Part shown: positions 1 to 64,000 of the stretch, in pieces
How positions within the stretch are numbered: position 1 is the stretch's first letter
How the letters are laid out: each line of letters begins with the position of its first letter
From: Flavobacterium sp. GSB-24
GTDB taxonomy: Bacteria > Bacteroidota > Bacteroidia > Flavobacteriales > Flavobacteriaceae
Assembly: GCF_027924665.1 (NCBI RefSeq)
Contig: NZ_AP027043.1
Span: 3,100,001-3,164,000 of the forward strand
Direction: 5' to 3'
Length of the DNA stretch: 64,000 nucleotides
The notes under the pieces: generated by a model
Seen by the model: the letters and a program-made list of their open reading frames with translations, nothing else
Databases searched by the model: none
Told to the model about the DNA's origin: nothing
Program-made: the position numbers and the translations under genes

Positions 1-1
1 A

Positions 2-613
2 AAACCTCAGGCAGAAAAGCTATTTTACATGTTTTCGCAATCTTATTATAAAACAAAACAATATTATTTAGCTGGTTACCAGTTCGAAAGTTTTGTTTCA
101 GGTTATCCACGAAGCGAAAAAGTGCAGGAAGCTGCTTTTTTAGGTGCATACAGCTATTCAAAACTTGCACCAGTTTACAGTTTAGACCAAACAGATACCG
201 TAAAAGCATTAGAAAAATTACAAGCTTTTATTGATAATTATCCAAATTCAGAATATGTAGCTCAGGCAAATGAAACTGTGCAGCTGTTAAATGGTAAATT
301 AGAGAAAAAAGCATATGAAAATGCTAAAGGTTACAATACAATTTCAGATTACAAATCAGCTTTAGTTGCTTTTGATAATTTTATCGCTGATTATCCTGGA
401 ACACCTTTTAAAGAAGATGCGCTGTTTTATAAATATGATTCAGCATATCAATTGGCAATCAATAGTGTACCTTCAAAAATGGAAGAACGCCTAAATGTTG
501 CCAAAGTAGCTTACAATAACTTAGTTAAGTTTAAAAGCGACACAAAATACAAAGTTAAAGCAGACGAAATGAATGCTAGAGTTGAAACAGATTTACAAAA
601 ATTTACTAAATAA
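2..613 (+). CDS. bamD: Outer membrane protein assembly factor BamD, 5' truncated
   Basis: This is the C-terminal part of a BamD (YfiO) family lipoprotein, an accessory subunit of the BAM complex that folds beta-barrel proteins into the outer membrane. The reading frame is open to the left edge, so the signal peptide and lipobox lie outside the window; the methionine encoded at base 29 is internal. The visible 200 or so residues are TPR-like helical repeats, with recurring YxxGxYxxAxxxFxxFxxxYP-type units such as the one around GYQFESFVSGYP. It is followed 8 bases later by rpoZ, and this bamD-rpoZ-coaBC order is common in Flavobacteriia. The family call is good; only the partial sequence can be judged. 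Confidence 0.88.
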   Translation, partial: KPQAEKLFYMFSQSYYKTKQYYLAGYQFESFVSGYPRSEKVQEAAFLGAYSYSKLAPVYSLDQTDTVKALEKLQAFIDNYPNSEYVAQANETVQLLNGKLEKKAYENAKGYNTISDYKSALVAFDNFIADYPGTPFKEDALFYKYDSAYQLAINSVPSKMEERLNVAKVAYNNLVKFKSDTKYKVKADEMNARVETDLQKFTK

Positions 614-621
614 ATAAAGTC

Positions 622-939
622 ATGGATTTAAAAAAGACGAATGCTCCTGTTAACACAATAACTTACAACAAAACAGTTATTGAAGAGCCAACAGGAAATG
701 TGTATGAGGCAATTACCATTATGGCTAAAAGAGCAAATCAAATTAATTCTGAGATTAAAAAAGAATTGACTGAAAAATTAGAAGAGTTTGCTACTTATAA
801 TGATAGTCTAGAAGAAGTTTTTGAAAATAAAGAACAAATCGAAGTTTCTAAATTTTACGAAAAATTACCTAAACCACACGCTTTAGCTGTTCAAGAATGG
901 TTAGACGGTAAAACTTACCACAGAAGTTCAAACAAATAA
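622..939 (+). CDS. rpoZ: DNA-directed RNA polymerase omega subunit (Bacteroidetes type)
   Basis: A 105-residue protein resembling the RpoZ/RpoK-like omega subunit of Bacteroidetes, which helps assembly of RNA polymerase. The diagnostic stretch is NVYEAITIMAKRANQIN (residues 27-43), matching the omega core 'ny.a..i..kRa.qi'. The acidic middle part (ELTEKLEEFATYNDSLEEVFENKEQ) is typical of the Bacteroidetes variant and absent from the proteobacterial protein. It sits 8 bases after bamD and 7 bases before coaBC, so the three are probably co-transcribed. No unusual residues seen. Confidence 0.88.
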   Translation: MDLKKTNAPVNTITYNKTVIEEPTGNVYEAITIMAKRANQINSEIKKELTEKLEEFATYNDSLEEVFENKEQIEVSKFYEKLPKPHALAVQEWLDGKTYHRSSNK

Positions 940-946
940 CAGTATA

Positions 947-2161
947 ATGTCAGTTTTAAACGGGAAAAAAATTTTACTGGGAGTTTCTGGTGGAATTGCA
1001 GCCTATAAAACAGCCTCATTAGTACGACTTTTTATAAAAGCAGGTGCACATGTCCAAGTGATAATGACACCTGCTTCTAAGGATTTTGTAACTCCATTAA
1101 CGTTATCTACGTTATCTAAAAATCCAGTACATTCAAGTTTCTTTAATCAAGATGATGAAGATGCAGTTTGGAACAATCATGTTGAATTAGCACTTTGGGC
1201 TGATCTTATGTTGATTGCTCCCGCTACAGCCAATACATTATCGAAAATGGCTACAGGAAACTGTGATAATCTTTTAATTGCAACCTATTTATCGGCCAAA
1301 TGTCCAGTTTATTTTGCACCTGCAATGGACTTGGATATGTATAAGCATCCTTCAACTTTATCCAGTTTTGCGGCATTAAAACAGTTTGGAAATGTAATGA
1401 TTCCAGCTGAAAATGGCGAATTGGCTAGTGGCTTATCTGGTGAAGGAAGAATGGCTGAACCTGAAAATATAATTGCTTTCTTAGAAGCTGATTTAGAGAG
1501 TAAACTGCCGTTAAAAGGAAAAAAAATACTAGTTACTGCAGGACCAACATACGAAGCGATAGATCCCGTACGTTTTATAGGAAATCATTCTTCTGGGAAA
1601 ATGGGGTTTGATATTGCCAATGAAGCTGCAAGTCTAGGAGCAGAGGTGTTTTTAATTGCGGGTCCAACACACTATAAGGCTAAGAACGCTTTAGTTAAAG
1701 TTGTAGATGTTGTATCTGCTCAAGAAATGTACGATGCTTGTCATTTGTATTTTAATGAAGTCGATGCGGCGATCGCAGCTGCAGCTGTTGCAGATTACAA
1801 ACCGAAATTTGTTGCAGACCAGAAAATTAAGAAAACTGTAGCTGAGTTTTCGATAGAACTTGAAAAGACAAAAGATATCTTGTCTTCTTTGGGAGCTATT
1901 AAAAAAAATCAGTTTTTAATTGGATTTGCATTAGAAACTGAAAATGAAATTGAAAATGCTAAGTTGAAAATTCAGAAAAAAAACTTAGATTTGATTGTTT
2001 TAAATTCCTTACAAGATAAAGGAGCAGGTTTTAAAAAAGAGACCAATAAAGTAACCTTTATTGATAAAAATTTTGAAATCGAACCAATGGAATTAAAATT
2101 AAAAGAATCTGTAGCGGCTGATATTTTGAATAAAGTTATTCTGCATTTTTCAAAATCTTAG
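947..2161 (+). CDS. coaBC: Bifunctional phosphopantothenoylcysteine decarboxylase/phosphopantothenate-cysteine ligase
   Basis: A 404-residue CoaBC fusion catalysing two consecutive steps of coenzyme A synthesis: ligation of cysteine to 4'-phosphopantothenate, then decarboxylation to 4'-phosphopantetheine. The N-terminal flavoprotein (CoaC) domain begins with LLGVSGGIAAYKTASLVR and contains the PAxNxxM-like segment APAMDLDMY near residue 126. The C-terminal CoaB domain starts near residue 191 with KKILVTAGPTYEAIDPVR and FIGNHSSGKMG. Length matches the family (about 400). It is third in the bamD-rpoZ-coaBC unit. coaE, the last CoA step, lies about 5.5 kb downstream on the same strand. Confidence 0.95.
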   Translation: MSVLNGKKILLGVSGGIAAYKTASLVRLFIKAGAHVQVIMTPASKDFVTPLTLSTLSKNPVHSSFFNQDDEDAVWNNHVELALWADLMLIAPATANTLSKMATGNCDNLLIATYLSAKCPVYFAPAMDLDMYKHPSTLSSFAALKQFGNVMIPAENGELASGLSGEGRMAEPENIIAFLEADLESKLPLKGKKILVTAGPTYEAIDPVRFIGNHSSGKMGFDIANEAASLGAEVFLIAGPTHYKAKNALVKVVDVVSAQEMYDACHLYFNEVDAAIAAAAVADYKPKFVADQKIKKTVAEFSIELEKTKDILSSLGAIKKNQFLIGFALETENEIENAKLKIQKKNLDLIVLNSLQDKGAGFKKETNKVTFIDKNFEIEPMELKLKESVAADILNKVILHFSKS

Positions 2162-2226
2162 ATTTAAAATATACGCCGAGAACATAAATCCAAACAATTT
2201 ATGTTTAATTTAATATTTATACAATT

Positions 2227-3111
2227 ATGAATAAGATAGTTACGCTGTTAGTATTTCTAAGCTTTGGTTTTGTGCAAGGGCAGCAGCTAAATTGTACAGT
2301 AACTATTAATACAGAGCGACTTACGAACCCGAATAATCAGGTTTTTAAAACGCTTCAAACCTCATTGTCTGAATTTGTAAACAAAACAGACTGGACAGGT
2401 TCAATTTTAAAACAAAACGAAAGAATTAACTGCTCGATGTATATTACTTTATCATCTAACAGTTCAGATCAATTTACAGGGACTGTTCAGGTTCAATCTT
2501 CAAGATTGATTTTTAATTCTACGTATTCTTCACCTGTTTTAAATTACAACGACAAAGATTTTAATTTTAGATATACAGAATACGAGCCATTGTTATTTAA
2601 TCCAAATACTTATGACTCGAACTTAGTTTCTGTTATATCTTTTTACTGTTATATGATCTTGGGCATGGATGCTGATACTTTTCAAATGGGTGCAGGAAAT
2701 CAATATCTTCAAACAGCTCAAAATATTGCCAATGTTGCACAACAGGGTGGATTTAAAGGCTGGAATCAGTCAGACGGACTTCAAAATCGTTACTATTTGA
2801 TTAATGATATGATTGCGCCAACTTACAGCGATTTACGCCAAACTATGTACGCTTATCATACTGGATTAGATGGTATGAGTTTAGATTTAAAAGCCTCAAA
2901 AGAAAAAATAAAATCTGCATTAATGCTTATAGGTAAATTAAATTCAGTTAAACCAAATGCGTTTATAACCCGAGTTTTCTTTGATGCAAAATCAGATGAA
3001 ATTGTTTCTATTTTTTCTGGCGGACCAAGTATATCTGTTACCGATTTAACAGATGTTTTAAACAAAGTTTCGCCATTAAATTCTACTAAATGGTCACAGA
3101 TTAAATATTAA
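2227..3111 (+). CDS. DUF4835 family secreted/outer-membrane-associated protein
   Basis: A 294-residue exported protein with a clear signal peptide (MNKIVTLLVFLSFGFVQGQQ; cleavage expected near residue 19). It matches the DUF4835 family of Bacteroidetes, characteristically found between coaBC and recN. No catalytic motif is visible and the function is not established. The mature part is rich in Asn, Ser and aromatic residues, as is usual for periplasmic or outer-membrane Flavobacterium proteins. It starts 65 bases after coaBC, so it may belong to the same transcript. Confidence 0.8.
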   Translation: MNKIVTLLVFLSFGFVQGQQLNCTVTINTERLTNPNNQVFKTLQTSLSEFVNKTDWTGSILKQNERINCSMYITLSSNSSDQFTGTVQVQSSRLIFNSTYSSPVLNYNDKDFNFRYTEYEPLLFNPNTYDSNLVSVISFYCYMILGMDADTFQMGAGNQYLQTAQNIANVAQQGGFKGWNQSDGLQNRYYLINDMIAPTYSDLRQTMYAYHTGLDGMSLDLKASKEKIKSALMLIGKLNSVKPNAFITRVFFDAKSDEIVSIFSGGPSISVTDLTDVLNKVSPLNSTKWSQIKY

Positions 3112-3165
3112 ATCTGTTTCATTTTTCAAAACCTACTTTAACCTTTATTTTTACAAAATTGCTCT

Positions 3166-4818
3166 ATGATCACTTCACTGTCAATTAAAAATTATGCTCT
3201 TATTGAAAAACTAGCAATAGATTTTTCTAAAGGTTTTTCTATAATTACAGGTGAGACAGGAGCAGGAAAATCAATTATTTTAGGTGCTATTGGTCTCGTT
3301 TTAGGTAAAAGAGCAGATCTTACTTCTTTAAAAAATAAAGAAGAAAAATGTGTTATTGAAGCACATTTTGAAATTTCGAAATACAATTTAAAAGACTTTT
3401 TTGAAGCTAATGATCTGGATTATGAAGATGAAACGATCATTAGACGTGAAATTTTGCCTTCTGGAAAATCGCGTGCCTTTATAAATGACAGTCCTGTTAA
3501 TCTGCAGGAACTTCAAGATTTAAGTTTGTATTTAATAGATATTCATTCGCAGCAGCAAACTCAGGAATTGTCAGATGAAAATGTGCAATTCAAGATTATA
3601 GATGCTATTGCCAATAATGGAGGAGTTATTGCAGAATATCAAAAATTGCTTAAATCTTATAAAGCGGATAAATCAAAATGGAATGCTTTGATTAAAAAGC
3701 AGAGTGATTCAGGAAAGGAACAGGAATACAATACATTTTTGTTAAATGAATTAGTATCTGCACAATTGAAATCTGGCGAACAAGAAGAGTTAGAAGCTGA
3801 TTATGAAAAGCTGAATAATGTTGAAATAATCAAAGAATCTCTTGATAAATCGCTTACAATTGCAAACGAGGAACAGTTTGGCGTTTTTCATAATTTAAAT
3901 GAAATTAAAGCAGCTTTGCAGAAAGTGGCTCCATTTTCACCAGAATATCAAAATTTATTTGAAAGAGTAACAAGCTTAGCTATCGAATTCGATGATGTTT
4001 CTAAAGAACTGGAAAATTGTTCGGAAAAATTGCTAAATGATCCGGTGCAATTAGAGTTAGTAAATCAGAAATTGCAATTGATTTATAATTTGCAGAAAAA
4101 ACATCAAGTAAATTCTGTTGATGATCTGCTTCAAATTCAAGCTGAATTAGGTAACAGTTTATTGGAACTCGATAATATGGATGAAGAAATAGAAGCTTTA
4201 TCTAAAATTATTGAGGAGAAAACTATAGAACTAGATAATTATGCAGTTCAAATTCACCAAAACAGAGTAAATGCAATTCCGAAGCTTTCAGAACAATTAA
4301 TTTCTATTTTAGAAACTTTAGGAATGCCAAATGTTCGTTTTAAAATGGAATTATTACCTTCTGAAGTTTACTTTCAAAACGGAAAAGACGAATTGCAATT
4401 TTTATTTTCTGCCAACAAAGGAATGGATTTTGGTTTGTTGAAAAAAGTAGCATCTGGAGGAGAGATGTCTCGTATTATGCTGGCTGTAAAAGCTATTTTA
4501 GCAAAATATTCGAAATTGCCAACCCTTATATTTGACGAAATTGATACAGGAGTTTCTGGAGAAATTGCGATTAGAATGGGTGAAATTATGAAAGAAATGA
4601 GTGCAAGCATGCAGATATTTGCCATTACGCATTTGCCGCAGATTGCAGCAAAAGGAGATTCTCATTTTAAAGTTTCAAAATCAACAGTTGGAGATGATAC
4701 GCAGTCTGAATTAAAGCTTTTATCGCAGGAAGAACGAATTTTAGAAATTGCGCAGATGTTATCTGGAGCAAATATTTCTGATTCGGCTTTAAACCATGCA
4801 AAACAATTATTGAATTAA
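3166..4818 (+). CDS. recN: DNA repair protein RecN
   Basis: A 550-residue SMC-like ATPase acting in double-strand break repair and homologous recombination. Walker A is GETGAGKS at residues 29-36, following the RecN N-terminus SIKNYALIEKLAIDF. The central part (about 150-390) is coiled coil, rich in Glu/Lys/Leu. The ABC signature ASGGEMSR is near residue 429 and Walker B LIFDEIDTGVSG near 453. It ends with the RecN-typical ITHLPQIAA segment. Length is normal. The TPR gene starts 10 bases downstream, indicating co-transcription. Confidence 0.96.
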   Translation: MITSLSIKNYALIEKLAIDFSKGFSIITGETGAGKSIILGAIGLVLGKRADLTSLKNKEEKCVIEAHFEISKYNLKDFFEANDLDYEDETIIRREILPSGKSRAFINDSPVNLQELQDLSLYLIDIHSQQQTQELSDENVQFKIIDAIANNGGVIAEYQKLLKSYKADKSKWNALIKKQSDSGKEQEYNTFLLNELVSAQLKSGEQEELEADYEKLNNVEIIKESLDKSLTIANEEQFGVFHNLNEIKAALQKVAPFSPEYQNLFERVTSLAIEFDDVSKELENCSEKLLNDPVQLELVNQKLQLIYNLQKKHQVNSVDDLLQIQAELGNSLLELDNMDEEIEALSKIIEEKTIELDNYAVQIHQNRVNAIPKLSEQLISILETLGMPNVRFKMELLPSEVYFQNGKDELQFLFSANKGMDFGLLKKVASGGEMSRIMLAVKAILAKYSKLPTLIFDEIDTGVSGEIAIRMGEIMKEMSASMQIFAITHLPQIAAKGDSHFKVSKSTVGDDTQSELKLLSQEERILEIAQMLSGANISDSALNHAKQLLN

Positions 4819-4828
4819 AAACATAGGA

Positions 4829-5350
4829 ATGGAAAGTTTGAGTTTTTACGAAAATCAATTTATAAAAGCAGATGCGTTAATTTCTGAGGGAAATTCGGCA
4901 GACGCAAAAGAATTACTTGAAGAAATTTTAGCGCAGTATCCTGATTTTGGAAAAGCTCACAATCATTTAGGATGGATTTATTACAATAAATTAAGTGATT
5001 ATGAGAAAGGAATTTATCATTACAAACTTGCGATGAAGTTCGATACTAAATATCCTGCCCCTTATTTAAATTATACTTATTTATTAATTGATATTGGCAG
5101 ATATGCCGAAGCAAAAGAGCATATTAATTTTACTTTGGCTAATTTAGAAAATGCAGATAATTCGACTTACAATAGTGAATTAGGTAGAATGGCAGAGTAT
5201 GAAAGTCAATATATTATGGCTTATAATTATTATAAAGCAGCAACCAAAAATGCATTAAACCCAAATTTTATTGACAATATGAATGCTAATATGAAAAGGG
5301 TTAAGGATAAAATGTCTATTTTTGAAAAATTAAAACTGAAATTGAAATAA
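4829..5350 (+). CDS. Tetratricopeptide repeat protein
   Basis: A 173-residue soluble protein made of TPR-like helix pairs. The unit ending FGKAHNHLGWIYYNKLSDYEKGIYHYKLAMKFDTKYPAPYLNY has the W/Y-G-A spacing of TPR motifs. No signal peptide or membrane segment is present, so it is probably cytoplasmic and acts as a protein-protein adaptor. It lies 10 bases after recN and 21 bases before fabV. Its partner is unknown and no specific function can be given. Confidence 0.75.
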   Translation: MESLSFYENQFIKADALISEGNSADAKELLEEILAQYPDFGKAHNHLGWIYYNKLSDYEKGIYHYKLAMKFDTKYPAPYLNYTYLLIDIGRYAEAKEHINFTLANLENADNSTYNSELGRMAEYESQYIMAYNYYKAATKNALNPNFIDNMNANMKRVKDKMSIFEKLKLKLK

Positions 5351-5371
5351 TACAAAAAAAATAATTGCAAG

Positions 5372-6562
5372 ATGATTATAGAACCTAGAATGAGAGGATT
5401 TATTTGTTTGACTGCCCACCCAACGGGAGCTGAGCAAAATGTTAAAAATCAAATTGAATATGTAAAATCTAAAGGAGAAATTGCTGGTCCTAAAAAAGTT
5501 TTAGTGATTGGTGCTTCAACAGGTTTCGGATTGGCCTCAAGAATTACTAGTGCTTTTGGTTCTGGTGCTGCAACAATTGGAGTGTTTTTTGAAAAACCGC
5601 CGGTTGAAGGAAAAACTGCTTCTCCAGGATGGTATAATTCTGCAGCATTTGAAAAAGAAGCTCATAAAGCAGGTTTATATGCAAAAAGCATCAACGGAGA
5701 TGCGTTTTCAAATGAAATTAAAAAAGAAACTCTAGATTTAATCAAAGCTGATTTAGGACAAGTAGATCTTATTATTTATAGTTTAGCTTCGCCAGTACGT
5801 ACCAATCCTACTACCGGAGTTACACATCGTTCAGTTTTAAAACCAATTGGACAAACTTTTACAAACAAAACTGTTGATTTTCATACAGGAAAAGTTTCTG
5901 AAGTTTCTATCGCTCCAGCAAATGAAGAAGATATTGAGAATACAGTTGCTGTAATGGGTGGTGAAGACTGGGCAATGTGGATCGATGCGTTAAAAAATGA
6001 AAATTTATTAGCAGAAGGAGCTACAACTGTTGCTTATTCTTACATCGGGCCATCTTTAACAGAAGCGGTTTACCGTAAAGGAACGATAGGACGTGCAAAA
6101 GATCATTTAGAAGCTACAGCGTTTACAATTGGAGATTCTTTAAAATCTATTGGAGGAAAAGCTTATGTTTCTGTAAATAAAGCTTTAGTAACTCAAGCAA
6201 GTTCTGCAATTCCTGTAATTCCGTTATATATTTCTCTTTTATACAAAATAATGAAAGAAGAAGGAATTCATGAAGGTTGTATCGAGCAAATTCAACGTTT
6301 ATTCCAAGATAGATTATACAATGGTTCTGATGTTCCTGTAGATGAAAAAGGAAGAATTAGAATTGATGACTGGGAAATGCGTGAAGATGTTCAGGCTAAA
6401 GTGGCTAAACTTTGGTTAGAAGCAACTACAGAAACATTACCAGAAATTGGTGATCTTGCAGGTTATAGAAATGATTTCTTAAATTTATTCGGATTTGAAT
6501 TTGCTGGTGTTGATTATAATGCAGAAGCAAATGAAGTTGTTCAAATTGAAAGTATCAAATAA
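5372..6562 (+). CDS. fabV: Trans-2-enoyl-[ACP/CoA] reductase (NADH), FabV type
   Basis: A 396-residue NADH-dependent enoyl reductase, catalysing the last reduction in each round of fatty-acid elongation. The dinucleotide-binding motif VLVIGASTGFGLASR is at residues 43-57. The catalytic pair Tyr-(X8)-Lys that separates FabV from FabI is visible as Y234 and K243 in VYRKGTIGRAK. Other family stretches are SLASPVRTNPTTG near 137 and DDWEMREDVQ near the C-terminus. FabV enzymes are generally less sensitive to triclosan than FabI. The gene is followed by a strong hairpin terminator at 6585. Confidence 0.95.
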   Translation: MIIEPRMRGFICLTAHPTGAEQNVKNQIEYVKSKGEIAGPKKVLVIGASTGFGLASRITSAFGSGAATIGVFFEKPPVEGKTASPGWYNSAAFEKEAHKAGLYAKSINGDAFSNEIKKETLDLIKADLGQVDLIIYSLASPVRTNPTTGVTHRSVLKPIGQTFTNKTVDFHTGKVSEVSIAPANEEDIENTVAVMGGEDWAMWIDALKNENLLAEGATTVAYSYIGPSLTEAVYRKGTIGRAKDHLEATAFTIGDSLKSIGGKAYVSVNKALVTQASSAIPVIPLYISLLYKIMKEEGIHEGCIEQIQRLFQDRLYNGSDVPVDEKGRIRIDDWEMREDVQAKVAKLWLEATTETLPEIGDLAGYRNDFLNLFGFEFAGVDYNAEANEVVQIESIK

Positions 6563-6584
6563 CAATATTTACTTACTAGTAAGC

Positions 6585-6617
6585 AAAAACCATCAACCAA
6601 AAGTTGATGGTTTTTTT
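6585..6617 (+). terminator. Rho-independent terminator after fabV
   Basis: The stem AAAACCATCAAC pairs perfectly with GTTGATGGTTTT across a 5-base loop (CAAAA) and is followed by a T run. It lies 22 bases after the fabV stop and closes the recN-TPR-fabV transcript. Confidence 0.9.
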
Positions 6618-6688
6618 GTGAATATACCATATCTTTGTTAAAATTTTGAAACCTAAAAAATATACCCTTTAATAACGCGCATTCTGCT

Positions 6689-7687
6689 ATGATTTTTTCC
6701 TTAATTATACCCGTGTATAATCGTCCAGATGAAGTTGATGAACTTTTAGAAAGTCTCTCAAAATCTGATTATAATGAAGCTTTTGAAATTGTTCTTGTCG
6801 AAGATGGATCTTCAATACCATGCAGAGATGTGGTAATGAATTATCAAGGAAAATTAAATATATCCTACTATTTTAAACAAAATTCAGGACCTGGAGATTC
6901 TCGTAATTTTGGAATGCAAAAGGCGAGAGGAGATTATTTTATCATTTTTGATTCAGATTGTATTATTCCTTCCAACTATTTGACGGAAGTCCGTAAAGCA
7001 TTAAATGAAAAATATGTTGATTGCTTTGGAGGACCAGATAAAGCGCTTGATAGTTTTTCGGATATTCAGAAAGCAATCAATTTTGCAATGACTTCTTTCT
7101 TAACTACAGGAGGAATTAGAGGTGGTTCTGAGAAGATCAATAAATTTCAGCCGCGAAGTTTTAATATGGGAATTTCTAAGAAAGCTTTTGAAGCTTCAAA
7201 AGGTTTTGGAAACATTCATCCAGGTGAAGATCCTGATTTATCTATCCGTTTATGGAATTTAGGATTCGAAACAAGACTGTTTTCTGAGGCTTATGTGTAT
7301 CATAAACGTCGAATTGACTGGGAAAAATTCTCTCTTCAAGTAAAAAAATTTGGTATCGCAAGACCGATTTTAAACAGCTGGTATCCAGAACATAATAAGC
7401 TAACTTTCTTCTTTCCAACAGTATTTATATTAGGATTATTATTAGCTTTTTTATTGTTAATTTTCAATATTGATATTTTATTACAATTATATTTCGTATA
7501 TTTCGTTATAATTTTTCTTACATCAAGTGTCCAAAATAAAAGTATTAAAATTGGATATCTTTCTGTAATAGCAGTGTGGAAACAGTTCTATGGCTACGGA
7601 ACAGGATTTTTGGAATCTTTTATAAAAGTAATTTTATTAAAAAAGAAACCTCAGGAAGCTTTTCCACGTATGTTTTTTAAAGTATAA
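6689..7687 (+). CDS. Glycosyltransferase family 2 protein, membrane anchored
   Basis: A 332-residue GT-A fold glycosyltransferase. The N-terminus FSLIIPVYNRPDEVDELLESL, the EDGSS motif near residue 38, the PGDSRNFGMQKARGDYFIIFDSDC segment (DxD-type motif around 91-94) and the later GEDPDLSIRLW motif fit family 2. Two hydrophobic segments near residues 250-290 suggest anchoring to the inner membrane, with the catalytic domain in the cytoplasm. The acceptor sugar or lipid cannot be deduced. It sits 2 bases before coaE, which suggests translational coupling. A -7 box TATCTTTG lies at about 6632. Confidence 0.85.
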   Translation: MIFSLIIPVYNRPDEVDELLESLSKSDYNEAFEIVLVEDGSSIPCRDVVMNYQGKLNISYYFKQNSGPGDSRNFGMQKARGDYFIIFDSDCIIPSNYLTEVRKALNEKYVDCFGGPDKALDSFSDIQKAINFAMTSFLTTGGIRGGSEKINKFQPRSFNMGISKKAFEASKGFGNIHPGEDPDLSIRLWNLGFETRLFSEAYVYHKRRIDWEKFSLQVKKFGIARPILNSWYPEHNKLTFFFPTVFILGLLLAFLLLIFNIDILLQLYFVYFVIIFLTSSVQNKSIKIGYLSVIAVWKQFYGYGTGFLESFIKVILLKKKPQEAFPRMFFKV

Positions 7688-7689
7688 TA

Positions 7690-8286
7690 ATGACAAAAGT
7701 TATTGGTCTTACAGGAGGGATTGGAAGCGGTAAAACAACTATTGCAAACTATTTTGCAGCAATGGGAATTCCAGTTTATATCGCAGATGATGGAGCCAAA
7801 AGAGTAATGCAGTCAGATGTTATTCTTAAAGAAGTTAAAGCTGTATTTGGCCAAGATATTTTTGACGGACAAGTTTTAAATAGAGCAAAGTTAGCTCAGA
7901 TAGTTTTTAATGATAAAGAACAATTAGCAAAATTAAATGCAATTGTGCATCCAGCAGTAAAACAAGATTTTGAATTATGGATGCAGGAGTATAAAAATTT
8001 TGATTATGTAATTTACGAAGCTGCCATTTTATTTGAAAGCGGACGTTATAAAGAATGCGATATAATCATAACGGTTACAGCTCCAGAAGAAGTAAGGATT
8101 GAGCGTGTTATTGAACGAGATAAAACTACAAGGGAACAAGTTTTAAGCAGGATGAAAATGCAATGGAATGACGAAAAACGAATTTCTATGAGCAATTTCG
8201 TGATTAATAACGATAATCTTAAAATTGCTAAAGAAGAAGTTGTTAAAATTCTTAAAATTTTGAATATAAAACAAAATCAGTCTTAA
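7690..8286 (+). CDS. coaE: Dephospho-CoA kinase
   Basis: A 198-residue P-loop kinase that phosphorylates the 3'-OH of dephospho-CoA, the final step of coenzyme A synthesis. The P-loop GLTGGIGSGKTT is at residues 6-17; the ADDGAKRVMQ and NRAKLAQIVF segments and the HP motif (NAIVHPAVKQDF) are all typical. Length matches the family. The start codon is 2 bases after the glycosyltransferase stop. Confidence 0.95.
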   Translation: MTKVIGLTGGIGSGKTTIANYFAAMGIPVYIADDGAKRVMQSDVILKEVKAVFGQDIFDGQVLNRAKLAQIVFNDKEQLAKLNAIVHPAVKQDFELWMQEYKNFDYVIYEAAILFESGRYKECDIIITVTAPEEVRIERVIERDKTTREQVLSRMKMQWNDEKRISMSNFVINNDNLKIAKEEVVKILKILNIKQNQS

Positions 8287-8345
8287 ATGTTAATATTTGG
8301 TTAATGTATTATTTAGTATATTGTTAAAATATTAATTTTGTTTCG

Positions 8346-9929
8346 ATGAATAAATTATTTTTTAGAATACTTGTTTTATTGATGAGTTTGTCCTTAATCG
8401 GGATAATTCTGGTACAGGTATTTTGGTTTAATTCTTCGTTCAAGAATAATGAAGAACAATTTAAATACCACGTTACTCAAGTAATTGGAAATGTTGCAGA
8501 CAAACTGGAACAACAAGAAGAGTATAGTTTCTACGACAAATACAACCGTATAAAAGATAGTACGGGTAAAATTCCAAAAAAAGAAGATTTACTTGAAGTA
8601 CTATACGTACAGAGAAACACTAAAACGAATAAAACAATTGTTTATTCGAATACCTTGACATCTGAAGATTACGATATTAATGGTTCTATTTTTAACAAAA
8701 AGTTCAGCAGTGAACGTTTTAAAAATTTTAGTTCAAAAAGAGTAACTGAAGTTTATAATAACAATGGAATTGATAATAATAGTTTAGGACAAAGTATTAT
8801 TCCAGATATAAGGGATGAAAAATCTGGAAGTTTGGATATTTTAAATAAAGTTCAACAGCAGATTCAATATAAAGACATTGCCTCTTTGACTCCAATTGAA
8901 GGAAGAATTACAAAAGACAAGCTTTCTAAATTATTAAAGAAAGAGCTGGAAGAATATGGAGTTAAAACCAAATTTGAATTCGGAATTTATAGCAGCGGCG
9001 TTCCAACAAAAATAAAATCTGACGGATTTCATTATGACAAGGATGCAACTTACAATATTCCAGTTTATACAGATAATGAAGGAAATAGTAAATATGAATT
9101 GTCAGTTACTTTTCCGCATAAAAAGAAATTTTTATTATCTGAATTATTAAGTATCACTATTTTATCAATAGTTTTTACCTTAATTATAATTGTTGCTTAC
9201 ACGAGTGCATTAAATCAATTACTGCGTCAAAAACATATTTCTGAAATCAAAACAGATTTTATAAACAATATGACGCATGAGTTTAAAACTCCAATTGCAA
9301 CTATAAATTTAGCATTAGATGCTATTAAAAATCCAAGAATTATAGAAGATAAAGAAAAAGTTTATCGCTATCTTCAAATGATTCGAGATGAAAATAAAAG
9401 AATGCATGCACAGGTGGAAAATGTTCTTCGTATTTCTAAATTAGAAAAAAGAGAACTTGACATCACCAAAGAGCCAACTGTAGTTCATGATATTATTGAT
9501 GATGCAATTGAACACGTGAATCTAATTCTAGAGGATAGAAAGGGTACTGTAGTGAGGCATTATAATGCAGCAAGAACAACCTGTTTGATAAATGAAGTTC
9601 ATTTTACAAATGTATTGGTTAATATTTTGGAAAATGCCATCAAATACTCACCAGGTACACCAGAGATTGAAATCTTTACAGAAAATGTAAAAGATATGAT
9701 TTTGATAAAAGTAAGAGATCATGGTTTGGGAATGAGTAAGATAGCTCAAAAACGAGTTTTTGAGAAGTTTTACAGAGAGCATACAGGAGATTTGCACAAT
9801 GTAAAAGGCCACGGTTTAGGTTTGGCCTATGTTAAGAGAATTGTTGAAGACCACAACGGTCAAGTATATGTAGAAAGCGAAAAAGGAAAAGGTAGCACCT
9901 TTATAATAAAAATACCATTAATAAATTAA
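8346..9929 (+). CDS. Two-component sensor histidine kinase (RprX-like)
   Basis: A 527-residue inner-membrane sensor kinase. Transmembrane segment 1 (about 6-28) and segment 2 (about 264-288) bracket a periplasmic sensing domain of some 230 residues with no recognised fold. The H-box INNMTHEFKTPIATI places the phosphorylated histidine at H311. The N-box (NVLVNILENAIKYSPG), G1 (VRDHGLGMSKIAQKRVFEKFYR) and G2 (GHGLGLAYVKRIVEDHNG) follow. No HAMP domain is evident. The response regulator starts 3 bases downstream. The pair resembles Bacteroides RprX/RprY, but the signal is unknown. Confidence 0.92.
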   Translation: MNKLFFRILVLLMSLSLIGIILVQVFWFNSSFKNNEEQFKYHVTQVIGNVADKLEQQEEYSFYDKYNRIKDSTGKIPKKEDLLEVLYVQRNTKTNKTIVYSNTLTSEDYDINGSIFNKKFSSERFKNFSSKRVTEVYNNNGIDNNSLGQSIIPDIRDEKSGSLDILNKVQQQIQYKDIASLTPIEGRITKDKLSKLLKKELEEYGVKTKFEFGIYSSGVPTKIKSDGFHYDKDATYNIPVYTDNEGNSKYELSVTFPHKKKFLLSELLSITILSIVFTLIIIVAYTSALNQLLRQKHISEIKTDFINNMTHEFKTPIATINLALDAIKNPRIIEDKEKVYRYLQMIRDENKRMHAQVENVLRISKLEKRELDITKEPTVVHDIIDDAIEHVNLILEDRKGTVVRHYNAARTTCLINEVHFTNVLVNILENAIKYSPGTPEIEIFTENVKDMILIKVRDHGLGMSKIAQKRVFEKFYREHTGDLHNVKGHGLGLAYVKRIVEDHNGQVYVESEKGKGSTFIIKIPLIN

Positions 9930-9932
9930 AAT

Positions 9933-10649
9933 ATGGAAAATACTAACAAAAGAATACTTTTAGTAGAAGATGACCTAAATTTTGGGGCAGTTCTTAAAGA
10001 TTATCTAATGTTAAATGACTTTGAAGTTACTTTAGCTAAAAACGGTATGGAAGGTTTCGAAAAATTCAAGAAAGACGTATATGATCTATGTATTCTTGAC
10101 GTAATGATGCCTTATAAAGATGGTTACACTTTGGCCAAAGAAATTAGAGAAAAGAACAGTGAAGTGCCAATTATCTTTTTGACAGCCAAGTCTATGAAAG
10201 AAGATGTTTTAAAAGGATATAAAGCTGGTGCAGATGATTATTTAAATAAACCTTTTGATTCTGAAGTTCTTTTAATGAAAATTAAAGCAATCATTCAAAG
10301 AAAATCAGCAGATACAAAAGCAGAACAAGTACAATTTGAATTTAATATTGGTAAGTTTCATTTAAATTCAAAATTGAGATTCTTGACTTTCCAAGATGAA
10401 GAGCCAATCAAATTATCTCCAAAAGAGAATGAATTGCTTAAAATGCTTATTCTTCATGAAAATGACTTAATGCCAAGAGAATTAGCTTTAACAAAAATCT
10501 GGAGAGATGACAACTACTTTACTTCAAGAAGTATGGACGTTTACATCGCTAAACTTAGAAAATACCTAAAAGCAGATGAAGATGTTGAAATCTTAAACAT
10601 TCACGGTGAAGGTTTTAGATTAGTAGTAAAAAGCAAAGTTACTGAATAA
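9933..10649 (+). CDS. OmpR-family response regulator (RprY-like)
   Basis: A 238-residue response regulator and DNA-binding transcription factor. The receiver domain (1-125) has the acidic pocket EDD (12-14), phospho-acceptor D56 in LCILDVMMP, the Thr/Lys pair in IFLTAKS, and KPFD. The winged-helix domain (about 133-235) contains LSPKENELLKMLILHENDLMPRE and the recognition segment RSMDVYIAKLRKYL. It is co-transcribed with the kinase (3-base gap) and ends at the terminator at 10671. Its regulon cannot be read from this window. Confidence 0.93.
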   Translation: MENTNKRILLVEDDLNFGAVLKDYLMLNDFEVTLAKNGMEGFEKFKKDVYDLCILDVMMPYKDGYTLAKEIREKNSEVPIIFLTAKSMKEDVLKGYKAGADDYLNKPFDSEVLLMKIKAIIQRKSADTKAEQVQFEFNIGKFHLNSKLRFLTFQDEEPIKLSPKENELLKMLILHENDLMPRELALTKIWRDDNYFTSRSMDVYIAKLRKYLKADEDVEILNIHGEGFRLVVKSKVTE

Positions 10650-10670
10650 CAAATTCACACTAAAAAATAT

Positions 10671-10697
10671 AAGCTCTGAGAAATCAGGGCTTTTTTT
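10671..10697 (+). terminator. Terminator of the kinase/regulator operon
   Basis: A hairpin, AAGCTCTGA/TCAGGGCTT with a GAAA loop and one G-T pair, is followed by seven T residues starting 21 bases after the regulator stop codon. Confidence 0.85.
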
Positions 10698-10954
10698 ATG
10701 CTCCATTTTTTAGCTTACAACTCTAAATCTTGGATTCGTATGATTTTTTTTCTTGCTGAAAAGAGAGAAAAACACATAGAATTATTGCTAGAGTTAGGGT
10801 TTTGATTTTTAGATAGATAATCTAATTTTTATATATTTAGAATTCATCAATTATTTTTTTAGATGTATTTTCTTTAAATAAATTTGGAAAATCAAAAAAC
10901 AATTCTGAATATTTGCAGACGAAAAAAATAATAACCCTTTAAAACGAAGAAAAA

Positions 10955-11038
10955 ATGTTTGTACTTACATCGACATCACAAAGCTTCACACCAAACAGAT
11001 TTGGTGCAGCACTTCTTCGTGGCTTATTTCAATCTTAG
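10955..11038 (+). CDS. Short leader ORF (27 residues), putative leader peptide
   Basis: An ATG-initiated ORF of 27 codons ending in TAG, preceded by an A-rich stretch (AAGAAAAA) as expected for translated Bacteroidetes genes. The peptide begins MFVLTSTSQSF and contains four Phe, four Leu and four Ser residues in total. It has no domain. It is classed as a leader because an inverted repeat (10989-11006) lies inside it and an intrinsic terminator follows its stop codon by 22 bases. It could instead be a chance ORF in the 5' part of a small RNA. Confidence 0.4.
   Translation: MFVLTSTSQSFTPNRFGAALLRGLFQS
10989..11006 (+). promoter_or_regulatory. Hairpin inside the leader ORF
   Basis: Perfect inverted repeat CACCAAA-CAGA-TTTGGTG (7-bp stem, 4-base loop) within codons 12-18 of the short ORF. 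It is positioned as a pause-type hairpin ahead of the terminator/antiterminator segment. Confidence 0.5.
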
Positions 11039-11059
11039 AAATACATTTTTAGATATATA

Positions 11060-11095
11060 AAAAAGCCCGAAGACATTTAGTTTCGGGCTTTTTTT
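11060..11095 (+). terminator. Intrinsic terminator in rtcB leader, with competing antiterminator pairing
   Basis: The stem AAAAGCCCGAA (11061-11071) pairs with TTCGGGCTTTT (11082-11092) and is followed by a T run. The 5' arm can instead pair with CTTCGTGGCTT at 11015-11025 inside the short ORF: 10 base pairs with one bulged T, using 11063-11072. The two folds exclude each other. That is the layout of transcription attenuation, although no folding energies were calculated. Confidence 0.75.
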
Positions 11096-11236
11096 ATTCT
11101 AGACACTTCAAATTTTCCCGAAAAAAGATTCAAAGTAATTATCCGGAAGGATAAAAGTTTGTATGCTTAAATTTTATTTAATCCTTTTTGTATTAAGTGG
11201 ACTTGGGCATGCTGTAAATAGTAGTATAAAAAATTT

Positions 11237-12628
11237 ATGGGAAATAAATTATCTGGAAAAGACCTGATTAAATTGGGATTTCCAAAAAACAATTCAATAA
11301 ATATCGCCTTAGGGCAGATAAACAGATATAGAAAAAGAGAAAAAAAGGAATCTATTCTAACAGAAGCAAAAGATGTCTTGCTAAATCCTGAAAAGTACGA
11401 AGGAAACGGAACCTGGGGGAAAGTAGCCGAAGGCTTGATAAAACCAGTTCAAGTAAGGATGCATCAGTTGAAAACAACCAGAGCTCCTTTTACAATTTTT
11501 GGTGAAAATGAAATCGATCAGCAGGCAAAATTTCAATTGTATGATTCTTTGAAACTGCCAGTTTCGGTTGCAGGAGCTTTAATGCCAGACGCACATTCTG
11601 GATATGGTTTACCAATCGGCGGTGTTTTAGCAACCGATAATGCTGTGATTCCATACGGAGTTGGGGTTGATATTGGATGCCGAATGAGTCTCTCAATATT
11701 TGATTTGCCAGCTTCTCATTTTAAAGGGAGAGAGCATCAGCTTGAGGCTATTTTAAAAGACAATACCAAGTTTGGGATGTATGAAACGCATGCATCAAGA
11801 GTAGACCATGACGTTTTTTATAAAAGTGAATTTCAAGATATTCCGCTGTTGAAGAATCTTTTACCTAAAGCTTACAAACAATTGGGATCTTCAGGCGGAG
11901 GAAATCATTTTGTAGAATTTGGAATTGCTAAAATCGATAACCCAGAAAACGAGTGGAAGCTCGAAAATGGGGAGTATTTCGCTGTTCTTTCGCATAGTGG
12001 TTCGCGTGGTTTGGGCGCAAACATTGCCAAACATTATACTTATTTGGCGACAAAGCAATGTCCGTTACCAAAAAATGTGCAGCATTTAGCATGGCTGGAT
12101 TTGAATACACATGATGGTCAGGAATATTGGCTTGCAATGAATTTAGCTGGAGAATATGCAAAAGCTTGTCATGATGATATTCATAGAAGAATTGCCAAAG
12201 CTATTGGGAAAAGAGTAGTAGTAACGATAGAAAATCACCACAATTTTGCCTGGAAAGAAATGGTAAATGGTCAAGAATGTATTGTTCATAGGAAGGGAGC
12301 AACGCCAGCAGCTGAAGGTCAATTGGGAATTATTCCGGGTTCGATGACTGCGCCTGGCTACATTGTAAAGGGTAAAGGAAATGCAGAAAGTTTAAACTCT
12401 GCCTCTCATGGAGCTGGCCGTTTGTTTTCGAGAGCAAAATGTAAAAGTACTTTTACGCAAAGTGAGATCAAAAAGGTTTTGAAAGCCAATGATGTAACCT
12501 TGATTGGAGGAAATATTGACGAAGCTCCAATGGCGTACAAAGACATTACAAAAGTTATGGCGAATCAAACCGATTTAGTAGAAGTTTTGGGAACTTTTAC
12601 GCCAAAGATCGTTAGAATGGATCGTTAA
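11237..12628 (+). CDS. rtcB: RtcB family RNA ligase (PrfH-linked type)
   Basis: A 463-residue RNA 3'-terminal phosphate/5'-hydroxyl ligase (GTP and Mn dependent). Metal and catalytic residues of the family are visible: D145 and C148 in GVDIGCRM, H224 in GGGNHF, H253 in LSHSGSRG, the HHNFAW segment near 334, and H391 in SASHGAGR, the histidine that is guanylylated. An N-terminal extension of about 70 residues (SGKDLIKLGFP and onward) precedes the core. Its neighbour prfH, 17 bases downstream, identifies it as the RtcB paired with PrfH, reported to re-ligate damaged 16S rRNA after ribosome rescue. Expression may be set by the leader described upstream. Confidence 0.93.
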   Translation: MGNKLSGKDLIKLGFPKNNSINIALGQINRYRKREKKESILTEAKDVLLNPEKYEGNGTWGKVAEGLIKPVQVRMHQLKTTRAPFTIFGENEIDQQAKFQLYDSLKLPVSVAGALMPDAHSGYGLPIGGVLATDNAVIPYGVGVDIGCRMSLSIFDLPASHFKGREHQLEAILKDNTKFGMYETHASRVDHDVFYKSEFQDIPLLKNLLPKAYKQLGSSGGGNHFVEFGIAKIDNPENEWKLENGEYFAVLSHSGSRGLGANIAKHYTYLATKQCPLPKNVQHLAWLDLNTHDGQEYWLAMNLAGEYAKACHDDIHRRIAKAIGKRVVVTIENHHNFAWKEMVNGQECIVHRKGATPAAEGQLGIIPGSMTAPGYIVKGKGNAESLNSASHGAGRLFSRAKCKSTFTQSEIKKVLKANDVTLIGGNIDEAPMAYKDITKVMANQTDLVEVLGTFTPKIVRMDR

Positions 12629-12645
12629 AAAGAGATTAAAAAAAA

Positions 12646-13335
12646 ATGGAAAGAATAATTCAGATAACAGCGGGTCGCGGACCTGCAGAATGCACTTGGG
12701 TTGTTGCCCAAGTGCTTAAAAAAGTTTTGGAAGAGGCGCAGGATCAACAATTAGAAACCGTTTTACTGCAGCGCGAAGCAGGTCAGGAAAATGGAACGGT
12801 TGAAACGGCTTCAATTGCTGTAAAAGGAAAAAATGCTGAGAAATTTGTAAAATCGTGGATTGGAACGATTCAATGGATTGGGCAGAGTCAGTTTAGAAAA
12901 ATGCATAAACGCAAGAACTGGTTTATTGGAATTTTTGAAATCGAACCGCAGAAAAACACAGCGGTTTCAGAAAATGATATTCAATATCAGGCAATGCGTA
13001 GTTCTGGAGCGGGCGGTCAGCATGTAAATAAAGTGAGTTCGGCAATTCGGGCAACACATATTCCAACAGGAATTGCAGTTGTTTCGATGGACAGTCGTTC
13101 TCAACACCAAAACAAAAAACTAGCAACAGAAAGATTATTAAAAAAATTAGAAGAAGAAAAACTGATTCAGCTTAAAAATCATGTTGGTAAACAATGGGAA
13201 AATCAACTCAATGTTGAGCGTGGAAATCCTATTAGAGTTTTTACCGGAAGTGATTTTAAAAAGAATAAAGCGGAGAAGAGTTACAAAGGAACTCGTCAGA
13301 AATTAAAAAACGATTTACGAAATGAAAACAACTGA
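12646..13335 (+). CDS. prfH: Peptide chain release factor homologue PrfH
   Basis: A 229-residue class-I release factor relative lacking the codon-recognition domain. The peptidyl-tRNA hydrolysis motif GGQ is at residues 123-125 within RSSGAGGQHVNKVSSAIR, as in RF1/RF2. The N-terminal TAGRGPAECTWVVAQVL and the segment SWIGTIQWIGQSQFR are features of PrfH rather than ArfB. The C-terminus is basic. PrfH releases the nascent chain from ribosomes damaged in the decoding centre, so that the partner RtcB can repair the rRNA. Its last 14 bases overlap the start of the following TPR gene. Confidence 0.93.
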   Translation: MERIIQITAGRGPAECTWVVAQVLKKVLEEAQDQQLETVLLQREAGQENGTVETASIAVKGKNAEKFVKSWIGTIQWIGQSQFRKMHKRKNWFIGIFEIEPQKNTAVSENDIQYQAMRSSGAGGQHVNKVSSAIRATHIPTGIAVVSMDSRSQHQNKKLATERLLKKLEEEKLIQLKNHVGKQWENQLNVERGNPIRVFTGSDFKKNKAEKSYKGTRQKLKNDLRNENN

Positions 13336-13855
13336 TAAATATCTTTTTCAGGCCTTGGATAATTATCCGTTTTGGCTTGAAGGAACAATCGAATCTTTGG
13401 ATTATGCTTTTTCTTATGATGATAAAAACACAATGGTGTTATGTTTATACGGAAGAATTCAAGCAGAACAATTAATGAATTACGAAGAAGCAAAATCTTA
13501 TTTTCAGCAAGCGTTAGCTATTAATATTCATGCTCTTGAAGTATATCCGTATTATTTGCAGACATTGATTGTGAATGAAGATTATGAAGAAGCTGAAAAG
13601 CTAATTGATTTTGCTTTGACTGTAAAAGGAATAAACAAGTCTGAAATTTATGTCAAAAAAGCAATTTTATTAGAAGTACAGCATAAATTTAAAGATGCTT
13701 TAAAAGAAATTAAGCAAGCAAAATTACATTCTATTCAACATGATTATGACTCTGGAATTAGTGAAGTTGAGAAAAGAATTAAAGGTAAACTTGATTTGTT
13801 GAAAAAGAAGAAAGATAAAAAAACAAAAAAAGATTCTAAAAAGAAATCGAAATAA
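13322..13855 (+). CDS. TPR protein with lysine-rich tail, coupled to prfH
   Basis: A 177-residue protein whose ATG lies inside the end of prfH (14-base overlap, different frame), so it is probably translated by coupling. Residues about 30-130 form TPR-like helix pairs (ALEVYPYYLQTLIVNEDYEEAE). The C-terminal 20 or so residues are almost all lysine with Asp/Ser (KKKKDKKTKKDSKKKSK), a likely nucleic-acid or ribosome contact. There is no signal peptide or membrane segment. The family function is not known to me. The position suggests a role with RtcB/PrfH, but that is inference; it could be an unrelated adaptor. Confidence 0.75.
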   Translation: MKTTDKYLFQALDNYPFWLEGTIESLDYAFSYDDKNTMVLCLYGRIQAEQLMNYEEAKSYFQQALAINIHALEVYPYYLQTLIVNEDYEEAEKLIDFALTVKGINKSEIYVKKAILLEVQHKFKDALKEIKQAKLHSIQHDYDSGISEVEKRIKGKLDLLKKKKDKKTKKDSKKKSK

Positions 13856-13860
13856 TTTTA

Positions 13861-13898
13861 AACAAAAAACGATGCAATTTTGCATCGTTTTTTGTTTA
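13861..13898 (+). terminator. Terminator after the rtcB-prfH-TPR unit
   Basis: The long perfect stem AACAAAAAACGATGCA...TGCATCGTTTTTTGTT has an ATTT loop and lies 6 bases after the TPR stop codon. The symmetric A/T flanks let it work in both directions. Confidence 0.88.
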
Positions 13899-13918
13899 AT
13901 TAAGTTACAAACAAAGTT

Positions 13919-14020
13919 TGTCATTTCGACGAAGGAGAAATCTTCGTAAGTAATTCCACAATCAAAATAGTCAATCTTTGCAGAGCTTCTGGCGAAGATT
14001 TCTCCTTCGTCGAAATGACA
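13919..14020. repeat. REP-like palindromic element, family A copy 1
   Basis: Two perfectly complementary 28-base arms (13919-13946 and 13993-14020, beginning TGTCATTTCGACGAAGGAG) flank a 46-base centre. A related copy occurs at 62917-63020 with the same outer sequence and a similar centre (TCAATCTTTG versus CCAATCTTTG). It lies between two convergent genes. Confidence 0.9.
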
Positions 14021-14050
14021 ATATTGAGGAATGTCAGATTTAAAAAACCT

Positions 14051-14797
14051 TTATTTCCAATGCAATTCCAAAGCGAAACATGTTTTTTCTCCTTTTGTAA
14101 TACTGAAAGTTGCCTTTGTATGATCATCATCTTCACTTTCGTGAATGACAACATTATCTTGTAATGAAAGCTCTTTCATGAAATTCATTTCGAAACTTTT
14201 CACTTCTTGTTTTAAAATTCTTTTCGGATCAACGTGATCTAGGCACCATTCCAGATATTTTACGTTATTAACATGATTTACAATATCCAGATCTGATAAA
14301 TAAACTGTTTTTTCAAAAACAGCTTCTTTTTCGTGGTTGATGTTTATTTTAGAAAAACCTTCTTCTGTAGCTCTATTTTCGGGAAATAATTCAAAATGTT
14401 CATATGGTAAAGCTAACGCTTCTGGACGGCGCGCCTGCGTATTGAAAACAGCCCAATAGGTTTCGCAGCCCACTATTTTCTTTCCATTTACATACATCTC
14501 CAACGCACGAACAGAACGTGAATTTTCCAGACTATTGATCCATGTTTTTACAGTTACGACATCCTGCCATTTTGGTAAAGCATGCACTTCAACGCGCATT
14601 CGGCTTAAAACCCACGCTTGGTGAAATTCCTGCATATCATAAAAACTAATGCCGCCAACTTCTGAATGTGCTGCAGCAGTTAATTGTAAAATATTACACA
14701 AATCGGTATACTTTAAATAACCAGCGGGCGTGCATTGTGTGAAATTGATTTCCCAGTCTTTACTTAAAACTGATGTGAAATTTGGAGATATTGGCAT
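14051..14797 (-). CDS. Acyl-ACP thioesterase
   Basis: A 248-residue double-hotdog protein of the acyl-ACP thioesterase family (PF01643 type), which releases free fatty acids from acyl carrier protein. The N-terminal domain carries LSRMRVEVHALPKWQDVVTVKTW and the second domain SDLDIVNHVNNVKYLEWCLD, where N/H residues of this kind form the active site in plant FatA/FatB. Length matches bacterial members. It lies 58 bases downstream of miaA in the same direction. The physiological acyl chain length cannot be predicted. Confidence 0.88.
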   Translation of the reverse strand: MPISPNFTSVLSKDWEINFTQCTPAGYLKYTDLCNILQLTAAAHSEVGGISFYDMQEFHQAWVLSRMRVEVHALPKWQDVVTVKTWINSLENSRSVRALEMYVNGKKIVGCETYWAVFNTQARRPEALALPYEHFELFPENRATEEGFSKININHEKEAVFEKTVYLSDLDIVNHVNNVKYLEWCLDHVDPKRILKQEVKSFEMNFMKELSLQDNVVIHESEDDDHTKATFSITKGEKTCFALELHWK

Positions 14798-14855
14798 TTT
14801 TTGATTTTAGATTTTTATTTTAGAAAATAGAAGAAAGATGAAAGAAAATAGATTT

Positions 14856-15776
14856 TTACTTTAGAAGATTTTCTATATAGCTTATAATTTCCTTTCTATC
14901 TGCCGCGTAATCAAACCATTTAGTGTTTTCATTACGTTTGAACCACGTTAATTGTCTTTTAGAAAATCTTCGAGTATTTTTCTTGATTTCTTCTATTGCA
15001 AAAGGCAATGTAAATTCTCCGTCAAAATAACTAAATAATTCTCTATAACCGACCGTTTGCAGAGCATTTAACGCTTTATTAGGATACAAGGTTTTGGCTT
15101 CTTCAAGTAAACCTTCGTTCATCATAATATCAACACGCTGGTTGATTCGGTTGTAAATGATTTCTCTTTCGGCATCTAAACCAATTAGAATAGGAGTGAA
15201 GCCTCGATTATTTTTCTTTTGATTTAAGAATGAAGAATATGGTTTTCCTGTTCCAATGCAAACTTCTACAAATCGCATCATTCGCTGCGGATTTTGTAGA
15301 GTTTGAGGATTTTCGATAGTTATTTTTTGGTAATAATCTGGATCTAGATTTTTTAGTTGCTCCTGAAGATATTCAATTCCGAGTTTTTCGTAATTTAAAT
15401 TTACTTCTGAGCGAACTTCTGGATTGATTTCTGGAAATTCATCAAAACCTTTTAAAATTGCATCTACATATAATCCTGATCCGCCAATAAGAATTGCATA
15501 ATCGTTGGTTTGAAAAAGTTCTTCGATTTTTACTAAAGCTTCTTTTTCGTAATCGCCAACGGTGTAATTTTCAAAAATGGATTTATTTTGAATGAAATGA
15601 TGTTTGGCAGAATTCAATTCTTCTTGATTGGGAACGGCTGTACCAATAGTCATTTCTTTAAAAAATTGACGGCTGTCGCAAGAAACAATCTCGCATTTAA
15701 AATGTTGTGCCAAAGCAATACTTAAGGCTGTTTTGCCTATGGCTGTTGGTCCGACAATGGTTATTAGGTATTTCAT
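14856..15776 (-). CDS. miaA: tRNA dimethylallyltransferase MiaA
   Basis: A 306-residue enzyme adding the dimethylallyl group to N6 of A37 in tRNAs that read U-starting codons. The P-loop GPTAIGKTALS is at residues 9-19. SCDSRQFFKEMTIGTAVP (DSRQ substrate motif), IGGSGLYVDAIL, and the C-terminal QTVGYRELFSYFDG and RRFSKRQLTWFKR follow. Length is standard. miaE, which hydroxylates a later form of the same modification, is in this window at 60545. Confidence 0.95.
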   Translation of the reverse strand: MKYLITIVGPTAIGKTALSIALAQHFKCEIVSCDSRQFFKEMTIGTAVPNQEELNSAKHHFIQNKSIFENYTVGDYEKEALVKIEELFQTNDYAILIGGSGLYVDAILKGFDEFPEINPEVRSEVNLNYEKLGIEYLQEQLKNLDPDYYQKITIENPQTLQNPQRMMRFVEVCIGTGKPYSSFLNQKKNNRGFTPILIGLDAEREIIYNRINQRVDIMMNEGLLEEAKTLYPNKALNALQTVGYRELFSYFDGEFTLPFAIEEIKKNTRRFSKRQLTWFKRNENTKWFDYAADRKEIISYIENLLK

Positions 15777-15929
15777 ATTTTTTAGCCCAGATGGAAATGA
15801 AAACCCCGGACTTATATTTGTTCGTTTTTTTTGGTGTAAAAGAGCGACCAGCGGAAGCTCCTTTTATGCCTTAAAAAAACAACAAAGATAAGGAGGAGTT
15901 GCAATGTACAGCTGGATTAGCTTCTAAAA

Positions 15930-16769
15930 TTAATTATTTGGCAATTCTGTTCCACATTCGTAGCAATATTTTGCGCTGTCAAAATGGACTTGGGAATTGC
16001 AGTTTTTGCATGTTTTTTTGGTGCTTACTGCACTGTTTCTCAAACTGCTTTTGGCGAATTCTGCGGTAACAATTCCGGTTGGAACCGCAATTATTCCATA
16101 TCCTAAAATCATTACTAATGCTGCAATAAATTGTCCTAAAGGAGTTTGCGGCGAAATGTCACCATAACCCACCGTCGTTAAAGTTACAATCGTCCAATAG
16201 ATTCCCATTGGAATGCTTGTAAAACCAGATTCTCGGCCCTCGACTAAATACATAATCGTACCGATAATTACAGTGCTAATGAGTACAAAATATATAAAAA
16301 CCAAGATTTTTTCTTTGCTAGCTTCTATTGCCTCTTTTAATTGCAAGGATTGATGTGAAATTTGCGGAATATGTAAGATTTTGAATAATCGCAAAAAACG
16401 TAAAGCTCTTACGATTGACAAAATACTTGCTCCAGGGAAAAATATAGATAGATACATGGGTAAGACTGCAAGCAAGTCTATAATTCCGTAAAAACTGAAG
16501 ATATATCTAACGGGTTTTTGAATGGATATGATTCTTAAAATATATTCGATTGTAAAAAATACTGTGATAACCCATTCGCAGATAAGAAGTTGTTCATGGT
16601 ATTTTAAACTTATTCCTCTAACTGTATCCAGCATGATTAAAAGAACGCTCAATAAAATCAAACCTAGCAGGACTAAATCAAACATGCGCCCTAAAATGGT
16701 ATCGGTGCCATATAGAACTACCTTGACTTTTTCTCTAAAGATTTCGTATTGTGATTTTTTATTTTTCAT
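15930..16769 (-). CDS. Voltage-gated-type potassium/ion channel with C-terminal zinc ribbon
   Basis: A 279-residue inner-membrane channel subunit with six hydrophobic segments. An S4-like segment (RALRFLRLFK, residues 121-130) has a basic residue at every third position. The pore loop has the potassium selectivity filter TVGYGD at 199-204. After the last transmembrane helix is an unusual cytoplasmic tail with four cysteines (C254, C257, C269, C272), forming a zinc ribbon of the CxxC...CxxC type. It lies 29 bases downstream of the exonuclease gene in the same direction. Gating voltage and ion preference are not predictable beyond the K+ filter. Confidence 0.88.
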   Translation of the reverse strand: MKNKKSQYEIFREKVKVVLYGTDTILGRMFDLVLLGLILLSVLLIMLDTVRGISLKYHEQLLICEWVITVFFTIEYILRIISIQKPVRYIFSFYGIIDLLAVLPMYLSIFFPGASILSIVRALRFLRLFKILHIPQISHQSLQLKEAIEASKEKILVFIYFVLISTVIIGTIMYLVEGRESGFTSIPMGIYWTIVTLTTVGYGDISPQTPLGQFIAALVMILGYGIIAVPTGIVTAEFAKSSLRNSAVSTKKTCKNCNSQVHFDSAKYCYECGTELPNN

Positions 16770-16798
16770 ATCTCTAAGATAATGAAAGTTTTATATTG

Positions 16799-18160
16799 TT
16801 AAAAATTTAAAATCTTAATAGATTTACTTTTACGGAGGTAGCTTTGAAGAATGTTTTTTACATCGCGGTTGTGCTCCATTGGGATCAAAATGTTTTTAAG
16901 AATCTCAATGTTGGTAATTTGATAATTAAGATCGTAGTAAGCATAACCTTTGTAGATTCCATTTTCGATTAAAATAGCACTTCGTTCGTTTACATTACGG
17001 CCTTTGTCAATCAGGATCATGCTTTTATTTTCAAAACTATTTTCAGAAATAAATTGCTGAACTCTTAAATTGTAGACTTCAGGAGTTATTTCACCAATAC
17101 AGGCGCCGTCACATTCTTTGATTGAATATTGAAAACACTCTTTCTTGCTATTATACAACCCTGTTAACTTTTGGCATAAATGGTATTTTGCCGTGAATTT
17201 AAAAAGTGCATTTTTGCCTTCTTGCACAGAAACAAACGATGTGATGTCTTTTTTTCGGCCGTCAGCTTTTTCAAGTTTTAAATTGAGATAACCATTCGAG
17301 TCTTTCTCGGCATATAATGCAAAAGGAAATACTGTTTTTTTCTGAGAACGGTTATGTCTTGGACGATTAATTTTAACTTCCTGACTTTCTTTTAAAAGTG
17401 CAATTAATTCACTTCCGGTTTCATCATAAGTTATGGTAAAAACTTCAGCCTGGATTCTTTTGCTTTTGGTTGTAATTCCTGTAAAATGCTGATTGACTCT
17501 CTTTTTTATGTTATGGCTTTTACCAATATAAATTAAAGTACCGCTTTCATTATAAATATAATAAACACCAGTTTTAGCCGGCATTTGACTTAAAAGATCT
17601 AAGAATTTAGGAGCAATTCCTTTTTCGACTTCGAGTTTTATAAAATCTTTTACGATTGTTTTTTCTACGTCTTTTTCTAAGAGCATTTTAAACAGTTTTG
17701 TCGTAGCCATTGCGTCTCCGCTGGCACGATGTCTGTCTGCCATTGGAATTCCAAGTGCACGAACCAATTTTCCTAAACTGTAAGAAGGTTGTTCTGGAAT
17801 TAGTTTTTTGGCTAGTTCGACAGTACAAAGCGTTCTGGCTTCAAAATCGTAGCCTAAACGTCTGAATTCTGTTCTTAAAATTCGGTAATCGAAAGAGGCA
17901 TTGTGAGCCACAATAACGCAGTCAGAAGTTATTTCGATAATACGTTTGGCGACTTCATAAAACTTTGGTGCAGAACGCAGCATAGCATTATTGATTCCGG
18001 TTAGCTTTACTACGAAAGGCTGAATCGGAATTTCAGGATTGACAAGGCTTATGAATTGGTCAATTACTTCGTGTCCATCAAATTTATAGATGGCGATTTC
18101 AGTAATTCCTTCTTCGTTAAACTGCCCTCCAGTTGTTTCTATGTCTAGTATTGCGTACAA
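16799..18160 (-). CDS. DEDDh 3'-5' exonuclease fused to GIY-YIG nuclease
   Basis: A 453-residue fusion. The N-terminal domain (1-165) is a DnaQ-like exonuclease: ILDIETTG with D6 and E8, IVAHNASFDYRIL, and HRASGDAMAT carrying the His and last Asp. A GIY-YIG nuclease begins near residue 195 (TGVYYIYNESGTLIYIGKS) and is followed by a UvrC-like middle region with a cysteine cluster (C368 area, KECDGACIGEI). This architecture resembles DnaQ-Cho/UvrC-N proteins thought to act in DNA repair. No UvrC C-terminal nuclease or HhH domain is present. It follows yggS by 81 bases. Confidence 0.88.
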   Translation of the reverse strand: MYAILDIETTGGQFNEEGITEIAIYKFDGHEVIDQFISLVNPEIPIQPFVVKLTGINNAMLRSAPKFYEVAKRIIEITSDCVIVAHNASFDYRILRTEFRRLGYDFEARTLCTVELAKKLIPEQPSYSLGKLVRALGIPMADRHRASGDAMATTKLFKMLLEKDVEKTIVKDFIKLEVEKGIAPKFLDLLSQMPAKTGVYYIYNESGTLIYIGKSHNIKKRVNQHFTGITTKSKRIQAEVFTITYDETGSELIALLKESQEVKINRPRHNRSQKKTVFPFALYAEKDSNGYLNLKLEKADGRKKDITSFVSVQEGKNALFKFTAKYHLCQKLTGLYNSKKECFQYSIKECDGACIGEITPEVYNLRVQQFISENSFENKSMILIDKGRNVNERSAILIENGIYKGYAYYDLNYQITNIEILKNILIPMEHNRDVKNILQSYLRKSKSIKILNF

Positions 18161-18241
18161 ATTTAGTGTTCGGTCTCAGTTTTTAGTATTCAGTTTTTGT
18201 ATAGGCGCGTATCCGTCCTTACGAAATGTGGTTTTTGATAA

Positions 18242-18913
18242 TCAACGGACTCCAAAAATGCTGCTTCCAATGCGAACCATTGTGCTGCCGCATTCTATTG
18301 CAAGCTGATAATCTCCAGACATTCCCATAGAAATTGTAGAGACGCATTGCAATGCATCTTTACCATATCCGTCAATGTTTTTTAATGAGTCAAAAATGGA
18401 TTTTAAATGGGTAAATTCTTTTTTAATTTGGTTTTGATCTTCTGTGAAAGTTGCCATTCCCATTAAACCTAAGATACGAATATTTTTTAACTCTTTGAAT
18501 GCTGAAGAAGTTAAAAGTTCGTTTAATTCGTTTTCGTCAAGACCAAATTTAGTTTCTTCTTCGGCAATATACATTTGAAGAAGACAATCTATAGTTCTAT
18601 TATTTTTTAAAGCTTGTTTATTGATTTCCTGTAATAATTTCAAACTATCTACACCATGAATTAAACTCACAAATGGTGCCATAAATTTTACTTTATTCGT
18701 TTGAACATGACCAATCATATGCCACTGAATATCTTTTGGCATTTCTTCCCATTTTTCAGTCATTTCTTGGATTTTGTTTTCTCCAAAAATACGCTGGCCG
18801 GTTTCATAAGCCTGCATCAAGTCTGAAATAGGTTTTGTTTTAGAAACGGCAACAAGAGTTACATGTTCAGGTAAACTTGTTTTTATTGTATTTAAGTTTG
18901 ATGCTATTGACAT
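18242..18913 (-). CDS. YggS family pyridoxal phosphate homeostasis protein
   Basis: A 223-residue PLPBP/YggS protein, a non-enzymatic PLP carrier controlling vitamin B6 balance. The PLP lysine is K25 in LVAVSKTKP. Further motifs are IFGENKIQEMTEKW, WHMIGHVQTNK, and the C-terminal MSGDYQLAIECGSTMVRIGSSIFG, all conserved. It begins 7 bases after the small membrane-anchored protein encoded upstream. Confidence 0.94.
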   Translation of the reverse strand: MSIASNLNTIKTSLPEHVTLVAVSKTKPISDLMQAYETGQRIFGENKIQEMTEKWEEMPKDIQWHMIGHVQTNKVKFMAPFVSLIHGVDSLKLLQEINKQALKNNRTIDCLLQMYIAEEETKFGLDENELNELLTSSAFKELKNIRILGLMGMATFTEDQNQIKKEFTHLKSIFDSLKNIDGYGKDALQCVSTISMGMSGDYQLAIECGSTMVRIGSSIFGVR

Positions 18914-18920
18914 TTTTATT

Positions 18921-19415
18921 TTATTTTTTTGAAAGCAGAATATGTAATCTTTCCTTTCTTTCAGATGGAATGTAAAAATCGATCTTTTTGTTTTCCATTT
19001 TTAATTGAGTATCGAATCCAGGACCTTTTGCATCATCTTCTAAAGGTGTATAAAACGATCCCATATCACTTTGAAAAAGACTCCCGAATACTTTATCATA
19101 GCAATCAAAGGAACCACAAGTATAACCTACTACTTTTTCATCAAGATTTACAACTATTATTTCAAAGTTTGATTTTATATCTAAATCTCTTAAATATAAA
19201 ATTAAAAAATTGTGTTTTCGTTTTTTATCAAAACTTTCGGTGCTTTTAAAGACACAATTATCATACTTTTTGTTATTGATATCTAATTGATAACCGTTTT
19301 CTTGTTTTAAAATTCGGGCTATTCCAAAGAAATAATTAATAGTCACTGGTTTGTAATAATAAAGAGCAACTAAACTAAAAATTATTAAAATGACTAATAA
19401 AAATATTTTTTTCAT
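18921..19415 (-). CDS. Hypothetical membrane-anchored protein
   Basis: A 164-residue protein with a single N-terminal hydrophobic helix (MKKIFLLVILIIFSLVALYYY), a signal anchor or uncleaved signal peptide. The rest is predicted soluble, has three cysteines (VGYTCGSFDCYDK) and no recognised domain. It is tightly packed between hbd (15 bases upstream) and yggS (7 bases downstream), so it is part of that transcript. I do not recognise the family. Confidence 0.7.
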   Translation of the reverse strand: MKKIFLLVILIIFSLVALYYYKPVTINYFFGIARILKQENGYQLDINNKKYDNCVFKSTESFDKKRKHNFLILYLRDLDIKSNFEIIVVNLDEKVVGYTCGSFDCYDKVFGSLFQSDMGSFYTPLEDDAKGPGFDTQLKMENKKIDFYIPSERKERLHILLSKK

Positions 19416-19430
19416 TGAATAAGCGAGATT

Positions 19431-20318
19431 TTACAAAAACTGCTTAGAGATTTTCTCTGCTTTTTTACTTTCACTATAATCATAAAAACCTTCACCAGAT
19501 TTTACGCCTAGTTTTCCTGCTCTTACCATATTAACCAATAATGGGCAAGGAGCATATTTAGGGTTTTTGAAACCTTCGTACATTACATTTAAAATGGCAA
19601 GGCAAACATCAAGACCAATAAAATCAGCTAATTGAAGTGGCCCCATAGGGTGTCCCATTCCTAATTTCATTACAGTATCAATTTCGTAAACTCCCGCAAC
19701 TTTATTGTATAACGTTTCAATTGCTTCGTTTAGCATAGGCATTAAAATTCTGTTGGCTACGAAACCAGGATAATCGTTTACTTCAACAGGAACTTTTCCT
19801 AATTTCTCAGATAAATCCATGATGATCTTTGTGACTTCATCGCTTGTGTTATAACCGCGGATGATTTCAACTAATTTCATAATTGGCACTGGGTTCATAA
19901 AATGCATTCCAATAACACGTTCAGGATGAGTTACAACAGAACCAATTTGTGTAATCGATATAGAGGAAGTATTAGTTGCTAAAATAGTATTATGAGAACA
20001 AGCTTCGTTTAATTGCTTGAAAATATTTAGTTTTAATTCTACATTTTCTGTTGCAGCTTCAACTACTAAATCAACACCCACAACACCATCTTTAATATCT
20101 GTATAGGTAATAATATTGGTAATAGTTTTAGCGACGTCTTCTTGTGTAATTGTACCTTTTGCAAGCATACGGTCTAAATTGGCCGCAATAGTTGCCATTC
20201 CTTTATCTAATGATTTTTCTGAAACGTCGATTAGTTTTACGGTAAAACCACTTTGTGCAAATGTATGAGCAATTCCGTTACCCATTGTTCCTGCACCAAT
20301 TACAGCTATAGTTTTCAT
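19431..20318 (-). CDS. 3-hydroxybutyryl-CoA dehydrogenase
   Basis: A 295-residue NAD-dependent 3-hydroxyacyl-CoA dehydrogenase interconverting 3-hydroxybutyryl-CoA and acetoacetyl-CoA. The Rossmann motif is IGAGTMGNGIAHTFAQSG (residues 6-23). The catalytic His is in GMHFMNPVPIMKLVEIIRG, with the SER/N-type ATNTSSISITQIG segment before it and the C-terminal dimerisation domain GMGHPMGPLQLADFIGLD. It fits Hbd/PaaH type enzymes. No fatty-acid or butyrate cluster surrounds it, so the pathway is not fixed by context. Confidence 0.93.
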   Translation of the reverse strand: MKTIAVIGAGTMGNGIAHTFAQSGFTVKLIDVSEKSLDKGMATIAANLDRMLAKGTITQEDVAKTITNIITYTDIKDGVVGVDLVVEAATENVELKLNIFKQLNEACSHNTILATNTSSISITQIGSVVTHPERVIGMHFMNPVPIMKLVEIIRGYNTSDEVTKIIMDLSEKLGKVPVEVNDYPGFVANRILMPMLNEAIETLYNKVAGVYEIDTVMKLGMGHPMGPLQLADFIGLDVCLAILNVMYEGFKNPKYAPCPLLVNMVRAGKLGVKSGEGFYDYSESKKAEKISKQFL

Positions 20319-20408
20319 TTAATTTTGGTATTTAAATTTTAAAAGTTAAGGTTTAAAGTGACTTTTCTGCCAGCTTTAAACCTTAAAAATAATGAGTTAT
20401 ATTTTTTA

Positions 20409-21374
20409 TTATTTATCGAAACAATCAATAATCTGGTAGGCTACACGCAAAGCATCTGTTGCTTGTTCTAGTGTTACAACCGGCGTTGTATCTGTATTAA
20501 TTGCATGTGCAAAAGATTCTAACTCGTCCAGAATAGCGTTGTTTTGTTCAACATCTGGATTAGTGAAATAGATTTGTTTTTTTACACCTTCTGCATTTTG
20601 CAGAATCATATCAAAATCTCCAGGAACTTCTGGGGCATCTTTCATACGAACTACTTCACATTTTTTTTCTAAAAAGTCAACTGAAATGTAAGCATCTTTT
20701 TGGAAAAAACGAGATTTTCTCATATTCTTCATCGAGATTCTGCTTGCTGTTAAGTTGGCAACACAGCCATTTTCAAATTCAATTCTAGCATTGGCAATAT
20801 CTGGAGTATCGCTGATAACAGAGACTCCGCTTGCATGAATATCTTTTACCTTTGAATTAACAACACTCAAAATGGCATCAATATCGTGAATCATTAAATC
20901 CAAAACCACAGGAACGTCTGTACCACGCGGATTAAATTCTGCCAAACGATGAGTTTCTATAAACATCGGGTTTTCGATCATGTTTTTTGTTGCGATAAAA
21001 GCAGGATTAAAACGCTCAACATGACCAACTTGACCTTTTACATTGTACTCTTTAGCTAAAGCTATGATTTCTTCAGCTTCTGCTACAGTATTGGCAATTG
21101 GTTTTTCTATAAAAATATGTTTTCCTGATTTGATTGCCACTTTTGCACATTTATAATGCGAAAGCGTTGGAGTCACAATATCGATTACATCGACAGCATG
21201 AATAAGTTTTGCAATTGTGCTGAAGTTTTTATAGCCAAATTCTTTAGAGATTCTTTCGGCATTTTCTTGATTTTCGTCGTAAAATCCAACTAATTCGTAT
21301 TTGTCAGATTGTTGTAATAAGCGTAAATGTATTTTACCAAGATGACCAGCACCTAAAACTCCTACTTTTAACAT
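20409..21374 (-). CDS. Gfo/Idh/MocA family oxidoreductase
   Basis: A 321-residue NAD(P)-dependent oxidoreductase. The N-terminal Rossmann fold has KVGVLGAGHLGKIHLRLL, and the family signature EKPIANTVAEAEEII is near residue 94. HVERFNPAF and VVLDLMIHDIDAIL contain the usual substrate-site residues. The substrate (sugar, inositol, or biliverdin-type) cannot be inferred. It is the first gene of the minus-strand unit Gfo/Idh, hbd, hypothetical protein, yggS. Confidence 0.88.
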   Translation of the reverse strand: MLKVGVLGAGHLGKIHLRLLQQSDKYELVGFYDENQENAERISKEFGYKNFSTIAKLIHAVDVIDIVTPTLSHYKCAKVAIKSGKHIFIEKPIANTVAEAEEIIALAKEYNVKGQVGHVERFNPAFIATKNMIENPMFIETHRLAEFNPRGTDVPVVLDLMIHDIDAILSVVNSKVKDIHASGVSVISDTPDIANARIEFENGCVANLTASRISMKNMRKSRFFQKDAYISVDFLEKKCEVVRMKDAPEVPGDFDMILQNAEGVKKQIYFTNPDVEQNNAILDELESFAHAINTDTTPVVTLEQATDALRVAYQIIDCFDK

Positions 21375-21534
21375 GAGAATGTATTTTAAACAAAAATATA
21401 ATTTATTTGTCGAAAGTGAAAATGAATTTAACTAATTGTGAGTTGTGAGTTATGAATTGTAAATTATCAGCTAGGGCTTTTGATTTTCGGCTTTTGACTT
21501 TCGATATTATTAATTTAATAATTAAAAATCAATA

Positions 21535-21565
21535 TTTGATTTCCTTTTTAGATTCTTTACTTTTG
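21535..21565 (+). promoter_or_regulatory. Bacteroidetes-type promoter of pcm
   Basis: TTTG (21535-21538) is followed after 19 bases by TACTTTTG (21558-21565), matching the Flavobacterium consensus TTTG/TAnnTTTG. Transcription would start near 21572, about 15 bases before the TTG start codon. Confidence 0.72.
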
Positions 21566-21586
21566 CGAAAATAAAACCTACCCATT

Positions 21587-22228
21587 TTGAAAGACACTGC
21601 CAAACATCAAGGACTTCGTAATCAATTAGTAAGCACTTTAGAGCAAAAGGGAATTACTGATAGAGCGGTTTTAGAGGCGATAAAAAAAATCCCAAGACAC
21701 CTTTTTTTGAATTCAAGTTTTGAAGATTATGCTTATCAAGATAAGGCTTTTCCTATTGGAGCGGGTCAAACTATTTCGCAGCCTTACACAGTTGCTTTTC
21801 AATCGCAGTTGTTAGAAGTAAAAAAAGATCACAAAATTCTAGAAATTGGAACTGGTTCTGGATACCAAACTGCTGTTTTGTTTAATCTTGGAGCAAAAGT
21901 TTATACTGTAGAAAGACAAAAAGAATTGTTTAAACAGACTTCTATTTTGTTTCCAAAACTAAATATTCGTCCTAAACATGTATCTTTTGGTGATGGCTAC
22001 AAAGGGTTACCAAATTATGCTCCCTTTGACAGTATTATAGTTACAGCTGGTGCACCATTTATCCCGAAACCGTTAATGGCTCAGCTTAAAATTGGAGGAA
22101 GGCTTGTGATTCCGCTTGGAGAAGATGTTCAGATTATGACTTTATTAATTAGAAAGAATGAAACGCAATTTGAAAAACATGAGTTTGGAGAATTTAGGTT
22201 TGTTCCTTTATTAGAAGATAAAAATTAA
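21587..22228 (+). CDS. pcm: Protein-L-isoaspartate O-methyltransferase
   Basis: A 213-residue SAM-dependent methyltransferase repairing isoaspartyl residues in aged proteins. Motifs include KKIPRHLF, the AFPIGAGQTISQPYTVAFQ substrate region, SAM motif I LEIGTGSGYQTAVL, and the later VTAGAPFIPKPLMAQLKIGGRLVIPLG. The start is the TTG at 21587: no in-frame ATG gives the expected N-terminus, and the promoter at 21535-21565 lies just upstream. Length is typical. Confidence 0.93.
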   Translation: MKDTAKHQGLRNQLVSTLEQKGITDRAVLEAIKKIPRHLFLNSSFEDYAYQDKAFPIGAGQTISQPYTVAFQSQLLEVKKDHKILEIGTGSGYQTAVLFNLGAKVYTVERQKELFKQTSILFPKLNIRPKHVSFGDGYKGLPNYAPFDSIIVTAGAPFIPKPLMAQLKIGGRLVIPLGEDVQIMTLLIRKNETQFEKHEFGEFRFVPLLEDKN

Positions 22229-22229
22229 A

Positions 22230-22260
22230 GAGAAAGCCCAATTTATACTGGGCTTCTTTT
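22230..22260. terminator. Bidirectional terminator between pcm and fic
   Basis: The stem AGAAAGCCCA...TGGGCTTCTTTT lies between two convergent genes, 2 bases after the pcm stop. On the minus strand it reads AAGAAGCCCA...TGGGCTTTCT. Confidence 0.8.
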
Positions 22261-23308
22261 ATTGAGTAAGAATCGAGATATATCTTTCCAGACTTTCTTT
22301 CTCTTTTTGAGCTATAAATAGAAAAAAGTCTTCTTTGTTTTTTTTAGTTTGAGCAATTTCTAAAGACTGATAATATTGCATTCTAGTTTCATAATCTCCT
22401 TTGATATTGGCAATTGGATATCCTTTTTGCATTAGAATCAAATTCATAATTAACCTAGAAGTTCTGCCGTTTCCATCTATAAACGGATGTATCGTTACTA
22501 ATCGTTCGTGCATTTCAGCAGCCAGAATAATCGGATGTAATTTATTTTTATTGATTTCGTACCAAGTAAAATATTCTTCCATTTCTTGCGGCACAATTAA
22601 AGGTTGTGGAGGCATATGACTGCTTCCCTGAATCATAACTTGAACTTTTCGATAACGTCCTGCGTCTTCAGGTATAATTCCTCTTAAAATTAAATTATGA
22701 ATTGACAAAAGATCGCGTTCGTTTAATGAATTGTTTTTATTCATTAATTCTTTAATAAATCCAATAGCTTCCTGATGATTTATAGCTTCAAGATGTTCCC
22801 GCATGCTTTTGCCTGAAATTGTTAAACCTTCATTAATAACCATGTCAGTTTCTCGAAGTGTCATTGTATTTCCTTCAATTCTATTACTTTCAAAGGTATA
22901 CTCAAGCTCTAAAGCTTGTTTAATTTTAAAACTATCAAACTGCCTGTAAGAATCTAATTTTTGTTTTAACAAATCTATCTCTTTTAAAATTTTTTCTAAA
23001 GAAGTAGACAGCTTAAGGTTAGATACTGTTTTATTATACTTGATTTCATCTTCTGCAACTTTTAAAGCTTTTAATGCAAGCTCATCATCACCAATTTCAT
23101 AAAGAATTTTTTCTTTAAGCCAGGCAATCATTAAAGTTTCATAATCAATTTCTAAAAGCTGCGCTAATTTTGAAATCTGTTCTTTGGTTGGTTTGCGGGT
23201 TCCCGACTCAAATTTGCTAATTAATGCCTGATCTATTCCTGCAAGCTGTGCCAGTTCACGGGTTTTTAAACCTTTTTGTTCTCTTGCGTTTTTTAAAAGC
23301 GATTTCAT
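22259..23308 (-). CDS. HTH-Fic protein (putative AMPylase with XRE-type regulator domain)
   Basis: A 349-residue protein from the ATG at 23308. Residues 1-65 are an XRE helix-turn-helix (LAQLAGIDQALISKFESGTRKPTKEQISKLAQLL). The Fic domain holds HPFIDGNGRTSR at 274-285, with catalytic H274, and an upstream inhibitory-helix motif SNRIEG (141-146), the class II Fic arrangement in which a Glu (E145) blocks ATP. Fic enzymes normally transfer AMP to target hydroxyls. An in-frame upstream ATG at 23341 is rejected because it lies in a palindromic/direct-repeat operator overlapping a -7 box. It is probably autoregulated. The target is unknown. Confidence 0.9.
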   Translation of the reverse strand: MKSLLKNAREQKGLKTRELAQLAGIDQALISKFESGTRKPTKEQISKLAQLLEIDYETLMIAWLKEKILYEIGDDELALKALKVAEDEIKYNKTVSNLKLSTSLEKILKEIDLLKQKLDSYRQFDSFKIKQALELEYTFESNRIEGNTMTLRETDMVINEGLTISGKSMREHLEAINHQEAIGFIKELMNKNNSLNERDLLSIHNLILRGIIPEDAGRYRKVQVMIQGSSHMPPQPLIVPQEMEEYFTWYEINKNKLHPIILAAEMHERLVTIHPFIDGNGRTSRLIMNLILMQKGYPIANIKGDYETRMQYYQSLEIAQTKKNKEDFFLFIAQKEKESLERYISILTQ

Positions 23309-23314
23309 TATGAA

Positions 23315-23341
23315 AAATTTAGTCTTGACAAATTTAGTCAA
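23315..23341 (-). promoter_or_regulatory. Putative operator of the HTH-Fic gene
   Basis: Two direct copies of AAATTTAGTC (23315-23324 and 23330-23339) have a 15-base period, and the second is embedded in the inverted repeat TTGACAAATTTAGTCAA (23325-23341). On the minus strand the sequence contains TAAATTTG, a -7 type box. The site lies 7 bases upstream of the chosen fic start codon. Confidence 0.55.
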
Positions 23342-23352
23342 TTTTTTGTTTG

Positions 23353-23383
23353 TAAAAAAAGCGACCTTAAAGTCGCTTTTTTA
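23353..23383 (-). terminator. Terminator between the lipoprotein gene and fic
   Basis: The stem AAAAAAAGCGAC/GTCGCTTTTTT has a short loop (CTTAAA) and is read on the minus strand just after the lipoprotein stop codon. It separates that gene from fic. Confidence 0.85.
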
Positions 23384-23389
23384 TATCTT

Positions 23390-24031
23390 TTATTTTGGAG
23401 GTAATGAACCGTCTTTTCTCATTTCTTTAACTACAGCCTGCATAATAGCATCAACTGTTTGTCCTAAATCTGTGACATATTGAGATTCTGTAGTTCCTGT
23501 CCAGATTAATTTATTTTCTTTTAATGAAAAAATATTGGTCTCTACCATATAGGATGTTGTTTCCTGATAATATCCCGGATCGTAGAAGTTTGGGGAATAC
23601 ATTCCGTACCAATTCCCAAAACCATAACCATACATTCCTGCATACATGCCGTCAAAACCTCCATAATACATTCCAGTGTAAGTTCCAGGAACATAGGTTG
23701 TTTCTTTTTCTTTACTAACTAATCGCATGGTTATTACTCCATCAAAATTTTCATCTTGAAGTATTTTTAACTTTTGTTCTTTAGTAAGGTCTTTGGTAGA
23801 TTCGTTTAAGTATTGGTAAGAAGTTTTGAAAATTTCGTTACCAGCAGCAATTCTGTTTTCCGTAACTCTTCGTGAAGCTTCATCTTTTACCAAAGCGACG
23901 ACTAAAACCTTCTTGAAGTTTTCTTGAGAAACGGTAATTTTTGGATCTCTCCAGCTGTTTACGATCGAAGTATTACTGCCGCAACTTGATAACACCACTA
24001 CAGTGAAAAACAAAAATAAATACTTTTTCAT
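23390..24031 (-). CDS. Putative lipoprotein, DUF4136-like
   Basis: A 213-residue lipoprotein. The signal peptide ends in a lipobox, LSSCGSN, with Cys17 lipidated. The mature domain (SNTSIVNSWRDPKI, VLVVALVKDEASRRVTENRIAAG) resembles DUF4136-like proteins. A Gly/Tyr/Met-rich loop near residues 115-150 (YYGGFDGMYAGMYGYGFG) is low complexity, perhaps surface exposed. Function unknown. Transcribed alone, with its own terminator. Confidence 0.8.
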   Translation of the reverse strand: MKKYLFLFFTVVVLSSCGSNTSIVNSWRDPKITVSQENFKKVLVVALVKDEASRRVTENRIAAGNEIFKTSYQYLNESTKDLTKEQKLKILQDENFDGVITMRLVSKEKETTYVPGTYTGMYYGGFDGMYAGMYGYGFGNWYGMYSPNFYDPGYYQETTSYMVETNIFSLKENKLIWTGTTESQYVTDLGQTVDAIMQAVVKEMRKDGSLPPK

Positions 24032-24101
24032 ATTTTACAGTTAAATTGGTTATAAGTAAAAATAACGATAAAATATTAATAAATAGGAATTTACCTAAAT
24101 T

Positions 24102-24130
24102 AAAAAAGCTTTTTAATTAAAAGCTTTTTT
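24102..24130 (-). terminator. Terminator overlapping the smpB 3' end
   Basis: A palindrome AAAAAAGCTTTT...AAAAGCTTTTTT with a central TAAT-type loop. On the minus strand its 5' arm encodes the last residues of SmpB (Lys-Lys-Ala-Phe) and the stop codon lies in the hairpin, so coding end and terminator are merged. Confidence 0.65.
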
Positions 24131-24568
24131 AATACGGTCTAAATCACGTTTAGTATCTTGTTCTTTTAGTGATTCTCGCTTGTCGTAGTTTTTCTTTCCT
24201 TTACAAAGACCAATCTGAAGTTTTGCTAAACCTTTTTCATTTGTGAATAATTTTAGCGGAACGATAGTAAGTCCTTTAGCCTGAACACTTTTGTGAAGTG
24301 TTTTTAATTCTTTTTTATTTAAAAGCAATTTTCTTTCGCTTCTAGATTTATGATTGAATTGATTTCCAAATGAATACTCTTCTATGTAAGTATTGATAGC
24401 AAAAAGCTCCATACCGCTAAACTCGCAAAAGCTCTCTGTAATGTTTGCTTTTCCTAAACGTATCGATTTGATTTCGGTACCCGCTAAAACAATTCCAGCA
24501 GTATACGTGTCGATTATTTCATAATCAAATCGGGCTCTTTTATTTAATATATTGACTGATTTTAACAT
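24113..24568 (-). CDS. smpB: SsrA-binding protein SmpB
   Basis: A 151-residue tmRNA-binding protein required for trans-translation, the main ribosome rescue route. The conserved [43 protein letters not shown] and the C-terminal [27 protein letters not shown] are all present. Length is standard. The tmRNA gene itself was not seen. The cell therefore has at least two rescue systems in this window: SmpB and PrfH/RtcB. Confidence 0.95.
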
Positions 24569-24708
24569 GTGTGCAAATGTAAGACAAAAATGAAAAACTT
24601 TATGAAGAGCTAAGATAATTAAAGTTTTTTTTTAATCTATGATTTTAATCAGCTGCGACAAAAATGCTTCCTTTTAAGTTTGCTTTATAATTCAAAAACA
24701 AAATTAAA

Positions 24709-25347
24709 ATGAAAAAAATTGTAACACTGGTATGTATTGTATTAGTTAGTTTAACAGCTAAAGCTCAAGATTCAGGTCAAGGTTTAAAAGGTACTTGGTT
24801 TGCAACGTCTCAATTTGGTTATCAGCAGACGAAATCGGCTGATGCGAAAAACACCACTTTATCTGTACTGCCAATTGTTGGAACATTTGTAACGCCATCA
24901 GTAGCTGTTGGTGCAGGAGTTGGATATATTAATATTAAAGCAGATTCTGATGCAGGAACAGCCGCCAAAGCAGATTTGTTTGTTGCGCAGCCTTTAGTGA
25001 GAAAGTATTGGAATGTTGCGGGTTCTCTTTATTTCTTTGGGCAGGTGGCAGTTCCAATTATTACTGGTAAAGAGAAAGAAAGTGAATTAAAAGTAAATCA
25101 GGTTGGTGTATCGCTATCAGGAGGATTCGATTATTTCGTAACTAAAAATTTCTCTGTCGAGTTTTCTTATGACTTGGCCAACTTTACATCGACAACAATT
25201 GATCCAAAAACGGGAGAAAAAACAACAGTTACCAATTTTGGTTTAGCTCATGTTGCAAATGTAGATCCGTTTTACAATACAGCTTTAGGAGGAAGTAATC
25301 CTAATTTAACGTCTCCAATTTCTGTTGGATTTAAATTCTTGTTCTAA
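24709..25347 (+). CDS. Outer membrane beta-barrel protein
   Basis: A 212-residue protein with a signal peptide (MKKIVTLVCIVLVSLTAKAQ, cleavage after AKA) and alternating hydrophobic strands ending in SVGFKFLF, a C-terminal phenylalanine typical of outer-membrane barrels. It resembles small OmpW/PF13505-like barrels. The specific function is unknown. A -7 box TAAGTTTG lies at 24675-24682, though no good -33 partner is visible. Confidence 0.82.
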   Translation: MKKIVTLVCIVLVSLTAKAQDSGQGLKGTWFATSQFGYQQTKSADAKNTTLSVLPIVGTFVTPSVAVGAGVGYINIKADSDAGTAAKADLFVAQPLVRKYWNVAGSLYFFGQVAVPIITGKEKESELKVNQVGVSLSGGFDYFVTKNFSVEFSYDLANFTSTTIDPKTGEKTTVTNFGLAHVANVDPFYNTALGGSNPNLTSPISVGFKFLF

Positions 25348-25362
25348 TTATTTTTTATTTGA

Positions 25363-25391
25363 TTGATGTAAAATTCTATTTAGTAATTTTG
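25363..25391 (+). promoter_or_regulatory. Putative promoter of the VF530-type gene
   Basis: TTG (25363-25365), 18 bases, then TAATTTTG (25384-25391). Transcription starting near 25398 would place the hairpin at 25400 in the 5' untranslated region. Confidence 0.55.
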
Positions 25392-25399
25392 CAAAAAAG

Positions 25400-25432
25400 A
25401 AAGACCGTACTTTTTTATAGTACGGTCTTTTA
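25400..25432 (+). terminator. Strong hairpin between OMP and VF530 genes
   Basis: The stem AAAGACCGTAC/GTACGGTCTTT is followed by T/A. It may be the terminator of the outer-membrane gene, but a promoter-like sequence lies upstream of it, so it could be part of the next gene's leader. Confidence 0.7.
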
Positions 25433-25452
25433 TATAATTTAAAAAGTATAAA

Positions 25453-25683
25453 ATGCAAAATCAGTCCAAAGATCCTTTACACGGAATCACACTTCAAAAA
25501 ATTGTAGAAACTTTAGTAGATCATTATGGTTTTGATACTTTAGGAGAGTTAATTCCAATTAAGTGTTTTCAATCAAATCCAAGTATTAAATCGAGTCTTA
25601 CTTTTTTAAGAAAAACAGATTGGGCTCGAAAAAAAGTTGAAGAACTCTACGTAAAATCGCTGCCTAAATTCTCTAATTTATAA
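25453..25683 (+). CDS. VF530 family (DUF2132) small DNA-binding protein
   Basis: A 76-residue protein matching the VF530/DUF2132 family: DPLHGITLQKIVETLVDHYGFDTLG, then IKCFQSNPSIKSSLTFLRKTDWARKKVEELY. A Vibrio member of this family has a solved structure and was annotated as a DNA-binding protein; the biological role remains unclear. Its end overlaps the convergent DUF3575 gene by 6 bases. Confidence 0.88.
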   Translation: MQNQSKDPLHGITLQKIVETLVDHYGFDTLGELIPIKCFQSNPSIKSSLTFLRKTDWARKKVEELYVKSLPKFSNL

Positions 25684-26232
25684 TTTATACGAAATCATTA
25701 CGCCACCACGGTAAGGAAGCCATTCGCCACTTTTATTCCAATGCACCGCTTTTTCATATCTTCCTGGAGTTCCATCATTGTAGTAACCATGATAAAAACC
25801 TTGATGCCAGCCTCCACCAACGAAAAAGTCTAGTAAAAATTTATCGTTTAATTTTAAGTTGTAACCTATAGTAGCACCAAGCCTATAACCAAAGCCGTCT
25901 TCGTATTTATTGCTATCCCAGTAATTCCATTTCTGTAATTCATATTTATCAGCTCCTATATGTCCACCTACATAAAAGCCATTATATTTTTCTTTAAAAT
26001 GATAACGAATTTCTGGAGTTACAGTAATAAATTTCATTGGATTATGACCATTAAATGATTCCCAAAAAGATGCCATTACATCGGCACTAAAAGTCATTTT
26101 TTCGCCAATACTTGTTTCAATTCCAATATTTGGGATTGCAAGCAAAGCAGTTGCTCCATTAAATTTTACAAAAGTCTGACTTTGCAATTGTATACAAAAT
26201 AAAAGAACAAATAAGGCAGGTATTTTTTTCAT
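25678..26232 (-). CDS. DUF3575 family outer membrane protein
   Basis: A 184-residue exported barrel-like protein. The start is placed at the ATG at 26232, giving a proper signal peptide (MKKIPALFVLLFCIQLQSQ). The longer in-frame form from 26283 would put 17 polar residues before it. The repeated F/Y-G-G strands (YVGGHIGADKY, LDFFVGGGWHQGFYHGYY) and the pattern of the body fit DUF3575, a Bacteroidetes family of small outer membrane barrels. Function unknown. It is convergent with the VF530 gene. Confidence 0.78.
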   Translation of the reverse strand: MKKIPALFVLLFCIQLQSQTFVKFNGATALLAIPNIGIETSIGEKMTFSADVMASFWESFNGHNPMKFITVTPEIRYHFKEKYNGFYVGGHIGADKYELQKWNYWDSNKYEDGFGYRLGATIGYNLKLNDKFLLDFFVGGGWHQGFYHGYYNDGTPGRYEKAVHWNKSGEWLPYRGGVMISYKL

Positions 26233-26343
26233 AAAAGTGTTTTCAGATTCAAAACAAGCAATTTTAGCTAATTTTGAGCGCAAATATAACGTATAATGGT
26301 ATATAACTATTGTGTAAAAAGTTACTTTAACAAGAAGAAAAGT

Positions 26344-26892
26344 TTATCTTTCTAGTAATGAATAAATTACCTTATCAAGAAATTTTCCTTCATAAAATTC
26401 AGCTTCTCTAAGATGGGCTTCCTTTGTAAAACCACACTTTTGGAGTACTTTTTCTGAAGCATAATTTTCTGGATCAATAACAGCTTCAATAGAGTGCAGT
26501 CTCAAGTCTTCAAATCCGAATTTTATAAGTCGAGTAACAGCCTCTGGAACTAAACCTTTTCCTTGAAATTCAGGTAAAATAATATAGCCAATTTCAGCAC
26601 GGTAATTTTCTGGCTGTAATCTGTAAAAACCAATAATTCCGAGAAGTTTAGAATTATCCTTCAATCGAATAGCCCAATTTATTCCAGTGTTATTTTCAAT
26701 TTTTTCCTTGATCATTTTAATATGTTCCATCGCATCTTCACGATCCTTTACCAAAGGTCTTGGAATATATTTCATGGTTTCAGGATTAGAGCGTAGTTCA
26801 AAAACTTCTTTTACGTCTCCATCATTGACTTCATCCAAAATTAAACGCTCGGTTTCTACGACTGGGAACGGACTAAAATTAAAATCTAACAT
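26344..26892 (-). CDS. GNAT family N-acetyltransferase (RimJ/RimL type)
   Basis: A 182-residue acetyltransferase of the RimJ/RimL branch. The N-terminus FPVVETERLILDEV, the acetyl-CoA binding segment PEFQGKGLVPEAVTRLIKFGFEDL (Q/RxxGxG/A type) and the ENYASEKVLQKCGFTKEAHLR motif are diagnostic. Substrate unknown; relatives acetylate ribosomal protein N-termini or small molecules. It starts 9 bases after the aldose epimerase gene, so they are co-transcribed. Confidence 0.87.
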   Translation of the reverse strand: MLDFNFSPFPVVETERLILDEVNDGDVKEVFELRSNPETMKYIPRPLVKDREDAMEHIKMIKEKIENNTGINWAIRLKDNSKLLGIIGFYRLQPENYRAEIGYIILPEFQGKGLVPEAVTRLIKFGFEDLRLHSIEAVIDPENYASEKVLQKCGFTKEAHLREAEFYEGKFLDKVIYSLLER

Positions 26893-26901
26893 TTTGTTGT
26901 G

Positions 26902-27753
26902 TTATAATATTGTGATACTAAATTTTGCAGAGAAGTTTTTATTTTCTTCTAAAGTCAAAATTCCTTCTTTTTTATATAAATCTCCTGAGTTTTCGTCAGT
27001 ATCGGAATATCCAAGCCATGGTTCAATGCAAATAAAAGGTGCATTTTCTTTGGTCCAAATTCCTAAACTTGGGAAATCATTATAAGCTACTTTTACATAA
27101 GGTTTTGAATCTTTAAGAATAGTCAAAGATTTTGATTCTAATGTTTTAAAGATCAAAGCATCATTTTTAAATAACTCATAATTCAAAGGCACAATATTAT
27201 GAGTGGTTTCTAGAATTTTGGTTTGAGATGAAATCAAATCATTTTCAAGAATATAATATTTTAGTGCTTCTTCTTTTTCGAATTCAAGAGCGTAATCATC
27301 GAAATTTCCAGGAAGTGCAATTGCAGGATGTGCACCAATAGAAAAAGGCATAGTGGTATCTCCTTTATTAATAACCTTGTATTCTAAAGTTAGTGAACTT
27401 TCGTTAAGCGTATAAATAAGTTGTAGTTCAAATTCGAAAGGATATTTTGTCAATGTTTCTGTAGAAGACTGCAGCGAGAAAACAGCCTTGTTTTCGCTTT
27501 TATCAATTAATTCGAATACCATATCACGGGCAAAACCATGACGAGGTAAATGATATTCCTTATCGTTAATTTTATAAGAATTGTTTTTTAAAGTACCAAC
27601 AATCGGAAAAAGAACAGGGGAGTGCTTGCCCCAGAAATCTGGATTACCCTCCCAGATATACTCATTGTTTTGGTTGTCTTTTATAGAAAATAACTCAGCT
27701 CCAGAATGTTTTACAGAAGCGCTTAATATTGAATTTGATATAGTTGTAGTCAA
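26902..27753 (-). CDS. Aldose 1-epimerase family protein (LacX-like)
   Basis: A 283-residue galactose-mutarotase-fold protein. ISNSILSASVKHSGAELFSIKD, YIWEGNPDFWGKHSPVLFPIVG, the HGFARD motif with the first catalytic-type His, and FSIGAHPAI with the second His follow the LacX/YeaD-like branch. It probably interconverts anomers of an aldose or sugar phosphate; the substrate is not determined. It is the first gene of a two-gene unit with the GNAT. Confidence 0.87.
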   Translation of the reverse strand: MTTTISNSILSASVKHSGAELFSIKDNQNNEYIWEGNPDFWGKHSPVLFPIVGTLKNNSYKINDKEYHLPRHGFARDMVFELIDKSENKAVFSLQSSTETLTKYPFEFELQLIYTLNESSLTLEYKVINKGDTTMPFSIGAHPAIALPGNFDDYALEFEKEEALKYYILENDLISSQTKILETTHNIVPLNYELFKNDALIFKTLESKSLTILKDSKPYVKVAYNDFPSLGIWTKENAPFICIEPWLGYSDTDENSGDLYKKEGILTLEENKNFSAKFSITIL

Positions 27754-27939
27754 AATAATAAGGATAAAATGAATGTGTTTATATACTGATGTAAATATAT
27801 TTTATAAAATTTAGTTTTCTAAGAAAAAGGCTTAAATTATTTTATTGATAAAATTTTGCTAAAATTGAATTTATGTTTTAAATTTTCTCTGTGAATAGCT
27901 TTTTTTTTCATTAATTTGCTACATAAACAGCTAAAAAAT

Positions 27940-30210
27940 ATGAAAAAGCAATCTGCAAAAGCCATTTTAACCGCGGCTTTATTTTTTGGGATTTCATCTG
28001 TTTGGGCGCAGCAAACTCCGTCAGCGACAACAGCAAATCCAGTCAATAATTACAATTATCATGATGCCTTTGGTCCAAATTTTTATACAAAAAATGGAAC
28101 TACAACTCGTGCTGCGAGCGGTCAGCCTGGGCAGGAATATTGGCAGAATAGAGCCGATTATCAGATTACGGCAAAATTAAATGCAACTACAAATGAGATT
28201 GTAGGTACAGACGAAATCACATACACAAATAATAGTCCAGATAAATTGTCATTTGTATGGTTGAATTTAGATCAAAACTTATTTAAGGAGGATTCTAGAG
28301 GAAACGCTGTTGTGCCATTAACAGGAAGCCGTAACGGAGCTCAAGGGCAAGTTTTTGACGGTGGAAACAAAATTAAATCAGTAAAAATAGTTTCTGTTGG
28401 GAAAAAGAAAACAGAAGTTGATGCAAAATATATTGTAACAGATACAAGAATGCAGATTTTTCTTCCAGAAGAATTGGCTGCAAAAGGAGCATCTGTAAAA
28501 ATTAAAATCGAATTCTCTTTTATCGCGCCTTTCGAAGGGTCTGATAGAATGGGGGTTTTAGAAACTAAAAACGGAAAAATCTTTACAATCGCACAATGGT
28601 ACCCGCGTATGTGTGTGTATGATGATGTAAGAGGGTGGAATACTGCACCTTATTTAGGCGCTTCTGAGTTTTACTTAGAATATGGCGATTTTGATGTGAA
28701 ATTGACTGTTCCAGGAAATCATTATGTAGTAGCTTCTGGAGAATTATTAAATGGTCAGGAAGTATTTTCTGGTGATCAATTCAAAAAATACAAAGAAGCA
28801 TCTGACAGCGATAAAACAGTTACAATTCGTTCAGCAGAAGATGTGGCAGCGACAGCAAATACAAACGCTGGAACAGAAAAAACTTGGCATTATAAAATAA
28901 AAAATGCACGTGATTTTTCTTGGGCATCGTCTCCAGCTTTCATTTTAGATGGAGCAAAAATAAACTTGCCTAGCGGTAAAAAATCTTTGGCATTATCTGC
29001 TTATCCTGTAGAAAGTGCTGGTCAAGGTGCTTATGGACGTTCTACAGAATATGTAAAAGCATCGATTGAGCATTACTCTAAACAATGGTTTGAATATCCT
29101 TATCCAGCGGCGACAAACGTTGCAGGAAATGAAGGAGGAATGGAATATCCTGGAATTGTTTTCTGTGGATGGAAATCTAAAGGGCAAGATTTATGGGGAG
29201 TTACAGACCACGAATTTGGTCATATCTGGTTCCCAATGATTGTTGGTTCAAACGAGAGATTATTCGGATGGATGGATGAAGGATTTAACACCTTCATTAA
29301 TTCACTAAGTACAGAAGCGTTTAATAATGGAGAATACAAAGAGCCTGCAACAGATTTACATGAATCAGCAGAATCTTTTACTCGTCCTGATCTAGAAACA
29401 ATTATGAGTTCTCCTGATAATATGAAGGAAGCAAATATTGGTATGTTGTGTTACTTCAAGCCAAGTGCAGGTCTTATTCTTTTAAGAGAACAAGTTTTAG
29501 GAAAAGAGCGTTTTGATATTGCTTTTAGAACTTATATCGAACGTTGGGCTTATAAGCATCCACAGCCAGATGACTTTTTCAGATCTATGGAAAATGTTGC
29601 TGGTGAAGATTTAAGCTGGTTCTGGAGAAGCTGGTTTGTAAATAACTGGCGTTTTGACCAAGGAATCAATTCGGTTAAATATGTGAAAAATGATCCGTCA
29701 AAAGGAGCTGTAATTACAGTTGAAAACTTTGATAAAATGCCAATGCCGATCGTTTTAGATGTTAAAGGAAAAAGCGGTAAAGTGACAAGGGTTAATCTTC
29801 CTGTAGAAATCTGGCAGAAAAATAAATCTTGGTCTTTCAAACATAATTCTACTGAAGAAATTGAAAGTATAACATTAGATCCAAATCATGCTTTTCCCGA
29901 TAATAATGAATCAAACAACGTTTGGACAGCGGGAAAAGGTAAATTAGAGAAAGATATTATTCTAGACGGATATTTAGGTAATTATACTACTTCTAAATCA
30001 CCTCTAACAATTGAATTGACAGAGAAAAACAGTGTGCTAAATGCAGAGCTTCCAAATTATCCAAAATTTGCTTTAGATCCTGTTGCAAACGAAAAAGATA
30101 CATTTGAGTCGCAAAGAGCTGGATTAAAATTTAAATTTAATGAAGCCAAAACTGGTTTCGATATGATACTTTTAGGAAACGGTCAAGTAATTCCGTTTAC
30201 GAAAAAGTAA
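27940..30210 (+). CDS. M1 family zinc metallopeptidase, exported
   Basis: A 756-residue aminopeptidase-like protein. The start at ATG 27940 gives a signal peptide ([24 protein letters not shown]); an upstream TTG at 27916 is rejected. An M1-like beta N-domain precedes the catalytic domain, which has GGMEYPG (399-405, replacing the usual GxMEN), the zinc motif HEFGH (424-428) and the third ligand E447 in WMDEGFNTF. The C-terminal 180 residues lack a type IX sorting tail, so it is probably periplasmic or outer-membrane associated. The GGMEYP variant is common in Bacteroidetes M1 peptidases. Confidence 0.92.
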
Positions 30211-30233
30211 AATTGTAAAAATATAAAATAATT

Positions 30234-30267
30234 AAAACCCGATAATTAGCAATAATTATCGGGTTTT
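30234..30267 (+). terminator. Terminator after the M1 peptidase
   Basis: The 15-bp stem AAAACCCGATAATTA/TAATTATCGGGTTTT has a GCAA loop, is T-rich after it, and lies 23 bases downstream of the stop codon. Confidence 0.9.
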
Positions 30268-30324
30268 GCTTTTGTGTTTATTCACAAAACGTAAAAAAAA
30301 TGTTAGTTTTTTATTTTTTTGTCT

Positions 30325-30351
30325 TGTAAATAAAAAAATAATGTACTTTTG
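30325..30351 (+). promoter_or_regulatory. Promoter of the arginine cluster
   Basis: TTG (in TCTTG, around 30325-30327), a 17-base spacer, then TACTTTTG (30344-30351). Transcription would start almost at the ATG of the short ORF at 30357, so that ORF would be nearly leaderless. Confidence 0.65.
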
Positions 30352-30356
30352 CACCG

Positions 30357-30443
30357 ATGAATAAAATAAGTTTACATATAACTTCTTTGTCACGGACAAA
30401 CTCACCGATTACTTCTCCCGAAGTACGGATACTATCTCTATAG
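30357..30443 (+). CDS. Putative arginine leader peptide (28 residues)
   Basis: A 28-codon ORF beginning MNKISLHITSLSRTNSP. Both arginines (residues 13 and 24) use CGG, a codon little used by the surrounding genes. The first CGG (30393-30395) lies inside inverted repeat 30386-30400, and the second (30426-30428) directly precedes inverted repeat 30429-30446, which also contains the stop codon. Arginine codons placed at hairpins ahead of an arginine operon are what a leader-peptide attenuator would look like. The peptide is short and could be a chance ORF. Confidence 0.42.
   Translation: MNKISLHITSLSRTNSPITSPEVRILSL
30386..30400 (+). promoter_or_regulatory. Leader inverted repeat 1 (TTTGTC-ACG-GACAAA)
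   Basis: A perfect 6-bp inverted repeat with a 3-base centre inside the leader ORF. Its right arm (GGACAAA, 30394-30400) is also fully complementary to TTTGTCC at 30507-30513, so alternative pairing is possible. Confidence 0.5.
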
Positions 30444-30446
30444 TAT
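30429..30446 (+). promoter_or_regulatory. Leader inverted repeat 2 at the leader stop codon
   Basis: ATACTAT-CTCT-ATAGTAT is a perfect 7-bp stem with a 4-base loop. The TAG stop of the leader ORF lies in its right arm. Confidence 0.5.
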
Positions 30447-30506
30447 TCACTGAGTTTTATAGCCGTATATTTATTCATATTCATTTTTCATTTTGAAATC
30501 ACATAA

Positions 30507-30523
30507 TTTGTCCATTGGACAAA
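30507..30523 (+). promoter_or_regulatory. Leader inverted repeat 3 (TTTGTCC-ATT-GGACAAA)
   Basis: A perfect 7-bp inverted repeat sharing its arm sequence with repeat 1. It could be an RNA hairpin competing with repeat 1 or a pair of operator half-sites for a DNA-binding regulator. Confidence 0.5.
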
Positions 30524-30679
30524 CATATCCTAAAAGTATTTATTATTTTGTAAATTTTCTGAATCAACTTTTTGATTTTGAATATGTTACTTCTATTTTG
30601 ATTAATTTTATTGGATTCAATTCTGGATTTCAAAACAAACAATATTCTTTAATTTTTAACTCTAACTTCAATTATTGAA

Positions 30680-31327
30680 ATGAAGATCTCTATTGTTGTT
30701 ACCCAGGAAGAACACTTCAAATTCGCACAAGAAATCTGCGATACGATAGAATCATCTGCCTTATTAAGAGGTACGGGGATTGCTAAAAGAACTCCTGAGT
30801 ACATTCAGAAAAAAATGTCGAATGGTGATGCAATGATTGCTCTGGCAGACGGGAAATTTGCAGGTTTTTGTTATATCGAAAGCTGGCAGCACGGAAAATT
30901 CGTGGCACATTCGGGATTAATTGTACATCCTGACTATAGAAGTTTAGGTTTGGCAAAAAAAATTAAGTCGAAAGTGTTTGACTATTCTTTACAGAGATTT
31001 CCAGATGCAAAAATATTTGGTATTACCACTGGCCTTGCTGTAATGAAAATTAATTCTGAATTAGGTTACAAACCTGTTCCTTTCTCTGAATTAACGACAG
31101 ATCCAAGTTTTTGGGCCGGCTGTAAAACGTGTACCAATTTCCCTATTTTACAAAGCAAAGAAAACAAAATGTGCCTTTGTACGGGGATGTTATACGACCC
31201 AAAAGAAAAACAAAAAACACCGCCGAGACACCCTTTTAATGAGGCTGTTTTGAGCAGACTTAAAAAAATTAAACAGGCTTTATTTTTAAACAAATTATTG
31301 TCGTTTGTTTTTTTATTCAAAATTTAA
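30680..31327 (+). CDS. GNAT family acyltransferase, probable first enzyme of arginine synthesis
   Basis: A 215-residue GNAT protein with the acyl-CoA binding segment GLIVHPDYRSLGLAKKIKSKVFDYS (R/QxxGxA type, near residue 80-100). After the GNAT core is a cysteine motif: C148, C151, C165 and C167 (AGCKTCTNF, NKMCLCTGM), which may bind zinc. It heads the arginine cluster, which contains no ArgA or ArgJ, so it is a good candidate for the N-acetyl- or N-succinylglutamate synthase; this assignment is from context. The C-terminal 30 residues are basic and hydrophobic. Confidence 0.82.
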   Translation: MKISIVVTQEEHFKFAQEICDTIESSALLRGTGIAKRTPEYIQKKMSNGDAMIALADGKFAGFCYIESWQHGKFVAHSGLIVHPDYRSLGLAKKIKSKVFDYSLQRFPDAKIFGITTGLAVMKINSELGYKPVPFSELTTDPSFWAGCKTCTNFPILQSKENKMCLCTGMLYDPKEKQKTPPRHPFNEAVLSRLKKIKQALFLNKLLSFVFLFKI

Positions 31328-31382
31328 TTAAAAAGAAATCTCAAACTGCTAAATACGAAAGTATTAGCCAAAATTATAAAAA

Positions 31383-32576
31383 ATGAAAAAAGTAGTATTA
31401 GCTTATAGCGGAGGATTAGATACCTCGTATTGTTTGAAATATTTAAAAAATGAAAAAGGATACGAAGTTCATACTGTACTTGTAGATACAGGAGGATTCG
31501 ATGCAGAAGAGTTATCAGCCATTGAAAAAAGAGCCTACGAATTAGGAAGTGCCCAGCACGCAAATCTTACAATCGTTGACAAATATTATGATAAAGCTAT
31601 AAAATATTTGATTTTCGGAAATGTATTAAAAAACAATACTTATCCCTTATCTGTAAGCGCAGAACGTGTTTTTCAAGCAATTGAAGCTATAAAATATGCT
31701 AAGAAAGTTGGCGCAAATGCAATCGCACACGGAAGTACGGGCGCAGGAAATGACCAAATTCGTTTTGATTTAATTTTCCAAACCATCGCTCCGGAAATCG
31801 AAATTATTACGCCAATTAGAGATTTAAAACTTTCAAGACAAGAAGAAGTAGAATACCTTCAAAAAAATGGTGTGAGCTATTCTTGGGAAAAAGCACAATA
31901 TTCTATCAATAAAGGACTTTGGGGAACAAGTGTTGGAGGAAAAGAAACTTTAACTTCAAGCCAACCGTTGCCAAGTGAAGCTTATCCTTCTCAATTGCAA
32001 AAAGAAGGAGAAGAAAAAGTAACGCTTCATTTTGAGCAGGGAGAATTAGTTGGACTTAACGGAAAAACAGATAAACCTTCAAACAATATTGTAGCCCTTG
32101 AAAAACTAGCAAATGCTTATGCGATTGGAAGGGATATTCACGTTGGTGACACTATTATAGGAATTAAAGGAAGAGTTGGTTTTGAAGCTGCTGCACCATT
32201 AATTATCATTAAAGCGCACCATTTATTAGAGAAACATACTCTTGGAAAATGGCAGCAATATTGGAAAGAACAATTAGGAAACTGGTACGGAATGTTATTT
32301 CACGAAGGTCAGTTCTTAGATCCAGTAATGCGTAATATCGAAACGTTTTTGCAAGACACGCAAAAAACAGTAAACGGGACTGTAACGGTTTCACTAAAAC
32401 CATATCATTTCTCACTTGACGGAATTGAATCTAAAAACGATTTGATGAACACAGGTTTTGGTCAATATGGAGAAATGAACAACGCATGGACATCTGAAGA
32501 TGCAAAAGGATTTATCAAAATTCTTGGAAATGCACAAAACATATTTTCATCTGTAAATCAATTAGATCATGATTAA
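31383..32576 (+). CDS. argG: Argininosuccinate synthase
   Basis: A 397-residue ATP-dependent ligase joining citrulline and aspartate. The ATP motif KVVLAYSGGLDTSYCLKYL (residues 3-21) is the N-type pyrophosphatase loop; IAHGSTGAGNDQIRFD and EKAQYSINKGLWGTSVGG are family signatures. It is 55 bases after the GNAT gene and overlaps argC by 8 bases, so translation is probably coupled. Length fits. Confidence 0.96.
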   Translation: MKKVVLAYSGGLDTSYCLKYLKNEKGYEVHTVLVDTGGFDAEELSAIEKRAYELGSAQHANLTIVDKYYDKAIKYLIFGNVLKNNTYPLSVSAERVFQAIEAIKYAKKVGANAIAHGSTGAGNDQIRFDLIFQTIAPEIEIITPIRDLKLSRQEEVEYLQKNGVSYSWEKAQYSINKGLWGTSVGGKETLTSSQPLPSEAYPSQLQKEGEEKVTLHFEQGELVGLNGKTDKPSNNIVALEKLANAYAIGRDIHVGDTIIGIKGRVGFEAAAPLIIIKAHHLLEKHTLGKWQQYWKEQLGNWYGMLFHEGQFLDPVMRNIETFLQDTQKTVNGTVTVSLKPYHFSLDGIESKNDLMNTGFGQYGEMNNAWTSEDAKGFIKILGNAQNIFSSVNQLDHD

Positions 32577-33546
32577 TGTCGGAATAATTGGTGGTTCAGG
32601 CTATACAGCTGGAGAACTCATCAGAATATTAATGTATCATCCCAAAGTAAACATAGATTTTGTTTACAGCACGACAAATGCGGGAAAACCACTTTCTGTG
32701 GCGCACCATGATTTGATGGGTGATATTGAAATGAGTTTTACTGATGTAATAAATCCTGACGTAAATGTGGTATTTTTATGTTTAGGACACGGAAAATCAA
32801 TTTCATTTTTACAGGAAAATAAATTCGCAAGCCATACAAAAATTATCGATTTAGGAAATGATTTCAGATTGAACAAAGATGCTCATTTCGAAGGAAAAGA
32901 CTTTATTTACGGTTTGCCAGAATTGAACAAAGCTGAAATTAAAAAAGCAAATTACATCGCAAATCCAGGTTGTTTTGCAACGGCTATTCAATTGGCTTTA
33001 TTGCCTTTAGCCAAACATAACGGATTAAATAATGACGTTCATATTAATGCGACAACTGGAAGTACAGGTGCAGGCATAAGTCTTTCTGAAACTTCTCATT
33101 TTAGCTGGAGAAACAATAATATGTCGCATTACAAAGCTTTTGAGCATCAACATTTAGGAGAAATCGGAGAAAGTTTGGTGCAACTGCAAGACGATTTTGA
33201 AAGCGAATTGCTTTTTATTCCGAATAGAGGAGATTTCCCAAGAGGAATTTTCGCAACACTATACACACTTTCTGATGATAGTTGGGAGCAATTGGTTGCT
33301 AAATACGAAGATTTCTATAAAAATGAACCTTTCGTAACCGTAACCACAACAAACATCAACATGAAGCAGGTGGTGCAAACGAATAAATGTATCATTAGTT
33401 TATTGAAAAAAGGAAACCGGGTTTTAATAACATCAATTATAGATAACTTAACCAAAGGTGCTTCAGGACAAGCGATTCAAAACATGAATTTAATGTTCGG
33501 ATTAGAAGAAACCACCGGTTTACATTTGAAACCAAGCGGATTTTAG
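32569..33546 (+). CDS. argC: N-acetyl-gamma-glutamyl-phosphate reductase
   Basis: A 325-residue NADPH-dependent reductase making N-acyl-glutamate semialdehyde. The Rossmann motif IGGSGYTAGELIRIL is at residues 7-21 and the catalytic Cys is C135 in ANPGCFATAIQLALLPL. The start codon is within argG (8-base overlap). It may act on N-succinyl intermediates if the cluster uses them (see argF'). Confidence 0.96.
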   Translation: MINVGIIGGSGYTAGELIRILMYHPKVNIDFVYSTTNAGKPLSVAHHDLMGDIEMSFTDVINPDVNVVFLCLGHGKSISFLQENKFASHTKIIDLGNDFRLNKDAHFEGKDFIYGLPELNKAEIKKANYIANPGCFATAIQLALLPLAKHNGLNNDVHINATTGSTGAGISLSETSHFSWRNNNMSHYKAFEHQHLGEIGESLVQLQDDFESELLFIPNRGDFPRGIFATLYTLSDDSWEQLVAKYEDFYKNEPFVTVTTTNINMKQVVQTNKCIISLLKKGNRVLITSIIDNLTKGASGQAIQNMNLMFGLEETTGLHLKPSGF

Positions 33547-33699
33547 TAGAAGTAAGAAGTTAAAAGTTAGATGTTAAACGTTTTTACTTTAGCTTTTTAC
33601 AAATCCATTTAACTTTTTTCAAGGTTAAAAGTTGTAAGTTGATGTAAATATATTGCATTGAACTTCTAACTTCTAACAATTAACATTAACTTTTAAGAA
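33547..33699. repeat. Simple direct repeats between argC and argD
   Basis: About 150 bases of repeated AACTTCTAAC, TTAAAAGTTA and AACTTTT units on both strands (for example AACTTCTAACTTCTAAC near 33661). No ORF. Such AACTTT-type intergenic repeats recur elsewhere in the window. Confidence 0.5.
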
Positions 33700-34839
33700 A
33701 TGAACTTATTCAACGTTTACCCATTATACGACATCACTCCAGTAAAAGCAATAGATTGTACAATTATTGACGACAAAGGAGTAGAATACTTAGATTTATA
33801 CAGTGGACATGGTGTGATTTCTATCGGACACACACAGCCTGATTATGTAGCAAAATTGAAGAATCAATTAGACCATTTAGGATTTTATTCCAATGCGATT
33901 CAAAATCCTTTACAGGTTGAATTGGCTCAGAAATTAGGAAAGCTTTCAGGTTTAGAAGATTACGAATTGTTTTTATGCAGTTCTGGAGCCGAAGCCAATG
34001 AAAATGCTTTAAAATTAGCCTCTTTCCATAACGGAAAATCAAGAGTGGTAGCTTTTAACAATTCTTTTCACGGAAGAACTTCTGCAGCTGTTGCGGTTAC
34101 GGACAATAAAAAAATTGTTGCGCCAATAAATGCACAGCAAGTTGTTACTTTTTTACCGCTAAACCAAATCGAATTAGTCGAAGCGGAACTGGCTAAAGGC
34201 GATGTAACTGCTGTAATTATTGAAGGAATTCAAGGAGTTGGAGGTTTAGACCAAGGAACAACAGAATTCTTTCAGGCTTTAGAAAAAGCATGTAAAAAAC
34301 ATGATGTGGTTTTGATTTTAGACGAAGTACAGTCAGGATATGGAAGAAGCGGTAAATTCTTTGCGTTTCAACATCACGGAATTAATGCTGATATTATTTC
34401 AGTTGCAAAAGGAATGGGGAACGGTTTTCCAGTTGGAGCTATTTTAATTTCTCCAAAATTCGAAGCAAGTTTCGGATTATTAGGAACTACTTTCGGCGGA
34501 AGCCATTTATCTTGTGCAGCAGGAATCGCAGTTTTAGATGTAATTGAAAAACTAGATTTACAAAAAAATGTAAATGAAGTGTATGAATATTTCTTAGAAA
34601 AAATCAAAGAAGTTGAGGGCATCAAACAAGTAAAAGGAAAAGGACTAATGCTTGGAGTGGAGTTCGATTTTGATGTTGCAGCTTTAAGAAAAAAACTAAT
34701 CATCGAAAAACACATTTTTACAGGAAGTGCAAATAATAAAAATCTGTTAAGAATTTTACCGCCTTTAACTGTGAAAAAAGCTGATATTGATACGTTTGTA
34801 AAAGCTTTAAAAGAGAGTTTAGAAGAATTAAAAAACTAA
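33700..34839 (+). CDS. argD: Acetylornithine (succinylornithine) aminotransferase
   Basis: A 379-residue class-III PLP aminotransferase converting N-acyl-glutamate semialdehyde to N-acyl-ornithine. The PLP lysine is K237 in DIISVAKGMGNGFPVGA. LILDEVQSGYGRSGKFFAFQ carries the Asp and Gln that hold the cofactor, and FLCSSGAEANENALKLA is the phosphate-binding region. Length is normal. It lies in the arginine cluster between argC and proA; the gaps contain repeats rather than promoters. Confidence 0.95.
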   Translation: MNLFNVYPLYDITPVKAIDCTIIDDKGVEYLDLYSGHGVISIGHTQPDYVAKLKNQLDHLGFYSNAIQNPLQVELAQKLGKLSGLEDYELFLCSSGAEANENALKLASFHNGKSRVVAFNNSFHGRTSAAVAVTDNKKIVAPINAQQVVTFLPLNQIELVEAELAKGDVTAVIIEGIQGVGGLDQGTTEFFQALEKACKKHDVVLILDEVQSGYGRSGKFFAFQHHGINADIISVAKGMGNGFPVGAILISPKFEASFGLLGTTFGGSHLSCAAGIAVLDVIEKLDLQKNVNEVYEYFLEKIKEVEGIKQVKGKGLMLGVEFDFDVAALRKKLIIEKHIFTGSANNKNLLRILPPLTVKKADIDTFVKALKESLEELKN

Positions 34840-34852
34840 TTCTCGTTACGTT

Positions 34853-34885
34853 AACCCTGACGGGTTTTAAAAACCCGTCAGGGTT
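34853..34885. repeat. Perfect 33-base palindrome between argD and proA
   Basis: Arms of 16 bases (AACCCTGACGGGTTTT and its complement) surround a single centre base. It has no T run of its own and is followed by a weaker related repeat (CCTAACAGG...CATGTTAGG, about 34907-34932). A similar CGGGTTTT element occurs at 57521. It may be a transcript-stabilising or attenuating hairpin inside the operon. Confidence 0.8.
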
Positions 34886-34989
34886 CGAAAGACAAAGTAT
34901 AGTATCCTAACAGGTTTACAAAACATGTTAGGTATCAATACAGTTTCGAAAAAAAGAAACAACCAAAAAACAACCAACCACTAGAAATT

Positions 34990-36183
34990 ATGAATCCATT
35001 ATCAATTGAAAAACGCAATCTCGTTTTGCGTTCTATGGCAAAACTGGTCGAGCAGGAGCGGAATGAGATAATCTTGACCAATCAGGAAGATCTTGCCGAT
35101 TACGACGGCTCAGATTTAGCGATGGAAGAACGCTTAAAAGTAGATGATAAAAAAGTCGACGAAATGATTTTATCATTAAACCAATTGGCTTCTCAAGAAG
35201 ATCCCGTTGGAGTGGAGCGTTTTCATTTTACACATGATAATGGAATTAAAGTCATTAATAAAACGTCAGCTTTCGGAACGATTTTAATTATTTACGAATC
35301 ACGTCCAGACGTTACAATTGAAGCGGGCGGAATTGCTTTTAAATCCGGAAATAAGATTTTATTAAAAGGCGGAAAAGAATCTTTAAAATCAAATTTAAAG
35401 ATTGTGAGTCTTTGGCATAAAGCTTTACAAGAAAACGGAGTTTCAAAAGATTGGGTGGAATATCTGAATTATAATCGTACAGAAACTCAAGCTTTCTTAG
35501 AAAAACCAACTCAAAAAGTCGATTTAATTGTGCCAAGAGGAGGAGAAAAATTAATTGAGTTTGTAAAAGCACACGCAACTTGCCCGGTAATTGTTAGCGG
35601 ACGAGGTAATAATTTTGTTTACGTTCATGAACATGCAGATACTGATTTGGCTTTAAAAGTAATTTTGAATGCCAAAACAGCTAAAATTTCAGCTTGTAAT
35701 GCGGTTGATAAAGTTTTAATAGATTCTAAGCTTCCTAATTTTGAGGGTTTTACAGCCATTTTAATTGAAGAATTAAAAGAACATAAGGTTGAAGTAATTG
35801 TTGACAAATCTCTGGAAAATTTTGAAGATACAGAAACCCTTCAAAACGAAGATATTTGGTACGAAGAGTTTTTGGATTATAAAATTGTAATCGGAACAAT
35901 TGATTCTGAGGAACATGCAATCGAAAAGATCAATAAATATTGCGGTGGACATTCGGCAGTAATAATTACCAGAGACGACCAAGCAGCAAAAGAATTTATG
36001 GACGCAGTCGATGCTGCTGCTGTTTATCAAAATGCCTCAACCCGTTTTACAGACGGAGGACAATTTGGTTTAGGTGGAGAACTAGCTATAAGCACTGATA
36101 AATTGCATCAACGCGGTCCAATCGGCCTTCAACATCTCGTAACAAATAAATGGTACGTATACGGAGAAGGGCAAATTAGATAA
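34990..36183 (+). CDS. proA: Glutamate-5-semialdehyde dehydrogenase
   Basis: A 397-residue aldehyde dehydrogenase superfamily member reducing gamma-glutamyl phosphate for proline synthesis. The catalytic cysteine is C236 in TAKISACNAVDKVLID. ESRPDVTIEAGGIAFKSGN and GLGGELAISTDKLHQRGPIGLQHL are ProA signatures. It precedes proB, the reverse of the common proBA order, and both lie inside the arginine cluster. Confidence 0.95.
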   Translation: MNPLSIEKRNLVLRSMAKLVEQERNEIILTNQEDLADYDGSDLAMEERLKVDDKKVDEMILSLNQLASQEDPVGVERFHFTHDNGIKVINKTSAFGTILIIYESRPDVTIEAGGIAFKSGNKILLKGGKESLKSNLKIVSLWHKALQENGVSKDWVEYLNYNRTETQAFLEKPTQKVDLIVPRGGEKLIEFVKAHATCPVIVSGRGNNFVYVHEHADTDLALKVILNAKTAKISACNAVDKVLIDSKLPNFEGFTAILIEELKEHKVEVIVDKSLENFEDTETLQNEDIWYEEFLDYKIVIGTIDSEEHAIEKINKYCGGHSAVIITRDDQAAKEFMDAVDAAAVYQNASTRFTDGGQFGLGGELAISTDKLHQRGPIGLQHLVTNKWYVYGEGQIR

Positions 36184-36190
36184 TTGAGAT

Positions 36191-36218
36191 AATTTTCTAA
36201 TTAATTAATTAGAAAATT
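36191..36218. repeat. 28-base AT palindrome between proA and proB
   Basis: A perfect palindrome, AATTTTCTAA at the left, its complement at the right and TTAATTAATT in the centre, 7 bases after the proA stop. Confidence 0.75.
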
Positions 36219-36238
36219 AAATTCAATTGTAAAAATAA

Positions 36239-36270
36239 CTTAGTGCCTTAGCGCCTTCGTGGCAAAAACA
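36239..36270. repeat. Short intergenic repeat, family C copy 1
   Basis: The sequence around GCGCCTTCGTGGCAAA (with CTTAGTGCCTTA before it) recurs at 39628-39659 before the argE-like gene. An in-frame GTG in it could be mistaken for a proB start. Confidence 0.7.
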
Positions 36271-36276
36271 AAAGAC

Positions 36277-37038
36277 ATGGCAAAAAAACGGATTTTATTA
36301 AAAATAGGAAGTAATACTTTAACCAAAGAAACCAATCATATTTCGCGGGGAAAGATTGAAGACCTCGGAATTCAGATTGCGGCTCTAAACGACGAATACG
36401 AATTTATTATAGTCAGTTCTGGAGCAATTGCGGCGGCAAAGCAGTTTGTAAAATTGGATAATCAGGATAAAGATGTTTTTGTAAAACAGGCTTTGGCCTC
36501 TATTGGACAGCCTCATTTAATGCGGATTTACAATGAAAACTTTAAGGATTTAGGATTAAATACTTCCCAGTGTTTGCTTTCTTATTCTGATTTCGAAAAA
36601 GAACAGACCAAAAAGAATATTGTAAATACAATTAATGTATTAGTTAAAAATAATTACATTCCGATTATCAATGAAAACGATACCGTTGCAACAGATGAGA
36701 TTCGGTTTGGAGATAACGATAAATTAGCGGCTTTAACGGCAGTTCTTTTAAATGTTGATATTCTGATAATTGCCACCAACACAAACGGAATTTACACCAA
36801 AGATTCAATTCACGATGAAAATCCAGAAACGATAAAATTAGTAAGTGATTTAAAAACGCTCGAAAAAGAAATCGGTGAATCAAAATCATCACATGGAACA
36901 GGAGGAATGCAATCTAAAATAGAAGCAGCCGGAATCGCAAAAGCAGCAAATATCGAAACCTGGATTGTAAATGGATTAAATGATAATTTTATATTGAAAG
37001 CATTAAAGGAAGAAATTTCTTTCACAAAAATTGTGTAG
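36277..37038 (+). CDS. proB: Glutamate 5-kinase, short form without PUA domain
   Basis: A 253-residue amino acid kinase phosphorylating glutamate for proline synthesis. The ATG at 36277 is chosen; the in-frame GTG at 36259 lies in an intergenic repeat. KKRILLKIGSNTLTKE is the nucleotide-binding start, then VSSGAIAAAKQF, PIINENDTVATDEIRFGDNDKLAALTA and GTGGMQSKIEAAGIAKAANIETWIVNG. The enzyme stops about where the kinase domain ends, so the C-terminal PUA domain of the E. coli protein (367 residues) is missing. Confidence 0.94.
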   Translation: MAKKRILLKIGSNTLTKETNHISRGKIEDLGIQIAALNDEYEFIIVSSGAIAAAKQFVKLDNQDKDVFVKQALASIGQPHLMRIYNENFKDLGLNTSQCLLSYSDFEKEQTKKNIVNTINVLVKNNYIPIINENDTVATDEIRFGDNDKLAALTAVLLNVDILIIATNTNGIYTKDSIHDENPETIKLVSDLKTLEKEIGESKSSHGTGGMQSKIEAAGIAKAANIETWIVNGLNDNFILKALKEEISFTKIV

Positions 37039-37040
37039 AT

Positions 37041-37096
37041 TTATACGCGGATGACACGGATTCACTTCGTGAAAACGCGGATTTTTACGGATTTTT
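37041..37096. repeat. Palindromic repeat, family D, left of the GxxExxY gene
   Basis: ACGCGGATGACACGGA is followed by the hairpin TTCACTTCGTGAA (37061-37073) and AACGCGGATTTTTACGGA. Related sequence with a TTCGC/GCGAA hairpin occurs on the other side of the gene (37508-37560) and at 61221-61275. Confidence 0.7.
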
Positions 37097-37108
37097 AAAT
37101 GTTGAAAT

Positions 37109-37510
37109 ATGAATTTATTGCATCAGGAGTTAAGCGAAATCATTATTAAAACTTTTTATGAAGTATATAATGAATTGGGATATGGTTTTTTAGATAGAGT
37201 TTATCAAAATTCATTATACTTAGAACTAAAAAGTAAAGGATTGAAAGTTGAAGCTCAAAAGAAAATAGAAGTTTATTATAAAGGAATTGAAGTTGGACAA
37301 TATTATGCCGACTTAATAGTAGAAGATTTAATTATTTTAGAATTAAAAGCAGCAGATTGCATAGTGAAAGAATTTGAAAATCAAATTTTGAATTATCTAA
37401 GAGGAACAAATTGCGAAGTAGGTTTGCTTTTAAATTTTGGTGCAAAACCAGAATTTAGGCGGAAAATTTTCGAAAACAATCGCAAAGTAAGAATAGAAAA
37501 ATCCGTATAA
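37109..37510 (+). CDS. GxxExxY family protein
   Basis: A 133-residue protein of the GxxExxY family (PF13366), a widespread group of unknown function with a PD-(D/E)XK-like look (the DLIVEDLIILELKA stretch near residues 72-85 has D-E-x-K-type spacing). The name-giving motif reads GFLDRVY (residues 26-32), with Asp in place of the usual Glu. It sits inside the arginine/proline cluster between proB and argF', flanked on both sides by related palindromic repeats, which suggests insertion as a unit. No function can be assigned. Confidence 0.85.
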   Translation: MNLLHQELSEIIIKTFYEVYNELGYGFLDRVYQNSLYLELKSKGLKVEAQKKIEVYYKGIEVGQYYADLIVEDLIILELKAADCIVKEFENQILNYLRGTNCEVGLLLNFGAKPEFRRKIFENNRKVRIEKSV

Positions 37511-37560
37511 ATCAGTGTCTTCGCGATAGCGAATCAGTATAATCAGCGTCTAATTTTAGA
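37508..37560. repeat. Palindromic repeat, family D, right of the GxxExxY gene
   Basis: AATCAGTGTC, then TTCGC-GATA-GCGAA (37520-37533), then AATCAGCGTCTAATT. The hairpin is nearly the same as TTCGC-GAAA-GCGAA at 61243-61256. Confidence 0.72.
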
Positions 37561-37585
37561 CAACTAACAAAAATAAAAAAAACAA

Positions 37586-38533
37586 ATGAACTATATCTCA
37601 ATAAAAGACATCAACTCATTATCAAAATGGGTAAAACAAGCGATAAAAATCAAAAAGAATCCGCTTAAAAATCAAAGTTTAGGGAAGAATAAGACTCTTG
37701 GAATGTTATTTTTCAATCCGAGTTTAAGAACGCGTTTGAGTACACAAAAAGCGGCTTTAAACTTAGGAATGAATGTAATGGTAATGAATTTTACCAACGA
37801 AGGATGGACATTAGAATTCGAAGACGGAGCGGTTATGAATTCTGGCGCTTCAGAACACATTAAAGAAGCGGCGGAAGTAGTTTCTCAATACTGTGATATT
37901 ATCGCAATCCGTGCCTTTGCAGGTTTAGTTGATAAAGAAAAAGATTACCAAGAAACAGTAATTTCAGGATTCTTGAAATATGCTACAGTGCCAATCGTAA
38001 ACATGGAAAGTGCTGTTCGTCACCCGTTACAATCTTTGGCAGACGCCATCACAATGGAAGAATTCAAAACGAAACACAAACCAAAAGTAGTGCTTTCATG
38101 GGCTCCACATCCAAAAGCGTTACCACAAGCCGTTGCTAATTCATTCGTAGAAATGATGCAAATGCAAAAAGATATGGATTTTGTAATCACACATCCAGAG
38201 GGATACGAATTGAGCCCAGAAATTACAAAAGACTGCTCAATCGAATATGATCAAAACAAAGCGTTTGAAAATGCTGATTTTGTTTATGTAAAAAACTGGA
38301 GTAATTTTAACGATTACGGAAAAGTAACCAACAGTGATCCAAACTGGACCGTTACAGCCGAAAAAATGGCTTTAACCAACAATGGAAAATTCATGCACTG
38401 TCTTCCAGTTCGTCGTAACGTAATTGTTAGCGATGAAGTTTTAGACGGCGAAAATTCAATTGTAATTGAACAAGCGAATAACAGAACGTATTCGGCACAA
38501 TTAGTTTTACAAAAAATTCTTAAGAAATTGTAA
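37586..38533 (+). CDS. argF': N-acylornithine carbamoyltransferase (probable N-succinylornithine type)
   Basis: A 315-residue transcarbamylase of the Bacteroidetes/Xanthomonas ArgF' group, making N-acylcitrulline. The carbamoyl-phosphate loop is FFNPSLRTRLSTQ (42-54); later signatures are RHPLQSLADA, WAPHPKALPQAVANSF and the HCLPVRRNV motif near 275. At the position that selects acetyl (Glu) versus succinyl (Pro) substrates this protein has Ser89 (in SGASEH). Published swaps there, as I recall them, give succinylornithine preference for Ser. It replaces ordinary ornithine carbamoyltransferase, so deacylation must come later. Confidence 0.93.
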   Translation: MNYISIKDINSLSKWVKQAIKIKKNPLKNQSLGKNKTLGMLFFNPSLRTRLSTQKAALNLGMNVMVMNFTNEGWTLEFEDGAVMNSGASEHIKEAAEVVSQYCDIIAIRAFAGLVDKEKDYQETVISGFLKYATVPIVNMESAVRHPLQSLADAITMEEFKTKHKPKVVLSWAPHPKALPQAVANSFVEMMQMQKDMDFVITHPEGYELSPEITKDCSIEYDQNKAFENADFVYVKNWSNFNDYGKVTNSDPNWTVTAEKMALTNNGKFMHCLPVRRNVIVSDEVLDGENSIVIEQANNRTYSAQLVLQKILKKL

Positions 38534-38630
38534 ATTTAGGTGCAAAGGATCAAAGCAACAAAGGTTCAAAGGTTTTACAGCCTTGAGAAAAAACTTTGTT
38601 CCTCTGAAACTTTGCCCCTTTGAACCTTGA
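38534..38630. repeat. CAAAGGTTCAAAGG repeat/inverted repeat before argB
   Basis: AAAGGTTCAAAGG (about 38561) and its complement CCTTTGAACCTTG (about 38617) flank a 40-base centre. It contains a TTG that is in frame with argB, but the better ATG follows at 38636. Confidence 0.6.
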
Positions 38631-38635
38631 AAGAA

Positions 38636-39409
38636 ATGAACGTATCAGTAATAAAAATAGGTGGAAACATCATCGACAATCCAGCAGAATTAGAACAATT
38701 CTTAACCGATTTTTCTAAGATCGAAGGCTATAAAGTTTTAGTTCATGGCGGTGGAAAATCGGCTACAAAAATGGCTCAGAGTATTGGTTTAGTTCCGCAA
38801 ATGATTGACGGACGAAGAATTACAGATGCTCCAATGCTTGATGTTGTGGTAATGATTTACGCCGGACAAATCAACAAACATATCGTAGCGCAATTGCAGG
38901 CCAAAGACAATAATGCCATTGGTTTTTCAGGAGCTGATGGGAATTTAATTCAATCGGTAAAAAGAAACCACCCAACAATCGATTACGGATTTGTAGGCGA
39001 TGTAAAACAAGTCAACACCAAATTATTGGCAACTTTGTTAGAAGCTGGAGTTGTTCCTGTTTTCTGCGCGATTACACACGATAAAAACGGACAATTACTA
39101 AACACAAATGCAGATACTATTGCAAGCGAATTATCAATTGCATTATCTGAAGTTTTTGATGTTACACTGACATATTGTTTTGAAAAACAAGGCGTTTTGC
39201 AGGATTCAGAAGACGATTCCTCTGTAATAACAGAAATCAACGAGACATTATATAATAAACTAAAAGAAGAAAAAGTAATTCATTCTGGAATGATTCCGAA
39301 ATTGGATAACTGTTTCAATAGTTTGTCAAGAGGTGTGCAGAAAATCAAAATTGGACATCACAGAATGCTTCAAAACTCAAATATTCCGCATACAACGATT
39401 ACATTATAA
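38636..39409 (+). CDS. argB: N-acetylglutamate kinase
   Basis: A 257-residue amino-acid kinase. MNVSVIKIGGNIIDN is the N-terminal lysine loop, with VLVHGGGKSATKMA, DGRRITDAPMLDVVVMIYAGQINK and NTNADTIASELSIAL following; these are standard ArgB motifs. The ATG at 38636 is chosen over an upstream TTG at 38627, which is inside a repeat. If the cluster uses succinyl intermediates, the substrate would be N-succinylglutamate. Regulation by arginine cannot be judged from sequence. Confidence 0.93.
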   Translation: MNVSVIKIGGNIIDNPAELEQFLTDFSKIEGYKVLVHGGGKSATKMAQSIGLVPQMIDGRRITDAPMLDVVVMIYAGQINKHIVAQLQAKDNNAIGFSGADGNLIQSVKRNHPTIDYGFVGDVKQVNTKLLATLLEAGVVPVFCAITHDKNGQLLNTNADTIASELSIALSEVFDVTLTYCFEKQGVLQDSEDDSSVITEINETLYNKLKEEKVIHSGMIPKLDNCFNSLSRGVQKIKIGHHRMLQNSNIPHTTITL

Positions 39410-39627
39410 AAATGTTGCCACAATTTGACTCTGTTTTTTTTAGTTAAAAGAGAAAATAATTTTAGACTTACATGAAAAAGTTTATTTTGATTTTAAATCT
39501 GTCACAAAAAGATAATTTATGAAAACTCGTGCAAGTAGTGGCAAAAAAACGGAGTTGCGCAGTGCTTTTAGGATTTAATTTTAGAAATTTGCGCCAATCA
39601 AAAATGTCGCAGATTTAAATTAAAAAA

Positions 39628-39659
39628 CTTTGTGACTTCGCGCCTTCGTGGCAAAGAAA
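39628..39659. repeat. Short intergenic repeat, family C copy 2
   Basis: The core CGCGCCTTCGTGGCAAA matches the copy before proB (36239-36270). Confidence 0.7.
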
Positions 39660-39667
39660 CCAAACTT

Positions 39668-40738
39668 ATGAAAAGTATAGATACGCTTACCCAAGAAGCA
39701 ATTAGTTTATTAAAAAGCTTAATCGAAACCCCTTCATTTTCAAGTGAAGAAGATCAGACGGCTCTTTTAATCGAAAATTGGTTCAATCAAAACGAGATTC
39801 CTTTCAAGAGGGAAAACAATAATGTGTGGGCTTTCAATAAGTATTTTGACGGAAACAAACCAACACTTTTACTAAACTCACATCACGATACCGTAAGACC
39901 CAATCAGGCGTACACCAACGATCCGTTTAAAGCAATCGAAAAAGACGGAAAACTATTTGGATTAGGAAGTAATGATGCCGGCGGATGTCTGGTGTCATTA
40001 TTAGCGACTTTTGTTCATTTTTACGAAAACCAAAATCTATCGCATAATATTGTTATTGTGGCTTCCGCCGAAGAAGAAAGCAGCGGAAAAAACGGTTTAA
40101 ACAGCGTTTTAAAGCATTTGCCAGAATTAGACTGCGCTATTGTGGGAGAACCAACTTTAATGCAATTAGCCGTTGCCGAAAAAGGTTTATTGGTTTTGGA
40201 TGTAAAAGTAAAAGGAACTGCAAGCCATGCCGCACATCAAAACGACGATAATGCATTATACAAATCAATTCCGGTAATGGAATGGTTTAAAAACTATAAG
40301 TTCGACAAAATCTCAGACGTTTTAGGTCCTGTAAAAATGACTGTAACGCAAATCAATGCAGGGAAACAGCATAATGTCGTGCCATCAGAATGTGATTTGG
40401 TTGTCGATATTCGCGTAACAGACCGCTATACAAATGCTGAAATTTTGGAAGTTGTAAAAGCAAACGTAAATGCCGAAGTAACGCCAAGATCCATGCATTT
40501 AAATGCATCTTCTATTCCAGTTGCGCACGGTTTAGTGCAGGCTGGAATTGCTTTAGGAAGAACAACCTACGGATCTCCAACACTTTCAGATCAATCGGTT
40601 TTAAGCTGTCAGTCATTAAAATTAGGACCAGGAGAAACACTTCGTTCGCATTCAGCAGACGAATTTATTTTTGTAAATGAAATTGAAGAAGGAGTCGATT
40701 TGTATGTCAAAATACTAACCGATTTCTTTAAATTATAA
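39668..40738 (+). CDS. argE: M20 family deacylase, ArgE/DapE type
   Basis: A 356-residue zinc hydrolase expected to remove the acyl group from N-acylcitrulline or N-acylornithine. LLLNSHHDTVRPNQA contains the first zinc His and Asp; GSNDAGGCLVSLLA, AEEESSGKNGL (Glu base and zinc ligand) and VGEPTLMQLAVAEKG follow, and LGPGETLRSHSADEF holds the last His. The ATG at 39668 is chosen; the in-frame GTG at 39632 lies in a repeat. In the ArgF' pathway the likely substrate is N-acetyl- or N-succinylcitrulline. Confidence 0.9.
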   Translation: MKSIDTLTQEAISLLKSLIETPSFSSEEDQTALLIENWFNQNEIPFKRENNNVWAFNKYFDGNKPTLLLNSHHDTVRPNQAYTNDPFKAIEKDGKLFGLGSNDAGGCLVSLLATFVHFYENQNLSHNIVIVASAEEESSGKNGLNSVLKHLPELDCAIVGEPTLMQLAVAEKGLLVLDVKVKGTASHAAHQNDDNALYKSIPVMEWFKNYKFDKISDVLGPVKMTVTQINAGKQHNVVPSECDLVVDIRVTDRYTNAEILEVVKANVNAEVTPRSMHLNASSIPVAHGLVQAGIALGRTTYGSPTLSDQSVLSCQSLKLGPGETLRSHSADEFIFVNEIEEGVDLYVKILTDFFKL

Positions 40739-40747
40739 TATTTTTTA

Positions 40748-40829
40748 GGAGCTAATCCCGCTATCCGTTCCAATCTTTTATTTTTTTAAAGAAAAAAAAT
40801 AAAAGGATTTCCACTGCTATCGGGGCTAG
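40748..40829. repeat. REP-like intergenic element, family B copy 1
   Basis: Starts GGAGCTAATCCCGCTATCC and ends ACTGCTATCGGGGCTAG; the two ends are imperfectly complementary. A second copy is at 50764-50834. It is followed by tandem TCTAAGAAGTCTAA-type repeats (40900-40965) just before argH. Confidence 0.8.
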
Positions 40830-40967
40830 ATACCACCAGTATAAATAATGACACTAGAGGTAAATTAGAGAAAAACTTCAAAGATTCGACAAAGAGAATA
40901 ATCTAAAAGTCTAAAATCTAAGAAGTCTAATAATCTAAACTATCTAAGAAGTCTAAAAATCTAAGTT

Positions 40968-42248
40968 ATGAAACTTTGGGAAAAAGGAATACCAACAGAT
41001 AAACAAATCGAACAATTTACCGTTGGAAACGACCGTGAACTGGATTTGGTTCTGGCAAAATACGATGCTTTAGGTTCAATCGCTCACGCCAAAATGTTGG
41101 GACAAATTGGTTTATTGACTGAAGAAGAAACTACTTCATTGGTTGATGCATTAAACGATATCATTGCTGATATTGTAGTGGGTAATTTTGAAATCGAAGA
41201 CAGTTTCGAAGATGTGCATTCTAAAATCGAATATCTGTTAACTGAAAAATTGGGAGACGCAGGAAAGAAAATCCACACCGCGCGTTCTCGTAATGATCAG
41301 GTTTTGGTAGACGTTCATTTGTATCTAAAAGACGAATTAAAAGCCATAAAAGAACAAGTAAAAACATTGTTTGATTTATTAATGGAATCGGCAGAGAAAC
41401 ATCAAAAAGTTTTATTGCCAGGTTATACGCATTTACAAATTGCTATGCCGTCGTCATTCGGAATGTGGTTTTCTGCTTACGCGGAAAGTTTGATTGATGA
41501 TATTACGATGTTGAACGCCGCTTCAAAAATTGTAGATCAGAATCCGTTAGGATCTGCTGCAGGTTATGGAAGTTCATTTCCAATCAATAGAACCTTTACA
41601 ACAAAAGAATTAGGATTTGAAACCTTAAAGTACAATGCCGTTGCTGCACAAATGAGCCGCGGAAAAGCAGAGAAAACCGTTGCTTTCGCGATGACAAGCG
41701 TGGCTGGAACGTTATCAAAATTTGCGATGGACGTTTGTTTGTATATGAGCCAAAACTTTGATTTTATTGGTTTACCGGCACATCTTACAACTGGTTCAAG
41801 CATTATGCCCCACAAAAAGAATCCTGATGTTTTCGAATTAATCAGAGGAAAATGCAATAAGATTCAGGCGCTTCCATACGAAATCACTTTAATCACCAAT
41901 AATCTGCCAAGCGGTTACCATAGAGATTTACAGCTTTTAAAAGAAGGTTTATTTCCAGCGATTCAGACTTTAAAATCTTGTTTGGATATTGCAATATTTT
42001 CTATAAAAGATATTACAGTTAAAGATCATATTTTAGAAGATAAAAAATACGATTATTTGTTTACTGTAGATACTTTAAACGAAATGGTTGTAGCAGGAAT
42101 GCCGTTTAGAGATGCTTACAAAGCTGTTGCTGAGCAATTAGAAGCGGGAACATACAAGTCTCCAAAAGAAACAAAACATACTCATGAAGGAAGTATCAAT
42201 AATTTATGTTTAGATGCGATTAAAGATAAAATGAGGGCAGCTTTTTGA
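40968..42248 (+). CDS. argH: Argininosuccinate lyase
   Basis: A 426-residue fumarase/aspartase-superfamily lyase giving arginine and fumarate. The signature GSSIMPHKKNPDVFELIRGK is near residue 280, with TARSRNDQV near 104 and LPGYTHLQIAMPSSFGMW near 150. It is somewhat shorter than the 460-residue E. coli enzyme, lacking some C-terminal sequence, as in other Bacteroidetes. It is the last gene of the cluster and is followed by a terminator. Confidence 0.95.
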   Translation: MKLWEKGIPTDKQIEQFTVGNDRELDLVLAKYDALGSIAHAKMLGQIGLLTEEETTSLVDALNDIIADIVVGNFEIEDSFEDVHSKIEYLLTEKLGDAGKKIHTARSRNDQVLVDVHLYLKDELKAIKEQVKTLFDLLMESAEKHQKVLLPGYTHLQIAMPSSFGMWFSAYAESLIDDITMLNAASKIVDQNPLGSAAGYGSSFPINRTFTTKELGFETLKYNAVAAQMSRGKAEKTVAFAMTSVAGTLSKFAMDVCLYMSQNFDFIGLPAHLTTGSSIMPHKKNPDVFELIRGKCNKIQALPYEITLITNNLPSGYHRDLQLLKEGLFPAIQTLKSCLDIAIFSIKDITVKDHILEDKKYDYLFTVDTLNEMVVAGMPFRDAYKAVAEQLEAGTYKSPKETKHTHEGSINNLCLDAIKDKMRAAF

Positions 42249-42285
42249 TATTGTGAAATGTAAAAAGTTGGATGTAAAAAGTAAA

Positions 42286-42318
42286 AAGGTCATTGATTTG
42301 TTTCAATGACCTTATTTT
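42286..42318. terminator. Terminator between argH and pectate lyase
   Basis: The stem AAGGTCATTG/CAATGACCTT has an 8-base loop followed by ATTTTAT, 38 bases after the argH stop and between convergent genes. Confidence 0.82.
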
Positions 42319-42329
42319 ATAAAGTAAAT

Positions 42330-43646
42330 TTAGTTTTTTACCAGTTTAAAAGTTTTACTTCGGTTTTCTATTTGTACTTTACAGATATATAGGCCTTTGG
42401 TAAGATTTCCAACATTCAGTTCTAATTTTTCATCACCAGAGATATTTTTTGATTGCGAATATACTTTTGCACCATTCGATGAAAATAAATTAACCTGAGC
42501 CAATCCATTATCTGTACTTGAAAAATCTATATTTAAAAGACGATTAATAACCGATGGATAATATTTTAGATCTAAGTTATTTGTATTTTCATTCAATCCT
42601 AAATTATTGCAGCTTGTAGATAAAGCGGCTTGAGCAGTAACTTGAAGTGTTGCTCCAGCACCACAAGAAGAACTCGAAATGAATCCAGCAACATTTGCAA
42701 TTGGTAAAACAGTATAAGCGTAAGAAGGCTTAATGACAGCGGTTCCTGAGCTTGCAGGCGCATTTAAACAATCTGTAAAAGCAACGCCAATTGTACCGCC
42801 ATCTGTACTCACATAATTTTTAAATGCAGTTCCGATTCTAGCAAAGTCAGTTCCTTCGACATAACAAGTCGTATTATTATTTCCTCCACCCAATCCAATT
42901 GCGAGCGAACCCGAAACCGAGGTATTATAATAACAGTTTAAAATATGCAGTTCTGCATTTCTTGCTCTAGGCATTCTTTCTTTACAACCTTCTGCCCAAT
43001 AACAATTTTTGAAAGTAATGCTGTAATGACCATCAGCAGGTGCGTCACTTTTAGAAGAGCCTACTAAATCTGAAAAACGGTGGTCATCTGCACCGCCGGA
43101 TCCGCCAGATTTTGGAGCCTTTAAGTAAATAAACTTACACCAAGAAACAGTTACATTATCTGCTGCACCTTTGTTGTCAAAATTTCCATCCATTCCATCT
43201 TGAAATTCACAGTGATCAACCCATATATTGGTTGCTTCAGAGGTTAGATTATCACGTCCGTCAACATCATAAGCCCCAGGACCTTCAAAAATTAAATTTC
43301 TGATAATAATATTATTCGAACCTGCTTTTAAATTTAAAATTCCAGAACCTGCTGCTGTTTGATCCAGGTTAACTAATCGAGCACCGGGAAGTCCAATAAT
43401 GGTTTTATCATTTACCTGAAGGCTAGTGTAGGTACAATTTATAGTGCCTGAAACTAATATTACTTGTGGAGTAGTTAATTTTAATTTTGCTGTTAAATCG
43501 GTTAAAGTAGAAACTGTTACAGGCGTGGAGGTTCCTCCGCCAGTTGCAGAAGCTCCAAATCCTTCGGGTGAGCTCATAAAATAATTTTGAGCAAAAAGAA
43601 AAGAGCAAGGCAAAAGCAATGAGAGTAGGATAAGTTTTGTTTTCAT
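42330..43646 (-). CDS. Secreted pectate lyase (PL1 type) with type IX secretion C-terminal domain
   Basis: A 438-residue exported polysaccharide lyase. A signal peptide (MKTKLILLSLLLPCSFLFAQ) is followed by a right-handed beta-helix with the PL1 motifs NIWVDHCEFQDGMDGNFDNKG and RMPRARNAELHILNCYYN. The last 80 residues (DLKYYPSVINRLLNIDF, LFSSNGAKVYSQ, LTKGLYICKVQIENRSKTFKLVKN) are a type IX secretion sorting domain of the type A family. It probably degrades plant pectin outside the cell. It has a good promoter on the minus strand (43694-43723). Confidence 0.92.
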   Translation of the reverse strand: MKTKLILLSLLLPCSFLFAQNYFMSSPEGFGASATGGGTSTPVTVSTLTDLTAKLKLTTPQVILVSGTINCTYTSLQVNDKTIIGLPGARLVNLDQTAAGSGILNLKAGSNNIIIRNLIFEGPGAYDVDGRDNLTSEATNIWVDHCEFQDGMDGNFDNKGAADNVTVSWCKFIYLKAPKSGGSGGADDHRFSDLVGSSKSDAPADGHYSITFKNCYWAEGCKERMPRARNAELHILNCYYNTSVSGSLAIGLGGGNNNTTCYVEGTDFARIGTAFKNYVSTDGGTIGVAFTDCLNAPASSGTAVIKPSYAYTVLPIANVAGFISSSSCGAGATLQVTAQAALSTSCNNLGLNENTNNLDLKYYPSVINRLLNIDFSSTDNGLAQVNLFSSNGAKVYSQSKNISGDEKLELNVGNLTKGLYICKVQIENRSKTFKLVKN

Positions 43647-43693
43647 TTAAGCGTGGTTTTTTGTGGTTTTAATAGTTAATGTAATCGATTGCA

Positions 43694-43723
43694 CAAATGT
43701 AAAAGAATAAAAATTATTTCAAA
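43694..43723 (-). promoter_or_regulatory. Promoter of the pectate lyase gene
   Basis: On the minus strand TTTG is followed after 18 bases by TACATTTG, about 48 bases before the start codon. No operator or sugar-regulator site was recognised. Confidence 0.68.
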
Positions 43724-43913
43724 TCAATTTATCAATTTTTTATCATTTAAAGTTTTGATTACAAGACTTATAAGTGTTGTTCTTACATTAATAAAATTAC
43801 ATGGTATTAATAATCAGATTGACAGATTGAAGTAGCGATTGAAAAGGTTTTGAAGTAAAAGGAGAAAATTCATGGCAAATACATATATTTGATAATCACT
43901 TTAAACAATTCGA

Positions 43914-44912
43914 ATGAAAAAATTTGACGAGCAGTCTACTTTAAGTCTTTATGAAAAAGGTTTAATTACAGAAAATCAGTTTGAAGAAGTTAAAGCATAT
44001 CGAAATTTAAATATCTTTTCGGTAAATGCAGAATTAAAGTTATTTCTTTATTTATCAGTTTTGCTGTTTACTTCAGGAATTGGAATCTTGATCTATGAAA
44101 ATATAGATACAATTGGTCATATTGCTATTCTTTCCCTTCTTTTAATCGTAATAGCAATTTGTTTTTATTATTGTTTCAAGAATTCAAAAGGTTTTCAAAA
44201 AACAGAAACAACTTTCGAGCATCCTGTTTTAGAATATCTGGTTTTATTAGCTAATATTTTAACCTGTATTTTTATTGGTTACCTTCAATTTCAATACAAA
44301 CCTTTTGGAGAACATTACGGATTAGCCACTTTAGTTCCAACGATAGTCAGTTTCTTTTGTGCTTATTATTTTGATAATAAAAGCGTATTAACAATTGCCG
44401 TAACGGGTTTAGCGGCTTATATCGGACTTTCGGTAACGCCTCAGGATTTATTACAAAATAATGATTTTTATGCCAGCGATAGTTTGAGCTATTCTGCTGT
44501 TATGCTGGGAGTTTTACTCATAGTATGGACCATTTATAGTAATCGAATTTCACTCAAAACTCATTTTAGTTTGATCTTTCTAACTTTTGCTCTGCACATT
44601 ATAAGTATTGCGGCAATAAGCAATTTACTGCATCATTACATTTTAATTTGGCTGATTTTCGCAGGTGTTTTAATTGGTTCAACATTTTATTTTTATAAAG
44701 TTAGTTACGAATTCAAAGCAATGTCGATCTATGTATTTATGATTGTGTACGGTTATGTTGGAATAAATATATTGATATTTAGAATTTTCGAAAATGTTGA
44801 TTTCTCCAATATTTGGGAATTATTTATTTTCTTATTGCCGGCTTATTTTATCGGTTCAATTATAATGTTCATCAAATTAATCAAAAACTTTCATAAAGAA
44901 ATCGCAGAATGA
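43914..44912 (+). CDS. DUF2157 family multi-membrane protein
   Basis: A 332-residue integral membrane protein with about nine or ten hydrophobic helices. A short soluble N-terminus (FDEQSTLSLYEKGLITENQFEEVKAYRNL) precedes the first helix, and this cytoplasmic 'LxxxGxIxxxQ' start is the DUF2157 mark. Function unknown. Its last four bases overlap the start of the next gene (ATGA), so the two are translated together. Confidence 0.82.
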   Translation: MKKFDEQSTLSLYEKGLITENQFEEVKAYRNLNIFSVNAELKLFLYLSVLLFTSGIGILIYENIDTIGHIAILSLLLIVIAICFYYCFKNSKGFQKTETTFEHPVLEYLVLLANILTCIFIGYLQFQYKPFGEHYGLATLVPTIVSFFCAYYFDNKSVLTIAVTGLAAYIGLSVTPQDLLQNNDFYASDSLSYSAVMLGVLLIVWTIYSNRISLKTHFSLIFLTFALHIISIAAISNLLHHYILIWLIFAGVLIGSTFYFYKVSYEFKAMSIYVFMIVYGYVGINILIFRIFENVDFSNIWELFIFLLPAYFIGSIIMFIKLIKNFHKEIAE

Positions 44913-46075
44913 TAATATACGACAAACAAATATTAAAGAATGATGCATTAGTTGATGAGGCAGATACTTTATATAAAGGAGGTTTTATAAGCAAAGAGCA
45001 GAAGAAGTTTATAAAAAAAGAATTACCAGTTTTTAAAAGTCAAGATAATATTCTGGTGAGGCTGGGTTTCTTTTTGTTGGGGAATTTATTGTATAGTTCG
45101 ATATGTGGAGCAATTTCTATTTTAGGATTAAGTTCAGAACATATCTTTCTTGAAATTTGCTGTTACTTGTTTGCTGCTGTTGGTTTTGTGGGCTCAGAAT
45201 TATTGGCAAAACAGAATTTCCATAACCACGGTTTAGATGACTCATTTATATTAGGAGCACTTTTAAATGTGGGATTTGCTATCGGAATCACTACAGAAGG
45301 TTATGAAATAGTTATTGCTTTCTTTGTGGCTGTTGTGGCCATTTTTATGTTTTTGAGATATTTACATTTACTATCGATGCTGGTGTTTTGTCTAGCTGTA
45401 ACAGCTTTTTTATTTTTCGGAATGTTTGAATTCGGAGATTTAGGAAAAGCTATTCTGCCTTTTACAGCAATGATTTTAGCTGCAATTTTTTATTTTGTAA
45501 CAAAGAAATTAATTAATAATCTAAACGAAAGTTACTATTACAATGGACTTCTATTAGCCAATAGTTTTTGTTTAGTGCTGTTTTATCTTTCTTGTAATTA
45601 TCTGGTAGTTAGAGAGCTTTCTGCAGAACTTTTAGGAACAGAAGTTAAACCAGGAACTGATATTCCATTTGCATTTTTCTTCTACGGATTTACTTTTATT
45701 GTTCCAATTGTGTATTTGGTTCAGGCTTTAAAAACAAAAGATAGGATAATGTTGTGGATCAGTTTTTTAGCTATTGGATTTTCAATTTATACAATCCGTT
45801 TTTATTACACAGTTTTACCTATAGAAGTTGCGCTGACTCTTGGCGGGCTTATTTTATTTGCAATTGCCTATTTCTCCATTAAAAAATTAAAAGGAAAGGA
45901 AAGTGGCTTAACTTTTAAACCTGATAGAATCAATCATTCAGATGCTATTTTAAACGCTGAAGCTTTAGTAGTAGCTTCTACTTTTGGAATGAAACCGGAA
46001 GTAAAACCACAAGCTTCTCCTATGGAGTTTGGAGGTGGAGGCTTCAGTGGAGGAGGTTCTGATGGAAGTTTTTAG
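44909..46075 (+). CDS. Multi-membrane protein paired with DUF2157, glycine-rich tail
   Basis: A 388-residue integral membrane protein with many helices. Its N-terminus (LVDEADTLYKGGFISKEQKKFIKKELPVF) repeats the soluble start pattern of its partner, so the two are probably distant paralogues. The C-terminus is a glycine/serine-rich tail (EFGGGGFSGGGSDGSF), a type of tail also seen on TPM-domain proteins. No catalytic motif. Function unknown; the 4-base overlap suggests a heteromeric membrane complex. Confidence 0.78.
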   Translation: MIIYDKQILKNDALVDEADTLYKGGFISKEQKKFIKKELPVFKSQDNILVRLGFFLLGNLLYSSICGAISILGLSSEHIFLEICCYLFAAVGFVGSELLAKQNFHNHGLDDSFILGALLNVGFAIGITTEGYEIVIAFFVAVVAIFMFLRYLHLLSMLVFCLAVTAFLFFGMFEFGDLGKAILPFTAMILAAIFYFVTKKLINNLNESYYYNGLLLANSFCLVLFYLSCNYLVVRELSAELLGTEVKPGTDIPFAFFFYGFTFIVPIVYLVQALKTKDRIMLWISFLAIGFSIYTIRFYYTVLPIEVALTLGGLILFAIAYFSIKKLKGKESGLTFKPDRINHSDAILNAEALVVASTFGMKPEVKPQASPMEFGGGGFSGGGSDGSF

Positions 46076-46079
46076 AAAT

Positions 46080-46175
46080 GTAAAATGTGAAATGTGAAAT
46101 GTGAAATGTGAGAAGAAATAACTATTACTCCTTAACTGTCTTACATTTTACATTTCACATTTCACATTTTACAAA
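46080..46175. repeat. Tandem GTGAAAT repeats with inverted copy
   Basis: A tandem array of the 7-base unit GTGAAAT at 46085-46112 is mirrored by TTTCACA units at 46141-46172. The two halves can form a long imperfect hairpin between the DUF2157-like pair and ytxJ. Confidence 0.75.
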
Positions 46176-46183
46176 AAAAAAAA

Positions 46184-46573
46184 TTACACTTTACTTTTTA
46201 AAGCTTGTGCATCAATATCGCTGTGGGAAACATTATAAACTGCTTTTCCATTTTTAATTAAAATTAATTGCGGAGATTCATGATAAACACCGAATCGGCT
46301 TGCAATTTCATTTGAAATATCGCGATGAGCAATCAAATCTAAGAAATACGCATCGACAATTCCTTCAAGATCATAATCTCTTTCAAATTGTTTTAATGCC
46401 ATTCGGCTGATACTGCATCTTGTACTATGTTTAAAGATAACCACTGGTTTTTCATTTGATATTGCTTCGATTTCCATTAATTGAACAATATCTGTTAATT
46501 CTGTCCAGTTTACTTTACTTTTTGGAGCTTCTGAGTTCTCTGAACTTCCGAAGATTGAATTAAAAAAACTCAT
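46184..46573 (-). CDS. ytxJ: Bacillithiol-system redox protein YtxJ
   Basis: A 129-residue thioredoxin-fold protein matching YtxJ, linked with bacillithiol-dependent protein thiol repair. The single active cysteine is C53 in FKHSTRCSISRMAL. The last part, YHESPQLILIKNGKAVYNVSHSDID, holds the cis-Pro typical of the fold. It is monothiol, consistent with a bacilliredoxin-like role. No bacillithiol synthesis genes are visible in this window. Confidence 0.87.
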   Translation of the reverse strand: MSFFNSIFGSSENSEAPKSKVNWTELTDIVQLMEIEAISNEKPVVIFKHSTRCSISRMALKQFERDYDLEGIVDAYFLDLIAHRDISNEIASRFGVYHESPQLILIKNGKAVYNVSHSDIDAQALKSKV

Positions 46574-46779
46574 ATTTGACTTGTTTTATGACTTTTTGGC
46601 ATTTAAATATGATAAAAATCATCTTTTAAATGTCATTTTGTCTTTATTTTTGATATGGAATATAATTTGTCTATTCGAGTACAAAGTTAGAGTATTTGAA
46701 CTAAAAAAGTATCTCAATAAGTTGTAACTTTAATCTTATTGAATACCAGATAAATAAAATCAATCAAATTGAAAAAAAT

Positions 46780-49377
46780 ATGAATATTAATAAGTTTACT
46801 ATTAAATCGCAGGAAGCCATTCAGTTGTCACAGCAAATAGCACAACGAAATGGCCAGCAGCAAATTGAAAATGAGCACATTTTCAAAGCAATTTTTGAAG
46901 TTGATGAAAACGTGGCGCCTTTTATATTGAAAAAATTAAATGTAAATGTGCCTTTGTTTTTACAAGTTCTAGACAGTACAATTCAGAGTTTTCCAAAAGT
47001 TTCAGGAGGCGACATTCTGCTTTCGAGAGACGCCAATAAAGCTTTGAATGAAGCTGAAATTATTGCACAAAAAATGAACGACGAATATGTTTCGATCGAA
47101 CATTTAATTTTAGCGATTTTTGACTCAAAAAGTAAAGTTTCTCAGATCTTAAAAGATCAGGGAGTTACTGGTAAAGGTCTAAAAGCTGCAATTGAAGAAT
47201 TACGTAAAGGCGAAAGAGTAACCTCGGCATCGGCTGAAGAAACCTATAATTCGTTAAACAAATATGCTAAAAACTTAAACGAATTAGCACGTACAGGAAA
47301 ACTAGATCCAGTTATTGGCCGTGACGAAGAAATCCGTCGTGTATTGCAGATTCTGACTCGCAGAACAAAAAACAACCCAATGCTTATTGGGGAGCCAGGA
47401 GTTGGTAAAACTGCAATTGCAGAAGGTTTAGCACATAGAATTGTGGACGGAGACGTTCCAGAAAACTTAAAAGATAAGATCGTTTTCTCATTAGATATGG
47501 GGGCTTTGATCGCCGGCGCAAAATTCAAAGGAGAGTTTGAAGAACGTTTAAAATCTGTTGTAAAAGAAGTAACTTCTGCAGAAGGCGATATCGTTCTTTT
47601 TATTGATGAGATTCACACGCTTGTAGGTGCGGGTGGAGGTGAAGGTGCAATGGATGCGGCTAACATTTTGAAACCAGCTTTGGCTCGTGGTGAATTAAGA
47701 GCAATTGGAGCAACAACTTTAGATGAATATCAAAAATATTTTGAAAAAGATAAAGCATTAGAAAGACGTTTCCAAAAAGTTCTAATCGACGAACCAGATA
47801 CAGAAAGTGCGATTTCAATCTTACGTGGAATCAAAGAAAAATACGAAACGCATCATAAAGTACAGATTAAAGATGAGGCTATTATTGCAGCCGTTGAACT
47901 TTCGCAGCGTTATATTACAAACCGTTTTTTACCAGACAAGGCGATTGACTTAATGGACGAGGCGGCTTCGAAACTGCGTATGGAGATCAATTCAAAACCA
48001 GAAGAATTAGATGTTTTGGATCGTAAAATAATGCAGCTTGAAATTGAAATCGAAGCCATTAAACGCGAGAAAGAAGAAAGCAAATTGAAGATTCTTCACA
48101 TGGATTTGGCGAATTTGAAAGAAGAACGCAACGAAATCTATGCAAGATGGAAATCTGAAAAAGATATTGTAGACGGAATTCAGGCTGTAAAACTTGAAAT
48201 CGAAGACTTTAAGTATGAAGCAGAACGTGCAGAACGTGATGGTGATTACGGAAAAGTGGCCGAAATTCGTTACGGAAAAATAAAAGAAGCACAGGAACGT
48301 CAGGAAGCTTTGCAAAAACAATTACTTGAATTCCAATCGGGTACATCTTTGATTAAAGAAGAAGTTACCAGAGAAGATATTGCCGAAGTTGTAGCAAAAT
48401 GGACAGGAATTCCAGTAATGAAAATGCTTCAAACAGAAAGAGAAAAACTCTTGCATCTTGAAGATGAGTTACACAAACGTGTAGTAGGACAGGAAGAAGC
48501 GATTGAAGCCGTAAGTGATGCTGTTCGCAGAAGTCGTGCTGGTTTACAGGATATGAAAAAACCAGTTGGAACATTCTTGTTTTTGGGAACAACAGGAGTT
48601 GGTAAAACAGAGCTTGCAAAAGCATTGGCCGAATATCTTTTTGATGATGAAAACGCCATGACGCGTATCGATATGAGTGAGTACCAAGAACGCCACAGTG
48701 TGAGCCGTTTAGTTGGAGCGCCTCCAGGATATGTGGGTTATGATGAAGGAGGTCAATTGACAGAGGCTGTTCGTAGAAAACCTTATTCTGTAATACTGTT
48801 AGACGAGATTGAGAAAGCGCATCCAGATACATTCAATATCTTATTGCAGGTTCTTGACGAAGGTCGTTTAACAGATAACAAAGGTCGCCTTGCCGATTTC
48901 AAAAACACAATTATTATCATGACTTCAAATATGGGAAGCCAGATTATACAAGAAAAGTTTGAGAACCTAAAAGGCGGTGTTGAAGCAGCAACAGAAGCAG
49001 CTAAAAACGAAGTTCTAGGATTATTAAAACAAACTGTTCGTCCAGAGTTTATCAACCGTATTGATGAAATCGTAATGTTTACACCGCTTACCGTTGAAAA
49101 TATTTCGAAAATCGTAAGCCTACAGCTTAAGAGCGTTACAAAAATGCTGGCATTACAAGGAATTACAATGGATGCAACCCCAGAAGCAATTGCTTATTTG
49201 TCAGACAAAGGATATGATCCTCAATTTGGGGCAAGACCTGTAAAACGTGTTGTGCAGAGAGAGGTTTTAAACCAGCTTTCAAAAGAAATTCTGGCAGGAA
49301 ATATAACAACAGAGAGCATTATTTTATTAGACGCTTTCGATGGCAAATTGGTTTTTAGAAACCAGACAGCTAATTAA
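46780..49377 (+). CDS. clpB: ATP-dependent chaperone ClpB
   Basis: An 865-residue Hsp100 disaggregase. The N-terminal domain is at 1-145, NBD1 has Walker [10 protein letters not shown] (near 205) and Walker [13 protein letters not shown], a middle coiled-coil domain covers about 400-520, and NBD2 has Walker [10 protein letters not shown] (near 605) and [13 protein letters not shown]. The closing segments [21 protein letters not shown] match ClpB. The length is right for the full form. It probably responds to heat or protein stress, but no HrcA or sigma-32 site was seen. Confidence 0.97.
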
Positions 49378-49400
49378 TTTTTTTTTTCATTGTTAATCTT

Positions 49401-49433
49401 AAAAGCATCAGTATTTTACTGGTGCTTTTTTTT
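49401..49433 (+). terminator. Terminator after clpB
   Basis: AAAAGCATCAGT/ACTGGTGCTTTT with an ATTT loop and an eight-T tail, 23 bases after the clpB stop. Confidence 0.9.
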
Positions 49434-49554
49434 ATCCGTGAATTCTGAAACTTTTACCCTCATTTGTGTAACAACAGATTTATTAAAAACATAGAATTTT
49501 ATAATTAATATAAATCAAACAAATTCAAATAATTAATTTAAAAAAAGAAAAGCT

Positions 49555-49674
49555 ATGAATAATATATTTAGAGGTTTAATCGCAGGATATGGTGCAAAAA
49601 AGTTAGGTGGAGGATGTTTCGGAACTATTTTAGTTTTTATTATTATCTGGGTTATTTTAGGACAATGCAGTTAA
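49555..49674 (+). CDS. Small hydrophobic peptide (39 residues)
   Basis: An ATG ORF preceded by the A-rich AAAAAAGAAAAGCT, beginning MNNIFRGLIAGYGAKKLGGG. It has one hydrophobic helix (ILVFIIIWVILG, residues 25-36) after a short glycine-rich, basic stretch, and two cysteines. It is probably an inner-membrane microprotein. It sits between clpB and the DUF808 gene, all on the same strand. I do not know the family, but the coding pattern is better than chance. Confidence 0.6.
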   Translation: MNNIFRGLIAGYGAKKLGGGCFGTILVFIIIWVILGQCS

Positions 49675-49791
49675 TTTTTCTGCAGATTGTAATACAGAAA
49701 ATTACGAATAAATCGATAAATTTTGACAAGATATTGTTGGGAAGATTAAGTCAAAATGTCTAGATTCGCATCACTAAAATAAATTTAAAAA

Positions 49792-50673
49792 ATGGCTTCA
49801 GGTTTTTTCGTTCTATTAGATGATATCGCAGCAATTATGGATGACGTTGCAGTAATGAGTAAAGTTGCTGCAAAGAAAACAGCTGGAATTCTGGGTGATG
49901 ATTTAGCAGTAAATGCTGAAAAAGCATCAGGATTTGCTTCATCAAGAGAACTTCCCGTTTTATGGGCAATTAGTAAAGGTTCGTTGCTGAATAAAATAAT
50001 TATTCTTCCAATTGCATTTTTATTAAGTGCATTTTTTCCAATCGCAATCATGGTAATTTTAGTGCTTGGAGGATTGTTTTTAGCTTACGAAGGAGCCGAA
50101 AAAATATACGAATTCATATTTCCGCACAAACACGAAGAAGCAGAAGGAATTAATGAAGAAGTTTTAACCGAAGAAGAAATTCTAGTTGTAGAAAAAGCAA
50201 AAGTAAAATCTGCAATTGTAACCGATTTTATTCTTTCTGTAGAAATTGTGATCATTGCTTTAGGGACTGTGATCGGAAAACCATTATTGTCGCAGATTAT
50301 TACAGTATCGATTATTGCCGTAATTGCAACAGTTGGTGTTTATGGTATTGTAGCGCTTATTGTTCGCATGGACGAAGTAGGTTTCAAAATGATTCAGCAC
50401 AGTAAAAAAGAAAACAGCCTTTTAAAAACTGTTGGAAACATTTTAGTTCAAGCGCTTCCAAAAGTAATTAAAGCATTAACTATTATCGGAACCATTGCAT
50501 TAATATTAGTTGCGGGCGGCTTATTTGTTCACAACATTGAATTCTTTCATCATCTTTTCCCATCATTGCCCGCAATAGTAAAAGAATTTTCCATTGGACT
50601 TGTAATGGGATTTATTGTTCTGGGAGTTGTAAATCTCTTCAAAAAGCTTTTTAAAAAGAAAACAGCTAAATAA
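49792..50673 (+). CDS. DUF808 family membrane protein (YedI-like)
   Basis: A 293-residue integral membrane protein. The N-terminus MASGFFVLLDDIAAIMDDVAVMSKVAAKKTAGILGDDLAVNA is the DUF808/YedI mark. Five or six hydrophobic helices follow, with an acidic segment between them (HKHEEAEGINEEVLTEEEILV). The function is unknown in any organism I know of. Terminator follows at 50697. Confidence 0.88.
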   Translation: MASGFFVLLDDIAAIMDDVAVMSKVAAKKTAGILGDDLAVNAEKASGFASSRELPVLWAISKGSLLNKIIILPIAFLLSAFFPIAIMVILVLGGLFLAYEGAEKIYEFIFPHKHEEAEGINEEVLTEEEILVVEKAKVKSAIVTDFILSVEIVIIALGTVIGKPLLSQIITVSIIAVIATVGVYGIVALIVRMDEVGFKMIQHSKKENSLLKTVGNILVQALPKVIKALTIIGTIALILVAGGLFVHNIEFFHHLFPSLPAIVKEFSIGLVMGFIVLGVVNLFKKLFKKKTAK

Positions 50674-50696
50674 AAAAAAGAAAATATATTTAAAAG

Positions 50697-50725
50697 AAAC
50701 ATCAGTTAACGCTGGTGTTTTTTTT
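50697..50725 (+). terminator. Terminator after the DUF808 gene
   Basis: AAACATCAG/CTGGTGTTT with a TTAACG loop and an eight-T tail. Confidence 0.87.
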
Positions 50726-50763
50726 GTTTAGAAGCACGCTAATTCGTTTTCAAAAGTACTTCT

Positions 50764-50834
50764 TGTCCCGCTATCCGCTATATCTTTTCCCCGCTAAAGA
50801 AGCGGGAAAAAGGATGCCGCTTCTATCGGGGCTA
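50764..50834. repeat. REP-like intergenic element, family B copy 2
   Basis: It shares TCCCGCTATCCG at the left and CTATCGGGGCTAA at the right with the copy at 40748-40829. The centre is a separate hairpin (TTTCCCCGCT/AAGCGGGAAA). Confidence 0.8.
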
Positions 50835-51011
50835 AGTAAGATCTTTTTATTTTCATAAGAATTAACGGTAATTGTAAAACTTTTTTTTAATAAATAAGTT
50901 TTTGATTTATAAGTGTTTAATGTCCGGTTGAAAATTTTTAACATTTTTTCAAAGCAACCATTGCAACCAACCCGCATCTTCATAGTAATTAACAATTAAT
51001 TATTATTTTAT

Positions 51012-51422
51012 ATGAAAAGTTTTAGATTAAAATCAGTTTTGGTAGTATTATTTTTATCAATTGGATTTGTTTCATGCAACAACGACGACGATGAAAAGCC
51101 AGTAAACCAAAATACAAAGGCAGCATTAGTAACAGAAATTAAAGGACCAGCGACAGGAAAAGTAAATGACGAATTGAGCTATGAGGTAACGTATATTGTA
51201 GATAACGCTTGTGCTGAATTCGACAAAATCTCTGAAGTAACAATTGGAACAGAAAAAGGATTACAAGTAATTGCAAAATATCCATCAGAAGTTTGTACAC
51301 AACAAGTTCCAGAACCTAAGAAAACAGTTTATAAATTTAAATCAACAGTAAAAGGAACTTTTGAAATTAAATTCAAAAAATCAGAAACAGAATTCTTAAC
51401 TCAAAAAGTAGTTATCGAGTAA
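51012..51422 (+). CDS. Hypothetical lipoprotein
   Basis: A 136-residue protein with a lipoprotein signal peptide (MKSFRLKSVLVVLFLSIGFVSC; lipobox VSC, Cys22) followed by an acidic NNDDDE spacer, which often marks surface-exposed lipoproteins in Bacteroidetes. The rest is a single beta-rich domain with two cysteines (NACAEF, EVCTQQ). Function unknown. No promoter consensus is visible. Confidence 0.78.
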   Translation: MKSFRLKSVLVVLFLSIGFVSCNNDDDEKPVNQNTKAALVTEIKGPATGKVNDELSYEVTYIVDNACAEFDKISEVTIGTEKGLQVIAKYPSEVCTQQVPEPKKTVYKFKSTVKGTFEIKFKKSETEFLTQKVVIE

Positions 51423-51551
51423 CAACTTGCATAGTTGATTTTTTAGGTTGTAAAACCATTTTGCAAATGTTTAATTTTAAACTGCTGTGAAATGGTTTTT
51501 ATAGTTTAAAAAACTGATTCAAAATACTTATCTTTGAAAGATCAAAATAAT

Positions 51552-51803
51552 ATGATTATGGGAGCTTTAGAGTTGAGAGAAAGTGTGTTAGAATATATTA
51601 ATACGGCTGATGAGCGTCTTTTAAAAGTTGTAAAAGCAGTTATTGAAAGCTATCAGGAAGAAGAAATAGTTGCATTTTCAGTAGAAGGAAAACCAATTAC
51701 GAGGAGTGAATATAAAACTCAACTAGCAGATGGTAAATTAGAAATTGAAAAAGGACAATATACTTCTCAGGAGGATTTAGAAAAAGAATCTGAGAACTGG
51801 TAA
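51552..51803 (+). CDS. Antitoxin-like protein upstream of broken ParE/RelE toxin
   Basis: An 83-residue acidic protein (start ATG 51552; an upstream in-frame TTG at 51534 is also possible). MGALELRESVLEYINTADERLLKVVKAVIESYQ is the helical segment common in antitoxins paired with ParE/RelE toxins in Bacteroidetes; the C-terminus SQEDLEKESENW is acidic and would bind toxin. Its stop codon overlaps the toxin start codon (TAATG). Regulation is probably autogenous, but no operator was clear. Confidence 0.72.
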   Translation: MIMGALELRESVLEYINTADERLLKVVKAVIESYQEEEIVAFSVEGKPITRSEYKTQLADGKLEIEKGQYTSQEDLEKESENW

Positions 51804-52081
51804 TGGAAAAGAATTTAAAGGTAGTGTGGACTGATACTGCCAAGAATCATTTAAAAACAATTTTTAATTATTATAAAGAAAAATCGATTCAAGGCGCTAA
51901 CAATATTAAAAGTTAAATTCTAAGTACTACTAAAAATATACATTTTAGGGAACAGTATCAAAGAGATGAAATTGAACCAGAATATCGAAGAATTATAGTT
52001 AGGGATTATAAAATATTATATTTTGTAAAAGATGAAGTGATTTATATTTCTAAAATCTTTTCTACAAAACGAAATTTATAA
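51803..52081 (+). pseudogene. ParE/RelE-type toxin gene broken by an in-frame stop
   Basis: The frame starts at 51803 (overlapping the antitoxin stop) and encodes EKNLKVVWTDTAKNHLKTIF, then reaches TAA at 51914-51916 after 37 codons. The same frame continues with HFREQYQRDEIEPEYRRIIV and ISKIFSTKRNL to TAA at 52081, a further 54 codons. The joined product would be about 92 residues, the normal ParE/RelE size, with typical R-rich and C-terminal features. One base change (for example GAA to TAA) explains the break. A sequencing error cannot be excluded. Confidence 0.78.
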
Positions 52082-52146
52082 ACAATTATCGAAAGAGCTG
52101 AAGAGCTCTTTTTGTATATCATATAGTTAAGTAAAGTAAACTCGCT

Positions 52147-52176
52147 TTGCCATTCCTTTAAAAAGTGTTATTTTTG
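52147..52176 (+). promoter_or_regulatory. Promoter of the N-carbamoylputrescine amidase gene
   Basis: TTG (52147-52149, in TTTG), a 19-base spacer, then TATTTTTG (52169-52176), close to consensus. Transcription from about 52183 means the in-frame GTG at 52165 cannot be the start, supporting the ATG at 52195. Confidence 0.78.
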
Positions 52177-52194
52177 CACTCTAAATTTTATGTC

Positions 52195-53085
52195 ATGCCG
52201 AAAAGAAAATATAAAATATCAGTAATTCAGTTAAACCTTAATGATGTTGCTGAAAATAATCTTAAAAAATGTATCAGCTGGGTAAGAGACGCTGCAAGTC
52301 AAGGAGCAGAAGTTATTTTACTACCTGAATTATATAGCAGTCATTATTTCTGCCAAAGCGAAGATGTAGATAATTTTGCATTAGCAGAACCACTTTACAG
52401 TACTTCATTTATTGCTTTTAGCGAATTGGCAAAAGAATTAGGAGTGGTAATCATTGTTCCTTTCTTCGAAAAAAGAATGGCTGGAATTTATCATAATAGT
52501 GCATATATCATTGATGCAGATGGTACAGAAGCAGGTTTATACCGTAAAATGCATATTCCAGACGATCCGCATTTCTATGAAAAATTCTATTTTACGCCAG
52601 GTGATTTAGGTTTTAAAGCAATTGAAACTAAAAAAGGAACAGTTGGAACTTTAATCTGCTGGGATCAATGGTATCCAGAAGCTGCACGTATTACAGCTTT
52701 AAAAGGAGCAGAGGTTTTATTCTACCCAACTGCAATTGGATGGCATCCTAAAGAAAAAGAACAATACGGAGAAAACCAATACGGAGCTTGGATGAACGTA
52801 ATGAAAGGTCATGCCGTTGCAAATGGTGTTTTTGTCGCTGCAGCTAACAGAATTGGTTTAGAAAAATACATTGAAGGAACAGAAGGAATTCAATTCTGGG
52901 GAGCTTCTTTCATCGCTGGACCTCAAGGAGAAATATTAGCTCAAGCTTCTCACGATAAAGAAGAAATCTTAATTGCAGAAGTTGATTTAGATTTACAAGA
53001 AAATGTTCGTCAAAACTGGCCATTCTTTAGAGATAGAAGAATTGATGCTTTTGGCGACATTACAAAAAGAGCAATTGATAAATAA
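52195..53085 (+). CDS. aguB: N-carbamoylputrescine amidase
   Basis: A 296-residue nitrilase-superfamily amidohydrolase turning N-carbamoylputrescine into putrescine, CO2 and ammonia. The catalytic triad is E45 (LLPELYSSHYF), K118 (YRKMHIPDDP) and C155 (LICWDQWYPEAAR). The motifs HIPDDPHFYEKFYFTPG and GASFIAGPQGEIL fit AguB closely. Its partner enzyme, agmatine deiminase, is 3.3 kb downstream. The pair gives polyamine synthesis from agmatine; no arginine decarboxylase was seen in this window. Confidence 0.94.
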   Translation: MPKRKYKISVIQLNLNDVAENNLKKCISWVRDAASQGAEVILLPELYSSHYFCQSEDVDNFALAEPLYSTSFIAFSELAKELGVVIIVPFFEKRMAGIYHNSAYIIDADGTEAGLYRKMHIPDDPHFYEKFYFTPGDLGFKAIETKKGTVGTLICWDQWYPEAARITALKGAEVLFYPTAIGWHPKEKEQYGENQYGAWMNVMKGHAVANGVFVAAANRIGLEKYIEGTEGIQFWGASFIAGPQGEILAQASHDKEEILIAEVDLDLQENVRQNWPFFRDRRIDAFGDITKRAIDK

Positions 53086-53105
53086 TTAAATTTATCTTTA
53101 TAATA

Positions 53106-53141
53106 GAAAAGGACAAAGCTTTTATGCTTTGTCCTTTTTTT
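53106..53141 (+). terminator. Terminator after aguB
   Basis: AAAAGGACAAAGC/GCTTTGTCCTTTT with a TTTTAT loop and more T residues. Confidence 0.88.
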
Positions 53142-53151
53142 ATGTGCAAAT

Positions 53152-53186
53152 AAAAAGGCGGTTTCAATATTTGAAACCGCCTTTTC
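53152..53186 (-). terminator. Terminator of the OmpA-family gene
   Basis: A near-perfect palindrome AAAAGGCGGTTTCAA/TTGAAACCGCCTTTT, read on the minus strand, ends with a T-rich stretch 20 bases after the ompA-like stop codon. Confidence 0.88.
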
Positions 53187-53206
53187 TATATTTAAATTCT
53201 TTAGAA

Positions 53207-54466
53207 TTATCTTACTTGGAAAGTAACTCTTCTCACGATTTGACGTGCTTCTTTAGAATTTTTGTTCACAGAAGTATCTTCACCGTTAGCAATTACATTT
53301 AATCTAGAAGCATCAATTCCAGCATTTGTTGCTACTTTTTTCACAGCTTCAGCTCTTTTTCTAGATAATTCAGTATTGTAGCTTGAGCTTCCAATTTCGT
53401 CAGCATATCCAATGATATCTGCAGATTTACCAGGATTATTTTTCAAGTATTTTACTAAGAAATCAACACCAGATAAAGAAGCGTTTGTTGGTTTAGACGA
53501 ATTGAAATCGAAATAAACGTTTACATAACCACCGTTAATTAATTCTTCAACAGTATTGTTTGTAGCTGTTCCAGCGCCTTTCTTTTCGTAAGTTTTATCT
53601 AAATAGCTTTCTAACTCATCCGGCACACCATTTTGATTCGTATCAATAGATTGTCCTTTTGTGTTAACAGCTACTCCTGCAATTGAATTTGGTTCTAAAT
53701 CGTATAAGTCAGCAACTCCATCTTTGTCTGAATCGATAAGACCAGTTTCGATTAAGTCCACTCTTTTTTCCAATTCACCAATTCTATCTTCTTCGCCAAC
53801 CCAGTCAGCATGTTTTTCATTTTTACCTAGGTAGAAAGTTAAACCAACAGAAGCATTTAATAAAACACCGTCAAAAGATCCAGTTGTTGTATTACCCATT
53901 CCGTCGAAGTTCCAGTTTTGTCTTCCGTTAACAATTCCAGTAAGATCTCCAGTTAAGGCAACTCTATTGCTTAATTTGATTTGTCCAGTTAAACCAGCGA
54001 TTCCATGTGCCATGTAATCTTGTCCGCCAAATCCTGTTTCAGTACTAATTTGAGAAACTCCAAAACCACCATGTGCCAAAACACCAATAGTGTTTGTCCA
54101 AGTTTCAAAATTTAAGGCACGTCCAACATTGATAACTCCTTGTAAACTCGCTCTAACGTAACGGCTTTCAAAATCTGGAGTATTTTTTTTCTCTTTAAAT
54201 TGGTCGTATCCAACATCTAATTTCAAACCAAATTTTGGATTAAACATATATCTCACACCCAAATCTCCGTGAAAAAAATTCGCAGATTCTGTAGTGTAAC
54301 CAGGAGTCATTGTTCTCGTAGGTTTGTTAACACCACCATTAAGTTCGATAGACCATTTGTTATATTCTTGATCTACACTTGGTGTGGTAGAAGTCGGAGC
54401 CATATTTTGTGCGCCTGCCGCAATGGATAGTAGTAATAAAGATACTGATACTAATTTCTTTTTCAT
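53207..54466 (-). CDS. OmpA family outer membrane protein
   Basis: A 419-residue abundant-type outer-membrane protein. A signal peptide (MKKKLVSVSLLLLSIAAGAQ) is followed by an N-terminal barrel of about 200 residues, a TSP3-like calcium segment (LIDSDKDGVADLYD, DTNQNGVPDELES) near 240-275, and a C-terminal OmpA domain (NVYFDFNSSKP, ADIIGYADEIGSSSYNTELSRKRAEAVKK) that grips peptidoglycan. This design is the standard major OmpA-like porin of Flavobacteria. Confidence 0.94.
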   Translation of the reverse strand: MKKKLVSVSLLLLSIAAGAQNMAPTSTTPSVDQEYNKWSIELNGGVNKPTRTMTPGYTTESANFFHGDLGVRYMFNPKFGLKLDVGYDQFKEKKNTPDFESRYVRASLQGVINVGRALNFETWTNTIGVLAHGGFGVSQISTETGFGGQDYMAHGIAGLTGQIKLSNRVALTGDLTGIVNGRQNWNFDGMGNTTTGSFDGVLLNASVGLTFYLGKNEKHADWVGEEDRIGELEKRVDLIETGLIDSDKDGVADLYDLEPNSIAGVAVNTKGQSIDTNQNGVPDELESYLDKTYEKKGAGTATNNTVEELINGGYVNVYFDFNSSKPTNASLSGVDFLVKYLKNNPGKSADIIGYADEIGSSSYNTELSRKRAEAVKKVATNAGIDASRLNVIANGEDTSVNKNSKEARQIVRRVTFQVR

Positions 54467-54612
54467 GATATCAAAAATTAAATTGTTTTTATTTTAAACT
54501 CATGACAAAATTAGAGGACGTGTTTCAGAATGTGTTCTATATGCTCTTACATAATTCCCACCTTTTGGCATTTAATTATGTAAATACGTTAATATTAGTA
54601 TAATAGAAACCA

Positions 54613-54647
54613 AAAAAAAAGAACAAAATTCACATTTTGTTCTTTTA
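54613..54647 (-). terminator. Terminator of the choice-of-anchor I gene
   Basis: On the minus strand AAAAGAACAAAAT/ATTTTGTTCTTTT is followed by a T run, 20 bases after the stop codon. Confidence 0.87.
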
Positions 54648-54666
54648 AGTATTTGTTAAAATAGTA

Positions 54667-56184
54667 TTATTTCAAATCTGGCTGATAAATTTTAACCGTT
54701 CCATCACCTTCACTGCTTACTACTAATAAGCTTCTTTTTGTAGGACTTTTCGAAGCTGGAATGAATAATATGCCTTCTGGTGCGTCACCTGTTTTTACAG
54801 TTTGTAAATATTGCGGCGAATTTGGATTAGTAACATCATAAGTCATAAACGCATCAGATCTTTCTAGACCAACAAACAAAATGTTTTGAGATCCCATTTT
54901 TGCCACATATACGGCTTCGGGTTCAGAACCTTTATCGTCACTGCGTTTATCATCGTAAGTTCCTAATTCGTTAGTTTTTTTATCTACATCATTTTTACTG
55001 TCATAAACGATTTTTCCAGTGTTTCCATTCCAAATAGAGAACGATCTTGCGCCAAAACTTACCATTTCGTCTAAATCTCCATCGCCATCTGTGTCTCCCA
55101 TATCAGTAACAAGATTTAATCTTCCTAAATTAGCGTCTAGTTTCAAAGTAGCTGCATCAGGAAAAAGAGTTGCATCAAGTTTTAAACTTTTCATACGTTT
55201 GATATCTGTGTTGGCAGTATATTCTCTTGCATCACCTTCGTTTGCAGTCACAAAATAAGGAACATTATTAGCAGAAAAATGACTAATAGCATCTGGCATA
55301 AACATTCCTTTTACTTTCCAAGGATTAAAAGCAATTTTATCATCACTGTCGCTTACATCAATAGCATTTTCAGCAGTATTGAAATCTTTAAAACCTAAAG
55401 GATAAATAGCAGTAATTGTTTTAGAAGTTAAATCAACTTTTGCTACACCGTTGTTTTCTTGTAAAGTAACCCAGGCAGTTTTAGAATCGTCAGAAATTGT
55501 AATATATTCTGGCTCAATATCCTGAGCGAAGCTTTTAGCAGCTTTTGAAATTCTAAATCCATCTTTTGCTAATGCAGCAGCCTGACCGCTGAAAGAAGCG
55601 AAATCTAAAGTTGTTACAGTATAAGTACTAGTTTCGATGATTGAAATCGTTCCGTTTGGATCTTGAGAATAATCTGTATTTGGTTCACCCTCATTAGCAG
55701 TCATAATATATTTTCCGTCTGGAGAAAATGTAATCATGTCAGGCAAGGCTCCAACTGTAACTTGTTTGATTAAACTGTAATCTGAAGTATTGAAAACAGC
55801 AACTTTGCCGTTTCCTTGTTTGTTTGCTGTAGATTCTAAAGCCACAGCTAATTTTCCGTCAAAAACAGAAACACTATTTGCTGCACCTTCGTAAGCTACC
55901 AGATCAATTTTTCCAATTTTTGTTGGTTTTGTTGGATCGGTAATATCAATAACATCAATTTGGTTTACACCACTATTGTTTACAGTAAATAATTTTTTTG
56001 TTTTTTCGCAGTAAGCAGAGATTTCAGCAGCAGCTTCGCCTCCAATAGTAATAGAGCCAATTTCTTTAAAAGCTGCAGGGTTTTCGTTTACCACAATTTC
56101 AGGTTCGTTGTTTGTGTTTTCATCATTATTACAGCTTGCCATTATAAAAAGAGCTGTTAATAGAGAAATAGATACTTTTTTCAT
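54667..56184 (-). CDS. Choice-of-anchor I domain lipoprotein (phytase/esterase-like beta-propeller)
   Basis: A 505-residue lipoprotein (signal peptide with lipobox MASC, then NNDENTNNEPE, acidic). The body is a beta-propeller of the choice-of-anchor I family: EISAYCEKTKKLFTVNNSGVNQIDVIDITDP, DMITFSPDGKYIMTANEGEPN, VTANEGDAREYT, MGDTDGDGDLDEMVSFGARSFSIW and EPEAVYVAKMGSQNILFVGLERSDAFMTYDV. Members are often named alkaline phosphatase or nuclease accessory proteins, but the activity is unproven. Acidic residues after the lipid Cys suggest surface exposure. Confidence 0.86.
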   Translation of the reverse strand: MKKVSISLLTALFIMASCNNDENTNNEPEIVVNENPAAFKEIGSITIGGEAAAEISAYCEKTKKLFTVNNSGVNQIDVIDITDPTKPTKIGKIDLVAYEGAANSVSVFDGKLAVALESTANKQGNGKVAVFNTSDYSLIKQVTVGALPDMITFSPDGKYIMTANEGEPNTDYSQDPNGTISIIETSTYTVTTLDFASFSGQAAALAKDGFRISKAAKSFAQDIEPEYITISDDSKTAWVTLQENNGVAKVDLTSKTITAIYPLGFKDFNTAENAIDVSDSDDKIAFNPWKVKGMFMPDAISHFSANNVPYFVTANEGDAREYTANTDIKRMKSLKLDATLFPDAATLKLDANLGRLNLVTDMGDTDGDGDLDEMVSFGARSFSIWNGNTGKIVYDSKNDVDKKTNELGTYDDKRSDDKGSEPEAVYVAKMGSQNILFVGLERSDAFMTYDVTNPNSPQYLQTVKTGDAPEGILFIPASKSPTKRSLLVVSSEGDGTVKIYQPDLK

Positions 56185-56335
56185 GTGTTAGTTTTTAGTT
56201 CCGGCAAAAGTAATTACAGCATTTCTGTTCAAGATTAAGGATGTATTATTTAATCTTTAACTTAATTTTTAGAAGATATTTGTTTTGAAACCCCAATCAA
56301 TTTTAATCAATAGTTTTATAATCCTAGCGAATGCT

Positions 56336-56343
56336 TATCTTTG
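56336..56343 (+). promoter_or_regulatory. -7 box of the agmatine deiminase gene
   Basis: TATCTTTG, 24 bases before the ATG at 56368. No clear TTTG at the expected -33 distance, so this is only a partial promoter. Confidence 0.5.
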
Positions 56344-56367
56344 CACTTTCTAAATTAGAACCTATTT

Positions 56368-57408
56368 ATGTCAACAAATAATAGAAGATTTCCAGCAGAA
56401 TGGGAAAAGCAGCAAGGAATTGTATTGTGTTTTCCACACAATGGCAACGATTGGCCAGGAAAATACGAAGCAGTTCAATGGGCTTTTGTAGAATTCATTA
56501 AAAAAGTAGCCACTTTTGAAACGGTTTTTTTAGTCGTGGCCGATGAAAAGCTAAAAGAAAAAGTTGCCGAAATGCTTGAAAGAGCCCGTGTAAACATTCA
56601 AAACGTTTCTTTTATTATTCATAAAACAAACAGAAGCTGGATGCGTGATTCTGGACCAATTATAGTAAAAAATGGTTCTAAAAGAGAAGCTTTAAATTTT
56701 AACTTCAACGGTTGGGCAAAATATAAAAACTATCAGCTGGATAAATTTGTTCCAGGTAAAGTTGCTGATTTTATTGATGTTCCATTAACTCAGGTTACTT
56801 ACAAAGGAAAACCAGTAATTGTTGAAGGCGGCGCTATTGATGTAAACGGAAAAGGAACATTACTTACTTCTGAAGAATGCTTAATGCATCCAACAATCCA
56901 AGTTAGAAATCCTGGTTTTACTAAAGAAGATTACGAAGCCGTATTTAAAGAATATCTTGGAGTTACCAATGTAATTTGGCTTGGAGACGGAATCGAAGGT
57001 GATGATACACACGGACATATAGATGATTTATGCCGATTTGTAAACGAAGATACGATCGTTACAATTGTAGAAACAGATAAAAATGATTCTAATTATAAAC
57101 CTTTGCAGGATAATTTAAAACGTCTGCAAAATGCAAAATTAGAAAACGGAAAATCACCAGTTATTGTAGCGTTACCAATGCCAAAACGTGTTGATTTTGA
57201 AGATTTAAGACTGCCAGCAAGTTATGCTAATTTCTTGATTCTGAATAATTGCGTTTTAGTTCCAACATTTAATGACAGTAATGATCGCGTAGCTTTGAAT
57301 ATACTTTCAGAATGTTTTCCAGACAGAGAAGTAATCGGAATCAGCTGCATTGATTTCATATGGGGATTCGGAACGTTACATTGCTTAAGCCAGCAGATTC
57401 CTTTATAG
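56368..57408 (+). CDS. aguA: Agmatine deiminase
   Basis: A 346-residue porphyromonas-type peptidylarginine-deiminase-fold enzyme (PF04371) converting agmatine to N-carbamoylputrescine. The catalytic Cys is C339 (WGFGTLHCLSQQ), and the Asp/His set is in NRSWMRDSGPI and GDDTHGHIDDLCRF. Length fits the bacterial AguA. Together with aguB at 52195 it supplies putrescine; the genes are on the same strand but separated by two divergent minus-strand genes. Confidence 0.94.
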   Translation: MSTNNRRFPAEWEKQQGIVLCFPHNGNDWPGKYEAVQWAFVEFIKKVATFETVFLVVADEKLKEKVAEMLERARVNIQNVSFIIHKTNRSWMRDSGPIIVKNGSKREALNFNFNGWAKYKNYQLDKFVPGKVADFIDVPLTQVTYKGKPVIVEGGAIDVNGKGTLLTSEECLMHPTIQVRNPGFTKEDYEAVFKEYLGVTNVIWLGDGIEGDDTHGHIDDLCRFVNEDTIVTIVETDKNDSNYKPLQDNLKRLQNAKLENGKSPVIVALPMPKRVDFEDLRLPASYANFLILNNCVLVPTFNDSNDRVALNILSECFPDREVIGISCIDFIWGFGTLHCLSQQIPL

Positions 57409-57520
57409 AAATAACTGCTACTAGCCAATACAGTATAAATTTTATTTTTTTGTCAGGCCTGAGCGAAGTGGAAGCCCACGCAAAGTTTTTTCTCAAAGTT
57501 TGAATAATATAATAATCTAA

Positions 57521-57552
57521 ACCCGAAAGGTTTTTAAAACCTGTCGGGTTTT
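57521..57552. repeat. CGGGTTTT inverted repeat after aguA
   Basis: ACCCGAAAGGTTTT/AAAACCTGTCGGGT is followed by TTT. It is related in sequence to the palindrome at 34853-34885. Confidence 0.7.
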
Positions 57553-57604
57553 ATTGCGTTTACTATAAAATGAAACAAGAATAAATTATCGCAACATTCA
57601 AAAT

Positions 57605-57641
57605 AAAAAAAGCTTGTTAGAGTAAACTAACAAGCTTTTTT
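57605..57641. terminator. Hairpin terminator between aguA and fah
   Basis: AAAAAAAGCTTGTTAG/CTAACAAGCTTTTTT with an AGTAAA loop. It is symmetric enough to terminate in both directions. Confidence 0.82.
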
Positions 57642-57654
57642 ATAATTTATCGAT

Positions 57655-57735
57655 ACCATCAACCATTAACCATCAACAATTAAAAAAATTAAAAATTAAC
57701 CATTAACCATTAACAATCAACCATTAACAATTAAT
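57655..57735. repeat. Tandem ACCATTAACCATCAAC-type repeats
   Basis: Repeats of AACCATTAACCATCAA/AACAATTAA units, five or more imperfect copies, between the terminator and the fah stop codon. Confidence 0.65.
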
Positions 57736-57746
57736 GTCTTTTCTCT

Positions 57747-59030
57747 TCATGGTCTAATAAATGGAGGTAAAAGCTGGCTGCAAACTTCTCCGAAACCAAT
57801 TCTTACTTCTGCATTTTCGCAGAAACCTCTAATGATTACAGTATCATTATCTTCAATAAATTTACGTTCACTTCCATCATTTAATTTCAACGGATTTTTT
57901 CCGCCCCATGTTAATTCTAACATAGAACCAAAACTATCAGGAGTTGGTCCAGAAATAGTTCCAGAACCCATCATATCACCAGAATTTACACGGCATCCGT
58001 TAGAAGTGTGATGCGCCAATTGCTGACTCATCGACCAATATAAATACTTGAAATTTGATCTTGAAATAATAGTTTCTTCTTGATCCTCAGGTTTTAGAGA
58101 TACTTCTAAATGAATGTCAAAAGTCTTTTTTCCTTTAGTTTGAAGATAAGGAAGTGGTGATGGGTCTTGTTTCGGCCCCTTGGTTCTAAAAGGTTCTAGA
58201 GCATCCATAGTAACAATCCATGGAGAAATAGAAGTTGCAAAGTTTTTAGCCAAGAATGGTCCAAGCGGTACATATTCCCATTTTTGAATATCACGCGCAC
58301 TCCAGTCGTTCAATAAAACCATTCCGAAAATATAATCTTCGGCTTCATAAGTTGGGATATTTTCTCCCATTACATTTACATCTGTAGTAATAAAAGCAGT
58401 TTCAAGCTCAAAATCTACTAAACGAGACGGTCCAAAAACTGGATATTTTTCTCCAGCCGGAAGCGTTTGCCCCATTGGTCTGTGCACCGGAATTCCTGAT
58501 GGAACAATTGTAGAGCTTCTTCCGTGATATCCAACTGGAATATGAAGCCAGTTTGGCAATAAAGCATTTTCTGGATCGCGGAACATCTTTCCTACGTTTG
58601 TAGCATGCTCTTTACTAGAATAGAAATCAGTATAATCACCAATCAAAACTGGTAACTGCATCTCTACATCTTCGATTTTAAATATAACAATATCTCTGTG
58701 TTTTGTTGAATCTCTTAGCTGTGGATTGTTTTCGTCGAAAATATCAGCGATGCGATTTCGCACCAGACGCCATGTTTTTTTTCCGTCAGAAATAAAATCA
58801 TTCAGCGTATCCTGCATGAACATATCATCGGTTAAATCAATTCCTTCAAAATAGTTTAATTGTTGTAAAGCCCCTAAATCTATAGCATAGTCGCCGATTC
58901 TTGTTCCTACGGTAACGACATTTTCTTTGGTAAGAAACACGCCAAAAGGAATATTCTGAATAGGGAAGTCGCTATTTTCTGGCACTTCTAACCATGATTT
59001 TCTACTGGTGTCGTTGGCGGTTATAGGCAT
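57747..59030 (-). CDS. fahA: Fumarylacetoacetase
   Basis: A 427-residue hydrolase ending the tyrosine/homogentisate pathway by splitting fumarylacetoacetate into fumarate and acetoacetate. The N-terminal SH3-like domain (NIPFGVFLTKEN, GDYAIDLGAL) and the C-terminal catalytic domain with IGDYTDFYSSKEHATNVGKMF, GYHGRSSTIVPSGIPVHRP, DFELETAF and MVLLNDWSARDIQKWEYVPLGPF (metal Glu/Asp) are all present. Full length. A -7 box TATATTTG (59066-59073, minus) lies upstream, divergent from glyA. Confidence 0.95.
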   Translation of the reverse strand: MPITANDTSRKSWLEVPENSDFPIQNIPFGVFLTKENVVTVGTRIGDYAIDLGALQQLNYFEGIDLTDDMFMQDTLNDFISDGKKTWRLVRNRIADIFDENNPQLRDSTKHRDIVIFKIEDVEMQLPVLIGDYTDFYSSKEHATNVGKMFRDPENALLPNWLHIPVGYHGRSSTIVPSGIPVHRPMGQTLPAGEKYPVFGPSRLVDFELETAFITTDVNVMGENIPTYEAEDYIFGMVLLNDWSARDIQKWEYVPLGPFLAKNFATSISPWIVTMDALEPFRTKGPKQDPSPLPYLQTKGKKTFDIHLEVSLKPEDQEETIISRSNFKYLYWSMSQQLAHHTSNGCRVNSGDMMGSGTISGPTPDSFGSMLELTWGGKNPLKLNDGSERKFIEDNDTVIIRGFCENAEVRIGFGEVCSQLLPPFIRP

Positions 59031-59087
59031 GTTTAATGTTAATTATTTGTTGAAAAATTACATGTCAAATATATCATAATCTAGCAG

Positions 59088-59114
59088 TTTGACAAACGTT
59101 TTTTTGTATTTTTG
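59088..59114 (+). promoter_or_regulatory. Promoter of glyA
   Basis: TTTG (59088-59091), 15 bases, then TATTTTTG (59107-59114). Spacing is slightly short. The start codon ATG at 59140 lies about 25 bases after the box, ruling out the in-frame alternative codon at 59089. Confidence 0.6.
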
Positions 59115-59139
59115 CGTGAAATTAACGAAAAACAAAGAA

Positions 59140-60414
59140 ATGCAACGCGACGAACAAATTTTTGATCTTATCCAAGAGGAGAAAGAAAGACAAATTCACG
59201 GACTAGAACTTATCGCTTCAGAAAATTTTGTAAGTGATGAGGTAATGCAAGCAGCTGGGTCTGTTTTAACTAATAAATATGCAGAGGGCTATCCTGGCAA
59301 AAGATACTACGGCGGTTGTGAAGTAGTTGATGTTATTGAGCAGATTGCTATTGACAGAGCCAAAGAATTATTTGGAGCTGAATATGCAAACGTACAGCCT
59401 CACTCTGGTTCTCAAGCAAATACTGCTGTTTACCATGCATGTCTAAATCCTGGTGATACAATTTTAGGTTTCGATTTATCTCACGGAGGTCACTTAACTC
59501 ATGGTTCTCCTGTAAACTTCTCAGGTCGTTTATACCGTCCTGTTTTTTACGGAGTAGATGCTGAGACTGGTCGTTTGGATTATGATAAAATTCAAGAAAT
59601 TGCAACTAAAGAACAGCCAAAATTAATTATCGCTGGAGCTTCAGCTTATTCTCGTGATATGGATTTTGCTCGTTTCAGACAAATTGCTGACAGCGTAGGA
59701 GCGATCTTATTTGCTGATATTTCTCACCCTGCAGGTCTTATTGCTAAAGGATTATTAAACGATCCAATTCCACATTGTCATATTGTTTCTACAACAACTC
59801 ACAAAACATTGAGAGGACCACGTGGAGGTTTGATTTTAATGGGGAAAGATTTCGAAAACCCACAAGGGTTAAAAACTCCAAAAGGAGAAATCAGAATGAT
59901 GTCTTCCTTATTAGATTTAGCTGTTTTCCCTGGAAACCAAGGTGGACCTTTAATGCACATTATTGCTGCTAAAGCGGTTGCTTTTGGTGAAGCACTTAAA
60001 GATGAGTTCTTTACTTATGCAATGCAATTACAAAAAAATGCAAACGCAATGGCTGATGCTTTCGTAAAAAGAGGTTATAATATTATCTCTGGCGGAACAG
60101 ATAACCACATGATGCTTATTGACTTAAGAAATAAAAATATTTCTGGGAAAGAAGCTGAAAATGCATTAGTAAAAGCTGAAATTACAGTAAATAAAAACAT
60201 GGTTCCGTTTGATGATAAATCTCCATTTATCACTTCTGGAATCCGCGTCGGAACAGCTGCAATCACAACTCGTGGTTTAGTTGAAAAAGATATGGAAACT
60301 ATTGTAGCTCTTATCGATAAAGTTCTTACTGATCACACAAACGAAGATCTTATTGAAGAAGTTGCAGAAGAAGTAAACGAATTAATGAGCGAAAGACCAA
60401 TTTTTGCGTATTAA
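59140..60414 (+). CDS. glyA: Serine hydroxymethyltransferase
   Basis: A 424-residue PLP enzyme interconverting serine and glycine with tetrahydrofolate. ATG 59140 gives [30 protein letters not shown], as expected for Gly[27 protein letters not shown] and the PLP lysine in [15 protein letters not shown] are all present. The C-terminus INELM-type ending ([13 protein letters not shown]) is normal. It is divergent from fahA. Confidence 0.96.
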
Positions 60415-60419
60415 GAAAT

Positions 60420-60535
60420 AGTTTCAAGTTTAAAGTTTCAAGTTTAAAGTTTTACGCTGTTCGAAAGACAGTTTGAAACTTTAAACTTTTTTCGTTCCTA
60501 AAAGAACCTGAAACCTGAAACCTGAAACAAAATAA
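60420..60535. repeat. GTTTCAAGTTTAAAG repeats between glyA and miaE
   Basis: Direct repeats of GTTTCAAGTTTAAAGT plus an inverted part (GTTTGAAACTTTAAAC) and three copies of CCTGAAA. No ORF. Confidence 0.65.
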
Positions 60536-60544
60536 CAAAAGACT

Positions 60545-61138
60545 ATGGGCGTACTAAGATTACAATTGCCAACAGATCCAAGATGGGTAAATATTGTTGA
60601 GAAAAACATAGAAGAAATCTTGACAGATCACGCGTGGTGCGAGCAGAAAGCAGCAACAAACGCAATCACAATTATTACAAACAATTCTGAACATCAAGAT
60701 CTTGTTCAGGATTTATTGGCACTTGCCAAAGAAGAAATCGATCATTTTGAACAGGTTCATAATATCATCATCAAAAGAGGACTAAAACTAGGACGTGAGC
60801 GTAAAGATGATTACGTAAATGAATTATACCAATACATGAAAAGAAGCGGTGACGGAAGTCGTGTTTCTGGATTGGTAGAAAGATTATTATTCTCAGCAAT
60901 GATCGAAGCTAGAAGCTGTGAGCGTTTCAAAGTTCTTTCTGAAAACATAAAAGACGAAGAACTTGCTGTGTTTTACAGAGAATTAATGGAAAGCGAAGCG
61001 GGACATTATACAACTTTCATCACATACGCTCGTAAATACGGAAAAGGAATCGATGTTGAAAAACGTTGGAGAGAATGGCTGGAATTTGAAGAATCTATCA
61101 TTACCAATTACGGAAAGGGAGAGACGATACACGGGTAA
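60545..61138 (+). CDS. miaE: tRNA-(ms2io6A37)-hydroxylase MiaE
   Basis: A 197-residue non-haem diiron monooxygenase hydroxylating the isopentenyl group at tRNA position 37. A four-helix bundle carries the iron ligands: HAWCEQKAATNAI, EEIDHFEQVHN (ExxH pair), MIEARSCERF and ELMESEAGHYTTF (second ExxH). Length matches the family. It complements miaA at 14856. No miaB was seen in the window. Confidence 0.93.
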   Translation: MGVLRLQLPTDPRWVNIVEKNIEEILTDHAWCEQKAATNAITIITNNSEHQDLVQDLLALAKEEIDHFEQVHNIIIKRGLKLGRERKDDYVNELYQYMKRSGDGSRVSGLVERLLFSAMIEARSCERFKVLSENIKDEELAVFYRELMESEAGHYTTFITYARKYGKGIDVEKRWREWLEFEESIITNYGKGETIHG

Positions 61139-61220
61139 GTTTTAGTTTTAAGTCTCAGTTGCAGTTTTCAGTTTCTACGTTTGTCAGGCTGAGAGAAGTC
61201 GAAACTATCTTGTAAATAAA

Positions 61221-61275
61221 AAAATCCGTTTTAATCAGCGTTTTCGCGAAAGCGAATCCGTTTAATCCGTGTTCT
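61221..61275. repeat. Palindromic repeat, family D copy 3
   Basis: AATCCGTTTTAATCAGCGTT, then the hairpin TTCGC-GAAA-GCGAA (61243-61256), then AATCCGTTTAATCCGTGTTCT. It resembles the two elements flanking the GxxExxY gene. Confidence 0.72.
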
Positions 61276-61354
61276 ATTTACGCAATAATTTAATAAAATC
61301 TACAATCTAAATTCTAAAATTCCTTACATTTGAGAGTAACCAAAATCTTGAAAT

Positions 61355-62395
61355 ATGAGAATAGAAATGGATTTAAAACTAGGTTTTAAAGATGTAATGT
61401 TTAGACCTAAAAGATCAACGCTAAAAAGCCGTTCTGAAGTTTCTTTAGAGCAAAATTTCAAGTTTTTGCACAGCACAACATCTTGGACAGGAATTCCGAT
61501 TATGGCTGCCAATATGGATACCGTAGGAACTTTTGAAATAGCGAAAGTCTTAGCGGGAGAAAAGCTCTTTACTGCAATTCATAAACACTATACTTTAGAA
61601 CAATGGAATAGTTTCTTGAAAGACGTCACTCCAGATTTCTACAATTATATTGCTGTAAGTACAGGAACAGGGAAAGAAGATTTTGAAAAGATTGGAAAGA
61701 TAATTACCGCAAATCCGTTGTTGAAATTCATTTGCATCGATGTTGCAAACGGTTATTCGGAGCATTTTGTTCAGTTTTTAAAGAAAACCCGTAAACAATA
61801 TCCGGATAAAATCATTATTGCAGGAAATGTAGTTACGGGAGAAATGACAGAAGAACTACTTTTAGCTGGTGCTGATATCGTAAAAGTCGGAATTGGGCCA
61901 GGTTCTGTATGTACAACTCGTGTCAAAACGGGTGTTGGCTATCCGCAATTATCGGCAATTATCGAATGCGCCGATGCTGCTCATGGTTTGGGCGGACATA
62001 TTATAAGTGATGGCGGATGTACAACTCCCGGTGATGTTGCAAAGGCTTTTGGCGCTGGCGCTGACTTTGTAATGTTAGGCGGAATGCTTGCAGGACATTC
62101 TGAAAGTGGCGGAGAACTGATCGAAGTAAAAGGTGAAAAATTCAAACAATTTTACGGAATGAGTTCTAAAACCGCAATGGACAAACATGCTGGTGGTGTA
62201 GCAGAATATAGAGCAAGTGAAGGAAAAACAGTTCAGGTTCCGTTTAAAGGAGATGTGATTCATACTGTTTTAGATATACTAGGAGGAATAAGAAGTACCT
62301 GTACTTATGTAGGAGCTTCAAGGTTAAAAGAATTGACTAAACGAACGACTTTCATCCGCGTAAGCGAACAGGAAAATCAAGTTTTTACAAAATAA
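61355..62395 (+). CDS. guaC: GMP reductase
   Basis: A 346-residue TIM-barrel enzyme reducing GMP to IMP with NADPH, for purine salvage. It lacks CBS domains, as GMP reductase does and IMP dehydrogenase usually does not. The catalytic Cys is in [27 protein letters not shown]-type [17 protein letters not shown] and [25 protein letters not shown] are further GuaC marks. The following GNAT starts 3 bases after its stop. Confidence 0.95.
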
Positions 62396-62398
62396 AAT

Positions 62399-62896
62399 AT
62401 GATTACAATTACCGAAGCATCAATTGAAGATATTACTAAAATTCAAGAGATTGCAAACATTACATGGCCAATTACTTATGGCGAAATTCTAACAAAAGAG
62501 CAGTTGGATTATATGCTGGATTTGATTTATTCTGATCAAGCGTTATCGAAACAAATCAAGAATAAAGAACAGTTGTTTTATTTAATTTCAGATTCAGAAT
62601 CCATAATTGGATTCATTGGAATTGAGCATAATTATAAAAACGAGGCAATTACCAAAATTCATAAAATCTATCTTTTGCCAGAGACACAAGGAAAAGGTTA
62701 TGGTAAAATTGTTTTTGAAGAAATTGGAAAAATGGCTTTAGAGAATAATTCAAAAGAACTTTTATTAAATGTAAACCGATTTAATACGGCGTTGAATTTC
62801 TACAAAAAACTTGGTTTCGAAATCAAAGAAACGGTTGATATAGAAATTGGAAATGGGTATTTAATGGAAGATTATGTGATGGGGAAAAATATTTAA
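62399..62896 (+). CDS. GNAT family N-acetyltransferase
   Basis: A 165-residue acetyltransferase. ITEASIEDITKIQEIANITWPITYGEIL is the N-terminal helix region, and IHKIYLLPETQGKGYGKIVFEEI is the acetyl-CoA binding motif (QGKGYG). LNVNRFNTALNFYKKLGFEI is the usual final motif. Substrate unknown. It is 3 bases after guaC, so it is co-transcribed. Confidence 0.88.
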   Translation: MITITEASIEDITKIQEIANITWPITYGEILTKEQLDYMLDLIYSDQALSKQIKNKEQLFYLISDSESIIGFIGIEHNYKNEAITKIHKIYLLPETQGKGYGKIVFEEIGKMALENNSKELLLNVNRFNTALNFYKKLGFEIKETVDIEIGNGYLMEDYVMGKNI

Positions 62897-62916
62897 AAGT
62901 AGTTTTTTCTTAATCT

Positions 62917-63020
62917 TGTCATTTCGACGAAGGAGAAATCACACAAGTATTTCCGCAAAGTAAATCGCCAATCTTTGTCGAGTGTGATTTCTCTCCCGAA
63001 GCCTCGGGATCGGAATGACA
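62917..63020. repeat. REP-like palindromic element, family A copy 2
   Basis: Left arm TGTCATTTCGACGAAGGAG (from 62917) and right arm ending GGAATGACA (63020) are largely complementary. The right arm has an extra hairpin (CCCGAAGCCTCGGG). The same family as 13919-14020. Confidence 0.85.
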
Positions 63021-63041
63021 AACTGCACCTATTTGGCTCAT

Positions 63042-63620
63042 TCAACTCACAATCACATCATGTTTAAATAATAACCCTTTCACTTCATTCAAAGAAAAAA
63101 CAGCTTTCTTTAATTTAGTTTTAGAAGGATCAATAGTATAATTATAACTCGTTTTAAAATCGGCTTTGTTGGCTATGGCTTTTGCAAATTCAGCGCGGTA
63201 CAAATCGCAGTTGGCAAAAATTACACTTGTTAAATCTACTGCCATAAAGTCAACTGCTATCAAACTACAATTCGTAAATACTGTTCCTTTTAGTTTTAAG
63301 GTATAAAATTTAGAGAAATCCAAAATGCAGTTATTAAATGCAATTTCAAAAATCAGTTTGTCACACATTGCAAAATTCACATCTTTAATTTCACAGCGGT
63401 TAAAAGTGGCTGTTCTAAAGGCAACATAATTAATTTTTGCTTCATTAAAAATACAATCGTTAAAAATGCAGTCAATAAAGGTTACAGCAAGAAAAGTACA
63501 GGCAGAAAAATTACAATTATTAAAAACGCAGCATTCAAAATCTTTAAAATTAAGATCGTCTTTGTCGTAAATAATCGTATTGTATTCTTTATCAAGAAAA
63601 TATTCGCTTTCTTTTTTCAA
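63042..63620 (-). CDS. Pentapeptide-repeat-like protein
   Basis: A 192-residue protein built of repeated A(N/D)Lxx-like and C-rich five-residue steps: FKDFECCVFNNCNFSACTFL, FIDCIFNDCIFNEAKINYV, LTSVIFANCDLYRAEFAKA. This forms a right-handed quadrilateral beta-helix. Cys and Asn are unusually frequent at inward positions. Some pentapeptide proteins mimic DNA and protect gyrase from quinolones, but no such claim can be made here. No signal peptide. Confidence 0.85.
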   Translation of the reverse strand: MKKESEYFLDKEYNTIIYDKDDLNFKDFECCVFNNCNFSACTFLAVTFIDCIFNDCIFNEAKINYVAFRTATFNRCEIKDVNFAMCDKLIFEIAFNNCILDFSKFYTLKLKGTVFTNCSLIAVDFMAVDLTSVIFANCDLYRAEFAKAIANKADFKTSYNYTIDPSKTKLKKAVFSLNEVKGLLFKHDVIVS

Positions 63621-63777
63621 CTGTATTGTGATAATTATTTGAGGCTGAAAAGGTAATAATTTACCACAAAATATTCTCCGTTAATTGTAAATGATTTTGA
63701 TTTCATTCATATTTTTATCCATAATTTGATGTAGCTTTACGCTTATTTTTTTTAGTCAAAACATATTATTTTATTAT

Positions 63778-64000
63778 ATGGAACCAACAAGAAAGGAACA
63801 TGATTTTTTAGGGGAATTAGAAATTCCGAATCATTTATACTACGGAATCCAGACTTTTAGAGCCGTAGAGAATTTCAATATTACAGGAATTCCGATTTCA
63901 AAAGAACCTTTGTTTATCAAAGCTTTAGGTTATGTGAAAAAAGCTGCAGCTCTTGCCAATAAAGACTGTGGCGCAATTGATCCTAAAATTGCTGAAGCAA
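63778..64000 (+). CDS. aspA: Aspartate ammonia-lyase, 3' truncated by the window
   Basis: Starting at ATG 63778 and open to the right edge (74 codons visible): EPTRKEHDFLGELEIPNHLYYGIQTFRAVENFNITG is the N-terminal signature of the aspartase/fumarase family, with PNHLYYGIQT favouring AspA over FumC. The enzyme splits aspartate into fumarate and ammonia. The GSSxMPxKxN signature lies outside the window. Confidence 0.85.
   Translation, partial: MEPTRKEHDFLGELEIPNHLYYGIQTFRAVENFNITGIPISKEPLFIKALGYVKKAAALANKDCGAIDPKIAEA

Follow-up and report, generated by a model that had tools for sequence, protein, structure and literature searches.

The rtcB, prfH and TPR genes found together in the window (the whole 64,000-nucleotide stretch of DNA that was analysed, from Flavobacterium sp. 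GSB-24) are best explained, tentatively and with somewhat less than even confidence, as the three-gene form, usual in the host's order, of the RtcB-PrfH rescue and repair operon, with the TPR protein acting as an accessory adaptor of RtcB-type RNA repair and not of PrfH alone. Direct support for this reading comes from gene content, tight linkage, conservation, fold, the C-terminal tail and the occurrence of the TPR gene at RtcB loci that are free of PrfH. For relatives of these proteins it is established that PrfH frees the peptide from a ribosome whose decoding centre is damaged, and that RtcB rejoins the cut 16S rRNA. The features of the locus are as follows.

11060..11096, + strand: hairpin with a T-run upstream of rtcB, read in the sequence
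11237..12628, + strand: rtcB, RNA ligase (463 aa), called class A here, from its PF01139 match and key residues
12646..13335, + strand: prfH, release factor H (229 aa, GGQ at 123-125), from its TIGR03072 score; nearest solved chains 9mor_A and 9mq4_A
13255..13332, + strand: basic C-terminal extension of PrfH (about residues 204-229), from comparison of C-termini and the 9mor match
13322..13855, + strand: TPR gene (177 aa), overlapping prfH by 14 bases, from TPR model matches and the structure model
13739..13852, + strand: C-terminal helix of the TPR protein with the Lys-rich tail (residues 140-177), from model helix 140-176 and charge
13858..13899, no strand assigned: terminator-like hairpin directly behind the TPR gene, from the hairpin scan

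The sequence-only reading had identified an rtcB-prfH locus, and this was borne out by the PF01139 and TIGR03072 scores; its 17-base gap between rtcB and prfH and its 14-base overlap between prfH and the TPR gene agree with the coordinates, and the residues that it had named (D145, C148 and H391 of RtcB and the GGQ of PrfH at residue 123) are all present. RtcB scores 281 bits against PF01139 (cut-off 27) in a match that starts at residue 101, has an N-terminus some 70-100 residues longer than the family models, and reaches 137.9 bits against TIGR03073 (release_rtcB, the rtcB model of prfH operons), which is under the cut-off of 271.8. D145, C148 and H391 align with identical residues in the archaeal RtcB chain 1uc2, and we take them to be the catalytic positions (GMP-accepting His and metal ligands). 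Pairing of the TPR protein with the N-terminal extension of RtcB was rejected as a rule because long RtcB proteins also occur without a TPR gene: in Chitinophaga, Mucilaginibacter, Edaphocola, Sphingobacterium and a Bacteroidaceae MAG, RtcB of 466-497 aa accompanies a short PrfH and the mapped stretch holds no TPR gene. PrfH scores 235.3 bits against TIGR03072, over the curated cut-off of 166.65, and lacks the N-terminal domain 1, its 229-aa sequence aligning with the RF2 model from position 118 onwards. Its fold alignments to 9mor and 9mq4 are 52-53% identical (225 columns to 9mq4), and residues 2-225 match the 231-aa 9mor chain, so that the C-terminal extension is covered.

The hairpin behind the TPR gene has 19 pairs (five of them G-C) and a loop of 4, and was reported by the scan on the - strand; four terminator-like sites were found in the region, compared with 2.3 expected from shuffles. 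The transcript preceding rtcB probably ends at the upstream hairpin, and this hairpin is absent from the listing of the scan, in which loops were restricted to 3-8 bases. A sigma-70 promoter scan gave nothing usable (10 sites versus 11.8 expected), PADLOC gave no match at E 0.01 for RtcB, PrfH or the TPR protein, and one TPR-alignment scan and one peptide pattern gave no match in viral contigs.

The sequence-only reading had proposed counting how often this TPR family adjoins prfH. Of the 22 prfH genomes of a family sample (299 genomes), 18 have a TPR homologue no more than 1.5 kb from prfH, and of the 28 prfH genomes of a phylum sample (395 genomes), 26 have one directly downstream of prfH. 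This recurrence argues that the three-gene adjacency is not due to chance. The two samples share G000 and G127, and the pooled set comprises 48 distinct prfH loci, 42 of which have the TPR gene (42 of 46 within the host's order). Other accessories are found at fewer of these loci, namely a nucleotidyltransferase-like gene at 11 and a zinc-ribbon-like gene at 8, with flanks of only 1.5 kb for 26 of the 48. At 27 of 42 measurable loci, the TPR gene has its nearest usable ATG in the stretch from 14 bases ahead of the prfH stop to 5 bases beyond it. The suggestion that the TPR gene is a closely coupled, lasting third gene thus holds in the host's order. At the genome level, the TPR gene occurs in 20 of 22 genomes with prfH versus 34 of 277 without it in the family sample. 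Four of the 22 prfH loci in this sample lack a TPR gene in cis; G019 and G156 carry a homologue elsewhere in the genome, and G186 (88% complete) and G252 gave no TPR match at E 1e-5.

A PrfH scan of genome contigs yielded at least 80 loci, of which the first 15 listed (L130-L144) were mapped; 11 of these hold a likely true PrfH (L130-L137, L139, L140 and L142) and form a named set that stands outside the 42/48 count. At nine of these 11 loci, the mapped stretch lacks a TPR gene of the window's family, and PrfH and RtcB can thus do without the TPR protein; the nine include those of Sutterella, a Flavobacteriaceae MAG (L131), Chitinophaga, Mucilaginibacter, Edaphocola, Sphingobacterium and MAGs of Bacteroidaceae, Desulfobulbaceae and Lachnospiraceae. 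L130 and L142 do have such a gene. The 65 unmapped rows of the same scan (L145-L209) are mostly RF1/RF2-like by identity and length.

The TPR protein falls just under the Pfam cut-offs (TPR_2, 25.2 of 27 bits; TPR_1, 23.5 of 27.8 bits) and was modelled as a helical-hairpin solenoid (mean pLDDT 92, pTM 0.82), with Foldseek matches to CTPR, PilW, PilF and MamA. Its last 30 residues have a net charge of +11; at pH 7 the last 28 residues carry about +12 and the remainder about -9. Among 917 genes of at least 100 aa from 60 loci, 31 encode a charge of at least +10 in the last 30 residues, and 29 of these 31 are TPR genes of the window's family. The tail is low in complexity and not uniform, its charge ranging from +1 to +19 in copies linked to prfH or RtcB, and the prfH-linked copy of L107 has no Lys-rich tail. 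Given the basic tail, binding of the TPR protein to the ribosome or another substrate is plausible. Purifying selection acts on the TPR gene (dN 0.03-0.13 versus dS 0.24-1.02 in six comparisons with relatives), which also argues against a chance adjacency.

The natural assumption that the TPR gene is tied to PrfH alone is corrected by its distribution. Strong TPR homologues occur in 54 genomes (a set that omits matches under 75 bits, which look like members of a distant paralogue family or segments of large proteins), and in 36 of these genomes the homologue is not beside prfH; 17 of these 36 genes have RtcB within 10 kb, 7 have only a slipin and 12 have neither, where "none within 10 kb" can reflect a contig end because some contigs end early (e.g., L096 and L105). 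An RtcB of class A or B lies within 10 kb of 34 of the 53 mapped TPR genes (35 of 54 with the copy of G096, which was placed from coordinates), and prfH is near 18. Across the 299 genomes, the TPR gene is present in 37 of 49 with RtcB of class A or B versus 17 of 250 without; when only the 277 prfH-free genomes are considered, the figures are 17 of 27 versus 17 of 250 (Fisher p 2e-11, kinship uncorrected). Other RtcB types showed no link with the TPR gene in the 299-genome sample (1 of 16; p 0.32). Class A rtcB adjoins the TPR gene without prfH in G068, G077, G179, G057 and G096, and in G620, from the window's own genus, an rtcB and the TPR gene are 39 bases apart in a genome with no prfH at E 1e-30. 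In a tree of TPR genes, which includes 11 rows added from the contig and phylum-sample scans, all of them prfH-linked, the prfH label needs 10 changes, 8 of them forced by starred branches, and the link between prfH and the TPR gene has thus been made or lost repeatedly. RlaP is near few TPR genes (6 of 53 in all, and 1 of 35 without prfH).

The host's family also contains islands of RtcB, a WYL regulator and a slipin (the WYL and slipin domains were matched for one representative each), which hold a TPR gene closely homologous to that of the window, in most cases with a Lys-rich tail; they use RtcB of class B and mostly lack prfH, whereas the window has class A with prfH. The presence of close relatives of the helper beside PrfH-free RtcB suggests that it may have a more general role in RNA repair. 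It is possible, but in our view doubtful, that RNA repair systems in the host's order draw on the TPR family as a common, exchangeable subunit, the same protein with acidic solenoid and Lys tail being shared among the PrfH operon, PrfH-free RtcB loci and the RtcB, slipin and WYL islands and serving as a bacterial substrate-holding factor for RtcB-type ligases. Against the adaptor reading, no more than 17 of the 36 TPR genes that are not beside prfH have RtcB within 10 kb, and linkage is not proof of contact; the prfH loci that lack a TPR gene and the unevenness of the tail also count against it.

Among the alternatives, the one that survives best, though we consider it unlikely, is that the TPR protein assists PrfH in peptide release as a ribosome-binding cofactor, copies elsewhere having been recruited to other tasks. 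The overlapping or nearly overlapping TPR start at 27 of 42 loci and the TPR gene at 26 of 28 phylum-sample prfH loci would fit this, as would the C-terminus of PrfH: the basic extension, which is missing from the 195-208 aa PrfH of other groups, is present at 42 of the 43 prfH loci that have a TPR gene versus 4 of the 15 that do not (a count of C-termini that leaves aside L210 and L224, which are repeats, and L142, which is interrupted; L136 and L236 share a C-terminus and may be one organism). However, this association follows taxonomy, the majority of strong homologues are not beside prfH and RtcB-TPR pairs without prfH exist. A strict tie between the extension and the TPR gene is weakened by four long PrfH proteins without a TPR gene in cis and by one short PrfH with it (G079), where the gene order is rtcB-TPR-prfH.

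It appears quite unlikely that the TPR gene is a passenger or regulator which travels with RNA-repair islands (e.g., for damage sensing or for binding an incoming RNase toxin) and makes no contact with either the ribosome or RtcB. Such a role would be consistent with the 12 of 53 TPR copies that have no prfH, RtcB or slipin nearby and with a WFxxRLNxLL-like ending that replaces the Lys tail in 10 of 53 TPR genes by pattern (11 by eye) and occurs mostly away from RtcB (1 of 10 of these genes is near RtcB versus 33 of 43 others). This ending is mostly confined to one clade (10 rows, support 100/99), so the contrast amounts to about one event, and both the near-constant linkage to prfH in the host's order and the purifying selection also speak against a passenger. 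A slipin (SPFH/Band 7) membrane platform, to which the TPR protein would tether RNA-repair enzymes and of which the plain rtcB-prfH-TPR locus would be a cut-down derivative, is improbable. In its favour, 23 of 53 TPR genes have a slipin (the representative matches Band_7) no more than 10 kb away; these include 8 of the 18 prfH-linked genes, and 7 of the 23 have no RtcB nearby. Against it, the window's TPR gene and nine others of the 18 prfH-linked ones have no slipin up to about 9-10 kb away, and none was seen near the RtcB-TPR pairs of G068, G077, G179 and G096 (the G057 contig is too short to tell).

If the TPR protein is an adaptor of RtcB-type repair, PrfH would free the peptide from a ribosome damaged in the decoding centre and RtcB would then reseal the cut 16S rRNA. 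The TPR solenoid, which is acidic, would bind a basic partner protein, either RtcB (pI 9.0) or PrfH (pI 9.8), and the Lys-rich helical tail would hold rRNA or a ribosomal subunit, by which the ligase would be kept near its broken substrate; we infer all of the binding and the order of events. To our knowledge, the two enzymes by themselves do not account for how RtcB, once PrfH has acted, locates a single broken bond in the 30S subunit. Being nearly always encoded with the pair in one order, and also with PrfH-free RtcB, the TPR protein is a small, testable candidate for this targeting step.

As for known systems, the window's PrfH belongs to the same length class as the PrfH of PDB entries 9mor and 9mq4 ("Damaged 70S ribosome with PrfH bound"; 231 aa), being a long form with the C-terminal extension. 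Activity on intact stalled ribosomes would be a further trait of the PrfH subfamily of these entries. The entries are probably from Tian et al., a link that is our own assumption. The E. coli RtcB2-PrfH operon (PMC9223846) is described in the part of that source considered here as a two-gene module, with in vivo protection from colicin E3 reported; rtcB and prfH are neighbours in both cases, whereas the window's RtcB has a longer N-terminus and falls under the TIGR03073 cut-off. The passages of PMC11090510, PMC7824862 and PMC12699882 that were considered do not link RtcB with a TPR gene. The sequence-only reading had placed the third gene outside the published description, which is not so: Burroughs and Aravind (2019; PMC6514570), in the passages considered, name a TPR-domain gene among the accessories that RFH-RtcB loci have "in some cases" and propose an Rqc1-like scaffold for it. 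In both, rtcB, prfH and a TPR-domain gene stand together, and the window's TPR family is likely to be the one listed there. Relatives of the window's locus also carry genes fitting the nucleotidyltransferase and zinc-ribbon accessories of those passages, the matches of the representatives being weak and below the Pfam cut-offs. Compared with "in some cases", the TPR gene here is near-constant at the prfH loci of the host's order and is also present at PrfH-free loci. The window's trio is a new example of an already published architecture, in which the third gene is modestly reinterpreted.

The three genes that the sequence-only reading had taken for an rtcB-prfH module with a coupled TPR gene were mapped in the window together with two flanking hairpins:

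11237-12628, + strand: rtcB (gene mapping; PF01139 match by profile search)
12646-13335, + strand: prfH (TIGR03072 match above cut-off by profile search)
13322-13855, + strand: TPR gene (just below Pfam TPR cut-offs; helical solenoid model)
13858-13899, 3' of the TPR gene: terminator-like hairpin (computed hairpin scan)
about 11060-11096, upstream of rtcB: hairpin (read in the sequence)

These coordinates confirm the proposed spacing, with a gap of 17 bases between rtcB and prfH and an overlap of 14 bases between prfH and the TPR gene, and all RtcB and PrfH residues cited earlier were verified in the sequence. Considering the hairpins before rtcB and after the TPR gene, the three genes look like a single transcription unit. 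Between recN-like and fabV-like genes (names by eye), the window has a further small TPR gene (4829-5350, + strand; 173 aa), distantly paralogous to the third gene and scoring 51.6 bits against the profile of the latter.

The count of TPR genes next to prfH that the sequence-only reading had called for was made in two genome samples. In the family sample (299 genomes, 236 genera; PrfH above cut-off in 22), 18/22 prfH genomes have a TPR homologue no more than 1.5 kb from prfH. In the phylum sample (395 genomes; PrfH at E 1e-30 or better in 28), the TPR gene is immediately downstream of prfH in 26/28, and both TPR-lacking loci belong to other orders. The samples have two prfH genomes in common and thus comprise 48 distinct prfH loci, of which 42 carry the TPR gene. 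At 27 of 42 measurable loci, the nearest usable TPR ATG is at positions -14 to +5 relative to the prfH stop. All 16 prfH genomes of the window's own genus, probably Flavobacterium (24 members sampled), have the TPR gene beside prfH. Strong TPR matches in the phylum sample (29/395 genomes) are all within the window's order, probably Flavobacteriales, and lie away from prfH only in genomes G157, G042, and G620. In the named set, 2/11 prfH loci have the TPR gene; those without it are from one Flavobacteriaceae MAG and eight organisms outside Flavobacteriaceae. In Chryseobacterium sp. E1 (locus L142), prfH is broken into 126- and 103-aa frames, with rtcB and TPR genes close by.

The TPR profile matched 78 of the 299 family genomes at E 1e-5, 54 of them strongly (155 bits or more). 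Of the 54 strong homologues, 18 adjoin prfH and 36 do not. Sixty loci of up to 20 kb were fetched and mapped, and 53 strong TPR genes were called. Within 10 kb of these, we found class A RtcB (our label for the group including the window's RtcB; its scoring takes in a side branch, judged by eye, of the second own-genome RtcB, G033, and G259, with no strong TPR gene adjoining) in 20/53 cases, class B RtcB (likewise our label) in 20/53, either class in 34/53, slipin (an SPFH/Band 7 protein) in 23/53, prfH in 18/53, and RtcB or slipin in 41/53. Among the 35 prfH-free TPR genes, RtcB is near 16 (17/36 counting G096), slipin near 15, WYL near 10, and RlaP near 1; representatives of recurrent neighbors match Band_7 (slipin), WYL, RlaP, RNase_T, and metallophosphoesterase models. 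The TPR gene is present in 17/27 prfH-free genomes with class A/B RtcB versus 17/250 without, kinship being ignored. Class A RtcB is immediately upstream of the TPR gene without prfH in five family-sample genomes, and in G620, from the window's own genus, RtcB precedes it with a gap of 39 bases.

Several other genes were observed around RtcB. A PcfJ-like gene is immediately 5' of class A RtcB at several loci with RtcB and TPR genes (L077:11990-13348, which matches PF14284, L094, L095, and L107), and one RtcB island encodes a 573-aa fusion of a WYL/WCX regulator and a PhyH-type dioxygenase domain (L066:11099-12817). The window's own genome has a separate island (L238; G000:C1:4935000-4953000) with another RtcB (473 aa), an adjoining 746-aa uncharacterized protein, a WYL-type regulator, and an RNase T-like exonuclease, in which no TPR gene was found; a 750-aa gene near slipin-RtcB in G033 (L239) resembles the 746-aa gene by eye.

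When 64 TPR proteins were placed in a tree with three outgroup rows (among them the window's 4829-5350 paralogue), the prfH label required 10 changes, against a mean of 22 after shuffling; branches with good support force at least eight of them, which implies that the link was gained or lost several times. Within a 21-row clade supported at 100/100, 18 rows are prfH-linked. In G193 and G036, prfH lies inside a WYL/class B RtcB island alongside an island-clade TPR gene, and no class A RtcB was found within 10 kb. G019 and G156 have a prfH cassette without the TPR gene and a TPR copy elsewhere; an AAT/acid-ceramidase-like amidohydrolase gene (PF03417; L098:8688-9635 in G156, counterpart in L099 of G019) lies there between a nucleotidyltransferase-like gene and prfH.

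The predicted structure of the TPR protein is a confident helical solenoid (pLDDT 92, pTM 0.82) closed by a single long helix (residues 140-176), the closest solved folds being designed CTPR proteins, PilW, PilF, and MamA. Its charge at pH 7 is about -9 over residues 1-149 and about +12 over the last 28. Over the final 30 residues, the median net charge is 10 in copies with prfH, 13.5 with RtcB but without prfH, 15 in slipin-only copies, and 3.5 in copies with none of the three. A WFxxRLNxLL-like C-terminus replaces the Lys-rich tail in 10/53 proteins by pattern match, and that of L081 resembles it although outside the pattern; such C-termini occur in the TPR relatives at loci L075, L081-L084, L086-L089, L092, and L093, some at conserved sites by a TerB-like or metG-like gene (names by eye). 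RtcB is near 1/10 of these genes versus 33/43 other copies (Fisher 1.7e-4), but nearly all of them are in one clade, so the contrast amounts to about one event rather than independent evidence.

The roles of RtcB and PrfH are established for relatives. For the TPR protein we favor, at somewhat short of even confidence, an adaptor that would keep repair of the RtcB type at its target, RNA or ribosome. Two observations speak for this: the gene accompanies RtcB in the absence of prfH, and the protein has an acidic body whereas RtcB and PrfH are basic (computed pI 9.0 and 9.8). The main weakness of this reading is the 12 strong copies without prfH, RtcB, or slipin nearby. A PrfH-specific subunit would fit the frequent adjacency to prfH, but the copies with RtcB alone make it rather unlikely. 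A passenger or regulator would accommodate the partnerless copies but is unlikely, and a slipin scaffold is similarly unlikely. The adaptor is ranked above all three.

Burroughs & Aravind 2019 (PMC6514570), in which PrfH is named RFH, lists a TPR-domain gene among RFH-RtcB accessory genes and proposes an Rqc1-like scaffold; the third gene, which the sequence-only reading did not count as a standard part of the published description, had thus already been predicted. The other accessories in that paper are a nucleotidyltransferase of the Pol-beta type, a zinc-ribbon protein carrying a basic helix, and a charged-helix protein, charged regions being suggested as ribosome-binding tails. Comparable nucleotidyltransferase-like and zinc-ribbon-like genes are present at 11/48 and 8/48 of our prfH loci, the representative of each having a Pfam match below cut-off. 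Protection against colicin E3 is reported for E. coli RtcB2-PrfH in PMC9223846. The solved chains most similar to the PrfH of the window are those of PDB 9mor/9mq4, released in 2025 and, by title, 'Damaged 70S ribosome with PrfH bound'.
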